In this document: positions 1 through 59,062 of the stretch, piece after piece | Position numbering within the stretch: position 1 is the stretch's first letter | Layout: each line of letters starts with the position of its first letter | DNA from: a virus | Direction: 5' to 3' (one strand) | IMG/VR virus record: IMGVR_UViG_3300023179_007765 | Coordinates: 1 to 59,062 of that record | DNA: 59,062 bases | The notes under the pieces: generated by a model | Databases searched by the model: none | What the model was told of the DNA's origin: nothing | What the model saw: the letters and a program-made list of their open reading frames with translations, nothing else | Program-made: the position numbers and the translations under genes

Positions 1-1
1 T

Positions 2-2419
2 GCTGCGCCGACCTACTCGCTGAGCGCTAACAAGAGCGTCGCAACCGAAGGCACCTCGACCACCTTCACCGCCACTCGCACCGGCGACACCACCAGTGCC
101 GTCACGCTGGTCTACAACATCGTCGGCGACGACAACAGCGGCACCGTTACCAAGGCTACCCCGGGCACCGACACCGACGTCGCTTCGGGCACCGTGACCA
201 TCGCTGCTGGCGCCACCACCGGCACCTTCACCGTCTCGGCCACCTCGGACACCTCGGTCGAAGGCCTCGAAGGCGTCAAAGTCTCGCTGTTCGCCGACAC
301 CACCGTCGTCGCTACGCGCTCGCTGCTGCTCAATGACGACCCGACCGTGGTTCCGGCCCAGACTTTCACGCTCACTACGGGTGCGGACAATTTCACGGGC
401 ACTTCCGGCAACGACACGATCAACGCATTCATTGGTGCGGCCAACAGCACCCTGACTGGCGCCGACATTATTGACGGCGGTGCGGGCACCGACACTCTGA
501 ACCTGAATACCGATAACACCGGCACTCTGTCTGCAGCATCTATCACCAACGTTGAGATCTTCAAGATTCGTGACGTTGGCGCGGCTGCGACCTACAACTT
601 CGCAACTGTTTCCGGTGAGAACTCTGTCATCAACAACATCAGCACTTCTGCGGTGACTCTGAGCGCGATGGCTGCTGGTACGGCGCTGACCATTAAAGGT
701 GACGGTACGACGACCAACGGTGCAACCACCTTCACTATGGCTGCCGCGACCGACGCCGTCAATCTGACCATCGATGGTGGCGTGACCGCTGGTGCCATCA
801 CTCGCAACGCCACTGGCGCTGCGACGGTTACAGTGAACTCTACCGGCGCTGCCAACACCATCGGTGTTCTGGATCTGGATACTGCTACTGCGGTCAAGGG
901 TCTGACCATTAATGCAGCGACTAACCTGACCGGCAGCTTGGCGGCTGACTATGCTGCCAGCTCTTCCCTGACCGTGACTGGTGCGGCCACTAAGGTTGAC
1001 CTGAGTGGCGCAGCCCTGTCGGCCAACATCACCAAGGTTGATGCTTCTGGCATGACCGCTGGCGGCGTGCTGGTCGCAGTTGATCAGACCGACACCACGG
1101 TGGATACCCAGTTTATTGGTGGCGCTGGCAACGATACGCTGGATATCGGTAAGGTTGTTTACAACAGCACAACCCTGACTGCGGCCGGTGGCAATGGCAC
1201 TGACACCCTCAAGATGTCTGACCAGGCTGCCCTGACCTCGACCACTGCCAAGTACATCTCCGGCTTCGAAACCCTGAGCCTGTACGACGACAACGACGGT
1301 GCGCTGGATACCTTCGACGCATCTCTTCTGTCTGGCATTACCGGCGTGTCGCTGGCTGCTGACTCCGCTGGCGACGGCTATGCTGTGACCAACCTGTCGG
1401 CCGCCCAGGCTGCCAACATCACCATCACTGGCAGCAACAACAACGTCGGCCCGACCCTGACCATCAAGGACGCCACCACGGTGGGCAACCTCGACACCCT
1501 GAGCGTTGCGATCAACGACGGTGCTACTGCGGTCAGCACCCTGACCTTGGCCAACCTGACCTCGGCTGGCGCGGAAACCATCAACTTCGCGCTGACGGAC
1601 AACCTGACGCTGTCCTCTGCCACGGGTCTGACGGCTCTCACCAAGATTGGCGTGACCGGTGCCGGCGCACTGAACCTGACCACTGGTGCTCTGGCGCTGA
1701 ACGTGAACTCCACCATCGACGCTTCGGCCTCTACCGGTACCGTGACGATCGACGCATCTGCTGGCACCACCAACGGTCTGGCCATCAAGGGCTCGTCCAC
1801 CAAGGCCAACACCATCACCGGTACCAACCAGGATGACGTCATCACCGGCGGCACTGGCGTGGATACGGTGAAGAACCAGGCCAACGCCGCGACCGACAGC
1901 GACACTGTGGACTTCGTGTCTGACAGCGCAGCTGACATCTTCGAAGTCACCACCCTGACCGGCAAGACCACCATCACCAACTTCGACGTGGCCACCACGA
2001 CCACCACCGAAGACTTGGTGAACGTGTCGAATGACAGCGCTGACGGCGCTGAAACGCAGATCACCGCAGCCGCCGCTCAAGCTTTGATCGGTAGCGACAA
2101 GACCATCGTGATCGAGCAGACCGTCGGTGCTGCAGCGTCTCTGACGACCGGTGGTACTGCCACCCTGGCCGCAGCTGACTTCACTGCTGCGACGTTGACC
2201 AACGTGGCTGCGTTCCTGAGCGAGCGCTTCACGGGCGACAACGACACGTTGGCTGATGAGACTGCCGTGATCATCATGAACAACGGCACGAACAGCTACA
2301 TGTATGCCTATGCTGACTCGACGACCGCCAACACGACGATTGACGCTAGTGAACTGACCCTGATCGGTGTGTTCAACGGCGCCATCCTGAACGCTGGCGA
2401 CGTCTACCAGACGGTCTAA
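2..2419 (+). CDS. S-layer / Calx-beta surface protein, 3' part (start outside window)
   Basis: The frame is open from base 2 to the TAA at 2417-2419 (805 residues), so the start lies upstream of the window. The first ~115 residues have the Calx-beta look (EGTSTTFTATRTGD, then SVEGLEGVKVSLF). From about base 361 comes a segment FTLTTGADNFTGTSGNDTI, followed by hundreds of residues of Thr/Ala/Gly/Asn-rich beta repeats, almost free of Cys, His and Trp. That composition is typical of proteobacterial S-layer and RTX-like surface proteins. GGAGNDTL and GGTGVDTV resemble RTX calcium-binding nonapeptides. It probably forms a secreted, calcium-stabilised cell-surface array. Neighbouring methyltransferase genes suggest surface modification. 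A paralogue with the same FTLTTGADNFTG-type segment lies at 56.2 kb. The family is recognised from composition and motifs; the exact role is inferred. Confidence 0.85.
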   Translation, partial: AAPTYSLSANKSVATEGTSTTFTATRTGDTTSAVTLVYNIVGDDNSGTVTKATPGTDTDVASGTVTIAAGATTGTFTVSATSDTSVEGLEGVKVSLFADTTVVATRSLLLNDDPTVVPAQTFTLTTGADNFTGTSGNDTINAFIGAANSTLTGADIIDGGAGTDTLNLNTDNTGTLSAASITNVEIFKIRDVGAAATYNFATVSGENSVINNISTSAVTLSAMAAGTALTIKGDGTTTNGATTFTMAAATDAVNLTIDGGVTAGAITRNATGAATVTVNSTGAANTIGVLDLDTATAVKGLTINAATNLTGSLAADYAASSSLTVTGAATKVDLSGAALSANITKVDASGMTAGGVLVAVDQTDTTVDTQFIGGAGNDTLDIGKVVYNSTTLTAAGGNGTDTLKMSDQAALTSTTAKYISGFETLSLYDDNDGALDTFDASLLSGITGVSLAADSAGDGYAVTNLSAAQAANITITGSNNNVGPTLTIKDATTVGNLDTLSVAINDGATAVSTLTLANLTSAGAETINFALTDNLTLSSATGLTALTKIGVTGAGALNLTTGALALNVNSTIDASASTGTVTIDASAGTTNGLAIKGSSTKANTITGTNQDDVITGGTGVDTVKNQANAATDSDTVDFVSDSAADIFEVTTLTGKTTITNFDVATTTTTEDLVNVSNDSADGAETQITAAAAQALIGSDKTIVIEQTVGAAASLTTGGTATLAAADFTAATLTNVAAFLSERFTGDNDTLADETAVIIMNNGTNSYMYAYADSTTANTTIDASELTLIGVFNGAILNAGDVYQTV

Positions 2420-2469
2420 GCGCTCTTCTTGGAGCTATCCTCCGGGCTTGGCCCGGGGGTGACCTTCGA

Positions 2470-2504
2470 AACCGCTCCCCTCAAAAGGAGCGGTTTTTTT
2501 TTGA
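2470..2504 (+). terminator. Rho-independent terminator after S-layer gene
   Basis: AACCGCTCC and GGAGCGGTT form a 9-bp perfect stem around an 8-nt loop and run into nine T residues. It lies 50 bases after the S-layer stop. A smaller CCGGGC/GCCCGG hairpin at 2442-2456 precedes it. It separates the S-layer transcript from the next gene. Confidence 0.92.
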
Positions 2505-2525
2505 AATTTTCCCGTTGAAACCGAC

Positions 2526-3030
2526 ATGACTACGCTGAAGTTCCAGAACCGCCTTGCCAAGTTGATGAAAGCAGGTGATGTGCAGACGGTGCATCACGAA
2601 CTGGCGCGGCTACCGCTGAAGGAGGCGCTGAACTTCAATCTGCTTCAGTCGTGGGTGGAAATTCTGTCGTGCACGGGTATGGCCTCCGTGCAGTCGGCAT
2701 TGCGAGGCGCACGCACGGGCCGGTTAAGCGTGGCTGAGCGCACGATCGTCAATTCGTTTTTGGCCGTGGAGCATTGGTTGCAGCAGGATTGGCAGCGCCT
2801 GGAGTCGCTTGTCGCCGCCTCGCTGGGGCAGGCCAAATACGAAGTTGGCGGCAAGGACGTGGTCAATGCGCAGAGTCATATGAAGCTGTGCGTACGCTTG
2901 TTTGCCTACCGCTTGCAGCATCCGGCCGACTATGGGCGCCATGCCGCCCATTCACTGATCGCGATCGGCGATTCGCATTGTCTGGTACCGGCGGGGCGTA
3001 CCATTCAGTGGGGTGGTCGCCAGGTCGGTG
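2526..3030 (+). pseudogene. SGNH hydrolase-methyltransferase gene, 5' fragment (interrupted by IS)
   Basis: This is the first 505 bases of a gene interrupted by the IS at 3031-4228. About 130 N-terminal residues are helical and TPR-like (RLAKLMKAGDVQTVHHELARLPL). They lead into SLIAIGDSHCL, the block-I GDS motif of SGNH/GDSL-type hydrolases. The frame as it stands runs 32 bases into the IS and stops at 3062. Joining base 3030 to base 4233 restores one uninterrupted frame of 574 residues, which shows that the fragments at 2526 and 4229 are one gene. It sits between the S-layer gene and a second methyltransferase gene, so a role in surface polymer modification is plausible. The SGNH assignment rests on motifs only. 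Confidence 0.82.
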
Positions 3031-3046
3031 TGTCGACCTCCCCTGA

Positions 3047-3880
3047 TCAGGTCCACGCATAACTAGAGGTTTCTGGGTTGTGGAACTGGCGGTACTCGAC
3101 GGGTGTGAGCCCGTCGAGGGCGTTGTGAGGGATCTCCTCGTTGTAGTCATGCAGCCAGCGCTCGGTGTGTTCCCGGACCTCGGTCAGGTTGCGGAACACG
3201 TACATATCGAGCACGCCTTTGCGGTAGCTGCCGTTGAAACGTTCGATGAAGCCGTTCTGCATCGGTCGGCCGGGTTGGATGAACTCGAGTTGAACGCCTT
3301 TGGCTTCCGCCCACTCGGCCAGCGCAATGGCGACGAACTCGGGGCCGTTGTCCAGCCGCAGTCGCTCCGGATAGCCGCGCCAGGCAGCGATCCGATCCAG
3401 TGTGCGGATGACCCTGCCAGCGGGAAGGTTCAGGTCTACCTCGACCGCCAAGGCCTCGCGGTTGTAGTCATCGACGACATTGAAGGTGCGGAATCTGCGG
3501 CCATCCCACAGCGCATCTGACATGAAGTCGCCGGACCAGCACGCGTTGACTCGCTCGCCCACAGCCAGGGGTTGCGGGTGCCGCGAGGGAATCCGCTTCT
3601 TGCCGCGCCGGCGACGATTCAACCGCAGCTCGCAGTACACCCGATACACCCGCTTGTGATTCCAGTTGAGGCCGCGTCGCCGTATCAGCAGGAACAGCTT
3701 GTCGAAGCCACGCTCCGGAAACCGCTCCGCCAGCTCCAGCAACACCGCAATCACTTCATCGTCCCGGTCCGGCCGACGCTCATAGCGCGCCACCGACCGC
3801 GACAGACCCACCGCCTCACAGGCCCGGCGCTCGCTGAAACCATGCTGTTCTCGCAGCATCTGCACCAGCGGGCGCTTCAT
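3047..3880 (-). CDS. IS3-family transposase OrfB (DDE integrase domain)
   Basis: 277 residues. The N-terminal HTH_21-like part (RRACEAVGLSRSVARYERR) is followed by an rve/DDE integrase core: WSGDFMSD supplies the first Asp, LRLDNGPEF the second, and QNGFIERFNGSYR the Glu. The C-terminus (HNALDGLTPVEYRQ) is typical of the family. It is probably made mainly as an OrfAB fusion by -1 slippage at 3895-3901, because the orfB frame is open through the slippage site and its ATG at 3880 lies just after the orfA stop. It catalyses copy-out/paste-in transposition. Confidence 0.95.
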   Translation of the reverse strand: MKRPLVQMLREQHGFSERRACEAVGLSRSVARYERRPDRDDEVIAVLLELAERFPERGFDKLFLLIRRRGLNWNHKRVYRVYCELRLNRRRRGKKRIPSRHPQPLAVGERVNACWSGDFMSDALWDGRRFRTFNVVDDYNREALAVEVDLNLPAGRVIRTLDRIAAWRGYPERLRLDNGPEFVAIALAEWAEAKGVQLEFIQPGRPMQNGFIERFNGSYRKGVLDMYVFRNLTEVREHTERWLHDYNEEIPHNALDGLTPVEYRQFHNPETSSYAWT

Positions 3881-3888
3881 CGCCGGGC

Positions 3889-4155
3889 CTACAGCTTTTT
3901 TGCGATGACGTCCTTCAACGCCGTCACCTCCAAAGCCAGATCGGCATACATCCGCTTGAGCCGGCCGTTCTCCTCTTCCAACTCGCGCAGCCGCCGAACG
4001 TCCGAGGCCTCCATGCCCCCGTACTTCGACTTCCAGACGTAATACGTCGCGTCCGATATCCCCAACTCCCGACAGACATCCTTGACCTGCCGGCCACCTT
4101 CCACCTGCTTCAGGGTCTGGACAATCTGACTCTCACTGAACTTGCTCTTGCGCAT
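3889..4155 (-). CDS. IS3-family transposase OrfA (HTH protein)
   Basis: 88 residues starting MRKSKFSESQIV, the usual start for this family. A longer frame upstream (to 4203) would run through the IS end and is less likely. The HTH_8 domain (QVKDVCRELGISDATYYVWKSKYGG) is followed by a leucine-zipper-like coiled coil (RRLRELEEENGRLKRMYADL). It binds the terminal inverted repeats and forms the N-terminal part of the OrfAB transposase. The gene ends in the slippery run GCA AAA AAG CTG TAG. Confidence 0.94.
   Translation of the reverse strand: MRKSKFSESQIVQTLKQVEGGRQVKDVCRELGISDATYYVWKSKYGGMEASDVRRLRELEEENGRLKRMYADLALEVTALKDVIAKKL
3895..3901 (-). other. Programmed -1 ribosomal frameshift site A_AAA_AAG (orfA/orfB)
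   Basis: On the minus strand the orfA frame reads GCA AAA AAG CTG TAG. A -1 slip on A_AAA_AAG continues GCT GTA GGC CCG GCG ATG AAG, which is the orfB frame. This is the standard IS3-family mechanism for making the OrfAB transposase. Confidence 0.88.
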
Positions 4156-4228
4156 CGCGGGCCTCCCAGGGCGTAGTTTGCCCAGAAGACTCCAGCGATC
4201 CACGGACCTAATTTACGGGAGGTCGACA

Positions 4229-5452
4229 GGTGTGCAATCGATGCCGATCCGTGGCATCAAGATGTTTCATTTGGGTCTGGGAGTGCCGGCCAAGTACCGC
4301 GCATACTTTCGTGAGCGTCTCAGGCAACTGCCCGCTGACGCCGATGTGCTACTGTCGATCGGGGAGATCGACTGTCGCCCCAATGAGGGCATCTTTTACA
4401 CGGCGCACAAGGATGCTGGCCGTGACTTGAAGGCGTTGCTTGAAAAGACGGTCGCCGATTTCGTGACGTATGTTCACGACGAAATTCGTTTGAGCGGCGC
4501 GGCCTTGCGCAGCGTGACTCTCCAGGGCGTGCCCTGGCCGGCGTACGAGATTGCCAACCGTTTACCTGCAGGCACGGATGAGGCCACCTTCTTTGCCTTC
4601 ATCGACAAGGTCAACGAGGTGATGCAACGGGAGGCGCAACGGGCAGGCTGGCAGTTTCTGGACGTGAAGACGCCTACGGGGCAGAACGCCGGTGGGGGCG
4701 CGCCTGAATTGCGTCTTGACGATATCCATCTGTCACCCTGTTTCTATGATCAGGCCGATCAGTGGCGCAGGGATGTGAGTGGCCTAGGCCGCGATGATGT
4801 CAAGCTGGTATCGACCAGCAGTCATCCGTCACAGGCGGCCGAACAGAGCCCTACTTTTCTGCATGTCGATTGTGGTCAGACGCGAAAAGCCGGAACCACG
4901 CCAGAGTTCAGTCGACCCACATGGAAGGAGTTGCGCCAAGACAGCGATCCGGGAAACCAACCCGACATCATCGGCAGCGTGGTGGACATGAGCCGCGTGC
5001 CCCAGGGTTCTGTGAACGCCATATTTTCAAAGAATGACATAAACCGGCTGTACCCACAACAAGTGGAATCGGTATTACAGGAATTTTTGCGTGTGCTGAC
5101 GCCAGATGGCTATCTGGTGATCAGTTGCCCCGACCTCAAATCCATTTGCGCCTTGGTGGCGCAAGACCGCCTGACGGAACCGGTGGGGAGGGATGAGCAC
5201 GGGCCGTTGGCACCCCTGGACCTGATTTATGGAAACCGCGCAAAACTCAGCACGGGTGACCAGTCGGCGGCTTTCAAGTGCGGTTTTACAGCAAATGTGC
5301 TTGCTGGAACGCTCAATGCGGCGGGTTTTCAATCGATCGCCGGTAAGGTGAGAGATCGCGCGCCATTTTTTGATATCTGCCTCGTTGCTAGCAAGCAGGC
5401 GATGGAGGATTCCGAGATCAAGAAACTTGTGGGCTTGCACTTTCCCGACTGA
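4229..5452 (+). pseudogene. SGNH hydrolase-methyltransferase gene, 3' fragment (interrupted by IS)
   Basis: This is the remainder of the gene begun at 2526; the first usable ATG in it is 4241 (MPIRGIKMF). The SGNH part continues with LLSIGEIDCRP, a conserved block, and ends at LDDIHLSPC, the D-x-x-H pattern expected of the catalytic Asp and His. From about base 4860 a methyltransferase-like domain follows: LHVDCGQ, then an IFSKNDINRLYPQQVE segment, FLRVLTPDGYLVISCPDLK, and a C-terminal ADIC-type strand. The frame is otherwise undamaged, so the IS may be a recent arrival. The 3' part could still be expressed as a truncated protein. The intact protein was probably a surface-glycan modifying enzyme (inference from domains and context). 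Confidence 0.8.
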
Positions 5453-5491
5453 TAAAAATTAAAAACTCTTCCCCATCAGAGGCAATAACCA

Positions 5492-7027
5492 ATGACTGAC
5501 TGGACTGCTGGCTACGTGGCCGATATTGGCTATACCTTTGGCTATTACACCGAATTGAATCCCCAGCGAGTCAAACTCGCGTTTCTTAACCAGGGACTGG
5601 TATTCCCGGAAATGTGGACTGGCTGTGAACTCGGCTACGGTCAAGGGCTGTCTGCCAACTTTCACGCGGCGGCATCGGTTACCCAATGGCACGGCACGGA
5701 CTTCAATCCCAGCCAAGCGGGTTTCGCACAAGAATTGGCTGCCGCTTCTGGTGCCGGCGCCAAGCTCTACGACGAAGCCTTTGCCGACTTTGCCAACCGA
5801 GCCGATCTCCCCAACTTCGACTACATCGGCCTGCACGGCATCTGGAGCTGGATCTCTGACGAGAACCGCACCGTCATTGTCGACTTCATCCGCAAGAAAT
5901 TGAAGGTTGGCGGCGTGCTCTACATCAGCTACAACACCCTGCCGGGCTGGGCCAGTTTCGCCCCGATGCGCCACCTGATGACCGAACACGCCGAAGTGCT
6001 GGGTGCCGAGGGTAAGGGCATCGTCAGCCGCATCGACGGCGCCATCGACTTTGCCGAGAAACTGCTCGCTACCAACCCGACCTTCAGTCGTGCCAACCCG
6101 CTGGTGGGCGACCGGCTCAAGAAGATGAAAGAGCACAACCGCCACTACCTGGCGCACGAGTACTTCAACCGTGACTGGCACCCCATGCACTTCGCCACCA
6201 TGGCGGAGTGGCTGGAAGGCGCCAAGGTGCAATACGCCTGCTCTGCGCATTACCTCGATCACATCGAGGCCGTGAATCTCACCACCGAGCAGCAGGCCTT
6301 TCTCAAGGACATCCCGGACCCGATGTTCCGCGAGACCACCCGCGACTTCATGGTCAACCAGCAATTCCGTCGTGACTATTGGGTCAAGGGTGCCCGCAAA
6401 CTGAACGCACTCGAACAAGCTGAAGCCTTGCGGGCACAGCAGGTCATCCTCGTCGCCCATCGCCCGGATGTGTCGCTGAAAGTGACCGGGGCATTGGGTG
6501 AGGCCGACATGAGCGAGGCTGTCTACGCACCCATTCTCGATCTGCTTGCTGACCACAAGGCCAAGTCCCTCGGTCAGATCGAGCAAACGGTCAAGGACAA
6601 GGGTATCGCCTTCGCCCAGATCATTCAGGCGGCCATGGTGCTCACCGGAGCTGGGCATCTGGCCCTGGTGCAGGACGAGCAGGTGATCACCAAAGCCAAG
6701 AAGCAGACCGACAAGCTCAACGCCCACCTGTGCCAAAAGGCGCGGGGCAGTAATGACATCAGCTACCTATCCAGCCCGGTCACCGGCGGCGGCATTGCCG
6801 TCAACCGCTTCCAGCAGCTCTTCCTGATGAGCCTCGCGCAGGGCAGGAAGCAACCTGCGGAATGGGCGCAATACGCCTGGAGTGTGCTGTCCGTGCAGGG
6901 GCAGCGCCTGGTGAGGGAAGGGAAGACGCTGGACACTGCCGAGGACAATCTCGCAGAACTGGTAGCACAGGCGCAGACGTTCGCCGAGAAGCAGTTGCCG
7001 ATTCTGCGAGCCTTGCAGGTTACTTGA
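5492..7027 (+). CDS. Class I SAM-dependent methyltransferase with regulatory domain
   Basis: 511 residues. The N-terminal half is a Rossmann methyltransferase: WTGCELGYGQGLSANF (motif I, E-x-G-x-G-x-G), WHGTDFNPSQ (acidic end of strand beta-2), FDYIGLHGIWSWIS (motif IV region) and LKVGGVLYISYNTLPGW (post-motif strand). The rest, about residues 215-510, matches the methyltransferase regulatory-domain type (PF10119 style): an EYFNRDWHPMHFATMAEWL segment, then helical repeats and a winged-helix-like C-terminus. Such proteins occur near S-layer and polysaccharide genes, and it lies directly after the interrupted SGNH-methyltransferase gene. The substrate is unknown. Confidence 0.85.
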   Translation: MTDWTAGYVADIGYTFGYYTELNPQRVKLAFLNQGLVFPEMWTGCELGYGQGLSANFHAAASVTQWHGTDFNPSQAGFAQELAAASGAGAKLYDEAFADFANRADLPNFDYIGLHGIWSWISDENRTVIVDFIRKKLKVGGVLYISYNTLPGWASFAPMRHLMTEHAEVLGAEGKGIVSRIDGAIDFAEKLLATNPTFSRANPLVGDRLKKMKEHNRHYLAHEYFNRDWHPMHFATMAEWLEGAKVQYACSAHYLDHIEAVNLTTEQQAFLKDIPDPMFRETTRDFMVNQQFRRDYWVKGARKLNALEQAEALRAQQVILVAHRPDVSLKVTGALGEADMSEAVYAPILDLLADHKAKSLGQIEQTVKDKGIAFAQIIQAAMVLTGAGHLALVQDEQVITKAKKQTDKLNAHLCQKARGSNDISYLSSPVTGGGIAVNRFQQLFLMSLAQGRKQPAEWAQYAWSVLSVQGQRLVREGKTLDTAEDNLAELVAQAQTFAEKQLPILRALQVT

Positions 7028-7037
7028 GCGAGAGTCG

Positions 7038-7235
7038 ATGAGCACTTTCTACCAGCGACACAATCAAGGTCTGATGGAAGTCATCACAGCCCTGCTGGGT
7101 GAGCCTGAGGAGGGTGAGCCTGTGGTCACTGCCGCCACGTTCTTCACCGTGAGGGAGGAGGGCGAGGAGGTGGTGGTGACGCTCACCGGCGTGCCCGAAC
7201 TGGTCGACCCGACATGGGGCGTGATCTTTGACTGA
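7038..7235 (+). CDS. Small acidic protein, unknown function
   Basis: 65 residues (MSTFYQRHNQGLMEVITALLGE), rich in Glu, with an amphipathic start and a likely small beta fold (VVTAATFFTVREEGEEVVVTLTGV). It starts 10 bases after the methyltransferase stop, so it is probably co-transcribed with it. It is followed at once by a hairpin terminator. No family was recognised. It is the last gene before the prophage, so it is likely host rather than phage, but this is not certain. Confidence 0.6.
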   Translation: MSTFYQRHNQGLMEVITALLGEPEEGEPVVTAATFFTVREEGEEVVVTLTGVPELVDPTWGVIFD

Positions 7236-7257
7236 AGCCACCTGCGGGTGGCTTTTT
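7235..7257 (+). terminator. Rho-independent terminator
   Basis: AGCCACC and GGTGGCT form a tight stem with a short loop, followed by a run of T. It overlaps the stop of the 65-aa gene and closes the left host transcript just before the prophage repressor region. Confidence 0.85.
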
Positions 7258-7315
7258 CAATGGCTAAAGACAAGATGGAAAAACGTTCAGGTATGGGCTA
7301 CTTGCGCGATACATA

Positions 7316-7363
7316 TTGACGACAGAACATTCGTTCTCATACAATCATTCAGAACAAATGTTC
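7316..7363 (+). promoter_or_regulatory. Promoter with two LexA-type GAAC-N4-GTTC operators
   Basis: TTGACG (7316-7321) and TACAAT (7340-7345) are spaced 18 bp. GAACATTCGTTC (7324-7335) lies between them. GAACAAATGTTC (7352-7363), within the perfect palindrome ends AGAAC/GTTCT, lies just after the likely transcription start. Both fit the GAAC-N4-GTTC form of Gram-positive-style SOS boxes rather than the E. coli CTG-N10-CAG form. The repressor gene starts 12 bases downstream, so autoregulation is likely. Confidence 0.8.
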
Positions 7364-7374
7364 TTGAATATGAA

Positions 7375-7959
7375 ATGAACGAACGCGATCCTGATTACCT
7401 GGCTGCACTGCAGCGTTACTACGCCGACGAGCACGCTTTCCCGTCCTATGACAAGTTACTGCCTGTCCTGGGGGTGGCAGCACGCTCGGCGGTCAAGACC
7501 ATCCTCGAGCGCCTGGCCAAGCAGGGTTTTCTCGAAAAGAACGGCGATGGCGTCTGGATTCCGGCCAAGCGTTTCTTTGAGCGCCCCCTGGCGGAATGCG
7601 CCGTCCAGGCAGGCCTGCCGACCGAAGTGGCGGACGTGGCCACGCAGCCGTTTTTCCTCGACGAACACCTGATCGACTCGCCGGCGGATACGCTGCTGAT
7701 TCGGGTCAAGGGTGACTCGATGAAGGACGCCCACATCGATGACGGCGACCTGGCCGTTGTCGATACCGCCCGCAGTGCCTCGGTAGGGGATTTCGTGGTG
7801 GCCCGCGTCGACGGTCAGTTCACGCTCAAGGAGTTGGTGATCGAGAACGGCCGCAGGGCGCTGAAAGCCCACAACCCGGCCTATCCCTTGATCGTGCCCA
7901 AAGGCGAACTGGACATCGTGGGCGTGGTGATCGGCTTGACCCGAAAGATCGCGCGCTGA
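7375..7959 (+). CDS. LexA/S24-family self-cleaving transcriptional repressor
   Basis: 194 residues. The start at ATG 7375 follows the operator region; a longer frame upstream would cover the promoter and is rejected. The N-terminal winged helix (SYDKLLPVLGVAARSAVKTILERL) is linked to an S24 peptidase domain. A79-G80 (AVQAGLP) is a LexA-type cleavage bond, Ser115 (VKGDSMKDAHIDDGD) the nucleophile and Lys152 (FTLKELV) the general base. It is probably the prophage repressor, inactivated by RecA-stimulated cleavage during DNA damage. It could alternatively be a LexA2-like regulator of the two genes that follow. Confidence 0.9.
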   Translation: MNERDPDYLAALQRYYADEHAFPSYDKLLPVLGVAARSAVKTILERLAKQGFLEKNGDGVWIPAKRFFERPLAECAVQAGLPTEVADVATQPFFLDEHLIDSPADTLLIRVKGDSMKDAHIDDGDLAVVDTARSASVGDFVVARVDGQFTLKELVIENGRRALKAHNPAYPLIVPKGELDIVGVVIGLTRKIAR

Positions 7960-8001
7960 CGTTGGTTTCATCGCAAAACCAATAAAAAAAAAGGAGACTT
8001 G

Positions 8002-9255
8002 ATGAAGCTGACCTACGCCGATGTGCTCACCACGCTTCCGGTCGATGCCACGTTGCAGGATTACTTGAACCGCTGTACGTTGCCACTGCCGCCCACGCTG
8101 GACTGGACCGATGCTGTTGCTACCTCACGAGCCATCATCGCAGGCATTGAATCCTGCCCGGACACTGCGATCCGCGACAACGTGATTGCGGGGCTGCAGA
8201 CCGCCACGCAGCTGACCCATCCGCGTGCAAACGCTGCGATGTTCCAGGCGGTAATCAACGATGCTGCCGCCGTGTCTGGCTTGGCGACCTGCGCCAGCGA
8301 TCTGCACCGCGCCTTCTGGCTGATGGTTTACCACCCCAAGCTGTTCGAAACCGCCTGTGACGTGGACTACGTTGACAGCCGCGCAGGCCAGGCCCAGCAG
8401 ATCGATTTGGGGGTGCGCCTACCGGTCCGTCGCGACGCAGCGTCGATGGATGCGTTCTGTGCTGCCATCAAGGACTTCTACAAGAAGGAACTGCACTGCG
8501 GCGATGTGGTGATCGGCCAACTGATGGACCGTATCCACGGTACGCAACTGGTGACCATCCATGCCAAGGACCTGGCCACCACCAACCTTAAGTTCATCGG
8601 CAATGTCCTCTCGCGAGGTGTTGACCATCCGACCATTCACATGGCCCTGGAATACTCCTCACGCACCGGTGTGGCGCGCACGTTGATCAAGGGCGGCGAG
8701 AAATACAACCGGATGCTGGCCAACGCCTTCGCCGAGCATCTGCTGGGCGTGAAGGTCGACGCTCACCGATTGAAACCGCCGCCGCTGGATCTGTCCGGCT
8801 TGCGTGGTGGATTCCACGTGCAGCAAGCGCATCACGACGGCTTTGCGGTGCTGCAGCTCAAGTCCATCACGGTCGTGACACCCGATAAAAAGCTGCGCGG
8901 CGAATTCAATGCCACCGCTGCCAGTCAGCAGCAAAGTGTCGCTGAGTTGATGGCCGAAAACCTGCCCAACGACAACCCGCTGGCCCACCACTGGGAAGTG
9001 GCCGCAGCCACCATTAACCTGTACTACCCGCCCGCTAATGGCAAAAAAGCCCGGGTGGTGTCGGTCGAGGTTACCAGTCGGGGCCGACTCAATCTGCACA
9101 AGTTTGATGACAAGCTGCGCCAACAGCTAGAGGGTTATCTGGTTGAGGCCGGCATCCTGGGCCCCAATCAGACACTGACCATGAATGAGATCGATATCCG
9201 TGAGCGCCCAGACCTCGGCCCGCAGCACAGCGATCTGGCAGAGGTTGAAGAGTGA
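8002..9255 (+). CDS. Conserved hypothetical protein downstream of the LexA-like repressor
   Basis: 417 residues from ATG 8002, behind an AAGGAG at 7991; TTG 7999 is possible but less likely. No catalytic motif was recognised. The N-terminal third is helical (TSRAIIAGIESCPDTAIRDNVIAGL). The central part looks alpha/beta (LGVRLPVRRDAASMDAFCAAIKDFYKKEL). The C-terminal part has NLYYPPANGKKARVVSVEVTSRGRLNLHKFDDKLRQQL-type strands. It lacks signal or membrane segments. It abuts the next gene and is separated from the repressor by only 42 bases, so the three are probably one SOS-controlled unit ending at the terminator at 10261. Function unknown. Confidence 0.72.
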   Translation: MKLTYADVLTTLPVDATLQDYLNRCTLPLPPTLDWTDAVATSRAIIAGIESCPDTAIRDNVIAGLQTATQLTHPRANAAMFQAVINDAAAVSGLATCASDLHRAFWLMVYHPKLFETACDVDYVDSRAGQAQQIDLGVRLPVRRDAASMDAFCAAIKDFYKKELHCGDVVIGQLMDRIHGTQLVTIHAKDLATTNLKFIGNVLSRGVDHPTIHMALEYSSRTGVARTLIKGGEKYNRMLANAFAEHLLGVKVDAHRLKPPPLDLSGLRGGFHVQQAHHDGFAVLQLKSITVVTPDKKLRGEFNATAASQQQSVAELMAENLPNDNPLAHHWEVAAATINLYYPPANGKKARVVSVEVTSRGRLNLHKFDDKLRQQLEGYLVEAGILGPNQTLTMNEIDIRERPDLGPQHSDLAEVEE

Positions 9256-9257
9256 CG

Positions 9258-10238
9258 ATGAGCCCGCGTGCGCTGGCCTGGCAGCTGGCGTGCAGGCTGT
9301 ATGCGGTTGGCTACCCTGTCAAGGAAGCCAGCCTCAGCGGCAATGAGCGCATCGGTCTGAAACGGCTGCAGCAGGACAAGGCGGTGGAATTGGCACCGGT
9401 GCGACTGGACTATGTGATGTGCCCCTATTGCCAGCAACTGGATGGCCCGGTGACACTGGAGGACGGCAAGATGGTCTGTCACTGCCCGGACTGTGGCCCG
9501 GTCGAATTGGACGACGAGGACAAACAGGCCTGGCAACTCAAGCCAGGTTGGCTCGCCCGCAAGATCCGCGCTGCGCTCAACCTCGATGGCAGCCAATACG
9601 CCGAGCTGGGCCAGGACATCGTGCGTCTGGGACTATTTGATCGGCACCCGGTCGTGATCGCGCCCAAGCTCATCACCCTGCAAACCTGTCCGGATCTCAT
9701 CGAGCGAACACGGGTGGGGCGCTGCGCCGAGCCCTGGTTCTTCACGCCTCGGCCGTTGAACAATGTCGACACCCAGGTGTTGGGCCGGTCGGCCTACTGG
9801 TGGTCGCTGGAAGAACGGTTCGTGCTCTTCGGCGGCAGCTTGAGCTTCATCCCGCCAGGTGCGGTGATTGACGAACTGGGTAGCGAACCATCGGGGCCGA
9901 CGCACGGGCCGTTCTCGGCGGATTTCCGCTGGGTGTTTCTGGACGATGTGCCAGACGATCCTGTGCTGCTGTCGGAGAAGCAGAGTGCGATATTCAAGGC
10001 CTTGTGGCATTTTCGGGGAGAGCCACAGTCCGGCGAAATCATCCTGCGCAAGGCCCACGCCGAAAGCGACCGACCGGGCGATCTGTTCAAGATCAAATCG
10101 CAGAACAAGGGCGATCCGCGCTACGAACGGCAGAAGCTGGCGTTCGACACGCTGGTGATGCGCAAGAAGGACCGCGAAAGCAGTTACTGGATGCCGTGCG
10201 CGGCACCACTAAAGGTCAGCACACCCAGCACGGCCTGA
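9258..10238 (+). CDS. Hypothetical protein with N-terminal zinc ribbon
   Basis: 326 residues from ATG 9258 (a GTG at 9252 overlaps the previous stop). The start region resembles a short helical domain (RALAWQLACRLYAVGYPVKEASLSGNERI, in part). It is followed by a four-Cys zinc ribbon: CPYCQQLDG about residues 55-62 and CHCPDCGPVEL about residues 76-86. The remainder has winged-helix-like parts (SEKQSAIFKALWHFRGEPQSGEIILRKA, in part), suggesting DNA binding. It is the last gene before the terminator at 10261. Paired with the 8002 gene it may form a two-component accessory unit of the repressor transcript. No named family was recognised. Confidence 0.7.
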   Translation: MSPRALAWQLACRLYAVGYPVKEASLSGNERIGLKRLQQDKAVELAPVRLDYVMCPYCQQLDGPVTLEDGKMVCHCPDCGPVELDDEDKQAWQLKPGWLARKIRAALNLDGSQYAELGQDIVRLGLFDRHPVVIAPKLITLQTCPDLIERTRVGRCAEPWFFTPRPLNNVDTQVLGRSAYWWSLEERFVLFGGSLSFIPPGAVIDELGSEPSGPTHGPFSADFRWVFLDDVPDDPVLLSEKQSAIFKALWHFRGEPQSGEIILRKAHAESDRPGDLFKIKSQNKGDPRYERQKLAFDTLVMRKKDRESSYWMPCAAPLKVSTPSTA

Positions 10239-10260
10239 CCTGACACCTCCACCGCCCTGA

Positions 10261-10300
10261 CGGCGAGCCACTCGGATTCCGGGGGCTCGCCGTTTTCTTT
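10261..10300 (+). terminator. Rho-independent terminator
   Basis: CGGCGAGCC (10261-10269) and GGCTCGCCG (10284-10292) form a 9-bp perfect stem followed by TTTTCTTTT. It ends the repressor transcript and insulates the replication genes. Confidence 0.9.
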
Positions 10301-10357
10301 TGGGGCGTCTCGGTTGCGTGCTGTCTTCTGCCGCCATTTGCTGGGCTTTCGGTCCAA

Positions 10358-10410
10358 CCAGGAACTGCGACTTTCCCGCCAGTTCCTGGTTCAGTTCCTT
10401 ATCAGTTCCT
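10358..10410. promoter_or_regulatory. CAGTTCCT repeat array, operator- or iteron-like
   Basis: CCAGGAACTG (10358-10367) is mirrored by CAGTTCCTGG (10380-10389), followed by direct copies of CAGTTCCT at 10392 and 10403. The three direct copies start 12 and 11 bp apart, about one helical turn. They lie 55-105 bp before the first early gene at 10465. This suggests a protein-binding array controlling the replication operon, or an origin element. The binding protein is unknown. Confidence 0.65.
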
Positions 10411-10464
10411 CGTTGAATTTCAAAACTGCAGGCGTTGTTCAACCACCTGAAAAGGAAACACGCC

Positions 10465-11019
10465 ATGCAGCAAATCACTGCAATTTCAACGGCCAAATCG
10501 GCCACGGCTTCGGCCACCCATCAACCGACTGGCCCCGTTCTCGACATCGGCAGTCTCCCCCTCCAACTCGAAGACCTGACGCGCGAGCGCATCAAGGCGC
10601 TCCCCAAGCCGGCACTGCAGGAGCTTTCCGTCCTGCTCGCCGAAATGGACCGTGGCATCGGCCACGCCCGTGAGCAGCTGACCGCTGCACTCGATGACCT
10701 CTACGGCGACGCCGCCCGTGCGCAATTGCTCGATGCGGGCAAGGACACCGGCACCACACACCTGAGCGACGGCGAGTTGGCCGTCACCGTCGAGATCAAG
10801 AAGTCGGTCGCCTGGGATCAGGACGAACTGGCCGCCATCGCACAGCGCATCGCCAGCAATGGCGACGACCCCGCTGAATACATCGACGTGAAGTATTCGG
10901 TTTCTGAGCGCAAGTTCGCCGCCTGGCCGGAAACCCTGCGTCGTCCCTTCGAGGCGGCTCGCACTTTGAAGCCAGCCAAGCCGACCTTCCGTCTGGCACT
11001 CGTTTGGGAGGGCAAGTGA
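10465..11019 (+). CDS. Conserved phage early protein, unknown function
   Basis: 184 residues from ATG 10465 behind GAAAAGGAAA. The middle is helical (RIKALPKPALQELSVLLAEMDR). A C-terminal segment, EYIDVKYSVSERKFAAWPE followed by TLKPAKPTFRLALVWEGK, recurs in phage early operons. It is first in the tightly packed early operon and overlaps the start of the Sak4-like ATPase by one base. The partner and context suggest a helper in DNA recombination or replication. No enzymatic motif seen. Confidence 0.72.
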   Translation: MQQITAISTAKSATASATHQPTGPVLDIGSLPLQLEDLTRERIKALPKPALQELSVLLAEMDRGIGHAREQLTAALDDLYGDAARAQLLDAGKDTGTTHLSDGELAVTVEIKKSVAWDQDELAAIAQRIASNGDDPAEYIDVKYSVSERKFAAWPETLRRPFEAARTLKPAKPTFRLALVWEGK

Positions 11020-11876
11020 TGGCACTCCCAATCATCAGCGCCGACCAGCGCCTCTCAGAAAAACGCTGCGCCAAGGTCGCCCTTGTCGGGATTCCAGGGG
11101 CTGGGAAGACCTCCCAGATCCGCACCCTGAATGCCGCCAGCACCTTGCTGGTGGACACCGAGGCGGGCGACCTGTCCATCCTCGACTGGGCCGGCGACAC
11201 CCTGCGCCCGCGTACTTGGCCGGAGTTCAAAGACCTGGTGGTGTTCCTCGCTGGGCCGAGCCCCAGCGCCAATCCGGACCAGGCCTTCTCGCAAGCCCAC
11301 TTTGATCACGTCTGCCAGAAGTACGGCGATCCGGCGCAGCTGGCCAAGTACGACACCTACTTCGTGGATTCGCTGACCGTGCTTTCGCGGATGTGCCTGG
11401 CCTGGTGCAAGACCCAGCCGGCGGCCTTCAGCGAAAAAACCGGCAAGCCCGACACCCGGGGCGCCTATGGCTTGCTCGGCACCGAAATGATCGGCGCGCT
11501 CACCCACCTCCAGCACGTGCGCGACAAGCACGTCATCTACGTCTGCATCCTGGAAGAGAAGCTCGACGACTTCAACCGCCGTGTCTACCAGCTGCAGCTC
11601 GAAGGTGCCAAGACCTCGGCCGAGCTGCCTGGCGTGCTCGATGAAGTCATCACGCTGGCCATCTTGAAGGCAGACGACGGAACCCCCTACCGCGCCTTCG
11701 TCACCGGTGCGGACAACACCTGGGGTTTCCCGAGCAAGGACCGCAGCGGCCGGCTTGCCCCCATCGAAGAACCCCACCTCGGAAAGCTCATCGCCAAGTG
11801 CCTCGGCCGCGATGCCGTTGCGGCGCAGGCCACCGCTTTCCCCCCGGTCACCTCATCCAACGAGTCTCAGGAGTAA
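11019..11876 (+). CDS. Sak4-like RecA-fold ATPase (phage ATP-binding recombination protein)
   Basis: 285 residues. Walker A is GIPGAGKT (residues 24-31), followed by LLVDTEAGDLSILDW, and a Walker B-like YDTYFVDSLTVLSR. This compact RecA-type NTPase of the AAA_24 kind matches the Sak4 single-strand-annealing/recombination group found in many phages, which works with an SSB encoded next door. Here the SSB-like gene follows after 6 bases and a Cas4-like nuclease comes three genes later, completing a recombination set. ATG 11019 overlaps the previous stop. Confidence 0.82.
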   Translation: MALPIISADQRLSEKRCAKVALVGIPGAGKTSQIRTLNAASTLLVDTEAGDLSILDWAGDTLRPRTWPEFKDLVVFLAGPSPSANPDQAFSQAHFDHVCQKYGDPAQLAKYDTYFVDSLTVLSRMCLAWCKTQPAAFSEKTGKPDTRGAYGLLGTEMIGALTHLQHVRDKHVIYVCILEEKLDDFNRRVYQLQLEGAKTSAELPGVLDEVITLAILKADDGTPYRAFVTGADNTWGFPSKDRSGRLAPIEEPHLGKLIAKCLGRDAVAAQATAFPPVTSSNESQE

Positions 11877-11882
11877 CCCGCC

Positions 11883-12530
11883 ATGTCCAACTGGAACGAT
11901 TTCAACGACGCTGAACAGCAGCCGTCCTTCGACCTCATCCCGCGCAACACGGCGGCCAAGCTGCGCCTGACCATCAAGCCCGGTGGTTTCGATGACCCGG
12001 CACAGGGCTGGACGGGTGGCTGGGCCACCCAGAGTTTCGACACCGGCGCGGTCTATCTCGCTTGCGAAGGCGTGGTGATGGAAGGCCCGTTCGCCAAACG
12101 CAAGATCTGGTGGAATGTCGGCCTGCACAGCGCCAAGGGACCGACCTGGGGGAACATGGGCCGGACCTTCATCCGCGCCGCGCTCAACTCCGCGCGCAAC
12201 GTCCACCCCGCCGACAACAGCCCCCAGGCCCAGGCCGCCCGTCGCATCAGCGGTTTCGGCGATCTGGATGGCCTTGAGTTCGCCGCACGCATCGACATCG
12301 AGAAGGATGGTCGCGGCGAGGACCGCAACACCGTCAAGGCGGCCATCGAGCCGGATCACCGCGACTACGCCCTGATCATGGGTGTTCTGCCAAAAACGGG
12401 GGCTGGCAATCCGGGTGGCAATTCCGGCGCACCGGCCGCCGTTGCAGCGCCGGGCTACACCCCGCCTGCTGCTGCCGCACGTCCTGCCCAATCCACCGTC
12501 CCCAGCGGCAAGCCCGCCTGGGCGCAGTGA
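11883..12530 (+). CDS. SSB-like phage DNA-binding protein
   Basis: 215 residues. The N-terminal 140 residues suggest a beta-rich OB-like fold (AKLRLTIKPGGF, GAVYLACEGVVMEGPFAKRKIWWNVGL). A flexible Gly/Pro/Ala-rich tail ends GKPAWAQ. This layout, a folded head and a disordered tail placed directly after a Sak4-like ATPase, is that of phage single-strand-binding proteins. The assignment rests on context and architecture; no strict SSB motif is visible. Confidence 0.68.
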   Translation: MSNWNDFNDAEQQPSFDLIPRNTAAKLRLTIKPGGFDDPAQGWTGGWATQSFDTGAVYLACEGVVMEGPFAKRKIWWNVGLHSAKGPTWGNMGRTFIRAALNSARNVHPADNSPQAQAARRISGFGDLDGLEFAARIDIEKDGRGEDRNTVKAAIEPDHRDYALIMGVLPKTGAGNPGGNSGAPAAVAAPGYTPPAAAARPAQSTVPSGKPAWAQ

Positions 12531-12544
12531 GGGAGGGCGTGACG

Positions 12545-13405
12545 ATGATGAGCACACCTATTCTCACGACCAGCCACTACGGCGTGGTGCGTTTCGGTGA
12601 CCTGGCGGTCGAAGCCGTGGTGCTGGAAGACGGCACCCGGGGTTATGTCCAGCGCCAGCTGGCCACCGCCATCGGGCTGCACGAATCGCGCCGGGGCAGC
12701 CAGCTCAAGACGCTGCTGTCGGATGTGGCCCCCGGTGCAGCGGAGGTCCTGCAGGAAAACGCCTGCAGCATCCGTCTGCCCTCCGGCCAGACCACGGCGT
12801 TCTTTCCGGCCGGGGTGATCAGCGAGGTCGCCTCCGGCGTGATCGACGCCGCGCTGGAAGGCCGGCTGCACCGCAAGCGCCAGCACCTGGTGCCCAACTG
12901 CCAGCGCATCCTCAAAGCTCTGGCCAAGACCGGCGAGGTCGCGCTGATCGATGAGGCCACCGGTTACCAGTACCACCGCGCACCCGATGCGCTGCAGGCC
13001 TTGATCTCGCGTCTGCTGCGCGAGCGGGTGGCCAGCTGGGAGCGGCGTTTCAGCCCCGACTACTACCGGGCGCTGTTTCGCCTGTTCGGCTGGCACTACC
13101 AGGGCCATCAGCAAAACCCGCCGGCGGTGATCGGCCAGATCACCCTGCGCTGGGTGTACGACGTGATCATGCCCCGCGAAATCATCGAGGAGATCCGCAA
13201 CCGCAAGCGCCTCTCCGACAAGGCGCACCAGTGGCTCAGCGAGGGCGGTCTCGCCCTCCTGGAAAAGCAGATCCACGCGGTGACCATGATCGCGCGTTCG
13301 TCGATGACGTATCGGGACTTTGACACCCGCTGCGCCACGGCGTTTGGCAGCCAGCCGCTGCAGATGACCCTCTTCATCGGTGCGCTGGAGGGGGGCAATG
13401 AATGA
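12545..13405 (+). CDS. P63C-domain phage protein
   Basis: 286 residues from ATG 12545, behind GGGAGGG. The C-terminal half carries the P63C-type signature: SPDYYRALFRLFGWHY about residue 167, then a PPAVIGQITLRWVYDVIMP stretch and EEIRNRKRLSDKAHQWL. The N-terminal half (FGDLAVEAVVLEDGTRGYVQ) resembles the Bro/antirepressor-like start seen with P63C. Such proteins occur in prophages and are thought to act in regulation, but their biochemistry is unknown. It overlaps the next gene by 4 bases (ATGA). Confidence 0.82.
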   Translation: MMSTPILTTSHYGVVRFGDLAVEAVVLEDGTRGYVQRQLATAIGLHESRRGSQLKTLLSDVAPGAAEVLQENACSIRLPSGQTTAFFPAGVISEVASGVIDAALEGRLHRKRQHLVPNCQRILKALAKTGEVALIDEATGYQYHRAPDALQALISRLLRERVASWERRFSPDYYRALFRLFGWHYQGHQQNPPAVIGQITLRWVYDVIMPREIIEEIRNRKRLSDKAHQWLSEGGLALLEKQIHAVTMIARSSMTYRDFDTRCATAFGSQPLQMTLFIGALEGGNE

Positions 13406-13965
13406 CCGGGCAATGCTGGGCTTGCCGCCGGCAGGCCCGTGGCTTCGGCCACAGCGACAACCGCTTCAAGGTGGGGGAGTCCCGCCGGTATCCGATGGAC
13501 TGGGTCTTCTGCAGCCGCCAATGCCAGGACGCGTTTCACGCGATCTACGGGCAGTGGCTGCGCACCGACCCTCGGCAGGAGGACGTGCTCATGGTGGATA
13601 AGACCGAATTCGAGCGCGCAGCGATGCGCCAGTGTCTGAAGTGGTTCGGCGAGGCGGCTGGTGAGATCGGCTTCGACAAACCGCTCGGACACTACAGCGA
13701 GGCTGAGGCCTTGCAGGTGATCGAGGCCATCGTCACCGGCTGGACGGAAGCCATGGCAGCTCATCACCAGCAGGCGAAGTACCCGCCGGTGCGGGGCATC
13801 GCGCCCTACGAGACGCAGGCACCGCAGCCTGTGGCCACGTTGGAATCGGCGTCGGCACCGGCCTTCGACCCCGCCAATCCCTTCGCGGATCTGGAGGATG
13901 ACCTGCCCTGGGAGACCGGGGAGCCGGTGGTGGCCAAGGGCACTCAGCGTGGGAGGGCGAAGTGA
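13402..13965 (+). CDS. DUF6511-like zinc-finger phage protein
   Basis: 187 residues. The N-terminus has CWACRRQARGFGHSD and WVFCSRQCQDAF, a CxxC...CxxxC treble-clef or zinc ribbon. The remainder is helical with a Pro/Ala-rich tail. The sequence around ARGFGHSDNRF is characteristic of DUF6511 proteins of phage replication regions. Its translational coupling on both sides (ATGA overlaps) puts it in the recombination operon. Role unknown. Confidence 0.72.
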   Translation: MTGQCWACRRQARGFGHSDNRFKVGESRRYPMDWVFCSRQCQDAFHAIYGQWLRTDPRQEDVLMVDKTEFERAAMRQCLKWFGEAAGEIGFDKPLGHYSEAEALQVIEAIVTGWTEAMAAHHQQAKYPPVRGIAPYETQAPQPVATLESASAPAFDPANPFADLEDDLPWETGEPVVAKGTQRGRAK

Positions 13966-14723
13966 TGCTGGACTTCAATCATCGCCCCGCCTTCCACGAG
14001 CGGGTGACCGGCTTCATCGATTCCGCCCTGGATGTCGAGCGCGCCGGGCAAACCCCGCGCGACTACCTCGGCGCCTCCCGGCTGGGCGTGGCCTGCGAAC
14101 GGGCGCTGCAGTACGAGTACGCCGGTGCGCCGGTCGATCCCGGCCGGGGTTTCTCCGGCCGCATCCTGCGGGTGTTCGAGGTCGGCCATGTGCTGGAGGA
14201 CCTGGCCGTGCGCTGGCTGCGCATGGCTGGCTTCGAGCTGCACAACCAGAAGGCAAACGGTGGCCAGTTCGGCTTCTCGGTGGCAGGTGGCCGGATCAAG
14301 GGCCACGTCGATGGGATCATCACGGCGGCACCACCAGAGCTGGGCCTGTCGCTCCCGATGCTCTTCGAGTGCAAGACCATGGCCGACAAGCACTGGAAAG
14401 CCTGTGCCAAGTCCGGGGTCGCGTTCACCAAACCGGTCTATGCCGCCCAGATGGCGACCTACCAGGCCTACATGGAAGGCGCGATCCCTGGCATCAGCCG
14501 TAACCCGGCGCTCTTCACCGCCATCAACAAGGACACCCAAGAGCTGTGGTTTGAGCTGGTGCCCTTTGATGCGGCGCTCGCCCAGAAGATGTCCGACCGC
14601 GCGGTACGAGTGATCCAGGCAACCGAAGCCGGCGAGCTCTTGCCCCGCGCCTTTGCCGAGGCCAGCCACTTCGAGTGCAAGTTCTGTAGCTACGCGCAGC
14701 GCTGCTGGGGAGGTGTGTCATGA
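13965..14723 (+). CDS. Cas4/RecB-like PD-(D/E)XK nuclease with 4-Cys cluster
   Basis: 252 residues. The nuclease core shows Asp116 (GHVDGI), Glu135-x-Lys137 (LFECKTM) and QMATYQAYM, the expected D, E-x-K and Q-x-x-x-Y motifs. Cys44 (ACERALQYEY) together with Cys238, Cys241 and Cys247 (FECKFCSYAQRCW) forms the Fe-S cluster arrangement of Cas4 and AddB. It probably acts as the exonuclease that makes single strands for the Sak4/SSB pair. It starts on the previous stop codon. Confidence 0.86.
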   Translation: MLDFNHRPAFHERVTGFIDSALDVERAGQTPRDYLGASRLGVACERALQYEYAGAPVDPGRGFSGRILRVFEVGHVLEDLAVRWLRMAGFELHNQKANGGQFGFSVAGGRIKGHVDGIITAAPPELGLSLPMLFECKTMADKHWKACAKSGVAFTKPVYAAQMATYQAYMEGAIPGISRNPALFTAINKDTQELWFELVPFDAALAQKMSDRAVRVIQATEAGELLPRAFAEASHFECKFCSYAQRCWGGVS

Positions 14724-15199
14724 GCACAGCCTTCAAGCAGCGCAAACCGGCCAAGGCCACCCAGACGGTGTGGGTCGAGCGCTGGACGCCGCCCAAACCC
14801 CTGGTCGGGCTGCAGGCCATCGAGAAGGTGTTGAACCGTCACACCTTCCTGGTGACCCCTGAATCTCGGCTGGTGGTGGCGGTGATCGCCCGCGCCATTC
14901 ACGACAGCTTGAGTCTCTCCAACCGCCGGATGCGGCGGGAGGCACGGCGCTTTCTGCTCGGGGATGACCTCACGCTCTGGTGCGACCTGGTTGGCCTGCA
15001 TCCGGACTTTGTGCGCTTCGTGGCCAGGAAGGCTGGCTACCTCGCCGATGAAAAGGCGCACTGGCAGAAGGTTCCGATCAAGGTGCCGGTGTCTTCGGTT
15101 CCACCCGAGCCGGTGGTCAGCGCCAGCAGCTCACCCGTGCATTCCATCACCTGCCAAGCCCACACCCACCAGCCACAGGGAGGACTGATCCATGCTTGA
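14720..15199 (+). CDS. Phage protein of unknown function in the replication operon
   Basis: 159 residues, basic N-terminus (MSTAFKQRKPAKATQ), helical middle (RLVVAVIARAIHDSLSLSNRRMRREARRFLL, in part) and a Ser/Pro/Val-rich tail. It overlaps genes on both sides by 4-8 bases, so it is translationally coupled to the nuclease and the primase. The short DDLTLWCDLVGLHPDFVR segment also occurs in small phage proteins near terminase or primase genes. No activity can be named. Confidence 0.68.
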   Translation: MSTAFKQRKPAKATQTVWVERWTPPKPLVGLQAIEKVLNRHTFLVTPESRLVVAVIARAIHDSLSLSNRRMRREARRFLLGDDLTLWCDLVGLHPDFVRFVARKAGYLADEKAHWQKVPIKVPVSSVPPEPVVSASSSPVHSITCQAHTHQPQGGLIHA

Positions 15200-17516
15200 T
15201 TTCAATTCGGTGCCGCCGGTGGCCAACCCCACGGGCGGTGATCTCAACCAACAGCGTGATGCCATCCGAGCTGATCTGCTCGCCCGGCTGGAGTCGGTGC
15301 TGATGACGCTGCTGCCCGCCGGCAAGAAGCGTGGCCAGAAATACCTGGTCGGTGATGTGCTGGGCAGCCCCGGCGACAGCCTGGAGGTGTCGCTCAAGGG
15401 TGAGACGGCTGGCCTGTGGCACGACCACGCCACCGGTGAAGGTGGCGACATCTTCGATCTGATCGCGGCCCACCACGGGCTCGACACCCAGGTGGACTTC
15501 GCCCGGGTGCTGGAGACTGCTGGCCAGTTGGTCGGACGGGCCACCAGCCATCCGCCAAAACGCAAGAAGCCCGAGGTCCCAGTCGACGAGCTGGGTCCGG
15601 CCACCGCCAAGTGGGACTACCTGGATGCCGCCGGCAATCTGATTGCCTGCGTCTACCGCTACGACCCGGCGCCGGGCCGGAAGGAGTTCCGCCCCTGGGA
15701 TGCCAAGCGGCGCAAGATGGCCCCGCCCGAGCCGCGCCCGCTCTACAACCAGCCAGGGATTGCCATCGCCGAGCAGGTGATCCTGGTCGAGGGCGAGAAG
15801 TGTGCGCAGGCCTTGATCGAGACCGATATCAGCGCGACCACTGCGATGCACGGCGCCAATGCGCCAGTCGACAAGACCGACTGGTCACCGCTGGCCGGCA
15901 AAGCTGTGCTCATCTGGCCGGATCGGGACAAGCCGGGCTTCGGCTATGCCGAGGCCGCTTCACAGGCTGTGCTCATGGCGGGCGCCACCGCCTGCGCCAT
16001 CCTGTTGCCACCCGATGCCAAACCCGAAGGCTGGGATGCAGCCGATGCCTTGGCCGAGGGGTTCGATGTGGCCGGGTTTATCGCCACCGGACCGCGCATC
16101 ACGGTGCAGCCCTTCGAGGATGAGCCAGCCCCCTCTGGTGATTTCGGGTCTGCCGAGCACGCCGATGCCCACGACAGCGATGCCACGGTGTGGGGCACCG
16201 AGGATGCCCTGGCAGTGAGCTTCACCCGGCGTTACCAGCGCGACTGGCGCTACATCGCGGCCTGGGGCAAGTGGCTGATGTGGGATGGGCAGCGCTGGCG
16301 GGCCGAGGAGACCCTGGCGGCCACGGATCTGATCCGACACGTTTGTCGCCACGCCGCGGTGCGTGCAGATAGCAGCAAGGTAGCGGCCAAGCTGGCGGCC
16401 AGCAGCACCGTGGGTGGGGTGGAACGTCTGGCGCGCTCCGACCGTCGGCACGCAGCGACCACCGATGAATGGGATGCCGACATCTGGCTGATCAACACCC
16501 CAGGTGGTGTGGTGGACCTGCGTACCGGGCGGATGCGACCGCACGACCGGATTGATCGGATGACCAAGATCGCTTCGGCCACTCTGGTGCCGGGCAGCAC
16601 TTGCCCGACCTGGATGCGGTTTCTGGATCAGGTCACGGGGGGCGATGTCGAGTTGCAGTCCTACCTGCAGCGGGTGTTTGGCTACTGCCTGACCGGTGCG
16701 ACCAGTGAGCACGCCTTGTTCTTCCTTTACGGCACCGGCGCCAACGGCAAGTCGGTGTTCGTGAACACGCTGTTCACCCTGCTCGGCGACTACGCTGCCA
16801 ACGCGCCCATGGACACCTTCATGGAAACGCGCGGTGACCGGCATCCAACCGATCTCGCGGGGCTGCGCGGCTCGCGCTTCGTCGGCGCCACCGAGACCGA
16901 GCAGGGGCGGCGCTGGAACGAGTCAAAGATTAAGGAGATCACCGGTGGCGACCGGGTGTCCGCGCGTTTCATGCGCCAGGACTTCTTCACCTATGTGCCC
17001 CAGTTCAAGTTGGTGATCGCCGGCAACCACAAGCCGGCCATCCGCAACATCGACGAGGCGATGCGCCGGCGTCTGCACCTGATCCCCTTCACGATCACTG
17101 TGCCCCCGGAAAAGCGCGACAAGCAGCTGCAGACCAAGTTGCTTGCGGAGGCCAACGGCATCTTCAGCTGGGGTGTCGAGGGCTGCCTGGCCTGGCAGCG
17201 GGAGGGGCTGCAACAGCCTCAATCTGTGCTGGACGCCACGGACGAGTATTTCGAGGACGAAGACGCCATCGGGCAGTGGATGGGTGAGCGCTGCTATGTG
17301 GAGCCTGCCGCCCGATCCCTCACAGCCGATCTCTTTGCCGACTGGCGCGAGTGGGCAGAAAAGCACGGCGAATTCGTGGGCTCGATCAAGCGTTTCTCCG
17401 AAACCTTGGTCTCCCGGCGCTTTGCTCGATGGCGCAATCCGAAGGGTGCCATGGGCTTTCAGGGCATCAGCCTGCAACCCAAGGAATACCCCGGATACGC
17501 CCGTTACCCCGACTGA
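15192..17516 (+). CDS. D5-like primase-helicase with Toprim domain
   Basis: 774 residues. An N-terminal zinc-less CHC2-like region (GLWHDHATGEGGDIFDLIA) is followed by a Toprim domain (VILVEGEK at 196-203, DRDKPG at 244-249). Then come a D5_N-type segment and a superfamily-3 helicase: Walker A GTGANGKS (514-521), GLRGSRFVGATETEQG, and a YVPQFKLVIAGNHKP sensor. The C-terminal winged-helix part completes the protein. It unwinds and primes phage DNA. The coding region ends just before a long inverted repeat. Confidence 0.92.
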   Translation: MLDFNSVPPVANPTGGDLNQQRDAIRADLLARLESVLMTLLPAGKKRGQKYLVGDVLGSPGDSLEVSLKGETAGLWHDHATGEGGDIFDLIAAHHGLDTQVDFARVLETAGQLVGRATSHPPKRKKPEVPVDELGPATAKWDYLDAAGNLIACVYRYDPAPGRKEFRPWDAKRRKMAPPEPRPLYNQPGIAIAEQVILVEGEKCAQALIETDISATTAMHGANAPVDKTDWSPLAGKAVLIWPDRDKPGFGYAEAASQAVLMAGATACAILLPPDAKPEGWDAADALAEGFDVAGFIATGPRITVQPFEDEPAPSGDFGSAEHADAHDSDATVWGTEDALAVSFTRRYQRDWRYIAAWGKWLMWDGQRWRAEETLAATDLIRHVCRHAAVRADSSKVAAKLAASSTVGGVERLARSDRRHAATTDEWDADIWLINTPGGVVDLRTGRMRPHDRIDRMTKIASATLVPGSTCPTWMRFLDQVTGGDVELQSYLQRVFGYCLTGATSEHALFFLYGTGANGKSVFVNTLFTLLGDYAANAPMDTFMETRGDRHPTDLAGLRGSRFVGATETEQGRRWNESKIKEITGGDRVSARFMRQDFFTYVPQFKLVIAGNHKPAIRNIDEAMRRRLHLIPFTITVPPEKRDKQLQTKLLAEANGIFSWGVEGCLAWQREGLQQPQSVLDATDEYFEDEDAIGQWMGERCYVEPAARSLTADLFADWREWAEKHGEFVGSIKRFSETLVSRRFARWRNPKGAMGFQGISLQPKEYPGYARYPD

Positions 17517-17529
17517 AAAACCGAGCTGG

Positions 17530-17638
17530 CCGGGGCGGCCTGAAGGATTTGAAGGGTTTACGGATTTACGCCCACACGCGTGCGCGTACACACGTATGAG
17601 AGAGTAACCCTCAGACCCTTCAAATCCTTCAGCCCCGG
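17530..17638. repeat. Long inverted repeat between primase and resolvase genes
   Basis: An 18-bp perfect arm (17540-17557, starting CTGAAGGATTT) pairs with 17615-17632. CCGGGG (17530-17535) pairs with CCCCGG (17633-17638). The 57-base loop holds a purine-pyrimidine-rich ACGCGTGCGCGT section. No T tract follows, so a plain terminator is unlikely; an attenuator, RNA-stability element or replication-related cruciform is possible. Confidence 0.75.
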
Positions 17639-17672
17639 TGTCAGCTCCCGAACGAATAAGGAACTGAACACC

Positions 17673-18140
17673 ATGACGACAACGATTCTGGCCCTCGACC
17701 TGGGCTCTCAACTTGGCTGGGCATTGTTTGGCCGCGACGCACTCATCAACGGCGGTAGCGAGAATTTCCGTCCGCAGCGTTTCGAAGGCGGCGGCTTTCG
17801 GTACCTGCGTTTCAAGCGCTGGCTCACCGAGATCAAGCAGTGCGCTGACGGCATTGATCTGGTGGTGTACGAGGAGGTCAGGAACCACAAAGGCGTGGAT
17901 GCTGCGCATATCTACGGCGGCTTCATGGCCCACCTGACCGCCTGGTGCGAACACCACCAGATTCCGTACCAGGGTGTGCCGGTGGGCACGATCAAGAAGC
18001 ACGCCACGGGCAAGGGCAATGCCGGCAAGGCCGAAATGATCGCGGCGGCCACGGCACGCGGCTTTGAACCGGTAGACGACAACCACGCCGATGCGCTGGC
18101 ACTGTTGGACTGGGCGATGGCCCAAGGAGGTGTGGCATGA
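17673..18140 (+). CDS. RuvC-like Holliday junction resolvase
   Basis: 155 residues from ATG 17673 behind AAGGAA; a longer frame would read through the inverted repeat and is rejected. RNase H fold: Asp9 (LALDLGSQLGWAL), Glu67/68 (VVYEEVRNHKG) and the C-terminal acidic cluster (DDNHADALALLDWA, Asp136/Asp140). It probably resolves branched phage DNA before packaging and works with the recombination genes upstream. It overlaps the next gene by 4 bases. Confidence 0.87.
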   Translation: MTTTILALDLGSQLGWALFGRDALINGGSENFRPQRFEGGGFRYLRFKRWLTEIKQCADGIDLVVYEEVRNHKGVDAAHIYGGFMAHLTAWCEHHQIPYQGVPVGTIKKHATGKGNAGKAEMIAAATARGFEPVDDNHADALALLDWAMAQGGVA

Positions 18141-18505
18141 GAGCCGAGACCGCTTCCATCCCCTGCGCCCTGGGCAGGGTGGCGCCGAAGTCGCCGGCGA
18201 GCACCGACGAACTGCGTGCGATGCGTGCGGCCGCCTGGCACAAGCAAGGCATCGTGGTCGTGCCGCTGGACGAGATCTTTGATGACTGGGATCGGGCGTT
18301 TTTGACCGGCATCGCCACCAAGCTCTACGGTGCGCGCACGGCAACGACGAAGCAGAGCCGCCCCTGGAGCGAGGGCGAGGTGATTGATCGGGGTGATGGC
18401 GAGATCTGGACGGTGGTGGCGACTACGGGCAAGTCCGTCACCGTACAGCGTGACCGCGACGGTGCACTGGCGACCCTCGGGCAACTTGGGGAGGGACGTC
18501 CATGA
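18137..18505 (+). CDS. Phage protein of unknown function
   Basis: 122 residues. A basic, helical N-terminal half (TDELRAMRAAAWHKQGIVVV) is followed by a small beta part (GEIWTVVATTGKSVTVQRD). No enzymatic residue pattern was recognised. It overlaps both neighbours by 4 bases. Position between the resolvase and the 18502 gene suggests a late-early regulatory or DNA-processing helper. Confidence 0.7.
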   Translation: MRAETASIPCALGRVAPKSPASTDELRAMRAAAWHKQGIVVVPLDEIFDDWDRAFLTGIATKLYGARTATTKQSRPWSEGEVIDRGDGEIWTVVATTGKSVTVQRDRDGALATLGQLGEGRP

Positions 18506-19089
18506 CCAAGAAGACGAAACGCGCCAAGGCGCGAGCCGAACGCAAACCACCCATCGGCCATGAGCTGATTCGCCCGGACGGCAGCGTGATCCGCTACGTG
18601 CGCGAGGAGGACGATGACCAGAAGCCCGTCGACCACTACCGCACGGTGGACACGCTGGCGCTGATGCTCCGAAACGGCAGCATCACTGGTGCCATGCACG
18701 ATGCAGGGCAGCAGTTTTCGCAGGACTTTGCCCGGGCGTTCGGCAGTGGTGTCGCAAGCCCCAAGCTCGATGGTCTGCCCGGTGGCACGGCGCCTGGGCA
18801 GATGATGGTCGAGAAGAACGCTGGCGCTGCCCGTGCGGTTCGGGATGCGCTGGAGGCGGTGGGCGGCAGTGGCAGTCCGGCGGGATCGGCGCTGTGGTAC
18901 GTGGCGGGGCTGAGCCAGTCGGTCCGGGAGTGGGCGCTGCGCCAGGGCTGGGCCGGCAAGGCGATCTCCCTGCACGAAGCCAAGGGCATCCTGATCGCTG
19001 GCCTGGGGGTGTTGGCTCGGTACTACGGGTACGACCGCAGCGGCAGTGGACGCAGTCGGCGTCCATCGCAGGCCGAAGCCGTTCCTTGA
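18502..19089 (+). CDS. DUF6456-like helix-turn-helix phage protein
   Basis: 195 residues. A highly basic start (TKKTKRAKARAERK) precedes a region resembling DUF6456: YRTVDTLALMLRNGSITGAMHDAGQQF, in part, then GKAISLHEAKGILIAGLGVLARYY. The C-terminal helices look like a regulatory DNA-binding domain. As last gene of the early operon it may act as a late-gene regulator; this is inference and the DUF match is tentative. Confidence 0.62.
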   Translation: MTKKTKRAKARAERKPPIGHELIRPDGSVIRYVREEDDDQKPVDHYRTVDTLALMLRNGSITGAMHDAGQQFSQDFARAFGSGVASPKLDGLPGGTAPGQMMVEKNAGAARAVRDALEAVGGSGSPAGSALWYVAGLSQSVREWALRQGWAGKAISLHEAKGILIAGLGVLARYYGYDRSGSGRSRRPSQAEAVP

Positions 19090-19126
19090 CAAGCAAAGCG
19101 GGGTTGGGTTTAATAACTGTTATTAA
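19086..19126 (+). promoter_or_regulatory. parDE promoter with palindromic operator
   Basis: TTGACA (19086-19091) is followed after 17 bases by TTTAAT (19109-19114). The perfect palindrome TTAATAAC-T-GTTATTAA (19110-19126) covers the -10 box and transcription start, as expected for autorepression by the ParD-type antitoxin. An AGGAGG-like site (TAGGAGGAAC) precedes the parD start. Confidence 0.8.
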
Positions 19127-19144
19127 CCAATAGGAGGAACAGCG

Positions 19145-19408
19145 ATGCCAACCAGTGTTGCTCTCAGCCCCCATTTTGAAACCTTCATCCGCCAGCAGGT
19201 GGATTCGGGTCGCTTCAACAACGTCAGCGAGGTGGTCCGTGCTGGACTACGTCTGCTCGAAGAGCGCGAAGCCGAACAGGCCACGAAGCTGCAAGCCTTG
19301 CGTGAGGCGATTGCGGTCGGCCTGGCCAGTGGCCCTGGGATTCCGGAAGAGGAGGTCTTTGATCGCCTGGAAGCGAAGTATCGCGCGATGGCTGAGAAAG
19401 CGGTCTGA
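19145..19408 (+). CDS. ParD-family antitoxin (ribbon-helix-helix)
   Basis: 87 residues. The N-terminal ribbon-helix-helix (SVALSPHFETFIRQQVDSGR, then FNNVSEVVRAGLRLLEERE) and the flexible C-terminus are typical of ParD/CopG antitoxins. The ribbon binds the operator and the tail wraps around the toxin. It overlaps the toxin start by one base, and is under its own promoter, independent of the lytic operon. Confidence 0.93.
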   Translation: MPTSVALSPHFETFIRQQVDSGRFNNVSEVVRAGLRLLEEREAEQATKLQALREAIAVGLASGPGIPEEEVFDRLEAKYRAMAEKAV

Positions 19409-19725
19409 TGCGGTTGGAGTTCCAGCCGCAGGCCGAACGCGATCTCGAAGGCATCGGTGACTACATCGCTCAGGACAACCCGCGCCGGGCCATCACTTTC
19501 CTGCAGGAACTTCGCGCGCAGTGCCGCAAAATCCTGGTGGCGCCCCAAGCCTACCGGCCCAGGCCGGAACTCGGCGAAGGCATCCGCTCCTGCGCTTACG
19601 GCAACTACGTGATCTTTTTCACGGAAGATGGTCGCTTGCTGCGGATCATCCGCGTACTGCACGGTGCCATGGACATCGAAGCGCAGTTCACCGAAAAAAA
19701 TTCTGTCCCCGGCGACAAAACCTAG
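19408..19725 (+). CDS. ParE-family toxin
   Basis: 105 residues. RelE/ParE fold: LEFQPQAERDLEGIGDYIAQDNP, in part, then RPELGEGIRSCAYGNYVIFF and RIIRVLHGAMD. These are ParE signatures rather than those of ribosome-dependent RelE. ParE toxins poison DNA gyrase. In a prophage the pair probably stabilises lysogeny or excludes other phages. Confidence 0.93.
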   Translation: MRLEFQPQAERDLEGIGDYIAQDNPRRAITFLQELRAQCRKILVAPQAYRPRPELGEGIRSCAYGNYVIFFTEDGRLLRIIRVLHGAMDIEAQFTEKNSVPGDKT

Positions 19726-19774
19726 TTGAATGTTTGAACACACAAGGTAGAGTATTCACGTACTGCTGATAACT

Positions 19775-19812
19775 GCGCCCACCGGGGAGACCTTGGTGGG
19801 CGTTGTCGTTTC
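19775..19812 (+). terminator. Possible terminator hairpin after parDE
   Basis: CGCCCACC and GGTGGGCG form an 8-bp stem followed by TTGTCGTTT, a weak T tract. It lies 50 bases after the toxin stop and before the next phage gene. Confidence 0.45.
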
Positions 19813-19857
19813 TGGGCTGGGCGCTCGCCTGTCTGCCCAGCCTTGGAGAGTCCCCCC

Positions 19858-20061
19858 ATGAAACTTCTCATCACCCGCCCGGTGGTCATCACCGGCGCTG
19901 GCGGTGTGCGCTCGTTCGCCCCCGGCCTGACGGTCGAGGTCGATGCCGCCACCGCTGAACAGATCTTGGCTCAGCAAGCTGGCATTGCTGCCGAGCCGAC
20001 CACCAACGCCGACACCCCAACCACGCCGCGCCGCCGGAAATCCGCCGATGCTGAAACTTGA
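19858..20061 (+). CDS. Small phage protein, unknown function
   Basis: 67 residues from ATG 19858. A beta-rich first half (MKLLITRPVVITGAGGVRSF, then PGLTVEVDAATAEQIL) and a basic disordered tail. Small proteins of this shape often lie near terminase and head genes. It overlaps the 20048 gene. No function assigned. Confidence 0.65.
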   Translation: MKLLITRPVVITGAGGVRSFAPGLTVEVDAATAEQILAQQAGIAAEPTTNADTPTTPRRRKSADAET

Positions 20062-20626
20062 TGTCACTGCCGATGTGACCAAGGCGACGGAGCATCTGTC
20101 GGACCTGGCCCGGCAGCACGTTCCGAACGCCACTGCCCGCGCCCTGACCCGCACGGCCTTCGATGCCCGCGATGCGGTTCGCGACGGTCTGCCTGAGCGC
20201 TTCAACCTGCGCCGACCGTGGATCAGCCGGGGCATCGGTGTGACGCCAGCCAAGCCGCGCACGCTGATGGCTGAGGTCTGGTCACGGGATCGCTTCATGG
20301 CGGCGCAGGAGACGGGCGGCAGCCATCCCGATGCGCGACCCATTCCGGCCGGGCGGTTGCGCGAGATGGCACAGACCCGCGTGATCCCCAAGAGCCAGTG
20401 GCTCGATCAGGTCAAGAACAAGCCCACCGTCTTCTACCGGGCGGGGATGCTGTTCGAGCGCCGTGACGAGCGACGCATCCTGGCGCTCTATCTGCTGCGG
20501 CCTAAGGCCCAGATCAAGGTTCAGCCGCGCTTGGGCATGGCCGAGACCATCAGGAGCGTGGCGCAGCGCGAGTACCAGCGGCAGATGGAACGGGCGCTGC
20601 GGGAAGAACTGGCGAAGGCTCAATGA
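20048..20626 (+). CDS. Phage structural-type protein, possibly minor tail Z-like
   Basis: 192 residues from ATG 20048. The pattern LSDLARQHVPNATARALTRTAF-type N-terminus, in which an N-terminal helix is followed by Ala-rich basic helices, and RLGMAETIRSVAQREYQRQM at the end recalls lambda gpZ-like minor tail proteins. The location before the terminase is unusual for a tail protein. The assignment is weak. It overlaps the preceding gene by 14 bases. Confidence 0.6.
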   Translation: MLKLDVTADVTKATEHLSDLARQHVPNATARALTRTAFDARDAVRDGLPERFNLRRPWISRGIGVTPAKPRTLMAEVWSRDRFMAAQETGGSHPDARPIPAGRLREMAQTRVIPKSQWLDQVKNKPTVFYRAGMLFERRDERRILALYLLRPKAQIKVQPRLGMAETIRSVAQREYQRQMERALREELAKAQ

Positions 20627-20631
20627 TGGTG

Positions 20632-20658
20632 TCTGACGCATCTGACGCATCTGACGGG
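20632..20658. repeat. Tandem 9-bp repeat (TCTGACGCA)
   Basis: TCTGACGCA at 20632 and 20641, and a partial copy TCTGACG at 20650, directly behind the stop at 20626. This lies in a ~190-base intergenic stretch before the small terminase gene and might be a packaging (cos/pac)-related or regulatory element. Only the repeats are certain. Confidence 0.6.
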
Positions 20659-20813
20659 TCCTCCCGGGCGATCTCAAAAGCGGGGGACGCGCCAACCGCT
20701 TGGCTTGCCTAGCGCCAGCGACAAAAAGAGGTTGCCAGTTGCCACCGAAGTTTCCACTCCCAAGGTGATCCACCGCTGACGATTGATTGACCCGCCCGGC
20801 CCGGAGGAATGCG

Positions 20814-21347
20814 ATGGGACTGTCCATCCGGGCCTATGCCCAACACCGTGGCGTGAGCCACACCGCTGTGGCCAAGGCCATCAAGGCCGGGCGTATTCAG
20901 GTCGAGGCCGACGGCAAGATTGATCCGGCTAAGGCCGACGCTCAGTGGGCGCGCAACACGCTGCCGTCGCAGAACCTGAACACCGGCGCTGGCAACTCAC
21001 CAGCGAACGTGGCAACCCCAGCGGTTTCCACCCCGGTTTCCAACCGGGAGGTTTCCGCACCACTGGAAACCCGAGTCAATGCCCCCGATTACCAGACCAG
21101 CCGCGCCATCCGCGAAGCCTACGCCGCACGCCTGGCCAAGCTCGAGTACGAGGAGCGAACGGCCAAGCTGATCAGCAGCGATGAGGTGGAGATGCGCACC
21201 TTCAATCTGGCGCGCCGCCTGCGTGACCGGATGCAGACCTTGCCACGCCGACTCGCAGCCGCCTTGGCTGCCGAGCAAGACCCGCGCGTGATCGAACAAC
21301 GACTGGACGACGAAATCCGCCAGGCCCTCGAGGAGCTTTCTCGATAG
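20814..21347 (+). CDS. Terminase small subunit-like DNA-binding protein (Nu1-like)
   Basis: 177 residues from ATG 20814 with GGAGG upstream. The N-terminal winged helix (IRAYAQHRGVSHTAVAKAIK, then GRIQVEADGKIDPAKADAQW) is that of Nu1-type small terminases. A coiled-coil region (REAYAARLAKLEYEERTAKL) and C-terminal helices follow. It would recognise phage DNA for packaging with the GpA-like large subunit at 25304. Unusually, eight genes separate the two subunits. Confidence 0.8.
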   Translation: MGLSIRAYAQHRGVSHTAVAKAIKAGRIQVEADGKIDPAKADAQWARNTLPSQNLNTGAGNSPANVATPAVSTPVSNREVSAPLETRVNAPDYQTSRAIREAYAARLAKLEYEERTAKLISSDEVEMRTFNLARRLRDRMQTLPRRLAAALAAEQDPRVIEQRLDDEIRQALEELSR

Positions 21348-21389
21348 GTCGTGTTGCGGATCGGATCAGCACACCTTTGAGAGACCCCT

Positions 21390-22664
21390 ATGCAAGACAT
21401 CGAACTGCACCACTGGCCGGTGGGAAAACTCATCCCTTACGGACGCAACCCGCGCAAGAACGACCACGTCATCGAACAGATGGCCGGAGCCATCCAGGAA
21501 TTTGGATTTCGCATCCCGATCATCGCCAAGAGCACCGGTGAGGTGGTTGACGGACATCTGAGGCTCAAAGCCGCGCTGCACCTCGGGTTGGAGATGGTGC
21601 CGGTGGTGTTGGCCGATGACCTGACGCCGATGCAGATCAAGGCGTTTCGCATCCTCGCCAACCGCTCGGCCACCTGGGCCGACTGGGATGAGGACCTGCT
21701 GCGTCTGGAGCTGGAAGAGTTGCAGCTCGATGACTTCGACCTGGCGCTCACCGGCTTTGATGACGACGAGATCGCTGAACTGCTGGCCGGCGAGGAAAGC
21801 ACCACCGAGGGCCATACCGACGAAGATGCCGCCCCTGAGGTTCCGGTCACGCCAGTGTCCAAGTCTGGTGACGTCTGGATCATGGGCAAGCACCGACTGC
21901 TGTGTGGCGACAGCACCGATGCCGCGAGCTTTGCCCTGCTGATGGCTGGCGAGAAGGCCACGATGGTTTTCACCGACCCACCCTACAACGTCGACTACGC
22001 CAACAGCGCGAAGGACAAGATGCGCGGCACCAACCGCCCGATCCTGAACGACAACCTCGGCGACGGTTTTCAGGACTTTTTGCTCAATGCTTTCAAGCCC
22101 ACCCTGGCGCATTGCTCGGGTGCCATCTACGTGGCGATGTCCTCCAGTGAACTCGACACCCTGCAAGCAGCCTTCCGTGCTGCGGGCGGCAAATGGTCGA
22201 CCTTCATCATCTGGGCCAAGAACACCTTCACGCTGGGGCGCTCCGACTACCAGCGCCAGTACGAGCCGATCCTCTATGGTTGGCCCGAGGGCGCTACCCG
22301 CCACTGGTGCGGCGACCGCGACCAGGGTGATGTGTGGAACTTTAACAAGCCGCGCGTCAACGATCTGCACCCGACGATGAAGCCAGTGGAGCTGGTCGAG
22401 CGGGCGATTCGCAACTCCAGCCGTCCAGGCGATGTGGTGCTCGATCCCTTCGGCGGCTCGGGCACAACGCTGATTGCGGCCGAGAAATCGGGTCGTCAGG
22501 CACGGCTCATCGAGCTCGATCCCAAGTACGTTGATGTGATTGTTCGCCGCTGGCAGGAATACGCTGGCACCCATGCGGTGCGGGAAGCGGATGGGGTGAA
22601 ATTCGATGACCTGGTCAGCACGGTGGATGCTTCCGATGAGGTTGATGCCGAGGAGGCGCTGTGA
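21390..22664 (+). CDS. ParB-like domain fused to N6-adenine/N4-cytosine DNA methyltransferase
   Basis: 424 residues. Residues 1-100 are a ParB/sulfiredoxin-type domain (YGRNPRKNDHVIEQMAGAI, then STGEVVDGHLRLKAAL). From about 160 a beta-class DNA methyltransferase follows: DPPY at 196-199, and VVLDPFGGSGTT toward the C-terminus as the SAM-binding motif. No restriction enzyme is nearby, so this is an orphan modification enzyme. It probably protects phage DNA from host restriction or times gene expression and packaging. Confidence 0.92.
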   Translation: MQDIELHHWPVGKLIPYGRNPRKNDHVIEQMAGAIQEFGFRIPIIAKSTGEVVDGHLRLKAALHLGLEMVPVVLADDLTPMQIKAFRILANRSATWADWDEDLLRLELEELQLDDFDLALTGFDDDEIAELLAGEESTTEGHTDEDAAPEVPVTPVSKSGDVWIMGKHRLLCGDSTDAASFALLMAGEKATMVFTDPPYNVDYANSAKDKMRGTNRPILNDNLGDGFQDFLLNAFKPTLAHCSGAIYVAMSSSELDTLQAAFRAAGGKWSTFIIWAKNTFTLGRSDYQRQYEPILYGWPEGATRHWCGDRDQGDVWNFNKPRVNDLHPTMKPVELVERAIRNSSRPGDVVLDPFGGSGTTLIAAEKSGRQARLIELDPKYVDVIVRRWQEYAGTHAVREADGVKFDDLVSTVDASDEVDAEEAL

Positions 22665-22897
22665 GGCAATCGCGCTGGATGTCGCTGCTGGAAGCTGTGA
22701 CCAATGTGCTGGTCGGGTATGGCGTGGCGGTGGCGACCCAGTGGGCGGTTTTTCCGCTGTTTGGTCTGCACGCCACGCTACAGGAGAACTTGCTGATCGG
22801 CCTGATTTTTACCGTCGTCTCTTTGATTCGAAGCTACCTGCTGCGCAGGGCGTTTGAGGGGCTGCGCTTGCGTCAGCTGTCCGGAAACTCCGGATAA
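22661..22897 (+). CDS. DUF7220-like small membrane protein
   Basis: 78 residues from GTG 22661, overlapping the methyltransferase stop. Two hydrophobic segments (VTNVLVGYGVAVATQWAVFP and LIGLIFTVVSLIRSYLL) and a basic tail. This form (SLLEAVTNVLVGYGVAVATQ) is that of DUF7220 proteins of phages and plasmids. Role unknown. Its end overlaps the end of the reverse-strand gene at 22873. Confidence 0.72.
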   Translation: MRQSRWMSLLEAVTNVLVGYGVAVATQWAVFPLFGLHATLQENLLIGLIFTVVSLIRSYLLRRAFEGLRLRQLSGNSG

Positions 22898-23079
22898 AGA
22901 TCGCCGCTGCTGATGTCGGCGATGTAGGTGACGTCGCGGAACTCTCCGGGCGCGTCGGCCAAGATCACGCCGCCAACTGACTGGATCGCCACCCCGTACA
23001 TGCGGGTGAGTGCCGTCAGTTCGGCGATGAACTGGTCGTAGTTGGCTTCGAGTTGTGGGGTGGTGGAGATGGTGGTCAC
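22873..23079 (-). CDS. Small conserved protein, reverse-strand island
   Basis: 68 residues, probable GTG start at 23079 with AGGAG upstream. Helical first half (QLEANYDQFIAELTALTRMYG), then a strand-rich part with VIQ-like and YIADISSGDLYPEF. It lies 10 bases after the 23090 gene and should be co-transcribed with it. The end overlaps the end of the opposite-strand DUF7220 gene by 25 bases. Unknown function; such pairs occur on phages and plasmids. Confidence 0.62.
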   Translation of the reverse strand: MTTISTTPQLEANYDQFIAELTALTRMYGVAIQSVGGVILADAPGEFRDVTYIADISSGDLYPEFPDS

Positions 23080-23089
23080 GTTGTGCTCC

Positions 23090-23470
23090 TCACGCCGCCA
23101 GGGATTCTTCGACGCTCAGTTCCGTGATTTCGCAGTGGATCACGAAGCCCGTCAGGTAGGGCAGGCCCTTGGGGATGCCGTACTGCTTGCTGGTGCTGCG
23201 GCCAATGGTCCAGCCCATCCAACGCTGGGTGGCCTGCGCGATGGCGTCGGCGAGGGTGGCGCCGGCAAAGAGCCCGTTTTGTACATCATCGGCAAAGTGG
23301 CGACCGTGGCGGCTGTCGAGGAAGATGCGGACCGACTCCAGCGGCTGGCAGGTGGCGTCCGAGATGGCAGTCATGGCCAGCGGCCAGGCGGTTTCGGCCT
23401 GCTCGTTCATCGTGCCGTAAAAGCCCCAGGCGTCGTTCTGGGTGCCGGGGATCGGGGTGGTAGCGTTCAT
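23090..23470 (-). CDS. Conserved hypothetical phage/plasmid protein, reverse-strand island
   Basis: 126 residues starting MNATTPIPGTQNDAWGFYGT, with AAGGAGAC upstream. The sequence is rich in aromatic residues (AWGFYGTMNEQAETAWPLAM, WMGWTIGRSTSKQYGIPKGL) and has no catalytic signature. It is the first gene of the leftmost reverse transcript, 39 bases after promoter-like element C. Related proteins occur in plasmid and phage accessory regions. Function unknown. Confidence 0.68.
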   Translation of the reverse strand: MNATTPIPGTQNDAWGFYGTMNEQAETAWPLAMTAISDATCQPLESVRIFLDSRHGRHFADDVQNGLFAGATLADAIAQATQRWMGWTIGRSTSKQYGIPKGLPYLTGFVIHCEITELSVEESLAA

Positions 23471-23503
23471 TTTTGTCTCCTTGCGGGTGGTGTTTCGTTG
23501 GGT

Positions 23504-23541
23504 CTATGAACGCTCTACCCGGATGGAATAGCAAGCAGAAG
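23504..23541 (-). promoter_or_regulatory. Promoter-like element C of the reverse-strand island
   Basis: On the minus strand GCTTGCTATTC and AGAGCGTTCATA lie in the same positions as in elements A (24813-24840) and B (25232-25259). TTGCTA and TTCATA are 18 bases apart. The element ends about 39 bases before the start codon at 23470, the same distance as in the other two copies. Confidence 0.65.
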
Positions 23542-23586
23542 ATCGACTATTTTTGATCAAGTTGGGGGTGTACCACAGCGCCCGCC

Positions 23587-23946
23587 TCAGCCCAAGCGCG
23601 CCACGTAGCGAGCGTAATCGCTGCCCTCGGGATTGACGTAGAGATAGGGGCGACCGGGTGCCGTGACTTCCACGCACAGGTAGCCGCCGTCCATCCCCCC
23701 CCCTTTGCCGGCCAGCCAATCGCGCGAGGCCATCAAGCTGCGCGCAAAGGCATCGAACTCGGCCGGGGTCATCACTCGCGTCTCGGTCACAAAGACCTTG
23801 GTCTGGCCATGACCGCCGACCTCATCGAGATTGACCGGCTTGCGGGCAAAGGGCAGACGTACCCCCAACTCCTCCACGACCACTGGCTGGCCGTTGATCG
23901 TCAAGGTGCGAGGTGTGCGCTCGATGGTCAGGGTCATGGTGCTCAT
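23587..23946 (-). CDS. Conserved hypothetical protein, reverse-strand island
   Basis: 119 residues starting MSTMTLTIERTPRTLTINGQ. ATG 23946 overlaps the stop of the DUF3489 gene (ATGA), so the two are translationally coupled. The protein looks beta-rich (LGVRLPFARKP, TKVFVTETRVMTPAEFDAF, YLCVEVTAPGRPYLYVNPEG), which resembles small plasmid/phage-encoded proteins without known role. A longer start at 24093 would lie wholly in the neighbouring gene and is rejected. Confidence 0.68.
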   Translation of the reverse strand: MSTMTLTIERTPRTLTINGQPVVVEELGVRLPFARKPVNLDEVGGHGQTKVFVTETRVMTPAEFDAFARSLMASRDWLAGKGGGMDGGYLCVEVTAPGRPYLYVNPEGSDYARYVARLG

Positions 23947-24530
23947 GCGCTGACCTCCTCGGCGATGCGGTAGAGACGCTGCCCAGCGCCTGGGGTGCCG
24001 GCGGGGCCTTCGATTTTTTCGGAGACGATGGCGAGGCCCAGCTTTTTCTTGAGCGCGCCAGCAAAGGTGCCGCGCACGGTGTGGGCCTGCCAACCGGTGG
24101 CCTCACAGATCTGCGCGATGGTCACGCCCTCGGGGCGCTTCAACATTTCGATTACCAGCGCCTGCTTGCTGTGGCCGCGACCGGTTTGGGCAGGTTCACT
24201 GGCTGGTGTGGCCAAGGATGCTGTAGCCGTGGCGGCGGCGGTGGTGGTGGCGATTGCGTCCTCCTCGGTGGCGTTATTTGCTGCCACAGGGCTCGGCAAC
24301 ACCTCCTCAGGCTTGGCGTCGCCCTTGATGATCGCGATAGCGGTGCGCGTGATGCGCCACTGGCCATCAGCTTGTTCGATCAGGTGGCGGCTGGCGAGGC
24401 TGGCAATCATCTTCAGCTTGGCGCCACCCTTGAGCTCGAGCAGCGGCTCGATCAGGCCATTGGCATCGCAATGGGCGCGGGTGATCAAGTCAAGTTGGCG
24501 TTCTGTGATGGGTGCAATCTGGTTGCTCAT
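23943..24530 (-). CDS. DUF3489-domain protein
   Basis: 195 residues. The first 75 residues form a winged-helix-like part (TERQLDLITRAHCDANGLIE, then ASRHLIEQADGQWRIT). After an Ala/Thr linker comes the DUF3489 domain: KQALVIEMLKRPEGVTIAQI, then ATGWQAHTVRGTFAGALKKK. DUF3489 is a winged-helix-like domain common in phage and plasmid accessory genes. A DNA-binding, regulatory role is likely. It is the second gene of the middle reverse transcript. Confidence 0.85.
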   Translation of the reverse strand: MSNQIAPITERQLDLITRAHCDANGLIEPLLELKGGAKLKMIASLASRHLIEQADGQWRITRTAIAIIKGDAKPEEVLPSPVAANNATEEDAIATTTAAATATASLATPASEPAQTGRGHSKQALVIEMLKRPEGVTIAQICEATGWQAHTVRGTFAGALKKKLGLAIVSEKIEGPAGTPGAGQRLYRIAEEVSA

Positions 24531-24559
24531 GGTGATTTCTCCTTCGGTGGTGGGTGGGC

Positions 24560-24775
24560 TCAGGCGGCTTTCTGGGCGGCAGCCAGGCCGGCTTGGTAGG
24601 CGGCGATCAGGGCCTCCTTGACGCCCCAGACGCTGACATCGTGGAAGTCCAGCGAGTCGCTCTTGCGGGTTTTCAGGGTGTCAATGAAGAGGTGTTCCTG
24701 GGCGATCCGGGTCAGCAGTGCATCCAGCGTCTGGGCAGTGTTGCGGCGGGTTTTGCGGGGCGTGGTCTTGGGCAT
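24560..24775 (-). CDS. DUF6900-like small protein
   Basis: 71 residues starting MPKTTPRKTRRNTAQ (start 24775; a longer frame would cover element A). LDALLTRIAQEHLFIDTLKTR and SDSLDFHDVSVWGVKEALIAAYQ give the DUF6900 look: a phage/plasmid family of unknown role. It begins 37 bases after promoter-like element A and is the first gene of the transcript that also carries the DUF3489 gene and the 23946 gene. Confidence 0.75.
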   Translation of the reverse strand: MPKTTPRKTRRNTAQTLDALLTRIAQEHLFIDTLKTRKSDSLDFHDVSVWGVKEALIAAYQAGLAAAQKAA

Positions 24776-24812
24776 TTCAATCTCCGTTTTGGTGTGTGGG
24801 CGTGTCTGTATG

Positions 24813-24840
24813 AACGCTCTGTTCGGCGCAGAAGCCAAGC
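24813..24840 (-). promoter_or_regulatory. Promoter-like element A of the reverse-strand island
   Basis: 28 bases, 25 identical to element B. Read on the minus strand it starts GCTTGGCTTCTG and ends AACAGAGCGTT, continuing CATA. TTGGCT and TTCATA are 18 bases apart, compatible with a sigma-70-like promoter. It lies 38 bases before the start at 24775. Confidence 0.72.
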
Positions 24841-25191
24841 TCATTCCAGCGATTTCGCATCTATTTCTCCATCAACTTCTTCGCCGAGGCTTTCGGTGAG
24901 CGGGTCGGACGCGCAGTCGTCCTCGTCCTCTTCACCAAAGGCCTCGGCGATCTCCTGGATGGTGTCTTCCATGGTCACCATCGAGCCGCCCAGGTAGCCG
25001 TGATCGCGCGAGAGCGCGCAGACGATGTGCGGAATCCAGTAGGACTCGGCGCGCAGCCGGGCGCCGTCGAATCCGGACTGGCGCAGCAGGTACTCGGCGC
25101 GCTGCACGGCATCGAGCAATTCGCTCTGGATGTCGCGCAGTTCATCGATCAGCAGGTCGTGCTCGGGGCTGGTGGGATGGTGTTGGCTCAT
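24841..25191 (-). CDS. Acidic hypothetical protein, reverse-strand island
   Basis: 116 residues from 25191 (MSQHHPTSPEHDLL). Helical first half (LIDELRDIQSELLDAVQRAE), with a very acidic C-terminus (EAFGEEDEDDCASDPL). The stop at 24841 touches element A. A longer frame to 25230 would overlap element B and is rejected. The DNA-mimic-like acidity is worth noting, but no function is known. Confidence 0.68.
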   Translation of the reverse strand: MSQHHPTSPEHDLLIDELRDIQSELLDAVQRAEYLLRQSGFDGARLRAESYWIPHIVCALSRDHGYLGGSMVTMEDTIQEIAEAFGEEDEDDCASDPLTESLGEEVDGEIDAKSLE

Positions 25192-25231
25192 GGCGGTGCT
25201 CCTTTCAAAAGCGTGTGTCGATGGGTTCATT

Positions 25232-25259
25232 CACGCTCTGTTCGCCCCAGAAGCCAAGC
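25232..25259 (-). promoter_or_regulatory. Promoter-like element B of the reverse-strand island
   Basis: 28 bases nearly identical to element A (differences at three positions). It lies 41 bases before the start at 25191, so each of the three reverse transcripts starts with one copy at the same distance. Confidence 0.72.
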
Positions 25260-25303
25260 GGGTTCTGCTTGTTTTATGAACAATTTTTCAGCGGGGGTGG
25301 CGT

Positions 25304-27166
25304 GTGTCGGACACAGTTGAATCCCTCGTTGACGCAGCCTGGAAACGGGGCCTTGCCCCCGACCCCATCCTCACTGTCGATGACTGGGCTAACCGCCACC
25401 GGATGCTCTCGTCGGTGGCCTCCGCCGAACCGGGGCGCTGGGCGACCAGCCGAACGCCGTACCTGAAAGCCGTGATGGAAACGCTGTCGGCGACCACGCG
25501 CGTGGAGCGCGTGGTGCTGATGGCCGGGGCGCAAATCGGCAAGACCGAAGCCGGATTGAACTGGCTGGGCTACGTCATCCACCACGCTCCCGGCCCGATG
25601 CTGCTGGTGCAACCCACGGTGGAAGGCGCCAAGCGCGTCTCCAAGCAGCGCGTCGATGCGCTGATCGAAGCCAGCCCCGAGCTGGCCAGCCGCGTCAAAG
25701 ACCCCCGCAGCCGCGATTCGGGCAACACTCAGCTGATGAAGGAATTCCCCGGTGGCGTGCTGATCATGACCGGCGCCAACAGTGCCGTGGGCCTGCGCTC
25801 GATGCCGGTGCGCTACCTGTTTCTCGATGAGGTGGATGGTTATCCGGGCGATGCCGATGGCGAAGGTGATCCGGTGGCGCTGGCCGTGCAACGGGCGGCG
25901 ACCTTCGTCAATCGCAAGGTCTATCTCTGCTCAACCCCGACCCTGAAAGGCTACTCGCGCATCGAGGCGGCCTACCTGGAGTCGGACCAGCGGGTGTTCG
26001 AGGTGCCCTGCGATCACTGCGGGGCGCACAACCAGATCCAGTGGCGGGACATCCGCTGGCCCAAAGACAAGATGGCGGGCGCCGCCTGGCACTGCCCGCA
26101 GTGCGACGGCATCCACTCCGAGTACCGCAAGCCGGCGCTGTTGGCCAGCGGTCGCTGGACGGCTAAGGCCGAGGGCGATGGCAAGACGGTGGGCTTCCAC
26201 CTCTCCAGCCTGTACAGCCCGTGGTTGACCTGGGGCGAGATCGCGCAGGAGCACCACGCCGCCAAGGACGATCCGGTGCGGCTCAAAGTCTGGGTGAACA
26301 CCAAGCTGGCCGAGACCTGGGAAGACCTGGAGGGAGAGACCTTGGATGCTGAAGGTCTGATGGAACGCCGCGAAGCCTACGGGCCGGCGATTCCTGCCGA
26401 GGTGGCACTGCTCACCTGCGGCATCGATGTGCAGGATGACCGCCTGGAGTTGGAGGTGGTCGGTTGGGGCCGGGACGAGGAGTCCTGGTCCATCGACTAC
26501 AAGGTGCTGTGGGGTGACCCGTCGGCACCGGACACCTGGTCTCAACTGGATGCCTATCTTGGCAACCGTTTCGAGCACGAGACTTTGGCCAACGGCCTGA
26601 CGATTGAAGCCGCGTGTCTCGACACCGGTGGCCACCACACCCTGGCGGCCTATGCCTTTTGCAAGGGCCGTGAGCGCAAACGCATCTGGGCGATCAAGGG
26701 GGGCTCGGGCAAACGCCCGATCTGGCCCAAGCGCCCGAGCAAGGCAAACAAGGGCAAGGTCAATCTGTTCACCGTCGGCGTGGATGCGGCCAAGGAGGCG
26801 ATCTATGCCCGCCTGAAGAAGTCCGAGGCTGGTGCTGGCGCGATGCATTTCCCGCTGGACCGGGATGCGCAGTATTTCGAGCAGCTGACCGCCGAGCGCA
26901 TTCGCACCCGCTATGTGAAGGGCTTCCCGCAGCGTTTCTGGTGGAAACCGGATGGTCGGCGCAACGAAGCGCTGGACTGCCGCGTGTACGCCTACGCCGC
27001 ATTGCACGGCCTGTTGTCGATGGGCCTGAATCTGAACAAACGGGTGGAGGCGCTGCCGCCGGTGCCCGTCAATCGCAAGGCTGCCAGCAACGCCACACCC
27101 GTGACTGTGCCCATGACCGTCAGCCCGCGTCGTCGGCGCATGGCGATTTCTTCCAACTACCTCTGA
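25304..27166 (+). CDS. Terminase large subunit, lambda GpA family
   Basis: 620 residues from GTG 25304. Walker A-like AGAQIGKT (74-81) and Walker B YLFLDEVD (171-178) form the packaging ATPase. A four-Cys zinc ribbon (PCDHCGAHN and WHCPQCDG) sits in the middle, as in GpA. CGIDVQDDRLELEVVGW starts the RNase H-like nuclease, with a second acidic motif in CLDTGGH. It translocates and cuts concatemeric DNA. With the Nu1-like subunit it suggests cos-type packaging. Confidence 0.95.
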   Translation: MSDTVESLVDAAWKRGLAPDPILTVDDWANRHRMLSSVASAEPGRWATSRTPYLKAVMETLSATTRVERVVLMAGAQIGKTEAGLNWLGYVIHHAPGPMLLVQPTVEGAKRVSKQRVDALIEASPELASRVKDPRSRDSGNTQLMKEFPGGVLIMTGANSAVGLRSMPVRYLFLDEVDGYPGDADGEGDPVALAVQRAATFVNRKVYLCSTPTLKGYSRIEAAYLESDQRVFEVPCDHCGAHNQIQWRDIRWPKDKMAGAAWHCPQCDGIHSEYRKPALLASGRWTAKAEGDGKTVGFHLSSLYSPWLTWGEIAQEHHAAKDDPVRLKVWVNTKLAETWEDLEGETLDAEGLMERREAYGPAIPAEVALLTCGIDVQDDRLELEVVGWGRDEESWSIDYKVLWGDPSAPDTWSQLDAYLGNRFEHETLANGLTIEAACLDTGGHHTLAAYAFCKGRERKRIWAIKGGSGKRPIWPKRPSKANKGKVNLFTVGVDAAKEAIYARLKKSEAGAGAMHFPLDRDAQYFEQLTAERIRTRYVKGFPQRFWWKPDGRRNEALDCRVYAYAALHGLLSMGLNLNKRVEALPPVPVNRKAASNATPVTVPMTVSPRRRRMAISSNYL

Positions 27167-27201
27167 TACCGCCAGCCTCCCGCTGGCCGGGAGTGCTGTC
27201 C

Positions 27202-27414
27202 ATGACCCTCGAACAACTCAAGGCCCAGCGCGAAGCCCTGCAGGCCGCCCGCTTCAATGGTGTGCTCACCGTGAAGGCCGGCGACAAGTGGGTCACCTAC
27301 AAGTCCGATGCTGAACTGCAGTCGGCACAGGGAGATCTGGATCGCGAGATCGCCAAGGTAGAAGGTCGACCGCGTGCCCGGCGCATCCGCACTTACGCCG
27401 GGAAGGGGTTGTGA
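27202..27414 (+). CDS. gpW-like head-tail connector
   Basis: 70 residues from ATG 27202. The form, two helices (LEQLKAQREALQAARFNGV and SAQGDLDREIAKVEGR) around a small hairpin (VLTVKAGDKWVTYKSD), is typical of lambda gpW. Its place between terminase and portal supports this. It closes the capsid portal after packaging. It overlaps the portal start by one base. Confidence 0.88.
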   Translation: MTLEQLKAQREALQAARFNGVLTVKAGDKWVTYKSDAELQSAQGDLDREIAKVEGRPRARRIRTYAGKGL

Positions 27415-28832
27415 TGGGGATGCTCAAGAACCTGCGCCGCAAGGTGGGTGCCATGGTGGGGGGCTTCGAGGGCGGACTGTCCGCCCGCCGCCTCAAGACT
27501 TTTCAAGCCAGCCGTGCCCACGTCAACACGCTGATCCAGGCAGCCGGTGCCGACATGACCGCCCGTGCCCGGTATCTCATCCGCAACAACGGCTATGCCG
27601 CTAATGCGGTCGAGTCCTGGGCCGGCAATGCCGTGGGCACCGGCATCAAACCCTCGTCGGGCATTGCCGATGCAGTGCTCAAGGATCGGGTGCAACGGCT
27701 GTGGCTGCGCTGGACCGACGAGTCCGATGCCGAGGGGCTGACGGATTTCTACGGCCAGCAGCGCCGGGCTGCGCGCGAACTGTTCATCGCGGGCGAGGTG
27801 TTTTTTCGGATTCGGCCGCGTAGGCCCGAGGATGGCCTGAGCGTGCCGTTGCAGTTGCAGATGCTGCCGGCCGAGATGCTGCCCCTGAATCACAACCAAC
27901 TACTGGAGAGCGGGCATCGCATCCGCCAGGGGATCGAGTTCGACCGCATCGGTCGCCGGGTCGCCTACCACTTCCTGCGCCGTCACCCGGGCGACATCAC
28001 CGATCCGGGCCTGACCGGGGAGACGGTACGGGTACCCGCCGAGTCGGTGCTGCACATCGTCGATCCGGTGGATGCCGGGCAACTCCGAGGCGTTTCGCGC
28101 TTCTCGCCGGCGCTGGTGAAGCTCTTTCTGCTCGACCAGTACGACGACGCCGAGCTCGACCGCAAGAAGGTCGCTGCGATGTTCGTCGGCTTCGTGCGCC
28201 GGCCCGAGCGTGACTTCGACAACAGCAACGAGACCGATGACCGGGGCGAGCCGCTGCTGCCACTCGAACCCGGGCAACTCCAGATCCTGGACGACGGCGA
28301 GGACATCACCTTCTCGACACCCGCCGATGTCGGCGGCAACTACGAGAGCTTCCAGTACCGCACCTTGCTGCAGGTGGCCGCTGCCTTGGGACTGCCCTAC
28401 GCGAACCTGTCGGCCGATATGTTGAAGGCCAACTACTCGAACACCCGAGCGGCGCTCTTGGAGTTTCGCCGCCGCATCGAAGCCTTCCAGCACTCGGTGC
28501 TGGTGTTTCAGTTGTGCCGGGCAGTGTGGGCGCGCTGGATGGACACGGCGGTGCTCTCGGGGCGACTGGACCTGCCGGACTACGAGCAACGCCGCGCCGA
28601 CTATCTGGACTGCAGCTGGCTGCCGCCACGCTGGGACTGGGTCGATCCCTTGAAAGACATCCGCGCCGAGATCAACGCCATCGAGGCCGGGCTCAAGTCC
28701 CGCACCCAGGCCATTGCCGAGCGGGGCTTTGACGCCGCCATGGTCGATGCCGAGATCGCCGGGGACCACCGGCGTGAGGAAAGCCTGGGGCTCTCCTTTG
28801 GGCGTGAGCCTGTGCCTCCGCCCTCGAACTGA
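27414..28832 (+). CDS. Portal protein, lambda gpB family
   Basis: 472 residues from ATG 27414 (GTG 27411 is an alternative). Markers: DMTARARYLIRNNGYAANAV, then GTGIKPSSG, RRAARELFIAGEVFFR, and LPYANLSADMLKANYSNTRAAL, in part. These match PF05136-type portals. It forms the dodecameric DNA channel at one capsid vertex. Confidence 0.95.
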   Translation: MGMLKNLRRKVGAMVGGFEGGLSARRLKTFQASRAHVNTLIQAAGADMTARARYLIRNNGYAANAVESWAGNAVGTGIKPSSGIADAVLKDRVQRLWLRWTDESDAEGLTDFYGQQRRAARELFIAGEVFFRIRPRRPEDGLSVPLQLQMLPAEMLPLNHNQLLESGHRIRQGIEFDRIGRRVAYHFLRRHPGDITDPGLTGETVRVPAESVLHIVDPVDAGQLRGVSRFSPALVKLFLLDQYDDAELDRKKVAAMFVGFVRRPERDFDNSNETDDRGEPLLPLEPGQLQILDDGEDITFSTPADVGGNYESFQYRTLLQVAAALGLPYANLSADMLKANYSNTRAALLEFRRRIEAFQHSVLVFQLCRAVWARWMDTAVLSGRLDLPDYEQRRADYLDCSWLPPRWDWVDPLKDIRAEINAIEAGLKSRTQAIAERGFDAAMVDAEIAGDHRREESLGLSFGREPVPPPSN

Positions 28833-28841
28833 GGAATTCCC

Positions 28842-30197
28842 ATGACCGATTTGCCTTACCTGGCGTCCCGCCTGTACGGGACGCCACTCCTCATTGCGCG
28901 CCCCAAACTTGAAGTGATCCTCGGGGTGGTGGCCCGGAAGCTCGCGGGTGACACCCTGGCCACGCCACCGCCGGCCATTGCCGATACCGGTAGGACCGGT
29001 GGCCTCCAAGTTCAAGAGGGCATCGCCATACTCCCGGTTCTCGGCACCTTGGTGCGACGCGCTTCGTATATCGGCGCCGCCAGTGGCCTCACCAGCTACC
29101 ACGACATCGAGGCCATGGCCGAAGCGGCCTTTGCCGACCCAGAGGTGCGCGCTGTGCTGCTGGAGATTGATTCCAGTGGTGGCGAAGCCGGTGGCGTGTT
29201 CGACCTGGCGCAGCGTCTGCGTGCCTTGTCCCAGACCTCGGGCAAGCCGCTCTGGGCCATCGCTGATGAAGCCGCGCTCTCAGCCGCCTACGCCATTGCC
29301 TGTGCCGCCGACCGCCTCTGGCTCACCCGCACCGCCGAGGTGGGCTCGATTGGTGTGGTGGCGGTGCACGTCGACGAGTCGGTGGCCGATGCGAAGGCGG
29401 GGCTCAATTACACCTTCCTGCACGCCGGCGCCCACAAGGTCGATGGCCATCCGCACGCACCGCTGCCGGCACCGGTCGCCGCCGACATCCAGGCCGACAT
29501 CGAGCAGTTGCACACGCAGTTCATCAGCTTGGTTGCCGGATTCCGCCGCCTCACACCCGAGGCGATTCGTGACACCGAGGCCCGCGTCTATCGCGGTGAG
29601 GCAGCCCTCCAGGCAGGGCTGGCCGATCAGATTGGCACCCGCGCTGAGGCGATCACGGCCCTGCAACGCCAACTGGCGATCACGGCCCTGCAACGCCAAC
29701 TGGCGACCACGGCTGGACGCAGTCTGCGTAACCAGGCTGCCGCGCTGTCGGCCTCCCACACCACATCCCGATCCCAACCATCCCAGAAGGAGATCTCCAT
29801 GAATGATCACAACCCCGCTACGCCGGTGGACGATGCCCTGGAAGGTTCGACCCCGAACTCAACCCAGACCCCGGCGCAGTCACCGCAAACCCCGCCGCCG
29901 CTCGATGAAGCCGCCATCACGGCGCAAGTTGAGCAACGACTGCGCCGCCAGCTCGCTGAGCTGACCGAGATCGCCGCCCAAGCCAAACGCCTCGGGGTCA
30001 CCGTCGATCCGGCGCAGGCCTTGGCCCGTGGTGTCACTCCGGATGCACTGCGTCAGTCGGTGCTGAAGCAGGCCGCTGAGCGCGATGTGGCGCAAGACAT
30101 CGTCGCCGAGGCCCCACAGCAACCCCAAACCAAACCCCAATCCGTCGCTGACAGCCCCTTGGTCAAAGCGGCCCAAGCCTATGGAGCACGCAAATGA
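28842..30197 (+). CDS. S49-type capsid protease fused to scaffold (lambda gpC-like)
   Basis: 451 residues. The N-terminal S49/ClpP-like protease shows VRAVLLEIDSSGGEAGGVFD, then ADEAALSAAYAIACAADRLW (catalytic Ser in the AALSAAY segment) and AEVGSIGVVAVHVDES (including the conserved strand), then a Lys-containing part. After a Ser/Gln linker comes the scaffold region from about residue 320, with an internal start at 29799. It processes the procapsid. It carries a 27-bp tandem duplication at 29649-29702. Confidence 0.92.
   Translation: MTDLPYLASRLYGTPLLIARPKLEVILGVVARKLAGDTLATPPPAIADTGRTGGLQVQEGIAILPVLGTLVRRASYIGAASGLTSYHDIEAMAEAAFADPEVRAVLLEIDSSGGEAGGVFDLAQRLRALSQTSGKPLWAIADEAALSAAYAIACAADRLWLTRTAEVGSIGVVAVHVDESVADAKAGLNYTFLHAGAHKVDGHPHAPLPAPVAADIQADIEQLHTQFISLVAGFRRLTPEAIRDTEARVYRGEAALQAGLADQIGTRAEAITALQRQLAITALQRQLATTAGRSLRNQAAALSASHTTSRSQPSQKEISMNDHNPATPVDDALEGSTPNSTQTPAQSPQTPPPLDEAAITAQVEQRLRRQLAELTEIAAQAKRLGVTVDPAQALARGVTPDALRQSVLKQAAERDVAQDIVAEAPQQPQTKPQSVADSPLVKAAQAYGARK
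29649..29702 (+). repeat. 27-bp in-frame tandem duplication within the protease gene
   Basis: Two identical 27-bp units starting GCGATCACGGCC (29649 and 29676) each encode AITALQRQL, followed by a partial third unit. The duplication lengthens the helix that leads to the linker between protease and scaffold. It may vary in copy number. Confidence 0.88.
29799..30197 (+). CDS. Nested capsid scaffold protein (Nu3-like), internal start
   Basis: 132 residues in the same frame as the protease, starting at ATG 29799 (MNDHNPATPVDD) behind AGAAGGAGATCT, a strong ribosome-binding site inside the gene. This copies the lambda C/Nu3 arrangement. Sequence: Pro/Thr/Gln-rich, then EAAITAQVEQRLRRQLAELT coiled coil. 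It would be made in excess as scaffold during capsid assembly and then degraded. Evidence is the internal site and position. Confidence 0.75.
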   Translation: MNDHNPATPVDDALEGSTPNSTQTPAQSPQTPPPLDEAAITAQVEQRLRRQLAELTEIAAQAKRLGVTVDPAQALARGVTPDALRQSVLKQAAERDVAQDIVAEAPQQPQTKPQSVADSPLVKAAQAYGARK

Positions 30198-30586
30198 GCA
30201 CACCTTTGATTTCGCCTACGACCCTCGGTGATCTGATCAAGCGCGAGTCCGACCCGGACTACACCCGTGAGACCGTGACCCTGAAGGCCGGCACCGCCTA
30301 CCCCTTGGGTGCGGTGCTCGGTCGCATCACGGCGGATGGCAAATACACCTTCTCGCCAGTGGCATCGACCACGGGCACCGAGGGGGCCGAGATTGCCTGC
30401 GCCGTGCTGTTGCACCCGGTGGCTGCCAGCGCAACTGACACCCAGGCGGTGGTGCTCGCGCGCGGCCAGGTGATCGTCGCCGACCGTGCGCTGGCTTTCG
30501 ATGCCTCGATCACGGATGCCGCTGCCCAATCCCTCAAACACCAGCAACTGGCTGCCCACGGCATCGTCGTGCGCGCCGCTGCCTGA
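30194..30586 (+). CDS. Head decoration protein, lambda gpD-like
   Basis: 130 residues. SDPDYTRETVTLKAGTAYPLGAVLG, in part, and CAVLLHPVAASATDTQAVVLARG, in part, are hallmark segments of the HDPD family. The trimeric protein stabilises the expanded capsid. It overlaps the end of the scaffold by 4 bases. Confidence 0.92.
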   Translation: MSTPLISPTTLGDLIKRESDPDYTRETVTLKAGTAYPLGAVLGRITADGKYTFSPVASTTGTEGAEIACAVLLHPVAASATDTQAVVLARGQVIVADRALAFDASITDAAAQSLKHQQLAAHGIVVRAAA

Positions 30587-30600
30587 ACAGGAGTTTCCTC

Positions 30601-31629
30601 ATGACCGTGATCGTCAATCCTTTCGACGCCGGTGGCTTCACGCTGGCCGAGATGTCGGCTGCCATCCAGATGCTGCCCAACCCCTATGGCCGGGTCGGTC
30701 AGCTGGGGCTGTTTGCACCCGAGCCGATTTCCCAGCGCAATGTCACCATCGAGTCCATCGAAGGCGAACTGCGCTTGCTGCCGGCCGTCGCCCCAGGTGC
30801 ACCTGCGACGGTGGGCAGCACCGACAAACGCTCGGTGCGCTCGTTTGCCGTTCCCCACATCCCGCACAACGATGTGGTGCTGCCCGAGGAAATCCAGGGG
30901 ATTCGGGGCTTGGGCCTGGCCGCTAGTGAAGACCCGCTGGTCACCGTGATGACCCGCAAACTTGCCCGGATGCGTGCGAAACACGCCCAGACGCTGGAGT
31001 ACATGCGCGTCAATGCACTCTTGGGAATCACCAAGGATGGTGCTGGCAACACCCTCTACGACTGGCACGACGAGTTCGGCATCCAGAAGCCCGAGGTGGA
31101 TTTCGTGTTCGGTGGCACCGAGGACATGGTCATCCACTGCACCCAGGTGGCCCGCCACATCGAGGAGAACCTCAAAGGCGAGATGATGACCACCATCCAC
31201 GCCCTGGTCAGCCCCGAGTTCTTCGATGCACTGGTCAAGCACAAGACCGTCAAGGAGGCCTATACCTTCTACCAAGGCACGGCCGGTACCAATCCGTTGC
31301 GCGACGATGTGCGCCGGGGCTTTCGTTTTGGCTCCATCCTGTTCGAGGAGTATTTCGGTACGGTGACGCTGGCCAACGGTACATCCGTGCGCCTGATTCC
31401 GCCGCGCGAAGGTGTGGCGTTCCCGCTGGGCACGCTGGATACCTTCCGCACCTACTTCGCCCCGGCGAACCTGATGGAAGCCGTCGGCACCTATGGCCAG
31501 GAGCTCTACGCCCATCAGTTGGCTCGTCCGAATGGCACCGGCGTCGACATCTACACCCAGTCCAACCCGCTGCCGATTGTGAAACGCCCGGCGCTGACCG
31601 TGCGGCTCTTCTCGAGCAATGGCTGGTGA
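30601..31629 (+). CDS. Major capsid protein, lambda gpE-like
   Basis: 342 residues. N-terminal NPFDAGGFTLAEMSAAIQML, then HIPHNDVVLPEEIQGIRGLG, FRFGSILFEEYFGTVTLANG and YTQSNPLPIVKRPALTVRLF are typical of phage_cap_E proteins (HK97 fold). It forms the capsid shell and is preceded by GGAGTTTCCTC at a good distance. Confidence 0.95.
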   Translation: MTVIVNPFDAGGFTLAEMSAAIQMLPNPYGRVGQLGLFAPEPISQRNVTIESIEGELRLLPAVAPGAPATVGSTDKRSVRSFAVPHIPHNDVVLPEEIQGIRGLGLAASEDPLVTVMTRKLARMRAKHAQTLEYMRVNALLGITKDGAGNTLYDWHDEFGIQKPEVDFVFGGTEDMVIHCTQVARHIEENLKGEMMTTIHALVSPEFFDALVKHKTVKEAYTFYQGTAGTNPLRDDVRRGFRFGSILFEEYFGTVTLANGTSVRLIPPREGVAFPLGTLDTFRTYFAPANLMEAVGTYGQELYAHQLARPNGTGVDIYTQSNPLPIVKRPALTVRLFSSNGW

Positions 31630-31647
31630 TCGTGATGGGAGGTGACC

Positions 31648-31977
31648 ATGACGGTCTTCGGTGATTTGACACGGGCCATGTCATCCATCGTGCTCACCAC
31701 CTTCGGTGAGCCGGTGGTGTTTCACCTCGAAGGGCAGGCCGAGGCGCTGCCGGGCCGGGGCGTGTTCTCGGCGGCGCACCAGGAGGTGGATGCCAGCACG
31801 GGTGTGCCGGTGTCCACGGTCCAGTCGGTGCTGGAGGTGCGGCTGGCGGATCTGCCGACCACCCCGACCGAGGGCGATGCCGTGACGGTGCAAGGTGTGC
31901 TCTACCTGATCGTCGAGGTGCGACCCGATGGGCACGGCTTTCTGAAACTGATGCTACACAAAGGGGGGGGGCCATGA
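31648..31977 (+). CDS. Head-tail joining-like protein
   Basis: 109 residues from ATG 31648 behind GGGAGG; GTG 31642 is possible. Beta-rich (FGEPVVFHLEG, VSTVQSVLEVRLADLP, AVTVQGVLYLIVEV). Size and place after the capsid gene match lambda FII/ATP-binding sugar-like head-tail joining proteins. A run of nine G residues lies right before the stop, overlapped by the next gene. Confidence 0.7.
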   Translation: MTVFGDLTRAMSSIVLTTFGEPVVFHLEGQAEALPGRGVFSAAHQEVDASTGVPVSTVQSVLEVRLADLPTTPTEGDAVTVQGVLYLIVEVRPDGHGFLKLMLHKGGGP

Positions 31978-32528
31978 AGCATCCACGCACCCTGATCCGT
32001 GAGGTGGTCGCCGCGCGACTCATTGAGTCTTTGCCCAAGGTGGATACACGCATCACGCCGGCACGCATCAGCATCCACCGCAGCACCCCGCTGTTTGCCG
32101 GCAAGTTGCCGGCCATCCTGATCTACACGCGCGATGAGCGCATCGAGGATCAGCCCAACGCCGATCCGGGACTGCGCTATCGGAAGCTCGAACTGTCGGT
32201 GGAAATCATCGCCAGTGGTGACGCCGCTGCCGAAGAGGCCGATGTGCTGGCCCAGGCGGTGGAAGCCATCCTCGATGCCGATGAGACTTTGGGACTGCTG
32301 GTCGAAGGCACGCGCCTGACCCGCACCGAGGTGGATCAAGGCGGTGAGGGTGATACGCCGGTGCTGGCCGCTCGCCTGTCGTTCGAAGTCAGCTACTGGA
32401 CCAAGCCTGTGATCGATGACGGGGTGTTGCCGCTGCAGGTGCTGGTCAGCTGGGTGCCGGAGATTGGCACTGGCCATGAGCACAGCTATCAGCCGGTTGG
32501 CACGCACTACCGGGAGCCGAGTTCATGA
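31974..32528 (+). CDS. Tail completion-like protein (gpU/minor tail type)
   Basis: 184 residues. RTLIREVVAARLIESLPKVD, then SIHRSTPLFAGKLPAILIYT and RLSFEVSYWTK give the form of phage neck/tail terminator proteins: an N-terminal helix followed by a mixed alpha/beta core. It lies between the connector and the baseplate genes. It overlaps both neighbours by 4 bases. Confidence 0.65.
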   Translation: MKHPRTLIREVVAARLIESLPKVDTRITPARISIHRSTPLFAGKLPAILIYTRDERIEDQPNADPGLRYRKLELSVEIIASGDAAAEEADVLAQAVEAILDADETLGLLVEGTRLTRTEVDQGGEGDTPVLAARLSFEVSYWTKPVIDDGVLPLQVLVSWVPEIGTGHEHSYQPVGTHYREPSS

Positions 32529-33001
32529 GCGAGCGCAACCTGCATCAGGACATGACCGAGGCCGAGCGGCGCATCAGCAATGTGGCACTCATGGGCCAGA
32601 TAGTGGCGCTCGATACAACTCGTGCCCGTGTGCGGGTGCAGGCCGGTCCCATCACCACGGGTTGGCTGCCCTTTGCGACGGTGCGTGCTGGTCAGGATCG
32701 GACCTGGCATCCGCCGGAGCCAGGGGAGCAGGTGCTGCTCGTTGCTCCTGGTGGCGATCTCAACCAAGCGGTGGTGGTCGGCTCGATCTACCGGGCAGAC
32801 CATCCTGCTCCGGCCGATTCGGCAGACGTCTCGCGCACGCGGTTCTTGGACGGGGCGGTGATGGAGTACGACCGGGCGCAGCACCACTGGCGCTTGGCCG
32901 TGCCAGCGGGCGGCAGGATCGTGCTGGAGATTGGCCCGACGCGATTGGAGCTCAGCGATCAGGGTGCCCGGCTGACTGCACCCCGGATTGATCTGAACTG
33001 A
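32525..33001 (+). CDS. Baseplate spike protein, P2 gpV-like
   Basis: 158 residues. OB-fold segment ALMGQIVALDTTRARVRVQA, then EPGEQVLLVAPGGDLNQAVV, then a C-terminal beta helix-like end (IVLEIGPTRLELSDQGARL). It forms the trimeric membrane-piercing spike hub and precedes the PAAR tip gene. Confidence 0.88.
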   Translation: MSERNLHQDMTEAERRISNVALMGQIVALDTTRARVRVQAGPITTGWLPFATVRAGQDRTWHPPEPGEQVLLVAPGGDLNQAVVVGSIYRADHPAPADSADVSRTRFLDGAVMEYDRAQHHWRLAVPAGGRIVLEIGPTRLELSDQGARLTAPRIDLN

Positions 33002-33012
33002 AGGAGGTCGCC

Positions 33013-33297
33013 ATGCCCGCCGTCACTCGTCTCGGTGATCAATGCACCGGCCACGGCTGTTTCCCGGCACGCCCGAGTACCTCCGCTGCCGCCTCGGTGT
33101 TCATCAATGGCATCGCGGTGCATCGGGTGGGGGATGCCTGGGCCACGCACTGCTGTGGTCCCGCCTGTCACGCCAGCGTGCTGGCGGAGGGCAGTTCCAG
33201 TGTGTTTGCCGAAGGTCATGCCGTCGGGCGCATCGGCGATCCGGTGGCCTGTGGTTCGAGCGTGGCCGAAGGGTCACCCAATGTCTATGCAGGGTAA
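33013..33297 (+). CDS. PAAR-domain spike tip protein
   Basis: 94 residues. A complete PAAR domain: MPAVTRLGDQCTGHGCFP, then VFINGIAVHRVGDAWATH and SSSVFAEGHAVGRIGDPVAC. His and Cys residues suit metal binding at the tip. It sharpens the spike formed by the gpV-like protein; it is standard in contractile systems. Confidence 0.93.
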   Translation: MPAVTRLGDQCTGHGCFPARPSTSAAASVFINGIAVHRVGDAWATHCCGPACHASVLAEGSSSVFAEGHAVGRIGDPVACGSSVAEGSPNVYAG

Positions 33298-33303
33298 TCA
33301 GCG

Positions 33304-33639
33304 ATGCTCGGACTCAACGCCCAAACCGGCCAGCCCCTGGCTGGCATCGACCACCTGCGCCAGAGCATCCGCGACATCCTGACCACCCGCATCGGTACCC
33401 GCGTGATGCGACGTGACTATGGCTCGCGCCTGCCCACGCTGGTCGACAACCCCATGACCCCGAGGCTTGCCATGGATCTGTACTCGGCCACCGCCGAGGC
33501 CCTGGCGCGCTGGGAGCCGCGTTTCAAGCTCACCCGCGTTCGCATCGCCAGGGCAGAAGTCGGGCAAGTCGTGCTCGATCTGGAAGGTATCTACCTGCCT
33601 GATGGCCAGGCCACGGTGCTCACCGCAGTGGAGGTGTGA
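33304..33639 (+). CDS. Baseplate protein, P2 gpW / T4 gp25-like
   Basis: 111 residues. HLRQSIRDILTTRIGTRVMR, then YGSRLPTLVDNPM and VRIARAEVGQVVLDLEGIYL match gp25-like wedge proteins, including the conserved DYGSRL segment. It nucleates sheath assembly at the baseplate. Confidence 0.92.
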   Translation: MLGLNAQTGQPLAGIDHLRQSIRDILTTRIGTRVMRRDYGSRLPTLVDNPMTPRLAMDLYSATAEALARWEPRFKLTRVRIARAEVGQVVLDLEGIYLPDGQATVLTAVEV

Positions 33640-34482
33640 ATGACGACGCTCAGCGATTTGGCGAGTCTGCCGACCCCGGCGGTGATCGAAACCCTGTCCT
33701 TCGAGACGATCTTCACGGAACTGCAGACCGAGTTTCAATCTCGCTACCCGGACTACTCGGCCCTCTTGGCCTCGGACCCGGCCGTCAAGCTCCTGGAGGT
33801 CGCGGCTTACCGGGAGGTCCTGCTCAGAAACCGCGTCAACGCAGCGGCCAAAGCTTCCCTCCTGGCCTTTGCCACCGGCAGCGATCTCGACCACCTGGCT
33901 GCTTTCTACGGCGTGACGCGCTTGATGGATGAGACCGATGAGGCGCTGCGCTTGCGCACCCGCCAACGCATCATCGGCTTTGCCAATGCGGGCGGTGCAG
34001 CGCACTACCGCTACTGGGCGCTCTCGGCATCCCCTGAGGTGGCCGATGTCGAGGTCGACAGCCCGGAACCCGGGCGTGTGCGCATCAGCGTGCTCGCCAA
34101 GGGTGAAGCAGATACCGTCCCGGATGCGGTGCTCGATGCCGTGCGCGCCGTGGTGTTGCGCGACGACATCCGGGTGCTGACCGACACCGTCGAGGTGGTG
34201 CCGGCCGAACTCATTCCCGTCACGGTGACCGCCCGGATCTGGCTCTATCCCGACACACCGATGGCCGCCTTCGACGCCATCGGGGCACGTTTCAAGGAAG
34301 CATTGGCTGCGCAGTCGGGCCTGGGCTGGGATCTGACGCCCTCCTGGGTGATTGGCGAGCTGCAGCGTCCCGGCGTGCAAAAGGTCGAGTTGCTCGCGCC
34401 GACGACCGACATTCGCGCCAACGCCAACCAGGCGGTGCGCCTGATCCATCTGAATCTGGAATTTTCGGGGCGGGATCGATAG
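33640..34482 (+). CDS. Baseplate protein, P2 gpJ-like
   Basis: 280 residues. Typical N-terminal EILTELQTEF-like start (ETIFTELQTEFQSRYPDYSAL, in part), EVAAYREVLLRNRVNAAAKA and FATGSDLDHLAAFYGV, then a GRVRISVLAKG strand. These are strong gpJ family signatures. It forms the outer baseplate wedge with gpI. It starts directly on the stop of the gpW-like gene. Confidence 0.93.
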   Translation: MTTLSDLASLPTPAVIETLSFETIFTELQTEFQSRYPDYSALLASDPAVKLLEVAAYREVLLRNRVNAAAKASLLAFATGSDLDHLAAFYGVTRLMDETDEALRLRTRQRIIGFANAGGAAHYRYWALSASPEVADVEVDSPEPGRVRISVLAKGEADTVPDAVLDAVRAVVLRDDIRVLTDTVEVVPAELIPVTVTARIWLYPDTPMAAFDAIGARFKEALAAQSGLGWDLTPSWVIGELQRPGVQKVELLAPTTDIRANANQAVRLIHLNLEFSGRDR

Positions 34483-34524
34483 CGCTTCGCGCCTTCCCTT
34501 TTCTCCCCCTGCGCTGGAGGGCAC

Positions 34525-36099
34525 ATGACTTCTGAACATATGCTGCCCGCCAATGCCACACCGCTGGAGCAGGCGCTCTCGCTGGCGACCGACCCGCTGG
34601 CCCGGCTGGCACTGCCGGCAGATGCCATCCGCCAGTTCAAGACCGATCCGTCTGAGCCGCTGCTGCCCTGGCTGATCTGGGAATTCGGCCTGGGTGAATT
34701 GTTGCCCTATTTGCCGGAGCCGCGCCGCGCCATCGCCGAGGGCATCCTCTGGCAGCGGCTGCGTGGTACACCGGCCGCACTGGCGACCGCCTTGTCCTGG
34801 ATCGGGATGCGCGCCACGGTCGAGCAGGAACCGCCTGGTGTTCACTTTGCCGAGTTTCAACTCGATCCGGGACAAGTGCTCGACAGCGACACAGAGATTG
34901 CCAACCTGATCGCCATCGCCCGCCTGTCGGCACCGGCCCGCAGTCGGCTCTCACGCATCTATCACGGCCATGACCTGCGTCGCGTCGTGCTCGATGAGAG
35001 TCGGCTGGGCGATGCGTTGCTGTCCGATCACAGCGGCGTTTTCTGGCGAGACGGGCGCACCAAGTTATCGTTTGGGCGAGGCTTCGCGCAGCACGCGCTG
35101 GCATCCGGACAACAGATCGCGCCGAACCGTGAGGCCGTGCGCTTTGCCGTGGCACGCTTGATCGACCGGTATTTGCTCGACTTCTCGGCCCTGGGCGATC
35201 CTGGTCACACGCCCAACGAGGAGATCCTGCACTCGCATCTGTTCACGCTGGCCAATGCGCTGGGCGTGCCAGATGCGACCACCTTGCTGCCCGAACGCCG
35301 ATTTGCACGGGCGATGGTGGTGCTGTCTGACAGCACGCCCTTGGGCGATCTCAATGCCAACCTGCCGCGCTTTACCTGGCAAGAGGTGGGGCAGGCGATC
35401 ACCCTGGGGGGCAGTGACAAGCTGTCCGCGACGCCGCACCGGCTGATTCGTGTCGAAGTCCTGGAGCGATTTGCTCGGGGCCATCCGGGCGACCTGGTCG
35501 TGCCAACCTTGAGTCTGCTGGCCCACCGCGACCATCTCGCTGTTCACCGTGTCCAGGCCCGCGCCGATCAGTCGCTGGGGATGTGGGCCTTGGGCGAGTC
35601 CGTACCCAGCCTCGACCGGGGCTTTGTGCAGCGTGATCACACCCGAGGCAACTTGGGCCTGCCCGATGCCGCTGGCTGGCGGCCACGCCTGTACCAGAGG
35701 GCGCAGGTGGTGCTCAGTGAAGTCATTTTGGGCGAGGTCAATACCCGCACGCCCCGGCGAGCACTGTTGCGCACCCGGCCGCTGCCCACCCTGGGCGATC
35801 TCACCTTGGGTGATGTGGCCGAGGTCGAGTGGCGAACGCTGACCGAGATGCACATCGTCGTCTCCGGCTTCACCGATGTGACGCCTTACGGGTTTGAGGA
35901 AACACCCTCCAACCTGCAGCGCCTGCTCACCCGCACCACCGAGCGCAACACCGGAGCACTCGTCGCGCCATCGCGTGTTGCCGTGGCCAGTCACCAAGCC
36001 GGCTGGCAGGGCCAGACCTGGACCGGTGTGCGCTGGCCATCTTCAACCTGGACCGACACCCGCGAGCTGATCGGCGCGACCCATCAGACGCTGAACTGA
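34525..36099 (+). CDS. Baseplate/tail protein, gpI-like N-terminus with long extension
   Basis: 524 residues. The first 120 residues are gpI-like: LPANATPLEQALSLATDPLA, then PWLIWEFGLGELLPYLPEPR, and GTPAALATALSWIGMRATVE. P2 gpI is about 180 residues; this protein has 340 more, mostly beta-rich with repeats of LxDxxLG-type motifs (LSDSTPLGDLNANLPRF, VVLSEVILGEVNTR, TLGDLTLGDVAEVEW). The extension may form a fibre attachment or shaft. Confidence 0.85.
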   Translation: MTSEHMLPANATPLEQALSLATDPLARLALPADAIRQFKTDPSEPLLPWLIWEFGLGELLPYLPEPRRAIAEGILWQRLRGTPAALATALSWIGMRATVEQEPPGVHFAEFQLDPGQVLDSDTEIANLIAIARLSAPARSRLSRIYHGHDLRRVVLDESRLGDALLSDHSGVFWRDGRTKLSFGRGFAQHALASGQQIAPNREAVRFAVARLIDRYLLDFSALGDPGHTPNEEILHSHLFTLANALGVPDATTLLPERRFARAMVVLSDSTPLGDLNANLPRFTWQEVGQAITLGGSDKLSATPHRLIRVEVLERFARGHPGDLVVPTLSLLAHRDHLAVHRVQARADQSLGMWALGESVPSLDRGFVQRDHTRGNLGLPDAAGWRPRLYQRAQVVLSEVILGEVNTRTPRRALLRTRPLPTLGDLTLGDVAEVEWRTLTEMHIVVSGFTDVTPYGFEETPSNLQRLLTRTTERNTGALVAPSRVAVASHQAGWQGQTWTGVRWPSSTWTDTRELIGATHQTLN

Positions 36100-36161
36100 T
36101 TCGGCGGCGCACCGAGCGCTGCTGCTTTGCATTTCTCCCTCATTCAATTTTGGAGCACCCG

Positions 36162-36854
36162 ATGGCCATCCTGACTGCCAGCGGTCGCGCTGCGCTTGCC
36201 GCCGCGATCAAAGAACAAACCCTGCACCTCGCCCTGGGCGAGGGCGATCCGCTGTGGGACACCACCAAGGCGATCAGCACACCTTTTGATGAAACCGGGG
36301 TGATCGAGCTGGGCTTTACGCACCTGGCCGACATCCGTGTCACCTCGCTGGATGACCAGACCGAGTACGCGCTCGACATCGACTACAGCGCCAATGCCCG
36401 CGAGGGCGTGATCCGCCGTCTGCCGGCCAGCAATATCCCGGAAGGTGGTGACGTCACGGTCCACTTCAAGGTTTCGCACCCGCCCGAGTCCATCGGCCAG
36501 ACGGCGCTGCTGCGCGAAGTCGGCCGCCGGGTGGTGGACGAGGTGCATTTCGTTGCTGCCGACCCTGAGGGCGAGATCGTGGTGCCGACCGGACGCTACC
36601 GGCTGGTCACCGACCCCACAAACCACCTGTTTATCCGCGTGCGCTTCGACTTCGAGGATGCCGCCACCAGCGTGGTGCGCGAGCAAGGCCTCTTCGTTGG
36701 CACCCAGACCGATCCTCAATTGCCCGATGGGCAGAAATTCTTCGTGCCGAGCCAAGTCGTTGAGCCCGGCATCCTCCTCGTGCTGCAGAACTCGGTGCCC
36801 ATCGTGCGCCAACCCTCGACGCGCGAGACCTTCGAATTCGTTGTCACTTTCTAA
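36162..36854 (+). CDS. Tail fibre/collar-like protein
   Basis: 230 residues from ATG 36162 behind TTTTGGAG. MAILTASGRAALAAAIKEQT followed by LHLALGEGDPLWD recalls the N-terminal tail-collar (DUF3751) form of P2 gpH-like fibres. It is then beta-rich (VIRRLPASNIPEGGDVTVHF). It probably links the baseplate to the fibre proteins that follow. Confidence 0.75.
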   Translation: MAILTASGRAALAAAIKEQTLHLALGEGDPLWDTTKAISTPFDETGVIELGFTHLADIRVTSLDDQTEYALDIDYSANAREGVIRRLPASNIPEGGDVTVHFKVSHPPESIGQTALLREVGRRVVDEVHFVAADPEGEIVVPTGRYRLVTDPTNHLFIRVRFDFEDAATSVVREQGLFVGTQTDPQLPDGQKFFVPSQVVEPGILLVLQNSVPIVRQPSTRETFEFVVTF

Positions 36855-36869
36855 TCCGCGAGGCCACCC

Positions 36870-39800
36870 ATGATCGAGCGTTACTACAACCTGTTTGACC
36901 CGGCCAAGCACTACACCCAGCTCTTGTTCCGTGCCGGCGATGGCCTGCAGTCCCGAGAGCTCAACGAGATCCAGACGACCCTGATCCACCGCCTGCAGGG
37001 TGTGGCCGATGCCTTGCTCAAGGACGGCGACATCGTCAGCGGCGCCAATCTGCAGATCGATGCCGAGACCGGTTTGGTCACACTTGAGGCCGGTCGCGTC
37101 TATCTGCGTGGCGCGGTGCGCGAAGTGCCGGCGGCTACCTTCACCGTACCGGTCGATGGCCGCGTGGCCGTGGGTGTGCGCTTCACCACCCGCACTGTCA
37201 CCGAACTCGAAGATCCCAACCTGCGCGAACCCGCCGTCGGCGTGCGCAACTACCAGGAGCCGGGTGCCGGGCGTCTGCAAGAGACCCTCGCTTGGGGCTG
37301 GGAAGGTGCGGGCACCAGTGACGGTCAGCCCGGAGATTTCCACGCCGTCTACGCGCTGGACAACGGCATCCTCGAGAACCGCCGCCAGCCGCCCGTGCTC
37401 GATGGCGTGATTGCCAGCTTGGCGCGCTACGACTATGACGCCAACGGCCACTACGTGACCGAAGGGCTGGGGGTGCGTTTCCTCTCCCAGGATAGCGACA
37501 GCCAGGAGCACCTCTTTTCGGTGGCGGAGGGCCGCGCCAACATCGATGGTTTCAAGGTCGAGCGCAGCCAGTCGCAACGGTTGCGTCTGCCCATCGATCC
37601 CGATCTGCAGCGCGTGTCGTCGGAACCGCAGGTGTTCAACGATTCGGGCAATGGCTCGATGGTCGTCACGATCAACCGCCCGCCGCTCGCGCAGGTGCTC
37701 GACATCAAGGTCACGCAGCAGAAGACCGAGACGGTGGTCCATGGCGCCTTCACTGGCAGCCGCGATGTCTTGACCGAACCGACAGTGGTGGCCGTGCTCA
37801 CTATCCAGCAAGGTGCCACCACCTACTCCCAAGGCACCGACTACAAGGTCGTCGGGGATGAGATCGACTGGTCACCCGGTGGCGCGGAACCTGCCCCGGG
37901 ATCGAGCTACCTGGTCACCTATCAGTACATCGCCAGCATCACGCCGACCGATTTGACCGACAGCGGCTTCAAGGTGAGCGGGGTGGTGCAGGGCTCCACG
38001 ATGTACATCGACTACCAGTGGAAGCTGCCGCGCGTCGATGTGCTGGCACTCACCGCTGATGGCCAGGTCGAGCGCATCAAGGGCATCAGCCAGGTACGCA
38101 ATCCCGTCGCCCCCACGGTACCGGCCTCGCGTCTGGCGCTGGCCGAGATTGCCTACGACTGGCGCAGCGGTTCGGAACCCGCTGTGCGCAATGTGGCGAT
38201 CCGCACCATCAAGGTCTCGGAACTCACCGCGATGCAGCGCCAGATCGCCGACCTCTACGACCTGATGGCCTTGGAGCGCCTGCGCGTGGATGCCAACATC
38301 CGCGAGCCGGCCGCCAAGAAGGGCCTCTTCGTCGACAACTTTCTGGATGACGACCTGCGCGATCAGGGTGCAGCGCAGACCGGCGCCATTGTGGCCGGGG
38401 TGCTGACGCTGCCAATCACGGCATCTGCCCAGCACGCCAAGGACAACGGCAATGCACTGCTGACCCTGGACTACACCCTGACCCCGGTGATCGAGCAACT
38501 GTCCCGCACCGGATCGATGAAGATCAATCCGTATCAGGCCTTCGAGCCGGTACCGGCCCGGGTCACGCTCAATCCCGCTGTGGACCAGTTCACGGTGACC
38601 AACACCACCTGGGCGTCGGATGTCACTGAGCGTCTGATCACCGGCAGCGGTGTGCTCGAACAGGTGGTCGAGACCCGACGCTCGGAGCAGGTGCTGGCAT
38701 CTTCTTCGGAGGAGGCCCAGTTCTTGCGCAGCCTCAACGTCGCCTATCGGGTGGAGGGGTTTGGCCCGAGTGAAGCGTTGGCCTCTTTGCGTTTCGACGG
38801 CATCGGGATCAGCCAGCCAGCCGGCACAGCAGCCAATGCCTCGGGCCTGCTCACAGGCAGCTTCCAGATCCCGCAGGCCATCCCCGCTGGTGCCAAGCTG
38901 GTGGAATTCCTGGGTGCCGGCGGCAGCTACGGCTCGGCGACTTATGTCGGGCGAGGCCAGATCGTTACCGAAACGCGCCGACGCATTCTGACCACGGTGG
39001 TGCGCCGTTGGGACCCGCTGGCGCAGACCTTCACGCTGCCCGAGCGCCGCATCATCGGTGGCTTGGAGTTGTGGTTCACCACCAAGGGTGGCTCTGCTCC
39101 AGTGATCGTGCAGATCCGTGAAACGCAGGTCGGCATCCCGACCACCACGGTGCTGACGGAAGGTCGCCTGGCGGCTGCGGACATCAAGACCGATGGCAAC
39201 CCGACCCGGATCACGCTCGACCCGGTGGCACTCGAGGCCAACCGCGAGTACGCCATCGTGGTGCTCACCGACGATGCGAACCACGCCGTGTCGGTCGCGG
39301 AACTCGGCAAGTACGATCCGCGCACCGGTTGGGTGACGGCTCAGCCTTACCAGATCGGGGTGCTGCTCTCGTCCTCCAACGGCATCACTTGGACGCCGCA
39401 CCAGACGCAGGACCTGACGTTTCGGCTGCTGGGCTGCCGGTTTTCGCAGACGAGCAAGACGGTCTCGCTGGGCCAGTACACCGTGACCAACCTGTCGGAC
39501 GTGATGGCACTTGCGGGTGTCGAGCGCCCGGCCGCCGGCACCGATGTCCAGTTTCTGGCGACCGACGCCCAGGGGCGGATCTACACCTTGTCGGAAGACC
39601 AGGGGTTGGCCTTGGGCGAGAAGCTCTCGGGCAACCTGGCCGTTTCGGCCAAGCTCACGGGAACGGAAGCGGCCAGTCCGATCCTCTACCCGGGCACGCA
39701 GCTGGTGTTCGGCACGCTGGAGGCCGCTGGCGACTACCTGTCGCGTGCGATTCCGGCCGCCGCCACCTTCAACGTGGCAGTGACCTTCGATGCCCTGACA

Positions 39801-40031
39801 CCAGGGACCTCGAGTGTCTCGGTGCAGGCGGAGTCCGGCACGTCGGGCAGTTTCCAGGCGCTGTCCTTGTCTTCAGGCGTGGAGGTCGGCAACGGCTGGG
39901 TGGAGCGTACCTACAAGGCCACGAGCCTCGTCGGCGTCGGTGCCGACCGCACCACGCGCGTGAAGCTGGCGTTGTCCGGCTCACCGCAGCACCGGCCCTT
40001 CGTGCGCAACCTGCGCGTCATCGTCACCTGA
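36870..40031 (+). CDS. DUF4815 large tail protein
   Basis: 1053 residues. The N-terminus (MIERYYNLFDPAKHYTQLLF, then GLQSRELNEIQTTLIHRL and DGDIVSGANLQI) is the DUF4815 signature seen in contractile-tailed phages and prophages. The rest is beta-rich, with a mid-region carrying LYDLMALERLRVDANI. It likely forms a structural part of the fibre or baseplate periphery. Confidence 0.88.
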   Translation: MIERYYNLFDPAKHYTQLLFRAGDGLQSRELNEIQTTLIHRLQGVADALLKDGDIVSGANLQIDAETGLVTLEAGRVYLRGAVREVPAATFTVPVDGRVAVGVRFTTRTVTELEDPNLREPAVGVRNYQEPGAGRLQETLAWGWEGAGTSDGQPGDFHAVYALDNGILENRRQPPVLDGVIASLARYDYDANGHYVTEGLGVRFLSQDSDSQEHLFSVAEGRANIDGFKVERSQSQRLRLPIDPDLQRVSSEPQVFNDSGNGSMVVTINRPPLAQVLDIKVTQQKTETVVHGAFTGSRDVLTEPTVVAVLTIQQGATTYSQGTDYKVVGDEIDWSPGGAEPAPGSSYLVTYQYIASITPTDLTDSGFKVSGVVQGSTMYIDYQWKLPRVDVLALTADGQVERIKGISQVRNPVAPTVPASRLALAEIAYDWRSGSEPAVRNVAIRTIKVSELTAMQRQIADLYDLMALERLRVDANIREPAAKKGLFVDNFLDDDLRDQGAAQTGAIVAGVLTLPITASAQHAKDNGNALLTLDYTLTPVIEQLSRTGSMKINPYQAFEPVPARVTLNPAVDQFTVTNTTWASDVTERLITGSGVLEQVVETRRSEQVLASSSEEAQFLRSLNVAYRVEGFGPSEALASLRFDGIGISQPAGTAANASGLLTGSFQIPQAIPAGAKLVEFLGAGGSYGSATYVGRGQIVTETRRRILTTVVRRWDPLAQTFTLPERRIIGGLELWFTTKGGSAPVIVQIRETQVGIPTTTVLTEGRLAAADIKTDGNPTRITLDPVALEANREYAIVVLTDDANHAVSVAELGKYDPRTGWVTAQPYQIGVLLSSSNGITWTPHQTQDLTFRLLGCRFSQTSKTVSLGQYTVTNLSDVMALAGVERPAAGTDVQFLATDAQGRIYTLSEDQGLALGEKLSGNLAVSAKLTGTEAASPILYPGTQLVFGTLEAAGDYLSRAIPAAATFNVAVTFDALTPGTSSVSVQAESGTSGSFQALSLSSGVEVGNGWVERTYKATSLVGVGADRTTRVKLALSGSPQHRPFVRNLRVIVT

Positions 40032-40043
40032 TGGGAGTGAGCG

Positions 40044-40250
40044 ATGACCCAGGAGCGCACGCCGCGCGGCTATCCGCTGCCGCATCCCGAGCACCTGCTG
40101 TCTGAAGACGTTCTGAACCTGCGTGAGGCCCTCACCCGCATCGATGCGGATGTGGCCGTGCAGGAGGCGTCCACCCAGCAGGGGCAAGACCAACTCACCG
40201 AACGGCTGCACCGCCAGCACCTGCGGGTGTTTCACCAGTTCGGCTTTTAA
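40044..40250 (+). CDS. Small tail protein following DUF4815
   Basis: 68 residues, start at ATG 40044 (MTQERTPRGYPLPHPEHLLS). Mostly helical (EDVLNLREALTRIDADVAVQ) with a basic, His-rich end. It resembles the small trimerising N-terminal parts of tail fibres. No specific family recognised. Confidence 0.65.
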   Translation: MTQERTPRGYPLPHPEHLLSEDVLNLREALTRIDADVAVQEASTQQGQDQLTERLHRQHLRVFHQFGF

Positions 40251-40262
40251 GGAGTACACCCC

Positions 40263-40823
40263 ATGGCCAAAGACCCCTTGCTGCGCGATGCGGTGCGCGC
40301 GATCAAAGCCAAGATCGAAACCGCTGCCGAGATCGCCACACCCGAAGAACTCGCGTACCTCGGCACTGCCATTGACCGCATTGGTGGTCGAGCCACCGTC
40401 CTCGAGGTCGAGGAGATGGGCGACATCAAGATGGCGGAGATGTCGGCGCACGCCAACGAAGTGGAGACAGCGACGCTCGACACCATTGCCACGGCCGCTG
40501 ACGTGGCCATTGCCAACGTCACGGCGACCAAGACAGCGGCCGAGACCGCGATCACCGCCACCAAGACGGCAGCGGAATCCTCGGTCACCCAGACCAAGAA
40601 CGCGGCCTTGGCCGTGATGGCACAGACCGAGACCAGCACGGTGGCGACCGTCAATGCAGCCGCCCAGACCGCCATCCAGCAAGCCGCCAGTAGCCGCGAC
40701 CAGGCAATTGCCGCGACCCAAGCTGCTACCGATGCGGCCGTGGCCACGGCGCAAGCCGCCGCCAACAGCGTCACTCAGCAACTGGTGCTGGGGCGCAAGA
40801 CCTTCTTCCTTGCCCAACTCTAA
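40263..40823 (+). CDS. Ala-rich coiled-coil tail fibre protein
   Basis: 186 residues. A small N-terminal domain (DPLLRDAVRAIKAKIETAAE) is followed by about 110 residues of Ala/Thr/Lys helix (ATKTAAETAITATKTAAESS, ending AATDAAVATAQAAANSVTQQ), a long trimeric coiled coil typical of phage fibre shafts. It ends LVLGRKTFFLAQL. It forms the shaft for the tip proteins at 40836 and 41147. Confidence 0.75.
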   Translation: MAKDPLLRDAVRAIKAKIETAAEIATPEELAYLGTAIDRIGGRATVLEVEEMGDIKMAEMSAHANEVETATLDTIATAADVAIANVTATKTAAETAITATKTAAESSVTQTKNAALAVMAQTETSTVATVNAAAQTAIQQAASSRDQAIAATQAATDAAVATAQAAANSVTQQLVLGRKTFFLAQL

Positions 40824-40835
40824 GGAGCCCCCTCG

Positions 40836-41147
40836 ATGTCCATTCTGGGAACGGCGCTGCCAGCCGCCAATACGCTGGCGACCCTTTACGAAGTACCGAC
40901 CGGCCGTCGCGCGGTGGTCAATGTCGCTGCCTGCAACAAAGGCACGGCGGCGGCCAAGGTGCGCGTGGCGCTCACCGCATCGGCCACGCCGGCCGAGAGC
41001 GAATTCATCGAATTTGATGTGAGCCTGGCGGCGACCGAGGTGCTGGAGCGAACAGCGCTCTCGTTGGCTGCGGGGCAGAAGATCGTGGTGCAGGCCAGCG
41101 CCGCCACGGTCAGCTTCAACGCCTGGGGCATCGAGGAGGTGGCGTAA
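40836..41147 (+). CDS. Small beta-rich tail fibre-associated protein
   Basis: 103 residues. SILGTALPAANTLATLYEVP, then RRAVVNVAACNKGTAAAKVR and AGQKIVVQASAATVSFNAWG indicate a compact beta sandwich. Such proteins are frequent next to fibre genes as caps or adaptors. The stop overlaps the start of the 41147 gene by one base (TAATG). Confidence 0.72.
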   Translation: MSILGTALPAANTLATLYEVPTGRRAVVNVAACNKGTAAAKVRVALTASATPAESEFIEFDVSLAATEVLERTALSLAAGQKIVVQASAATVSFNAWGIEEVA

Positions 41148-42493
41148 TGGGACGATTTTTGCGCACCCTGCCGGTCGAGACTACGCCGGCCTATGAGAAA
41201 CAGCCCCTGCCGCTGGTGGGGGTGTTCTCCTCGTACAACAACAGCCCGGATTGCAGCATCTACGACTCGGATTTCAATCTGGTCAGTCGGGCCAACCAGA
41301 CCAATGCCGGCAATGCCTGGGCGACCTCGGGCGAGATCTGGTCGGACTACACCGGCTGGAACTACACCAACGGCCAGGTCAGCTCGAGTTCGGCAGGTAC
41401 CTATTGGATCAAGGCCACGCCCTGCTACTCGGTCGATGGGCACCAGCTGCTGCGCCTGTCCGCCAATGGCGGCATGGCGATGCGCCAGCCCGATCAGATG
41501 GGCAGCTTCATGGCCAATTTCGGCGTGGTCGTGGGGCCTGAAGGCTACCGTCAGTCGATGTCGTTGTGGTTCTCCGGCACCACCTTGCGCCAGTACACGC
41601 GCGGTGGCTTTGCCCAGCTGGATCAACTCACCACCGGCCTGGCAACCGCCTCGGCCGCCACCTGGGCTGGGGCCAATACCAATATGCGCAGCGCTGTCGG
41701 CTACCACTGGGTCGCCGGCCTCTTGGTGTTGATCGAGGCGCGTGACGCCAGCTGCAACTACCGCGCCCATATCTGGAAGCACCCAACGGCCAAGCTCTCG
41801 GGCAAGCCTGGGGAACTGGATCGCTTCATTCTGGAAGCCAAGGCCGGCAGCAACGGTGCGAGCTATCAATATGTGGATTTCAGCTGGAACGCCAACGGCT
41901 CGACCAGCTACACCGAGAGCCAGTACCGGATGCGGGTGATTCCGACCAAGAGCGGCAAGATCGCCCTGGTGCGTTTTGTGCCGAGCAACTGCTCGCACAT
42001 GGCCGTGCTTACTCCGGGTGCTGGCAACACCGGCACGCTGGACACCAACTTCACGACGGTGTCTTGCACCACGTCCTACGGTATCGAGCAGGGCAGCTAC
42101 TACGGGATGCGTCACCAGATCACCTGGGACAACCAGTGGGTGGCGGCGTTCGCGCCCTATTACTACTACGGCTCAGGCATCTCGGGGCACGTGGTCAACA
42201 CCGATGACCCCACGCGCTACTACCGGCTGTCCTACAGCAGCTCCAGTTGTGGTGTGTCGATCCTCCCGATCCGGGCGAGCGCCTTTGCCTATTCCTTTCA
42301 CGAGAACAACGCCGACTCAAGCCAGGGCTTGAACGTCGGCTTGATGGATTTTGCAGGGGTGGGATTCCAGACCACGGGGGTGCTGGCCAACGGTGGCGCA
42401 GTCAGTTTGTCGACCAGCCGCTACTGGATCGATACCGGCTACACCAGCACCAATTACCCCTGCCTGATGCCCGTTGAGAACTGGAAGATCTAA
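41147..42493 (+). CDS. Probable receptor-binding tail fibre tip
   Basis: 448 residues, rich in Ser, Thr, Tyr, Trp, Asn and Gly (SSYNNSPDCSIYDSDFNLVS, then WSDYTGWNYTNGQVSSSSAG), as in receptor-binding or carbohydrate-binding tips. It has no recognised enzyme motif. It lies at the end of the fibre block, followed by a small chaperone-sized gene. The likely function is binding of a surface polymer, perhaps an S-layer glycan; that is inference. Confidence 0.72.
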   Translation: MGRFLRTLPVETTPAYEKQPLPLVGVFSSYNNSPDCSIYDSDFNLVSRANQTNAGNAWATSGEIWSDYTGWNYTNGQVSSSSAGTYWIKATPCYSVDGHQLLRLSANGGMAMRQPDQMGSFMANFGVVVGPEGYRQSMSLWFSGTTLRQYTRGGFAQLDQLTTGLATASAATWAGANTNMRSAVGYHWVAGLLVLIEARDASCNYRAHIWKHPTAKLSGKPGELDRFILEAKAGSNGASYQYVDFSWNANGSTSYTESQYRMRVIPTKSGKIALVRFVPSNCSHMAVLTPGAGNTGTLDTNFTTVSCTTSYGIEQGSYYGMRHQITWDNQWVAAFAPYYYYGSGISGHVVNTDDPTRYYRLSYSSSSCGVSILPIRASAFAYSFHENNADSSQGLNVGLMDFAGVGFQTTGVLANGGAVSLSTSRYWIDTGYTSTNYPCLMPVENWKI

Positions 42494-42504
42494 AGGAGAC
42501 CGCG

Positions 42505-42957
42505 ATGCCCAAGCTCTACATTGCATTTCATGACAACGGGGTGGTGCGCGATATCGCCACCGAGGCGCTGGAGGGCTATTTACCCGCACCCAGCAAAGCC
42601 ACTTCGACACAGGCCCTGCGCTATGCCCTGCAGGACGGCAAGGCGGTTGATCGCTTCCCCGGCAAAACCGATGAGGAGGTGTTGGCCCTCATCGCTTCGG
42701 AACAAGCAGCCCAGGTCGTGGCTGCTCCATCCCAGAAGGTCATCACCAAACTGGCCTTCATGAATCGCTTCACCATGGAGGAGTTGGCCGCGATCTATAC
42801 CGCTGCCAAGACCGAGGTCATGGTCGAGGTGTTTCTCGACAAGTTGAAGATCGCTGAAGAGGTGAATCTGGCCGATGCCCAGACCATCGGTGGCCTGCAG
42901 GCGCTCGCCGCCAGCGGCCTCTTGACCGAGGCTCGGGTGCAGGAGGTGCTGCAGTGA
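42505..42957 (+). CDS. Tail fibre-associated protein, possible assembly chaperone
   Basis: 150 residues (MPKLYIAFHDNGVVRDIATE). A small N-terminal strand part and a helical C-terminal half, KLAFMNRFTMEELAAIYTAA, then ADAQTIGGLQALAASGLLTE. This last pattern occurs in proteins after phage tip genes. A fibre assembly chaperone is the likeliest role, from position and size. Confidence 0.62.
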   Translation: MPKLYIAFHDNGVVRDIATEALEGYLPAPSKATSTQALRYALQDGKAVDRFPGKTDEEVLALIASEQAAQVVAAPSQKVITKLAFMNRFTMEELAAIYTAAKTEVMVEVFLDKLKIAEEVNLADAQTIGGLQALAASGLLTEARVQEVLQ

Positions 42958-43274
42958 TGGCCGCAATCCAATATCGCCTGTCGATGCTCGGGCTGTGGGG
43001 GCTGTGCCAGATCGCGGCGGTGATCGCGTCGCTCTGGATGCTGGCCGCTGCCCTGACCGGCAGTCGCCGCGCCTGGACCCTGGCGGTGGCTCACGACCAG
43101 TTGGCCAATGCCGCTTTCGGCGGGCACGAGGACGAGACGCTCAGTTCCCGCGCCGGCAAGGCCGCGCGTGACGGCAAGCGCTGGGCCTGCGTGCTGTGTC
43201 GGCTGCTGGATCAGCTCGATCCGAACCACTGCGAGAAGGCCATCGAACCCGATGAGGGCAAGCCCATCGCTTGA
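42957..43274 (+). CDS. Small membrane-anchored phage protein
   Basis: 105 residues from ATG 42957, overlapping the previous stop. One hydrophobic segment near the N-terminus (LWGLCQIAAVIASLWMLAAA) is followed by a charged cytoplasmic-type part with WACVLCRLLDQLDPNHCEKA (three Cys, one His). Function unknown; a moron or superinfection-exclusion role is possible, but unsupported beyond the membrane segment. It is followed by a terminator. Confidence 0.65.
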   Translation: MAAIQYRLSMLGLWGLCQIAAVIASLWMLAAALTGSRRAWTLAVAHDQLANAAFGGHEDETLSSRAGKAARDGKRWACVLCRLLDQLDPNHCEKAIEPDEGKPIA

Positions 43275-43311
43275 GCCTGCTGCACTGCAACTACCCATTC
43301 CCCCGATTTAT

Positions 43312-43334
43312 TCCGCCAATTGGCGGATTTTTTG
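43312..43334 (+). terminator. Rho-independent terminator before the sheath gene
   Basis: TCCGCCA and TGGCGGA form a 7-bp perfect stem with a 2-base loop, followed by six T. It divides the fibre block from the sheath-tube block, so the latter may have its own promoter or rely on antitermination. The sheath start follows 17 bases later. Confidence 0.8.
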
Positions 43335-43350
43335 TTTCTGGAGCCCACCA

Positions 43351-44541
43351 ATGGCAGATCACTTTCTTCACGGGGTCGAGGTCGTTGAAATCGACAACGG
43401 CCCGCGTCCCATTCGTACCGTCCGATCCTCCGTGATCGGGCTTGTCGGCACCGCACCGGATGCCGATGAGCACAGCTTTCCCTTGAACACCCCGGTGCTG
43501 ATTGCCGGCTCTCGCCTGGAGGCGGCCAAGCTGGGTAGCGCCGGCACCTTGCCCATGGCCATCGATGGCATCTTCGATCAGGCAGGGGCGCTGGTGGTCG
43601 TGATCCGGGTGGCCGAAGGGGCGACGGATACCGAAACCCAGACCAACGTTCTCGGCGGTGTCGATGCGGACGGCCAGTACCTCGGCCTGCAGGCGCTCTT
43701 GGCTGCCCAGTCGGTGGCCAAAGTCACGCCACGCATCCTGATTGCCCCAGGCTTTACCCATCAGCGCCCTACAGATCCTGATGACGAGACCCGCCAGCTG
43801 GCGAACCCGGTGGTGGCGGAACTCCTGGGCATTGCCGAGCGCCTGCGTGCGGTGATCATCGCCGACGGCCCCAACACCACGGACGCCGCCGCCATCGACT
43901 ACCGCGAGGACTGGGGCAGCCCCCGCATCTACGTGGTCGATCCGCACGTCAAGGTGATGAAGAACGGGGCCGTGGTGACCGAACCTGTTTCAGCACGTGT
44001 CGCCGGCCTGATCGCCAAGATCGACAACGACCGGGGTTTCTGGTGGAGCCCGTCGAACAACGTTATCAACGGCATCGTCGGCAGCCACCGGCCGGTGGAT
44101 TTTGCGCTGGGTGATCCGAATGCCCGGGCCAACCTGCTCAACGAGAACGAGGTGGCCACCATCATCCAGGAGGATGGCTACCGCCTGTGGGGCAACCGCA
44201 CCTGTTCCTCGGACCCCAAGTGGGCTTTCCTGAGTGTCCGGCGCACCGCCGACATGATCAACGAGTCGCTGTTGCGCGCCCACCTCTGGGCCGTGGATCG
44301 CAACATCACCAAGACCTATGTCGAGGAAGTCACCGAAGGGGTCAATGCCTATCTGCGCCAGTTGAAGGCACAAGGCGCGATCCTCGGTGGCAAGTGCTGG
44401 GCCGACCCGGATCTGAACTCGCCTCAGTCGATTCAGGACGGGAAGATTTACTTCAACTTCGACTTCACCCCGCCGTATCCGGCTGAGCACATCATCTTCT
44501 GCTCGCATTTGGTCGATGACTATCTGGAGGAGATTCTGTAA
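43351..44541 (+). CDS. Contractile tail sheath protein, P2 gpFI-like
   Basis: 396 residues from ATG 43351 (behind TCTGGAG). HGVEVVEIDNGPRPIRTVRS, then SVIGLVGTAPDAD, ILIAPGFTHQRP, YREDWGSPRIYVVDPHVK and WALLSVRR-like (WAFLSVRRTADMINESL) are sheath signatures. It forms the contractile sheath around the tube. A long upstream extension of the frame is rejected because it runs through the previous gene and the terminator. Confidence 0.96.
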   Translation: MADHFLHGVEVVEIDNGPRPIRTVRSSVIGLVGTAPDADEHSFPLNTPVLIAGSRLEAAKLGSAGTLPMAIDGIFDQAGALVVVIRVAEGATDTETQTNVLGGVDADGQYLGLQALLAAQSVAKVTPRILIAPGFTHQRPTDPDDETRQLANPVVAELLGIAERLRAVIIADGPNTTDAAAIDYREDWGSPRIYVVDPHVKVMKNGAVVTEPVSARVAGLIAKIDNDRGFWWSPSNNVINGIVGSHRPVDFALGDPNARANLLNENEVATIIQEDGYRLWGNRTCSSDPKWAFLSVRRTADMINESLLRAHLWAVDRNITKTYVEEVTEGVNAYLRQLKAQGAILGGKCWADPDLNSPQSIQDGKIYFNFDFTPPYPAEHIIFCSHLVDDYLEEIL

Positions 44542-45053
44542 TGGCCATCGAACTGCCGCGTGTTCTGAAAAACATGAACCTCTTCGTCGACGGCCGGGGC
44601 TACGCCGGGCGTATCGACGAGATTCAACTCCCGAAACTCACCTTGAAGACCGAGGAGCACCGCGCCGGCGGCATGGACCTGCCGGTCGAGATCGATCTCG
44701 GTATGGAAAAGCTCGAAGCCGAGCTCACTATTGCCGACCACGACCCGGAGGTCTTCAAACTCTTTGGCCTGCTGGATAACGCCGCGACGCAAATCACCAT
44801 CCGGGGCGCCATCCAGGCGCAGGGCTCGGAAGCGAAGCCCGTCATCGTCAATCTGCGCGGCGGCTGGAAAGAGCTCGACGCCGGCACCTGGAAGCCGGGC
44901 GATAAAAGCACCCTCAAGGTCTCGGTGGCGGCCAGCTACTACAAGCTGACCATCGATGACGAAGAGTTGATCGAGATCGATGCCATCAACCTGGTCCGAA
45001 AGGTCGGCGGTACCGATCAGATGGAAGGCATTCGTGCCGCGATTGGCCTGTGA
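44541..45053 (+). CDS. Tail tube protein, P2 gpFII-like
   Basis: 170 residues. ELPRVLKNMNLFVDGRGYAG, then EIQLPKLTLKTEEHRAGGMD and ELTIADHDPEVFKLFG are typical gpFII motifs. The tube carries DNA to the cell. The start overlaps the sheath stop by one base, consistent with equal synthesis. Confidence 0.95.
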   Translation: MAIELPRVLKNMNLFVDGRGYAGRIDEIQLPKLTLKTEEHRAGGMDLPVEIDLGMEKLEAELTIADHDPEVFKLFGLLDNAATQITIRGAIQAQGSEAKPVIVNLRGGWKELDAGTWKPGDKSTLKVSVAASYYKLTIDDEELIEIDAINLVRKVGGTDQMEGIRAAIGL

Positions 45054-45080
45054 TGAATGAGAGCGATAAGGAGCACACCT

Positions 45081-45329
45081 ATGAGCACGGCTGAACGCAT
45101 CAAACTCAACTTTCCCATCGAGCACGACGGCGTCCCCATTGCCGATATTGCCCTGCGCCGTCCCACGGTGGGCGACCACCTGGCCGCGCAGAAGTCGGCC
45201 GGGACGGACGCCGAGCGCGAGATCCGCCTGATCGCCAACCTGGCTGAACTGCCACCCGCCGCGATCCATCAGCTCGATATGAAGGACTACGCCCAACTGC
45301 AGAAGGTGCTGGGCGGTTTTTTGCAGTGA
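45081..45329 (+). CDS. Tail assembly chaperone, P2 gpE-like
   Basis: 82 residues from ATG 45081. KLNFPIEHDGVPIADIALRR and KDYAQLQKVLGGFLQ match gpE. Its end carries the T6G slippage sequence that fuses it to E'. It keeps the tape measure and tube in an assembly-ready state. Confidence 0.9.
   Translation: MSTAERIKLNFPIEHDGVPIADIALRRPTVGDHLAAQKSAGTDAEREIRLIANLAELPPAAIHQLDMKDYAQLQKVLGGFLQ
45317..45323 (+). other. Programmed -1 frameshift site T_TTT_TTG (gpE / gpE')
   Basis: The gpE frame reads GGT TTT TTG CAG TGA. A -1 slip on T_TTT_TTG continues GCA GTG AAT CCG, directly into the E' frame. The P2 E/E' gene uses the same heptamer. Confidence 0.9.
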
Positions 45330-45472
45330 ATCCGGGTGAGCTTTCCGCCCTCGTGGTGGAGCTCGCCCTCTACACCCATTGGCCTCGATCCGAGTTGCTT
45401 GCCCTGGAGGTGAGTGAGTTGGTCGAGGCCTTGTCATTGGCGCGGCGGCTGTCTGCAACGCCATCTTCCTGA
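45326..45472 (+). CDS. gpE' part of the frameshift tail chaperone gpE-E'
   Basis: 48 codons in the -1 frame, ending at TGA 45470-45472: NPGELSALVVELALYTHWPR, then SELLALEVSELVEALSLARR. The GpE-like pattern (hydrophobic helix, HWPRSELLALEV) is clear. It is probably made as the C-terminus of the fused gpE-E' protein (from 45081), by slippage at 45317-45323; GTG 45326 could act as an independent start. It was too short to stand out as a normal ORF. Confidence 0.85.
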   Translation: MNPGELSALVVELALYTHWPRSELLALEVSELVEALSLARRLSATPSS

Positions 45473-45481
45473 GGTTTCCCC

Positions 45482-48364
45482 ATGGCCACAGCGCATCCCG
45501 TTCAGATCAGCATCGGTGCCACGCTGGCGGCCTCGCTCGGCTCGGCCGTGCGTGGTGCCCAGGCGCAGTTGAACCAGCTGGGCTCCACGATGGCCGAACT
45601 TGGCAACAAGCAGTCCGGCATCAAGCAGCTGGAGACCCTGCGCGCCCAGGCCAAGGATGCGGCACTGGCCATGCGCGCGGCGCAGCAGAAGGTCTCCGGG
45701 CTGGAAGCGAACATCGCCGGCCAGGATGGTGGTGCCACGGCCAAGCAGGCCCGCGAACTCGAACGCGCCCGTGCGGCGGCGACGCGTGCGGAGGACGCCT
45801 ACCGTCGCCAGCGCTCGGCCGTCGATGAACTGAGCACCTCTTTGCAGCGTATGGGCGTGAACACCCGGGCGATGGGTGCGGAGTCCGCACGTCTCGGCAG
45901 TCAGCTCGAAACCCTGCGCTTCCGTACCGAAGCCTTGACCCGTGCGCAACAGGCACAGGCACGCAATCTGGAGAACCGCAGCGCCTACCGCGCCCAGATG
46001 ATGGATGCGGTGGCCCTGGGGGGCGCGCTTTATGGCCTGGTGCAACCGGCTGTCCAGTTCGAGTCGGTGATGGCCGACGTCAAGAAGGTGGTGAACTTCG
46101 ACACGCCTGATCAATTCGGGCAGATGTCCAAAGATGTGCTCTTGATGTCGACCCGCATCCCGATGGCCGCTGACGGTATCGGCGCCATTGTCGCGGCGGC
46201 CGGTCAGGCCGGTATTGCCCGCGAGGAGTTGCTGCGCTTTGCCGAGGACGCCGCCAAGATGGGCGTAGCCTTTGACCTGTCGGGCCAGCAGGCCGGTGCC
46301 GCCATGACGGGCCTACGCTCGATCTTCGGCCTCACCCAGGACGAGGTGGTGAAGCTCGGCGACGCCATCAATCACCTGTCCAACAACATGGACGCCAAGG
46401 CATCCGATCTTTTGAACATCGCCAATCGGGCCGGTTCGACCGCCAAACTCTTCGGCCTGTCCGGCGCACAGTTGAATGCTTTGGGCGCGACCTTTCTGGC
46501 GCTCAAGACGCCGCCCGAGGTCGCCGCCACCGGCATCAATGCACTGCTGATGAAGTTGGCCACCGCCGACAAGCAGAACGAGAAGTTCCAGCAGGGGCTG
46601 CAGGACATCGGGCTGTCTGCTGAGGTCATGAAGAAGATGATCCAGCGTGACGCCCAAGGCGCCCTGACCACCTTTCTGCGCCAGGTGAAGAACGCGCCCG
46701 ATCTGATGGGCACCCTGTCGGACCTCTTCGGCATGGAGTACGCCGACGACATCGCCAAGCTGGTGGGGTCGATGGACACCTACGAGAAGGCGGTGGGCCT
46801 GGTGGCCGATCAGACCGCCTATGCGGGTTCGATGCAGAAGGAGTACGAAGCGCGCTCGGCCACCACGGCCAACAATCTGCAGCTCCTCAAAAACCAGATG
46901 AGCCGGCTGGGCATCACGGTGGGCAATGCGCTGCTGCCGGCCTTGAACAACTTGGTGGGCGCGCTGATGGGTCCCATCGACAGCCTGGCCAATCTCGCCG
47001 AACGGTTTCCTGTCGTTACGCAAGTTGTGGTGGGCACCGTTGGTGCCGTGCTGGGCCTGAAGGTGGCCACCATCGCACTGGGCTATGCCTGGACCTTCGT
47101 GAAGGGGCCGATCCTCGGTGCCCAGGTGGCATTTCAGTCAGCCCGGGCAGGTCTGGCGCTACTGCAAGTGCAGGCGGCGGCCACTGGAACCAGTGCCAGC
47201 ATTCTGTCGCTGGCCTGGAGTCGTATTCAGACGGGTGCGCTCGGGTTACTCGCTCCGATCAAGTCAGCAGCACTGGCCTTCTGGTCGATGCTGCCGGCGA
47301 TTGGCGCGACGACGGCCGCGTTGCTCGCCAACCCGATCACCTGGATCGTGGCGGGCATCGGTGCCGCTGTCGCTGGCCTGGCGCTGGTGATCCGCAAATA
47401 TTGGGACCCCATCGCGGCCTACGTCGGTAGCGTGTTCGAGGGCATCCGGTCGGCGCTGCAGCCAGCGATCAGCAGTCTGACCACAGCACTGGCACCGCTG
47501 GCGCCGATTGGAAATCTCATCGCCAACGTCTTCGGCTTCATCGCCGATGGCGTGAGCCGGGTGGTCGGCTGGATTGGGCGGCTGCTCGCGCCGGTGACGC
47601 TTTCCACGGAGGAGTTCAACAGTCTGTCCGCATCCGGCCAATCCCTCGGGGCGGTGATCGGTGGTGTGTTGAGCACAGCTTTTACTGTGCTGACCCTACC
47701 GATCCGGGCCGTGAGCACGCTGGTGGGGTGGGTGATCAACGGCTTTACGGCCCTGGTGTCCTTCTCACCCCTGGCCCAGATCAGCGCCGCTTGGCAGCCA
47801 GTGGCGGATTTCATGACCGGTCTCTGGTCGGGTATCACTACCACCGTTGGTCAAGCCATCGACTGGATAGCCAACAAGATCGGCTGGGCGATCAACGCTG
47901 GCAAGCAGGTCGGCGACTGGTTCGGTTCGCTCTTCGGCAGCGAGAAGCAGGCTGTGCCGACATCCACGGCACCAACATTCTCGCGTCCAGCGGCTATGGG
48001 TGGCACTGCCGCGCTGGCTGCGCCGCGTCCAGCTGTCGGTACCGCGCCGGTTGGCATCACGCCGATGTCAGCGGGCAGTCCGGCAGTAGCAAACACCCGG
48101 CCGATGGCAATGCCTGCTCAACCGCTGGCTGCGCGCGGCAACACCAGTGTGTCGCTGTCGGCCCCGATCACGGTCAACGCCCCGCCTGGGATGGATGCGC
48201 GCGAGATCGCCGCACTCATCGAATCGCGCTTGCGCGCCTTGATGCGCGAGACCACCCGCAGTCCGGCGGCAGCGATGTACGACTGTTTCCTTCCACTTTC
48301 TTTCATTGTCGAGGTGTGCCATGGCCGAACGGGTGATGTTGGGCCTGGGCGAGTTTCGTTTTGA
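45482..48364 (+). CDS. Tape measure protein, P2 gpT-like
   Basis: 960 residues. N-terminal coiled coil (RAAATRAEDAYRRQRSAVDE), then the TIGR01760-type core FESVMADVKKVVNFDTPDQF, AAAGQAGIAREELLRFAEDA, and LKTPPEVAATGINALLMKLA. Several hydrophobic segments lie between about 500 and 700 (WSMLPAIGATTAALLANPIT). Tail length should follow its length. Its C-terminus overlaps gpU by 44 bases, which is long for this gene pair and ends in an odd sequence (CFLPLSFIVEVCHG). Confidence 0.94.
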   Translation: MATAHPVQISIGATLAASLGSAVRGAQAQLNQLGSTMAELGNKQSGIKQLETLRAQAKDAALAMRAAQQKVSGLEANIAGQDGGATAKQARELERARAAATRAEDAYRRQRSAVDELSTSLQRMGVNTRAMGAESARLGSQLETLRFRTEALTRAQQAQARNLENRSAYRAQMMDAVALGGALYGLVQPAVQFESVMADVKKVVNFDTPDQFGQMSKDVLLMSTRIPMAADGIGAIVAAAGQAGIAREELLRFAEDAAKMGVAFDLSGQQAGAAMTGLRSIFGLTQDEVVKLGDAINHLSNNMDAKASDLLNIANRAGSTAKLFGLSGAQLNALGATFLALKTPPEVAATGINALLMKLATADKQNEKFQQGLQDIGLSAEVMKKMIQRDAQGALTTFLRQVKNAPDLMGTLSDLFGMEYADDIAKLVGSMDTYEKAVGLVADQTAYAGSMQKEYEARSATTANNLQLLKNQMSRLGITVGNALLPALNNLVGALMGPIDSLANLAERFPVVTQVVVGTVGAVLGLKVATIALGYAWTFVKGPILGAQVAFQSARAGLALLQVQAAATGTSASILSLAWSRIQTGALGLLAPIKSAALAFWSMLPAIGATTAALLANPITWIVAGIGAAVAGLALVIRKYWDPIAAYVGSVFEGIRSALQPAISSLTTALAPLAPIGNLIANVFGFIADGVSRVVGWIGRLLAPVTLSTEEFNSLSASGQSLGAVIGGVLSTAFTVLTLPIRAVSTLVGWVINGFTALVSFSPLAQISAAWQPVADFMTGLWSGITTTVGQAIDWIANKIGWAINAGKQVGDWFGSLFGSEKQAVPTSTAPTFSRPAAMGGTAALAAPRPAVGTAPVGITPMSAGSPAVANTRPMAMPAQPLAARGNTSVSLSAPITVNAPPGMDAREIAALIESRLRALMRETTRSPAAAMYDCFLPLSFIVEVCHGRTGDVGPGRVSF

Positions 48365-48719
48365 AATCGCCACGCTCGCTTACCAAAAATTCTCACTCAA
48401 CCAGTCCTGGCGCTGGCAAGAGCAGGCGCGCATCAACCGCGATCCGGCCCTGCAGTTTTTCGGACGCAACGTTGGTGAGATCGAACTCGACGGCGTGATT
48501 TACCCGAGCTTCAAAGGCGGCCTCGCCCAGGTCGAGGCGATGCGTGCGCTGGCTGATGCCGGCAAGCCGCTGCAACTGGTCGACGGCCTGGGTCGCATCT
48601 GGGGGGGCTGGGTGATCACGGAGATCGGGGACACCCGCACGGTGTTCGCCAACGATGGCCAGCCCAGGAAGCTGGAGTTCCGCATCAAGCTCAAGGCCTA
48701 CGGGGAGGATCAGCCATGA
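48321..48719 (+). CDS. Tail protein gpU-like
   Basis: 132 residues from ATG 48321 (MAERVMLGLGEFRFEIATLA). WRWQEQARINRDPALQFFGR and YPSFKGGLAQVEAMRALAD are standard gpU signatures. It terminates or stabilises the tail. It overlaps the end of the tape measure gene and the start of X. Confidence 0.94.
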   Translation: MAERVMLGLGEFRFEIATLAYQKFSLNQSWRWQEQARINRDPALQFFGRNVGEIELDGVIYPSFKGGLAQVEAMRALADAGKPLQLVDGLGRIWGGWVITEIGDTRTVFANDGQPRKLEFRIKLKAYGEDQP

Positions 48720-48934
48720 GCCGCCCCCTCTTCAAGCGCGTGATCACCCGGGATGGGGATGTCCTCGATGACCTCATCTGGCAGCACTATGGACGCAGCA
48801 ATGTGCTGGCCGCTGTGCTCGAGGCCAATCCCGCTCTGGCGCGGTTGCCCCCGGTCCTTAGCGCTGGCCTGGTGATCGAGCTGCCTGAGTTGCCGCTGCC
48901 GGCAGAAGCGCCGGTGATCCGGCTGTGGTCATGA
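48716..48934 (+). CDS. Tail protein X (LysM-like)
   Basis: 72 residues. TRDGDVLDDLIWQHYGRSNV, then LEANPALARLPPVLSAGLVI, shows a small LysM-like fold. It is needed for tail or baseplate assembly in P2-like phages. ATGA overlap with gpU. Confidence 0.93.
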   Translation: MSRPLFKRVITRDGDVLDDLIWQHYGRSNVLAAVLEANPALARLPPVLSAGLVIELPELPLPAEAPVIRLWS

Positions 48935-48944
48935 GGGGGCATCG

Positions 48945-50018
48945 ATGCAACCGATCTTCCGTCTCTACGCCGACAGCGAAGAGATCACCGCTGCCATCCG
49001 AGACCGGCTGATCGAGCTGGTGGTCACCGACGAAGCAGGCATCCAGTCCGATGAGTTGAAACTGACCCTCGATGATCGCCGCCGTGAGGATGGCGCGATT
49101 GCCGAGCTGCCGCGCATCGGCACGGTGCTGACCGTGTCGCTGGGCTACGCCGAAACCCGGCTGGTATCGATGGGACGCTTCATTGTCGATGAGGTCGAGA
49201 TGCGCTCGCCACCGGCCACGCTGACGGTCTCGGCCAAGGCCGCCGATATGGTCGGGCCGTTTCGCAGCCCCAAGACCCGCTCCTGGGATACGACCACACT
49301 GGGCCAGCTGGTCGAGGCCATCGCTGCCGAGCATCGGTACGAGGCCAAGATCGATGCCGAACTCGGCGCCATTGCCATCCCAAATCTGGATCAGACCGAG
49401 GAGTCGGACATGGCGCTGCTCACCAGGCTGGCCGCCAAGCACGATGCCGTGGCCAAGCCCGTGGCCGGGTTCCTGGTGCTGGCCAAGCAGGGGGCGATCA
49501 AGACCATCACCGGCCAAGTGATGCCGACGATCTCTCTCAATGCCGGTGATTTGGCCGAATGGCGCTACCGACACTCGGCGCGCAAACCCGGCGGCAGTGG
49601 TTCGACCAGCGAGGGTGATACGCAAAAACCACCGACGACAGCGACCGGTGGCACACGCGCCTACTGGTGGGACTTCGAGAAGGGGGAACGTCGGGAAGTG
49701 ACCACTGGCCAGCCGCCGTTCGAGGAGATCCGCTACGTCCACGCTACAGAAGCCGAGGCCAAAGCCGCCGCAGCCACCCGCAAGAACACTGGCGAACGGG
49801 GACAAGGTGAACTCTCGTTCAGCCTACCGGGTGATCCAAGGCTCGCCGCCGAAGGCCGGCTGTCGATTTCCCTGCGCCCGGGCATCCCCACCGACTGGCG
49901 CATCAAGCGGGTCGAACACCGACTTGGCGCCCAGGGCTACACGACGCAGGTCGAGTGCGAGCGCTTCACGGCCTCACTGGCCCCAGTGACCGATGCCACC
50001 ACTGAATCCAACAGATAA
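48945..50018 (+). CDS. Baseplate hub protein, P2 gpD-like (late control D)
   Basis: 357 residues. The family pattern includes ITAAIRDRLIELVVTDEAGI, then DELKLTLDDRR, LGQLVEAIAAEHRY, and QTEESDMALLTRLAAKHDAV, in part. Structurally like T4 gp27/VgrG hub. It links the spike and tube. Ends at TAA 50016. Confidence 0.94.
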   Translation: MQPIFRLYADSEEITAAIRDRLIELVVTDEAGIQSDELKLTLDDRRREDGAIAELPRIGTVLTVSLGYAETRLVSMGRFIVDEVEMRSPPATLTVSAKAADMVGPFRSPKTRSWDTTTLGQLVEAIAAEHRYEAKIDAELGAIAIPNLDQTEESDMALLTRLAAKHDAVAKPVAGFLVLAKQGAIKTITGQVMPTISLNAGDLAEWRYRHSARKPGGSGSTSEGDTQKPPTTATGGTRAYWWDFEKGERREVTTGQPPFEEIRYVHATEAEAKAAAATRKNTGERGQGELSFSLPGDPRLAAEGRLSISLRPGIPTDWRIKRVEHRLGAQGYTTQVECERFTASLAPVTDATTESNR

Positions 50019-50031
50019 GGAGACAAGCACA

Positions 50032-50364
50032 GTGACCCCTGACAAAGATCCTTCGACCTACGGCCTGATCACCTACCTGTGGGTGACCGGGCTGGCCGCC
50101 TGGGGTGGCCTGGTCAATTTCTACCGTAAGGTGAAGTCCGGCGAGACCCGAGCTTTCAACGTGGTGGAACTGATCGGCGAGATTGCCACCTCGGCGTTTG
50201 CCGGCCTCATCACCTTCTGGCTGTGCGAGGCCGCACAGTTCAACCCGCTGGTCACTGCCGCCCTGGTCGGCATCTCCGGCCACATGGGCAGCCAGGCCAT
50301 CTATCAACTGGAGCGCTGGGCACAAAAGCGCCTGGGCACACCCGCAGAAAGGGAGCGGCCATGA
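50032..50364 (+). CDS. Holin-like small membrane protein (LydA/holin_3 type)
   Basis: 110 residues from GTG 50032 behind AAGGAGACAAG; an in-frame ATG at 49993 lies in gpD and has no such site. Three hydrophobic regions (YLWVTGLAAWGGLVNFY, EIATSAFAGLITFWLCEAAQ and PLVTAALVGISGHMGSQA). Position directly before the endolysin supports a holin. It overlaps the endolysin start by 4 bases. Confidence 0.82.
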   Translation: MTPDKDPSTYGLITYLWVTGLAAWGGLVNFYRKVKSGETRAFNVVELIGEIATSAFAGLITFWLCEAAQFNPLVTAALVGISGHMGSQAIYQLERWAQKRLGTPAERERP

Positions 50365-50879
50365 ACGCCATCGATACGATCCTCGACGACATCATGCGCC
50401 GGGAAGGCGGCTACGTGAATCACCCCGCCGACCGGGGTGGGCCAACGAACTTCGGCATCACCGCGCAGACGCTGGGTAGCTGGCGCAAGCTGGGTCGTCC
50501 GGCCACGGCCGCAGAGGTGCAAGCACTGACTGAAACCGAGGCCCGCGCCATCTACCGTCAGCAGTACATCACCGATCCCGGCTTTGAAGTCATCACCCAT
50601 CCGGCACTGCTGCATCTGCTGGTGGACGCCGGCGTGCATTCCGGGGCGAAGCGGGCGGCGCAATGGCTGCAGGCAGCGCTCGGCGTTGCTGCCGATGGCG
50701 TGATCGGTCCCAAGACTCGCGCAGCACTGGCGGCCACCGACCAAGGTGTGCTCTATGGCAAGGTGCTGGGACAGCGCCTGCGCCATCTCGGACGCCTGAT
50801 CACCAACGACCCCAAGCAGTCAGCGTTCGCCGCTGGCTGGATGAACCGGATGGCCGAATTCGTGGAGGGCACGGTATGA
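50361..50879 (+). CDS. Endolysin, glycosyl hydrolase family 108 (muramidase)
   Basis: 172 residues. IMRREGGYVNHPADRGGPTN contains the catalytic Glu (residue 15) of GH108/lysozyme-like phage endolysins, followed by FGITAQTL. A C-terminal peptidoglycan-binding-3-type region (LQAALGVAADGVIGPKTRAA) completes the family architecture. It degrades peptidoglycan at lysis. Confidence 0.95.
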   Translation: MNAIDTILDDIMRREGGYVNHPADRGGPTNFGITAQTLGSWRKLGRPATAAEVQALTETEARAIYRQQYITDPGFEVITHPALLHLLVDAGVHSGAKRAAQWLQAALGVAADGVIGPKTRAALAATDQGVLYGKVLGQRLRHLGRLITNDPKQSAFAAGWMNRMAEFVEGTV

Positions 50880-51304
50880 CTCCGCTACTCACCACTTTGG
50901 CGCCTGGCTTGCTGGAAGCGGGAAGCCGCCTGATCGACCGCCTGGTGCCGGACCCCGCCGAGCGGGAGAAAGCCAAGCTCGCGTTACTGCAGGCGGAAGG
51001 GCAACTGGCGCTGCAGGAGATGCAGACGAGTCTCTCCGCGATCCTGGCTGAAGCCAACTCAGCCGACCCTTGGACCAGCCGGGCGCGGCCGACCTTCCTG
51101 TACGTCATCTACGGCGTGATCCTGCTGTGTGTGATGGGCGCCATCATCGGCATCTGGTGGCCGACGCACGTCTTCCAGGCTGCGGAGAACCTCAACAAGC
51201 TGCTGGGTGCGGTGCCCGAGAGCCTGTGGTGGCTCTTCGGTGCTGGCTACCTCGGCTACACCGGGGCGCGCAGCTTTGACAAGTGGCGTGGGCCAGTGCG
51301 CTGA
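50876..51304 (+). CDS. 3TM holin-type protein
   Basis: 142 residues from ATG 50876 (ATGA overlap with the endolysin). An amphipathic start (LTTLAPGLLEAGSRLIDRLV), then coiled-coil-like KLALLQAEGQLALQEMQTSL, RPTFLYVIYGVILLCVMGAI and WWLFGAGYLGYTGARSFDKW. This is the holin of 3TMs superfamily form. The two holin-type genes flank the endolysin. No Rz/Rz1 spanin was recognised. Confidence 0.85.
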   Translation: MTPLLTTLAPGLLEAGSRLIDRLVPDPAEREKAKLALLQAEGQLALQEMQTSLSAILAEANSADPWTSRARPTFLYVIYGVILLCVMGAIIGIWWPTHVFQAAENLNKLLGAVPESLWWLFGAGYLGYTGARSFDKWRGPVR

Positions 51305-51338
51305 CCGGTGCTGCCGCGCACGACAACCTCAAAAGACG

Positions 51339-51387
51339 ATCCCCCGATCTCACTGCCTTCACCGGTGGTGGGGTCGGGGGATTTTTG
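51339..51387 (+). terminator. Terminator closing the late operon
   Basis: ATCCCCCGA (51339-51347) pairs with TCGGGGGAT (51374-51382), followed by TTTTT. It lies 35 bases after the last lysis gene, so the following cargo cassette is a separate unit. Confidence 0.9.
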
Positions 51388-51429
51388 CGTTTGTGGTGTC
51401 CGAGACTTCGTAGCGTTGAACGGTTCTCA

Positions 51430-51458
51430 TTGAATTCGTGTCAACCATAGTGTAAACT
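51430..51458 (+). promoter_or_regulatory. Promoter of the cargo cassette
   Basis: TTGAAT (51430-51435) and TAAACT (51453-51458) are spaced 17 bp. It is the only clear sigma-70-like promoter between the late terminator and the cassette, giving expression in the lysogen. The region is much AT-richer than the tail genes. Confidence 0.7.
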
Positions 51459-51519
51459 GACAACCCCTGTGACAACCAGGGCGACAGCTTTCTAGGCAAC
51501 CAACCAAAGGAGAAAACGC

Positions 51520-52314
51520 GTGAAAATGACCAAAGCGCCTGTTTATTACGCACTGGCTCAAGCGCAGTTTAATCCTGTGGCTGCCATGGCAAAGTACGTC
51601 GACGAGATTCAAGACATCCTGCGCCGGGAGGGGTATACCCTTTTTGAGCCGCAAGAAATCACGCAACTGCAGTTCGTGGGGGCTGCTGGACAAGCGCCGG
51701 CTAATCCCGAGCTAATGAAAGTTACCAATTGGCTGATTTCAAAGGCTGATCGGACTGCTGGCTTTATTTTGGGCTCATCCTCTCTGGCCTACCACACAAC
51801 TCATTATGAAACTCGGAACGAGTTCTTGCCGGAGTTGGTGCAGGGATTGCAAGCTGTTCACAAGGTGGTTTTTCTAGATCACATTGCTCGACTGGGTTTG
51901 CGTTATCTCGATGCGGTGATTCCCGGCGAAGACGAGCAGGTTTCGCAGTATTTGGCTGATGGTTTGCAGGGCGTGACATTCGGCGCAAAGCAGCGTTACG
52001 CGATGAGCGAGTCTGTTTTTGAGACAGAAACAGGGCCACTGGTGAAATCAGGGACTTTGGTTGCGCGCGTTTATCGTGCGACATCTCCTCTTGGTTATCC
52101 GCCCGATCTGATTCCTCACGGGCTTCAGCCAATGCCTCGCTTCCAGAGGAGCGACACGATCTCCCACGCTGTGATTGATACCGATCACTATGTTGAAGGC
52201 AGAATGCCTATTGATTTTGAGCAGATCAAGGCACAGTTGGCGTCGCTGCACACGGGGATCAAGCAATCTTTCGAGGCAACTATTACGTCTTACGCTGCAG
52301 AAGTCTGGCGCTGA
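51520..52314 (+). CDS. TIGR04255-family protein (cargo cassette gene 1)
   Basis: 264 residues from GTG 51520, behind AAGGAG at 51507. The opening KAPVYYALAQAQFNPVAAMA, YVDEIQDILRREGYTLF, then LGLRYLDAVIPG and the closing FEATITSYAAEVWR are typical of TIGR04255, a sporadically distributed family of unknown activity. It starts a four-gene unit between the lysis genes and the integrase, a usual place for lysogenic-conversion or defence genes. Lower GC than the phage body points to later acquisition. Confidence 0.82.
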   Translation: MKMTKAPVYYALAQAQFNPVAAMAKYVDEIQDILRREGYTLFEPQEITQLQFVGAAGQAPANPELMKVTNWLISKADRTAGFILGSSSLAYHTTHYETRNEFLPELVQGLQAVHKVVFLDHIARLGLRYLDAVIPGEDEQVSQYLADGLQGVTFGAKQRYAMSESVFETETGPLVKSGTLVARVYRATSPLGYPPDLIPHGLQPMPRFQRSDTISHAVIDTDHYVEGRMPIDFEQIKAQLASLHTGIKQSFEATITSYAAEVWR

Positions 52315-52331
52315 TTAGAGGAGGGTTGGAT

Positions 52332-52955
52332 ATGTATGCAAACCACACTGTGGGTATAAATCCACGACTGCCATTGCGCAGCGTTGCACAGACCGCTTTT
52401 GTTGTGATGCTTGTAGGAACTGGCAGTGTTTATGCAATGGATCGCTTGGACACGTGGCGACCGCACCTTCAACACCGAGTTCCGTTTATTCCGGAAGCAG
52501 GTGTTCAGAGTAATGGTTCTGAACGGATTGATGTTCGTACTCCGCTTGAGCATCTTGAAAATATCCGCACGGTATTGAACCCTGCTGTTTCAGACTTGGC
52601 ATCCGTATTTGATGTTTCACGACAGGCTATTTACAAGTGGTTATCGAACGACTCGAAGCCAGAGGCTGAAAAGTCAGCTCGTGTGCAGGCGCTCAGTCAG
52701 ATCGCAGATGCTTTCAAAGAAGCCGGCGTAGCACGTGCTGGCAGCCTTCTCAAAATGAAGACCTTTGGTGACCGGTCTCTCATGGACATCGTAAGGGCCG
52801 GAGATGATTGGCATGAGGCCGTGGATGCCCTGATTGCCGAATCGCGTGCGATGGAGCGTGCCTATGAGCGGTCTGGACTGGCCAAATCCAAGGCAAAGCC
52901 AACTTCAGATTGGCAGACCTCTCAGTCAATTCCCGCGTCGCGCGAAGATGTGTAA
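52332..52955 (+). CDS. Membrane-anchored HTH (XRE-like) protein (cargo cassette gene 2)
   Basis: 207 residues from ATG 52332. A hydrophobic segment (RSVAQTAFVVMLVGTGSVYA, about residues 16-35) near the N-terminus may cross the membrane. Residues ~77-130 form a helix-turn-helix of XRE type (DLASVFDVSRQAIYKWLSN). A C-terminal helical part follows (DDWHEAVDALIAESRAMERA). A membrane-tethered DNA-binding protein is unusual; it may be a sensor or regulator of the cassette. It follows gene 1 after 17 bases. Confidence 0.72.
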   Translation: MYANHTVGINPRLPLRSVAQTAFVVMLVGTGSVYAMDRLDTWRPHLQHRVPFIPEAGVQSNGSERIDVRTPLEHLENIRTVLNPAVSDLASVFDVSRQAIYKWLSNDSKPEAEKSARVQALSQIADAFKEAGVARAGSLLKMKTFGDRSLMDIVRAGDDWHEAVDALIAESRAMERAYERSGLAKSKAKPTSDWQTSQSIPASREDV

Positions 52956-52964
52956 GGGAGAACT

Positions 52965-53816
52965 ATGCTCGGACGTGACACGCCTTGGAGGCAGGGCAGC
53001 GTAATTGCCCAGGCGGACGCCATCGCGGCCGGCTTATTCGATGAGACTTCCTCGAGCCTCAAACGGGCTCTTGTCATTACGCACGACTGTGATCTGACGA
53101 ATGACAGAGAGCTCGAAGTCGAGGTTATGGTCGGAAATGTGGTCGACAAGCTGAACAAACAGTTCGCTCGTGCCCGTAATGTTCGGCGCCTCCACTTGGC
53201 ATTCGATACGCCGTCTGGCAACCAGCAGTTTATTGACCTGCAGATAACCGCCAAGCAATCCATCTCCAAATCTCTGATCGCCGGCTCCAAGCCAGACGGT
53301 GGCTGGGTCCTGTCGGACGAGGAGAAACGATCCCTCAAGCAGTGGCTGGCAGCACGCTATGGTCGCCCAGCTTTTCCGAACGCGTTTGAGACGCATCTTC
53401 GCAAAAATGTCAGCAAGAAAGAGACGGTAGAGGATCGACTCGGGAAGGTCCTTGAAAAAGTGAGCGCCCATTTGGTCGGGGTGTTTTTTGACTTGGGTGA
53501 AAACCGCGCTGCCGAGCTCACGGATGGATCGCCTTACGACCTGAGGATTACTGTTGTCTATGACGCGAGTGAAGGTGGACAGCCTGCGAGGCTGGCTGCT
53601 GAAGAGGTGGTCTCTGAGATTCGGGATATTTTCCAATCGGCTTATGGTCCTCCAGAGGCAGCAACTGAGATCGCGCTGGAATCTTGCGAAGCAGTTGCAG
53701 ACCTTCGCTTCCCACTATCGGATCTGCGCAAAGTGGATCAATGGCGTGCCGAATACATCAGCCTGCGCCAGGACCCTCCAGAGTCGTTCCTGGCTGTTGG
53801 AGAGCTGCCAGCGTAA
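52965..53816 (+). CDS. Hypothetical protein with HDCD motif (cargo cassette gene 3)
   Basis: 283 residues. ALVITHDCDLTNDRELEVEV (residues 35-54) has a His40-Asp41-Cys42-Asp43 cluster that could bind a metal or be catalytic. Later parts are SLKQWLAARYGRPAFPNAFE, then LRITVVYDASEGGQPARLAA and a C-terminal helical region. Proteins with this HDCD segment occur in accessory regions; no function is known to me. Nine bases separate it from gene 2, and its stop overlaps gene 4's ATG. Confidence 0.7.
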   Translation: MLGRDTPWRQGSVIAQADAIAAGLFDETSSSLKRALVITHDCDLTNDRELEVEVMVGNVVDKLNKQFARARNVRRLHLAFDTPSGNQQFIDLQITAKQSISKSLIAGSKPDGGWVLSDEEKRSLKQWLAARYGRPAFPNAFETHLRKNVSKKETVEDRLGKVLEKVSAHLVGVFFDLGENRAAELTDGSPYDLRITVVYDASEGGQPARLAAEEVVSEIRDIFQSAYGPPEAATEIALESCEAVADLRFPLSDLRKVDQWRAEYISLRQDPPESFLAVGELPA

Positions 53817-54316
53817 TGGCATCAGGGGTAACTGAAGTTCTGGGCATCACCTGCGCGGGGCACTTTTGGCAAGAAGTGGTGCTTCCGAACGCGGTGCATT
53901 ACCGCCAGCATCCTACGGCCAGGGAGGCGTTCAACTTGGCTGCGTCGTTATGGCACTTGATCGACTGGGTCTTCGAGGACCCGCGTCTGAACTCGCAGCA
54001 CCAAGAAAAGAAAGCTCTACAGACCAACCTCCGACAGCAGTGCCCGGCACTGGGTGTGATGCACGACATCACCACGCTGTACAAGCACGCTCGAATGACC
54101 AGGCCGCAAGGGAATGTGATGGCTACGGATGTGGAGATGCTGGGGGCAACGTTCTACTTCGGTCCAGGTGGTCCTGTTTCCGAACATCCAGGTGAGTACG
54201 TCGTGACCTTGGAGGGAGGGGAGCAGCGCCCATTGAACGAATTGTTCGATGAGGCGCTGAAATTTTGGGACGGCTACTTCCGCGCTGATGCGGCGGGTCA
54301 GCAGGTCACGCTATAG
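53816..54316 (+). CDS. Hypothetical helical protein (cargo cassette gene 4)
   Basis: 166 residues from ATG 53816, overlapping the stop of gene 3 by one base. Helical features: REAFNLAASLWHLIDWVFED, then ALGVMHDITTLYKHARMTRP. The D-x(4)-YKHAR pattern with the earlier helices recalls HEPN-like all-helical proteins, but the canonical R-x(4-6)-H is not certain. Its end overlaps the end of the opposite-strand integrase gene by 11 bases. Confidence 0.66.
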   Translation: MASGVTEVLGITCAGHFWQEVVLPNAVHYRQHPTAREAFNLAASLWHLIDWVFEDPRLNSQHQEKKALQTNLRQQCPALGVMHDITTLYKHARMTRPQGNVMATDVEMLGATFYFGPGGPVSEHPGEYVVTLEGGEQRPLNELFDEALKFWDGYFRADAAGQQVTL

Positions 54317-55517
54317 CCGCCACCTGAGGTGTGCCAGTGTTGGCTGCGACTGGCCGCCGCCCCACGACATTCCCCACCACATTGACCGCCTCCAGCATCG
54401 CCTGCGGCGACAGGTGCGCGTAGCGCATCGTCACCTTCGGATCGTGATGACCCAGGAGCTTTTGCACCTCGTACAGCGACCGCCCAGCGTTGACCAGGAA
54501 ACTGGCGTAGCTGTGGCGCAGGTCGTGCAGCCGCACTTCCTCCAGCCCGACTTTCTTGCGGATCGAGTCCCAGGCGTAGAAGATCGACACCGGAGGCTTC
54601 TTGGTCTTGGGGTTAAAGAACACCCAAGGGATGTCGTCCTGCCGGGGCAGCGACAGCAGCAACTCAATGGCCGCATCCGAGAGCGGGATGTGGCGCGGCT
54701 TCTTCGACTTCGACCGTGCCGCCGGCACCGTCAGCATCCGGCGATTGAAATCGATCTCGTCCCACCGGGCATCCAGGATCTCCCGCTTGCGGGCACCGGT
54801 GTAGAGCAGCAGCCGGATCACCTGGCCCACCTGCACATTGCGGTTGGTGTCGAGTTCATCAAACAGCCGCTGCACCTCGTCGGTCGTCAGGTAACGCTCC
54901 CGGGCGCCGTGGTCCTCAAAAGGCTCTACCCCATCGCAGGGGTTGCTTTTGGGCGGCAGGATGTCCCAGCGGATCGCGCAGTTGTAGATGAACTTCATCA
55001 GCACGATCATCCGGTTGCAGGTCCCGGCCGCGTAGCCCTTCTCGAACACCGCGTGGTGGAAGGCCACCACATCGGAGCGGGTGATGCGGTTCATCCGAAA
55101 CTCGGCAAACACCGGCAGGAGGTGGTTGCGCAGCATCGTCTCGTCTGTCTCCCAGCTGCGCTTGCGGGTCTTGGCGTAGGGCAGATAGCGCTCGGCCACG
55201 AAATCCCCGAAGGTCGGTACATCCTTGAAGCGATGACTCTCCACCTTGGGGTCGCCACCCTCGGTGACCATCTGCTTCATCTTGTGCGCTTTGGCCCGGG
55301 CGTCCGACACCGAAATCTCGTCAGAGCGGCCAATCCGATTCAGCCGCACCTTGCCGGCGGCGTCGCGGTAGCGGAAGTAAAAGGTGGCGCCGCCGCTGGC
55401 CCGATGCTCCAGCAGGAAGCCCTTGATCTCCGTATCGAAGTAACTCACGGCCCCGGAGGCAGGCTCGCGACCTGGCAATGTGGCCAGGAATTCGGTCGTC
55501 AACGCTTGTGCTGGCAT
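54306..55517 (-). CDS. Tyrosine recombinase / phage integrase
   Basis: 403 residues. An N-terminal arm-binding part (SYFDTEIKGFLLEHRASGGA), a SAM-like core-binding domain (FGDFVAERYLPYAKTRKRSW) and the catalytic domain: Arg243 (TGARKREIL), a Lys near 270-273 (RSKSKKPRHIPL), His331 and Arg334 (HDLRHSYASF), His357 (LLGHHDP) and Tyr366 (MRYAHLS). It integrates and excises the prophage and is transcribed towards the phage interior from a divergent region shared with the XRE gene. Confidence 0.95.
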   Translation of the reverse strand: MPAQALTTEFLATLPGREPASGAVSYFDTEIKGFLLEHRASGGATFYFRYRDAAGKVRLNRIGRSDEISVSDARAKAHKMKQMVTEGGDPKVESHRFKDVPTFGDFVAERYLPYAKTRKRSWETDETMLRNHLLPVFAEFRMNRITRSDVVAFHHAVFEKGYAAGTCNRMIVLMKFIYNCAIRWDILPPKSNPCDGVEPFEDHGARERYLTTDEVQRLFDELDTNRNVQVGQVIRLLLYTGARKREILDARWDEIDFNRRMLTVPAARSKSKKPRHIPLSDAAIELLLSLPRQDDIPWVFFNPKTKKPPVSIFYAWDSIRKKVGLEEVRLHDLRHSYASFLVNAGRSLYEVQKLLGHHDPKVTMRYAHLSPQAMLEAVNVVGNVVGRRPVAANTGTPQVAAIA

Positions 55518-55627
55518 CGTCGTGCTCCTCTATCTATTGAGGGTCATGCTACGATACAATGCGCCGGAAAGGACATAAAAAGCGTCTAATAGACCGGAAT
55601 ATTTACCTACCCAAAAAGGAGTCGACC

Positions 55628-55879
55628 ATGATCGACGGAAGACAGATCCGCGCCGCACGCGCGATGCTGGGCTGGAGCCGGGACGACCTGCTCAAGGCCT
55701 CGGGCATCTCGATGTCAGCGCTGCTGCGCATGGAAGGGGCACTGGCCGACAGCCGGGGCTCCACACTCAACAAGGTGGCCAAGGCCCTGACCCTGGCCGG
55801 CATCGAATTCGTCACTCGGGATGACGGGGCGATTGGCGTGATCCTCAAGGCACAAAATCCGCCCGATGCGCCACAATGA
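55628..55879 (+). CDS. XRE-family helix-turn-helix regulator
   Basis: 83 residues from ATG 55628, behind AAAAAGGAG; a start at 55559 is rejected. QIRAARAMLGWSRDDLLKAS then GISMSALLRMEGALADSRGS is a canonical XRE HTH, and AKALTLAGIEFVTRDDGAIG is the short C-terminal part often seen in small DNA-binding prophage regulators. Divergent to the integrase, it probably controls integrase expression or excision. Confidence 0.88.
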   Translation: MIDGRQIRAARAMLGWSRDDLLKASGISMSALLRMEGALADSRGSTLNKVAKALTLAGIEFVTRDDGAIGVILKAQNPPDAPQ

Positions 55880-55908
55880 GCACAGCATCCCGAGCACCCC
55901 AAAAGGCA

Positions 55909-55945
55909 CAAAGGCCACCTGATGAGACACATTGGGTGGCCTTTG
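55909..55945. terminator. Hairpin after the XRE gene (bidirectional terminator-like)
   Basis: CAAAGGCCACC (55909-55919) pairs with GGTGGCCTTTG (55935-55945) over 11 bp. No strong T tract on the plus strand. It may stop XRE transcription and insulate the attachment region. Confidence 0.6.
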
Positions 55946-56017
55946 CACTAGATGGCTTCGGTTGGTAGGTAGTTTGTACGTCTGATTGGCTGCAAATTGC
56001 GTCTATATAGATAGGTG

Positions 56018-56163
56018 ACACGGCTAAGTCTTTGAAAAGACAAAGGAAATATCCGATCAGAATGAAAATATGCCTTTTGCGGTAGGAAAGTGGTAGGAAG
56101 TGGGCGCTTCGAGGGCTTCAAAACGCGCGTAAGTCTTTGACTTATAAAGGGATTGCGGAGTAG
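56018..56163. other. Probable attachment (attR) and integrase arm-site region
   Basis: TAAGTCTTTGA occurs twice (about 56024 and 56130). The second is part of the palindrome TAAGTC-TTT-GACTTA (56130-56144). GGTAGGAA is repeated in tandem (about 56081-56100), with a related GGTAGGTAG at 55964. Such clustered repeats beside an integrase gene are typical of arm and core sites. The region is AT-rich and non-coding. No matching copy was found at the left end, so the crossover point is unresolved. Confidence 0.55.
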
Positions 56164-58719
56164 CTGGCTATTACGCTCACTACTGGTGCGGACAACTTCA
56201 CCGGCAGCACAGGCAACGACACCTTTTTCGCCTCTTTGGTGTTTGCTGCTGATGAAACAGTTACAACAGCTTCACAGTTGTCAGTCGCTGATATTTTGGC
56301 CGGCGGAGCAGGTACTGACACACTCAACATCGTAATTTCTGGCTTACAAGATGCCGCCGTTACTGTTCCTGTGGCTTCTACTTCAGCTATGGAGACAATT
56401 AACATCCGCAACACTGTCGCTCAGGAAGCAACCTATGCTGCTACGAACGGCTTAACAACTGCTGCCTCAGATCGTTCTACTGGTGCGGTAGTTTTTTCTG
56501 GTCTTGCAGCTGGCGCAGTCGGCAGCGTCATCGGTGATGGTGTTGTTACAAACGGCGCATCAACCTTTGGATACGCTGCTACTGTTACATCCGGTACGGT
56601 TAATTTCTCAGGTGGAACCTTAGGAACACCTGTCGTTACTACTTCAGGAACACTCCTCGCTACCCAAACCGTTAACTCAACTGGAGCTGCAAACGTAACC
56701 GGCGCAATGACACTGGGTGCAGCTGTTACAACTTTGAACGTCAATGCTACAACAGCCTTGACAACAGGTGCTGTGACCAACACAGGCGGTGCAGCTTTGA
56801 CCAGAATCAACGTTACTGGTTCGGGCGCAGTTAGCTTGTCTGCTACCCCATTGGAAGCAACTGTTACAACCATTGATGCATCAGCTGCTACTGGTGCTTT
56901 GACTGTTGCATTGGGTTCTGCTGTTACACAAACAGTTACTGGCGGTACAGGTAACGACGTGATCACAACTGGTGCTGTTCTGACAACTGGTTCAGTTAAC
57001 GCTGGTGCAGGCACCGACGTTCTGGACGTCGGTACTAACGTTGCACACGTCAATACTTCAACCTTGGCTGCAAAGTACACAAACTTTGAAACAGTACGTA
57101 TTGGTGCGGCTGCTTTGGATATGTCCTTGATTGGCGGTATCAATGCAGTTCAATTGACAGGCGCTGCAACATTGACCAACATGACAGCTACCCAAGCTGC
57201 TGCAGTTACAGCTCGTGCAAACATTGGTAACGCAAGTCTGGCATTGGCAACTGCAACTGGCACATCGGACGTCTTGACCATTACAAACGGTTTGGGAACT
57301 ACGACGGCAGCTGCCACCACAATCGGCACACTGGTTGCTACAGGTTTTGAAACAATTAACCTCGCAGCAAACCCTGGCCCAACAGCCACATCAGGTGCAA
57401 ACCGTACTACAACGGTTACAGCGATCACTGATACATCATTGACCGCTGTCAATTTGACTGGTACTGCATTCACTTTTGGTGATATCGCTTCTACAAAGGC
57501 AGTTGCTTGGAATGCTTCAGCATTGACAGGTAACGGTGCTTCTACTCCAGTCGGTTTGACCTTGACCACAACTGGTGCAGCATTCGCCGGCTCTACTGTT
57601 ACTGGTTCCGCTCTGCGCGATTCGGTGATCATGGACTCTTCGACAGGTGTTACCTTTAACTTGGGTGCAGGCAACGACATCTTCTCGACAACATCAACAC
57701 TGCTGTTGCCATCAGGTGCTGCTACCGATAACACCATCAATGCTGGTGAAGGTGCTACTGACCGATTGGTGTTCACAGGTGCAGCAACTCTGACAGACAC
57801 ATCCTTCATCAAAACTTCCGGTTTCGAAGCTTTGGAGCTGGCAGGTGCTGGTGTTGCTAACAGTGTGACTGGTTTGGCCGCTGGTTTCTTGACAGGTTTC
57901 GCAGGTGGCGTAACTGTTACTGATACTGCTGCACAGACAGGTGCAAATGCATACACTTGGTCTTCTGGTTTGTATGCACAGCCAGTGACATTGACTCATG
58001 AGACTACATATGCCGGTACAGCTGCTGCTGGTAACCAAACCATTACAACTGGCGCAGGTAACGATACGATTACTGTGATTGCTTCGTCATGGGTTGGTGT
58101 TGCTGCTGGTACAGGCGCTACGATTGCAGTCAGTACTGGTGCAGGTAACGATACGATTACTGTTACTACTGGAACGCAGCTTGCACAAACTACAACTGCT
58201 CCTGTTGTGATTACGGGCGGTTTGGGTGCTGATACGATCACATCGTCGGGCGTCAACATCACAACTGGTGCTGGCGTACTGACAACAACATATGTGATTG
58301 CTGCTGGTGACTCTACGACAACTGCTTACGACTCAATCACTGGTTTTGACCTTGGAACTGCCGCACTTTTGCCTTCAACTCTGGACTTGGTAGGTACTGG
58401 TGCTGTTACCACTTATGCAGCAACTGCACCAACTGGCTACACAGCAGCTCAATTGACAGTTGCAGTTACTGCAACTTCTGGTTTGGTAGTTTTTGCGGGT
58501 ACAAGCGCCTCTGCATTGACTTTGGCAGAAAAAATTGCAGCAGTTCAATCAGTTGTTACAACCAACACCACTGACTTGGCAGTATTCACTCATGGTGCAA
58601 ACTCCTATGTGTTCCAAAACAACACAGCTGGAGACATCGTAGTTGAATTGGTTGGTGTTGCCGCAACAAACATCATTGTTGCCAACGCTAACGTTGCAGG
58701 TAGTGTCTTGGTGCTCTGA
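56164..58719 (+). CDS. S-layer-type surface protein, apparently without ATG start and promoter
   Basis: 851 codons from the stop at 56161-56163 to TGA 58717-58719. The frame begins CTG-GCT-ATT-ACG, i.e. (L)AITLTTGADNFTGSTGNDTF. The homologous family often starts MAIT, so the natural start was probably ATG at 56164; the next in-frame ATG (56236) is 24 codons in. Thr/Ala/Gly-rich beta repeats and RTX-like GGTGNDVI, GAGNDTITV and GGLGADTIT motifs make it an S-layer or RTX-type secreted protein. Codon use is strikingly AT-richer (ACA, GCA, TTG) than its paralogue at 2-2419. It may be silenced by the phage. Confidence 0.72.
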   Translation: MAITLTTGADNFTGSTGNDTFFASLVFAADETVTTASQLSVADILAGGAGTDTLNIVISGLQDAAVTVPVASTSAMETINIRNTVAQEATYAATNGLTTAASDRSTGAVVFSGLAAGAVGSVIGDGVVTNGASTFGYAATVTSGTVNFSGGTLGTPVVTTSGTLLATQTVNSTGAANVTGAMTLGAAVTTLNVNATTALTTGAVTNTGGAALTRINVTGSGAVSLSATPLEATVTTIDASAATGALTVALGSAVTQTVTGGTGNDVITTGAVLTTGSVNAGAGTDVLDVGTNVAHVNTSTLAAKYTNFETVRIGAAALDMSLIGGINAVQLTGAATLTNMTATQAAAVTARANIGNASLALATATGTSDVLTITNGLGTTTAAATTIGTLVATGFETINLAANPGPTATSGANRTTTVTAITDTSLTAVNLTGTAFTFGDIASTKAVAWNASALTGNGASTPVGLTLTTTGAAFAGSTVTGSALRDSVIMDSSTGVTFNLGAGNDIFSTTSTLLLPSGAATDNTINAGEGATDRLVFTGAATLTDTSFIKTSGFEALELAGAGVANSVTGLAAGFLTGFAGGVTVTDTAAQTGANAYTWSSGLYAQPVTLTHETTYAGTAAAGNQTITTGAGNDTITVIASSWVGVAAGTGATIAVSTGAGNDTITVTTGTQLAQTTTAPVVITGGLGADTITSSGVNITTGAGVLTTTYVIAAGDSTTTAYDSITGFDLGTAALLPSTLDLVGTGAVTTYAATAPTGYTAAQLTVAVTATSGLVVFAGTSASALTLAEKIAAVQSVVTTNTTDLAVFTHGANSYVFQNNTAGDIVVELVGVAATNIIVANANVAGSVLVL

Positions 58720-58777
58720 TATCAACAAACCAAATACCCTCTTAAAAGGGTGATTCGTTAAGGTTCAAAACCACCAC

Positions 58778-58810
58778 AACCCCATCCCTCACAAGGGGGT
58801 GGGGTTTCTT
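58778..58810 (+). terminator. Terminator after the second S-layer gene
   Basis: ACCCCATCCC pairs with GGGGGTGGGGT, followed by TTCTT. A small ACCCTCTTAAAAGGGT hairpin at 58736-58751 precedes it. Confidence 0.8.
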
Positions 58811-58832
58811 CATTAATAAAAGGATTACTTAA

Positions 58833-58940
58833 ATGACCACTATCAATATTAACAACGTCGACTACGATACCGACAAACTCTCTGACGAAGCCAGGGCCCA
58901 GTTGGTCAGCCTTCAGTTCTGCGACCAAGAACTTCGGTAA
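58833..58940 (+). pseudogene. DUF6447-like small protein, truncated by IS insertion
   Basis: 35 residues: MTTININNVDYDTDKLSDEA then RAQLVSLQFCDQELR. The beginning has the DUF6447 form (INxxxYDxDxLSDEAxAQLxSLQFxDxEL), whose members continue with a coiled-coil of about 30 residues. Here the frame breaks right after DQEL, close to the start of an IS element, so it is a truncated remnant. Such genes are found near surface-protein loci. Family match from memory of the pattern only. Confidence 0.6.
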
Positions 58941-59062
58941 TCCCCCCAAGGAGTCGAGGGGCTGGGAGGTAGAATTTTCTCGTAACGGAGGAGGTTCTAC
59001 ATGCGCAGGTCGAGGTTTACGGACAGCCAGATCATGGCGGTGCTCAAGCGTGCTGAGGTGGG
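58941..59062 (+). mobile_element. Left part of a second IS3-family (IS407-group) element, cut by window end
   Basis: An orfA start of the IS407 type at 59001, preceded by GGAGGAGG, shows the element. The exact left end is uncertain: it lies somewhere between about 58930 and 58970, where the DUF6447-like frame breaks. Ends of the IS at 3031 do not match here, so it is a different element. Confidence 0.65.
59001..59062 (+). CDS. IS3-family transposase OrfA, 5' end (partial)
   Basis: The 20 residues in the window (MRRSRFTDSQIMAVLKRAEV) are the start of the HTH_8-type OrfA domain of the IS407 group, related to but distinct from MRKSKFSESQIVQTLKQVEG of the first IS. Ribosome-binding site GGAGGAGG precedes the ATG. 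The rest is outside the window. Confidence 0.88.
   Translation, partial: MRRSRFTDSQIMAVLKRAEV

What the first reader, a model, noticed from the sequence alone, without database searches (positions are those of the whole stretch)
51430..54316. Four-gene cargo cassette beside the integrase: candidate undescribed phage-defence or lysogenic-conversion system
Between the late terminator and the integrase lies a self-contained unit: own promoter, TIGR04255 protein, membrane-anchored XRE-type protein, HDCD-motif protein, and a helical (possibly HEPN-like) protein. Spacing is 17, 9 and -1 bases, so the order is operonic. Codon use is clearly AT-richer than the phage structural genes, a sign of later acquisition. 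The position next to int is a known cargo hotspot in temperate phages (established). A joint function for these four families is inference; I know no named system with this composition.
Basis: partly seen in the sequence, partly recalled or inferred. Interest (0 to 1): 0.78.

Follow-up and report, generated by a model that had tools for sequence, protein, structure and literature searches.

The report
Swappable-toxin operon in phage defence slot
A phage carries, in a slot where its close relatives keep known anti-phage genes, a three-gene operon that belongs to a widespread, unnamed family in which one constant protein (TIGR04255) is paired with exchangeable toxin-like partners, so it is probably an undescribed kind of bacterial self-defence or addiction module.

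Summary
g1 (TIGR04255), g2 (XRE-type helix-turn-helix) and g3 (an "HDCD" protein) occur together in this order in nearly every g3 locus found, on plasmids, prophages and chromosomes of several phyla. g4 is an int-adjacent accessory, seen only in this phage group and also behind another system; its "HEPN-like" label found no support. The cargo lies between sharp backbone breaks (51398/54349). In sister phages the same slot holds AbiE, RloAB/AbiL, a PD-T4-5-like gene, an RmrA-like pair, or KAP+RES+AbiEii.

The larger finding: in 88 independently drawn TIGR04255 loci of three phyla, TIGR04255 usually opens a tight three-gene operon (72%, against 11% for control genes). The third gene varies: HxCD proteins (about 32), Zeta toxin (3, in the same clade as ours and keeping g2), HEPN-like, canonical PemK once, papain-like, unknown. 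g3's N-terminal domain is MazF/PemK-like by fold only; sequence profiles do not match. Most likely g1+g2 restrain a toxin-like effector (g3), for abortive infection or addiction. No such system is in PADLOC 2.0, and no paper in the held library contains "TIGR04255". Function is untested.

The parts
51338..51383 (+). late-operon intrinsic terminator, left border of the cargo slot
   Evidence: 20-pair stem followed by T run; backbone match of most sister phages ends at 51391-51398
51399..54348 (.). exchanged cargo segment (includes the last codons of int)
   Evidence: backbone homology stops at about 51391-51398 and resumes at 54349 in most sister phages that carry other cargo
51430..51458 (+). 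candidate promoter TTGAAT-17-TAAACT (inference)
   Evidence: read by eye, 8 of 12 consensus bases, below the scan threshold; conserved in WIN and L010-L012
51520..52314 (+). g1: TIGR04255 protein (GTG 51520 or ATG 51526; AAGGAG at 51507-51512 fits GTG better)
   Evidence: NCBIfam TIGR04255 2.2e-39, full length; AlphaFold2 pLDDT 93.2
52332..52955 (+). g2: XRE-type helix-turn-helix protein; HTH about residues 86-118; hydrophobic residues 17-33 with GTG motif at 29-31
   Evidence: HTH_3 in 35 of 67 relatives; alignment A6; hydrophobicity
52965..53816 (+). g3: HDCD (HxCD) protein, proposed toxin-like effector; HDCD at 53082-53093 (residues 40-43)
   Evidence: invariant W8, Q10, G11, C42, D43, R74, W127, L128, Y132, R134 in 64 relatives; MazF/PemK-like fold by Foldseek
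53816..54316 (+). g4: int-side accessory gene of unknown function, not part of the conserved operon
   Evidence: found only in WIN, L010-L012 and, behind a different gene, in L102 and L109
54306..55517 (-). tyrosine integrase of the phage, right border of the cargo slot
   Evidence: related loci with 79-99% identical integrase

Best explanation
g1-g2-g3 is one member of a modular three-gene family. The constant TIGR04255 protein (g1) and a variable middle protein (g2, here an XRE-type DNA-binding protein that probably also represses its own operon) hold a toxin-like third protein (g3) inactive. A second infection, or loss of the operon, disturbs the g1-g2 complex and frees g3, which stops growth, perhaps by acting on RNA through its MazF-like domain. 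The prophage thereby protects its host, or its own maintenance. Shown: the operon, its conservation and order, the slot, exchange of the third gene (including for a Zeta toxin), and one g1-g2 fusion. Inferred: complex, inhibition, trigger and toxicity. The RNA target is a guess from fold alone.
For: Order g1-g2-g3 in 97 of 101 loci found through g3; two of the four exceptions are cut by a contig end. Plasmids, prophages and chromosomes from Pseudomonadota to Deinococcota and Cyanobacteriota. In-frame g1-g2 fusion in Rugamonas L042. Drawn through g1 instead: 63 of 88 TIGR04255 loci have two further genes each within 30 bases, against 15 of 134 control genes treated alike (Fisher p about 1e-20). 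The third gene is a Zeta toxin in three loci (Pfam 1.9e-10; positions), nested in the clade of our system and keeping g1 and the HTH gene; a canonical PemK in one; HEPN-like by eye in four. The g1 tree needs 29 changes of partner type (shuffled mean 51.9, 0 of 200 as low): partners are clade-linked but repeatedly exchanged. g3 fold: the first 17 PDB hits are MazF and three of the top viral hits are PemK-like. The slot holds AbiEii, AbiL, RmrA-like and PD-T4-5-like genes in sister phages.
Against: g3 shows no sequence-profile match to PemK (hhalign probability 0.1%; the PemK profile had only six rows) and lacks its conserved Arg-Pro. Best Foldseek E is only 2e-3, with TM 0.27 over the whole of g3. 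Several third-gene families are unknown, so not every third gene is shown to be a toxin. The chromosomal neighbourhood test is only suggestive: more PADLOC families near the cassette than in control stretches (224 against 61), but families, not proteins, are counted, and one control held GajA. No experiment.
Confidence: 0.55

Rival explanations
1. A pure addiction module: the same toxin/antitoxin mechanism, selected only for keeping the prophage or plasmid, without anti-phage action.
For: Frequent on plasmids and prophages, some copies beside integrases or recombinases; toxin-like third genes in some subtypes.
Against: The slot holds abortive-infection families in sister phages; the operon also sits as a single copy in large chromosomal contigs.
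Confidence: 0.2
2. The roles are different: g1 or g3 is a sensor or enzyme of a non-toxic defence (for example one that modifies or blocks phage RNA or protein directly), and g2 is only a regulator.
For: g1 fold and function are unknown; g3 lacks the Arg-Pro of PemK and shows no profile link to it, while it has its own invariant C42, D43 and R74; several third genes are of unknown kind.
Against: The same position holds Zeta toxin in a closely related clade.
Confidence: 0.17
3. Lysogenic conversion or phage regulation unrelated to defence: a transcription regulator with two helper proteins.
For: g2 has a helix-turn-helix; the operon is a prophage cargo.
Against: The operon occurs unchanged on plasmids and chromosomes of several phyla and its alternatives in the slot are defence genes; the third gene is exchanged for toxins.
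Confidence: 0.08

Closest known systems
TAC tripartite toxin-antitoxin-chaperone modules, e.g. CmdTAC (PMC11618068)
   Same: three genes; a control component works with an antitoxin to hold a toxin; in CmdTAC a capsid protein captures the chaperone and the toxin is freed
   Different: the constant protein is TIGR04255; SecB was not among the 50 best PDB hits of its model; no SecB-like gene was found in the operon
PanAT modules: Panacea (DUF4065) antitoxins with many toxins (PMC8832971)
   Same: one conserved control protein paired with unrelated toxins that are exchanged between lineages, also in Burkholderia prophages
   Different: usually two genes, and no DUF4065 domain here
MazEF / PemIK type II toxin-antitoxin
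   Same: g3 N-terminal domain has a MazF/PemK-like predicted fold
   Different: no sequence-profile link, no Arg-Pro, own invariant residues, an extra C-terminal half and a third protein
epsilon-zeta toxin-antitoxin
   Same: three TIGR04255 operons of the same clade carry a Zeta_toxin kinase as third gene
   Different: controlled here by TIGR04255 plus an HTH protein; g3 itself is no kinase
AbiE, RloAB/AbiL, PD-T4-5 and RmrA-like cargo of sister phages
   Same: occupy the same slot between terminator and int
   Different: unrelated proteins

Membership tests
TIGR04255 family (g1) | NCBIfam model score above the curated cut-off of 30 bits over its full length | tested here: met
   135.8 bits, residues 1-261, profile 2-251 of 252
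MazF/PemK toxins (g3) | Pfam PemK_toxin match or profile similarity | tested here: not met
   no Pfam match in any of 64 relatives among the 25 families shown; hhalign probability 0.1%
MazF/PemK toxins (g3) | SH3-like barrel fold | tested here: inconclusive
   first 17 PDB hits are MazF, probability up to 1.00, but best E 2.3e-3 and TM about 0.56 on the target
MazF/PemK toxins (g3) | sequence-specific RNA cleavage | not testable with these tools
   needs an experiment
TAC modules | SecB-like chaperone | tested here: not met
   no SecB-like match in g1-g4 by Pfam; none in the 50 best PDB hits of the g1 model
PanAT modules | Panacea domain (DUF4065) | tested here: not met
   no such match in g1-g4
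Toxin-antitoxin systems in general | third protein toxic alone, neutralised by partners | not testable with these tools
   Zeta toxin and PemK in the same position of related operons are indirect support
Known anti-phage systems in PADLOC-DB 2.0.0 | model match of g1, g3 or g4 | tested here: not met
   none; only generic HTH matches for g2. Systems named after 2023 are not covered
Anti-phage defence system | protects cells against phage | not testable with these tools
   location evidence only
   no Pfam, NCBIfam or PADLOC match and one weak PHROG match; no match to the HEPN-like third genes. No fold prediction was made for g4

The most novel reading that the evidence does not exclude
TIGR04255 is the invariant control protein of a widespread, undescribed immune system built as constant core + variable adaptor + exchangeable effector, with at least six effector families (HxCD/MazF-fold, Zeta kinase, HEPN-like, papain-like and unknown ones). 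TIGR04255 was found in about 7-16% of sampled genomes of three phyla. The effectors have been exchanged many times, as in CBASS or PanAT, but with a sensor/inhibitor of unknown function and unknown trigger.
Probability: 0.45. Interest if true: 0.85.

Novelty: new variant of a known kind. Interest (0 to 1): 0.68.

Why it matters
TIGR04255 proteins have been a label without a function. The survey gives them a testable role: the shared part of a modular operon whose third gene is sometimes a recognisable toxin. That opens a large family of unannotated operons to one common experiment and offers new candidate effector families (HxCD and others). It also shows a phage group exchanging this operon with abortive-infection systems in one defined slot between its late terminator and its integrase.

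Tried and rejected
Four-gene system: rejected; g4 follows g3 only in the window and L010-L012. Single-sequence genome scan with g3: found nothing; repeated with an alignment. Relatives of the window's own genome: not available for a virus record. E. coli genomes: no match to the Klebsiella version in DNA mode. Structures related by sequence to g3 and g1 in the PDB: none meaningful. Zeta-like, HEPN-like and papain-like third genes against the PDB by sequence: nothing useful. Profile link of g3 to PemK: not found. g1 fold: AdoMetDC, TBP, EspG and PII-like hits with TM about 0.3, too weak to name a function. g4 in 300 genomes of the order of Janthinobacterium: none, but without a positive control. 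L297, where a canonical PemK follows TIGR04255, may be an independent toxin-antitoxin pair next door and was given little weight. The first tree was a quick one; the careful one gave nearly the same counts, though its bootstrap had not fully settled.

Full report
What is there. The window is a virus record. g1 is a full-length TIGR04255 protein (2.2e-39). g2 has an XRE-type HTH. g3 and g4 match no family in Pfam, NCBIfam, PADLOC or PHROGs at a meaningful level. GC3 of g1-g3 is 0.47-0.60, against 0.75 +/- 0.11 for long ORFs of the phage part and 0.84 for int. This supports later acquisition.

A cargo slot with sharp borders. Sister phages with nearly the same integrase and holin-like gene mostly keep the backbone up to 51391-51398 and resume it at 54349, inside the last codons of int. 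Between these borders they carry other genes. Examples: AbiEi/AbiEii (L160), RloAB, scored as AbiLi/AbiLii (L147, L152), KAP NTPase + RES + AbiEii (L158), a PD-T4-5-like gene (L157), an RmrA-like protein plus a small second gene (L166), and an unknown pair (L145). g1-g3 is one of the alternatives, in this phage and three relatives (L010-L012).

Three genes, not four. A scan with the g3 profile found 55 genome loci and 36 viral loci, besides plasmid and phage records. In 97 of 101 loci g1 is detected upstream of g3, with g2 between; two of the four exceptions are cut at a contig end. Many of these loci are near-copies; 64 g3 proteins remain distinct at 92% identity. The loci span Pseudomonadota, Deinococcota, Cyanobacteriota, Myxococcota and others. 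They include plasmids of Robbsia, Pseudomonas, Klebsiella, Meiothermus and Gloeocapsa. The scan selected on g3 only, so co-occurrence of g1 and g2 was free to fail. In Rugamonas L042, g1 and g2 form one reading frame that lacks the hydrophobic part of g2; this fusion suggests that the two act together. g4 follows g3 only in the window and L010-L012. In L102 and L109 a g4 homologue follows the PD-T4-5-like gene instead, and the DNA shared with L144 begins at 53840. g4 is thus an accessory of the int side of the slot.

The family is modular. To ask the question from the other side, TIGR04255 was searched in genomes drawn without regard to g3. It was found in 28 of 300 of the order of Janthinobacterium, 30 of 399 of its phylum, 30 of 189 of the phylum of Sorangium and 21 of 194 of the phylum of Phormidesmis, and in none of 14 well-known control genomes. 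For 88 of these loci the two genes downstream of TIGR04255 were read. The 88 leave out most first-survey loci that already showed our g2 and g3, so they under-represent our subtype. In 63 of 88 both gaps are within 30 bases. The same procedure on 134 control genes gave 15 (Fisher p about 1e-20). The third gene falls into several unrelated clusters: HxCD proteins with a (S/T)xxCD motif (about 32 loci); Zeta toxin (3 loci; PF06414 1.9e-10; positions confirmed); HEPN-like by eye (4); a GLTCATFV protein resembling papain/NlpC by eye (6); unknown groups (17 and about 8); and once a canonical PemK (1.1e-18), which may be an independent pair. Middle genes vary too, and 22 of 88 have a strongly hydrophobic 17-mer.

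Exchange of the third gene. On a tree of 100 TIGR04255 proteins, partner type is clustered but needs 29 changes (shuffled mean 51.9, 0 of 200 as low). Well-supported branches force at least 8 changes for HxCD alone. The HxCD label itself joins long and short forms by single linkage, so it may hold more than one family. The Zeta-type loci form one clade (100/100). In the quick tree this clade lies inside the 25-row group that holds our system, and these loci keep a g2-like HTH gene. In this lineage, then, g1 and g2 stayed while the third gene was exchanged between g3 and a recognisable toxin. This is the best evidence that g3 occupies an effector position.

g3 and g1 structure. AlphaFold2 gave good models (g3 pLDDT 87.8; g1 pLDDT 93.2). 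For g3 the first 17 PDB hits are MazF toxins (best E 2.3e-3, probability 1.00, TM 0.56 on the target), and three of the top viral hits are PemK-like proteins. Sequence profiles do not agree (hhalign probability 0.1%), and the Arg-Pro conserved in PemK is not conserved in g3. W8, Q10, G11, C42, D43, R74, W127, L128, Y132 and R134 are invariant instead. g3 is therefore MazF-like in predicted fold only; it is not filed as a MazF toxin. g1 resembles pseudo-symmetric alpha/beta sandwiches (AdoMetDC, TBP) weakly. No function follows from that.

Mechanism. The reading that joins these facts is a toxin-type effector (g3) kept inactive by g1 and g2 and released on a trigger. It would work like the TAC systems, in which a capsid protein captures the chaperone and the antitoxin is degraded (CmdTAC, PMC11618068), or like PanA modules, in which one antitoxin domain serves many toxins (PMC8832971). 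It is a member of neither: no SecB-like chaperone and no DUF4065 was found. The hydrophobic GTG region of g2 could be a membrane anchor or a segment held by g1; the data do not decide. Whether the benefit is anti-phage defence or addiction cannot be settled here. The slot argues for defence. The chromosomal neighbourhoods (restriction systems, recombinases; 224 PADLOC families against 61 in control stretches) are suggestive only.

Novelty. PADLOC-DB 2.0.0 has no matching model. No paper of the 5.39 million searched contains 'TIGR04255' or its InterPro or CHP names (the InterPro and CHP names are from memory). The library lacks most subscription papers and bioRxiv, and systems named after 2023 are not in that PADLOC copy, so prior description under another name remains possible.

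Noticed in passing
window 1-2434 and 56164-58719: Large RTX/S-layer-like open frames stand at both ends of the window and are related to each other (37% over 523 aa). Other, different genes of this kind follow int in L010 and L011. The prophage may sit between S-layer-like genes, or carry one. The right-hand gene is AT-richer (GC3 0.35).
   Followed up: partly
L145:8523-10059 (-) and L165 (same slot): A two-gene cassette (387 and 124 aa) whose larger protein has no Pfam match and only a marginal PADLOC match (PDC-M32A, 8.8e-4) occupies the defence slot of two sister phages: a further candidate defence pair.
   Followed up: no
window 54306-54348: The last codons of the integrase gene lie inside the exchanged segment, so each cargo appears to bring its own int 3' end.
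   Followed up: no
L274, L276, L283, L292, L302, L340, L350: The second commonest TIGR04255 subtype pairs a middle protein, often with a WDGYG-type motif, with a 90-165 aa third protein (clusters c2/c3) of unknown family.
   Followed up: partly
L158:7210-11019 (-): RES domain + KAP NTPase (PDC-S20) + AbiEii form a three-gene cassette in the same slot of a sister phage.
   Followed up: no
window 55559-55879: A small HTH-like ORF stands directly upstream of int on the opposite strand, a possible regulator of int or excision.
   Followed up: no
window 52416-52427 (g2 residues 29-32): A GTG(G)-type motif is kept in most g2 relatives, including some without a hydrophobic stretch; its role is unknown.
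   Followed up: partly
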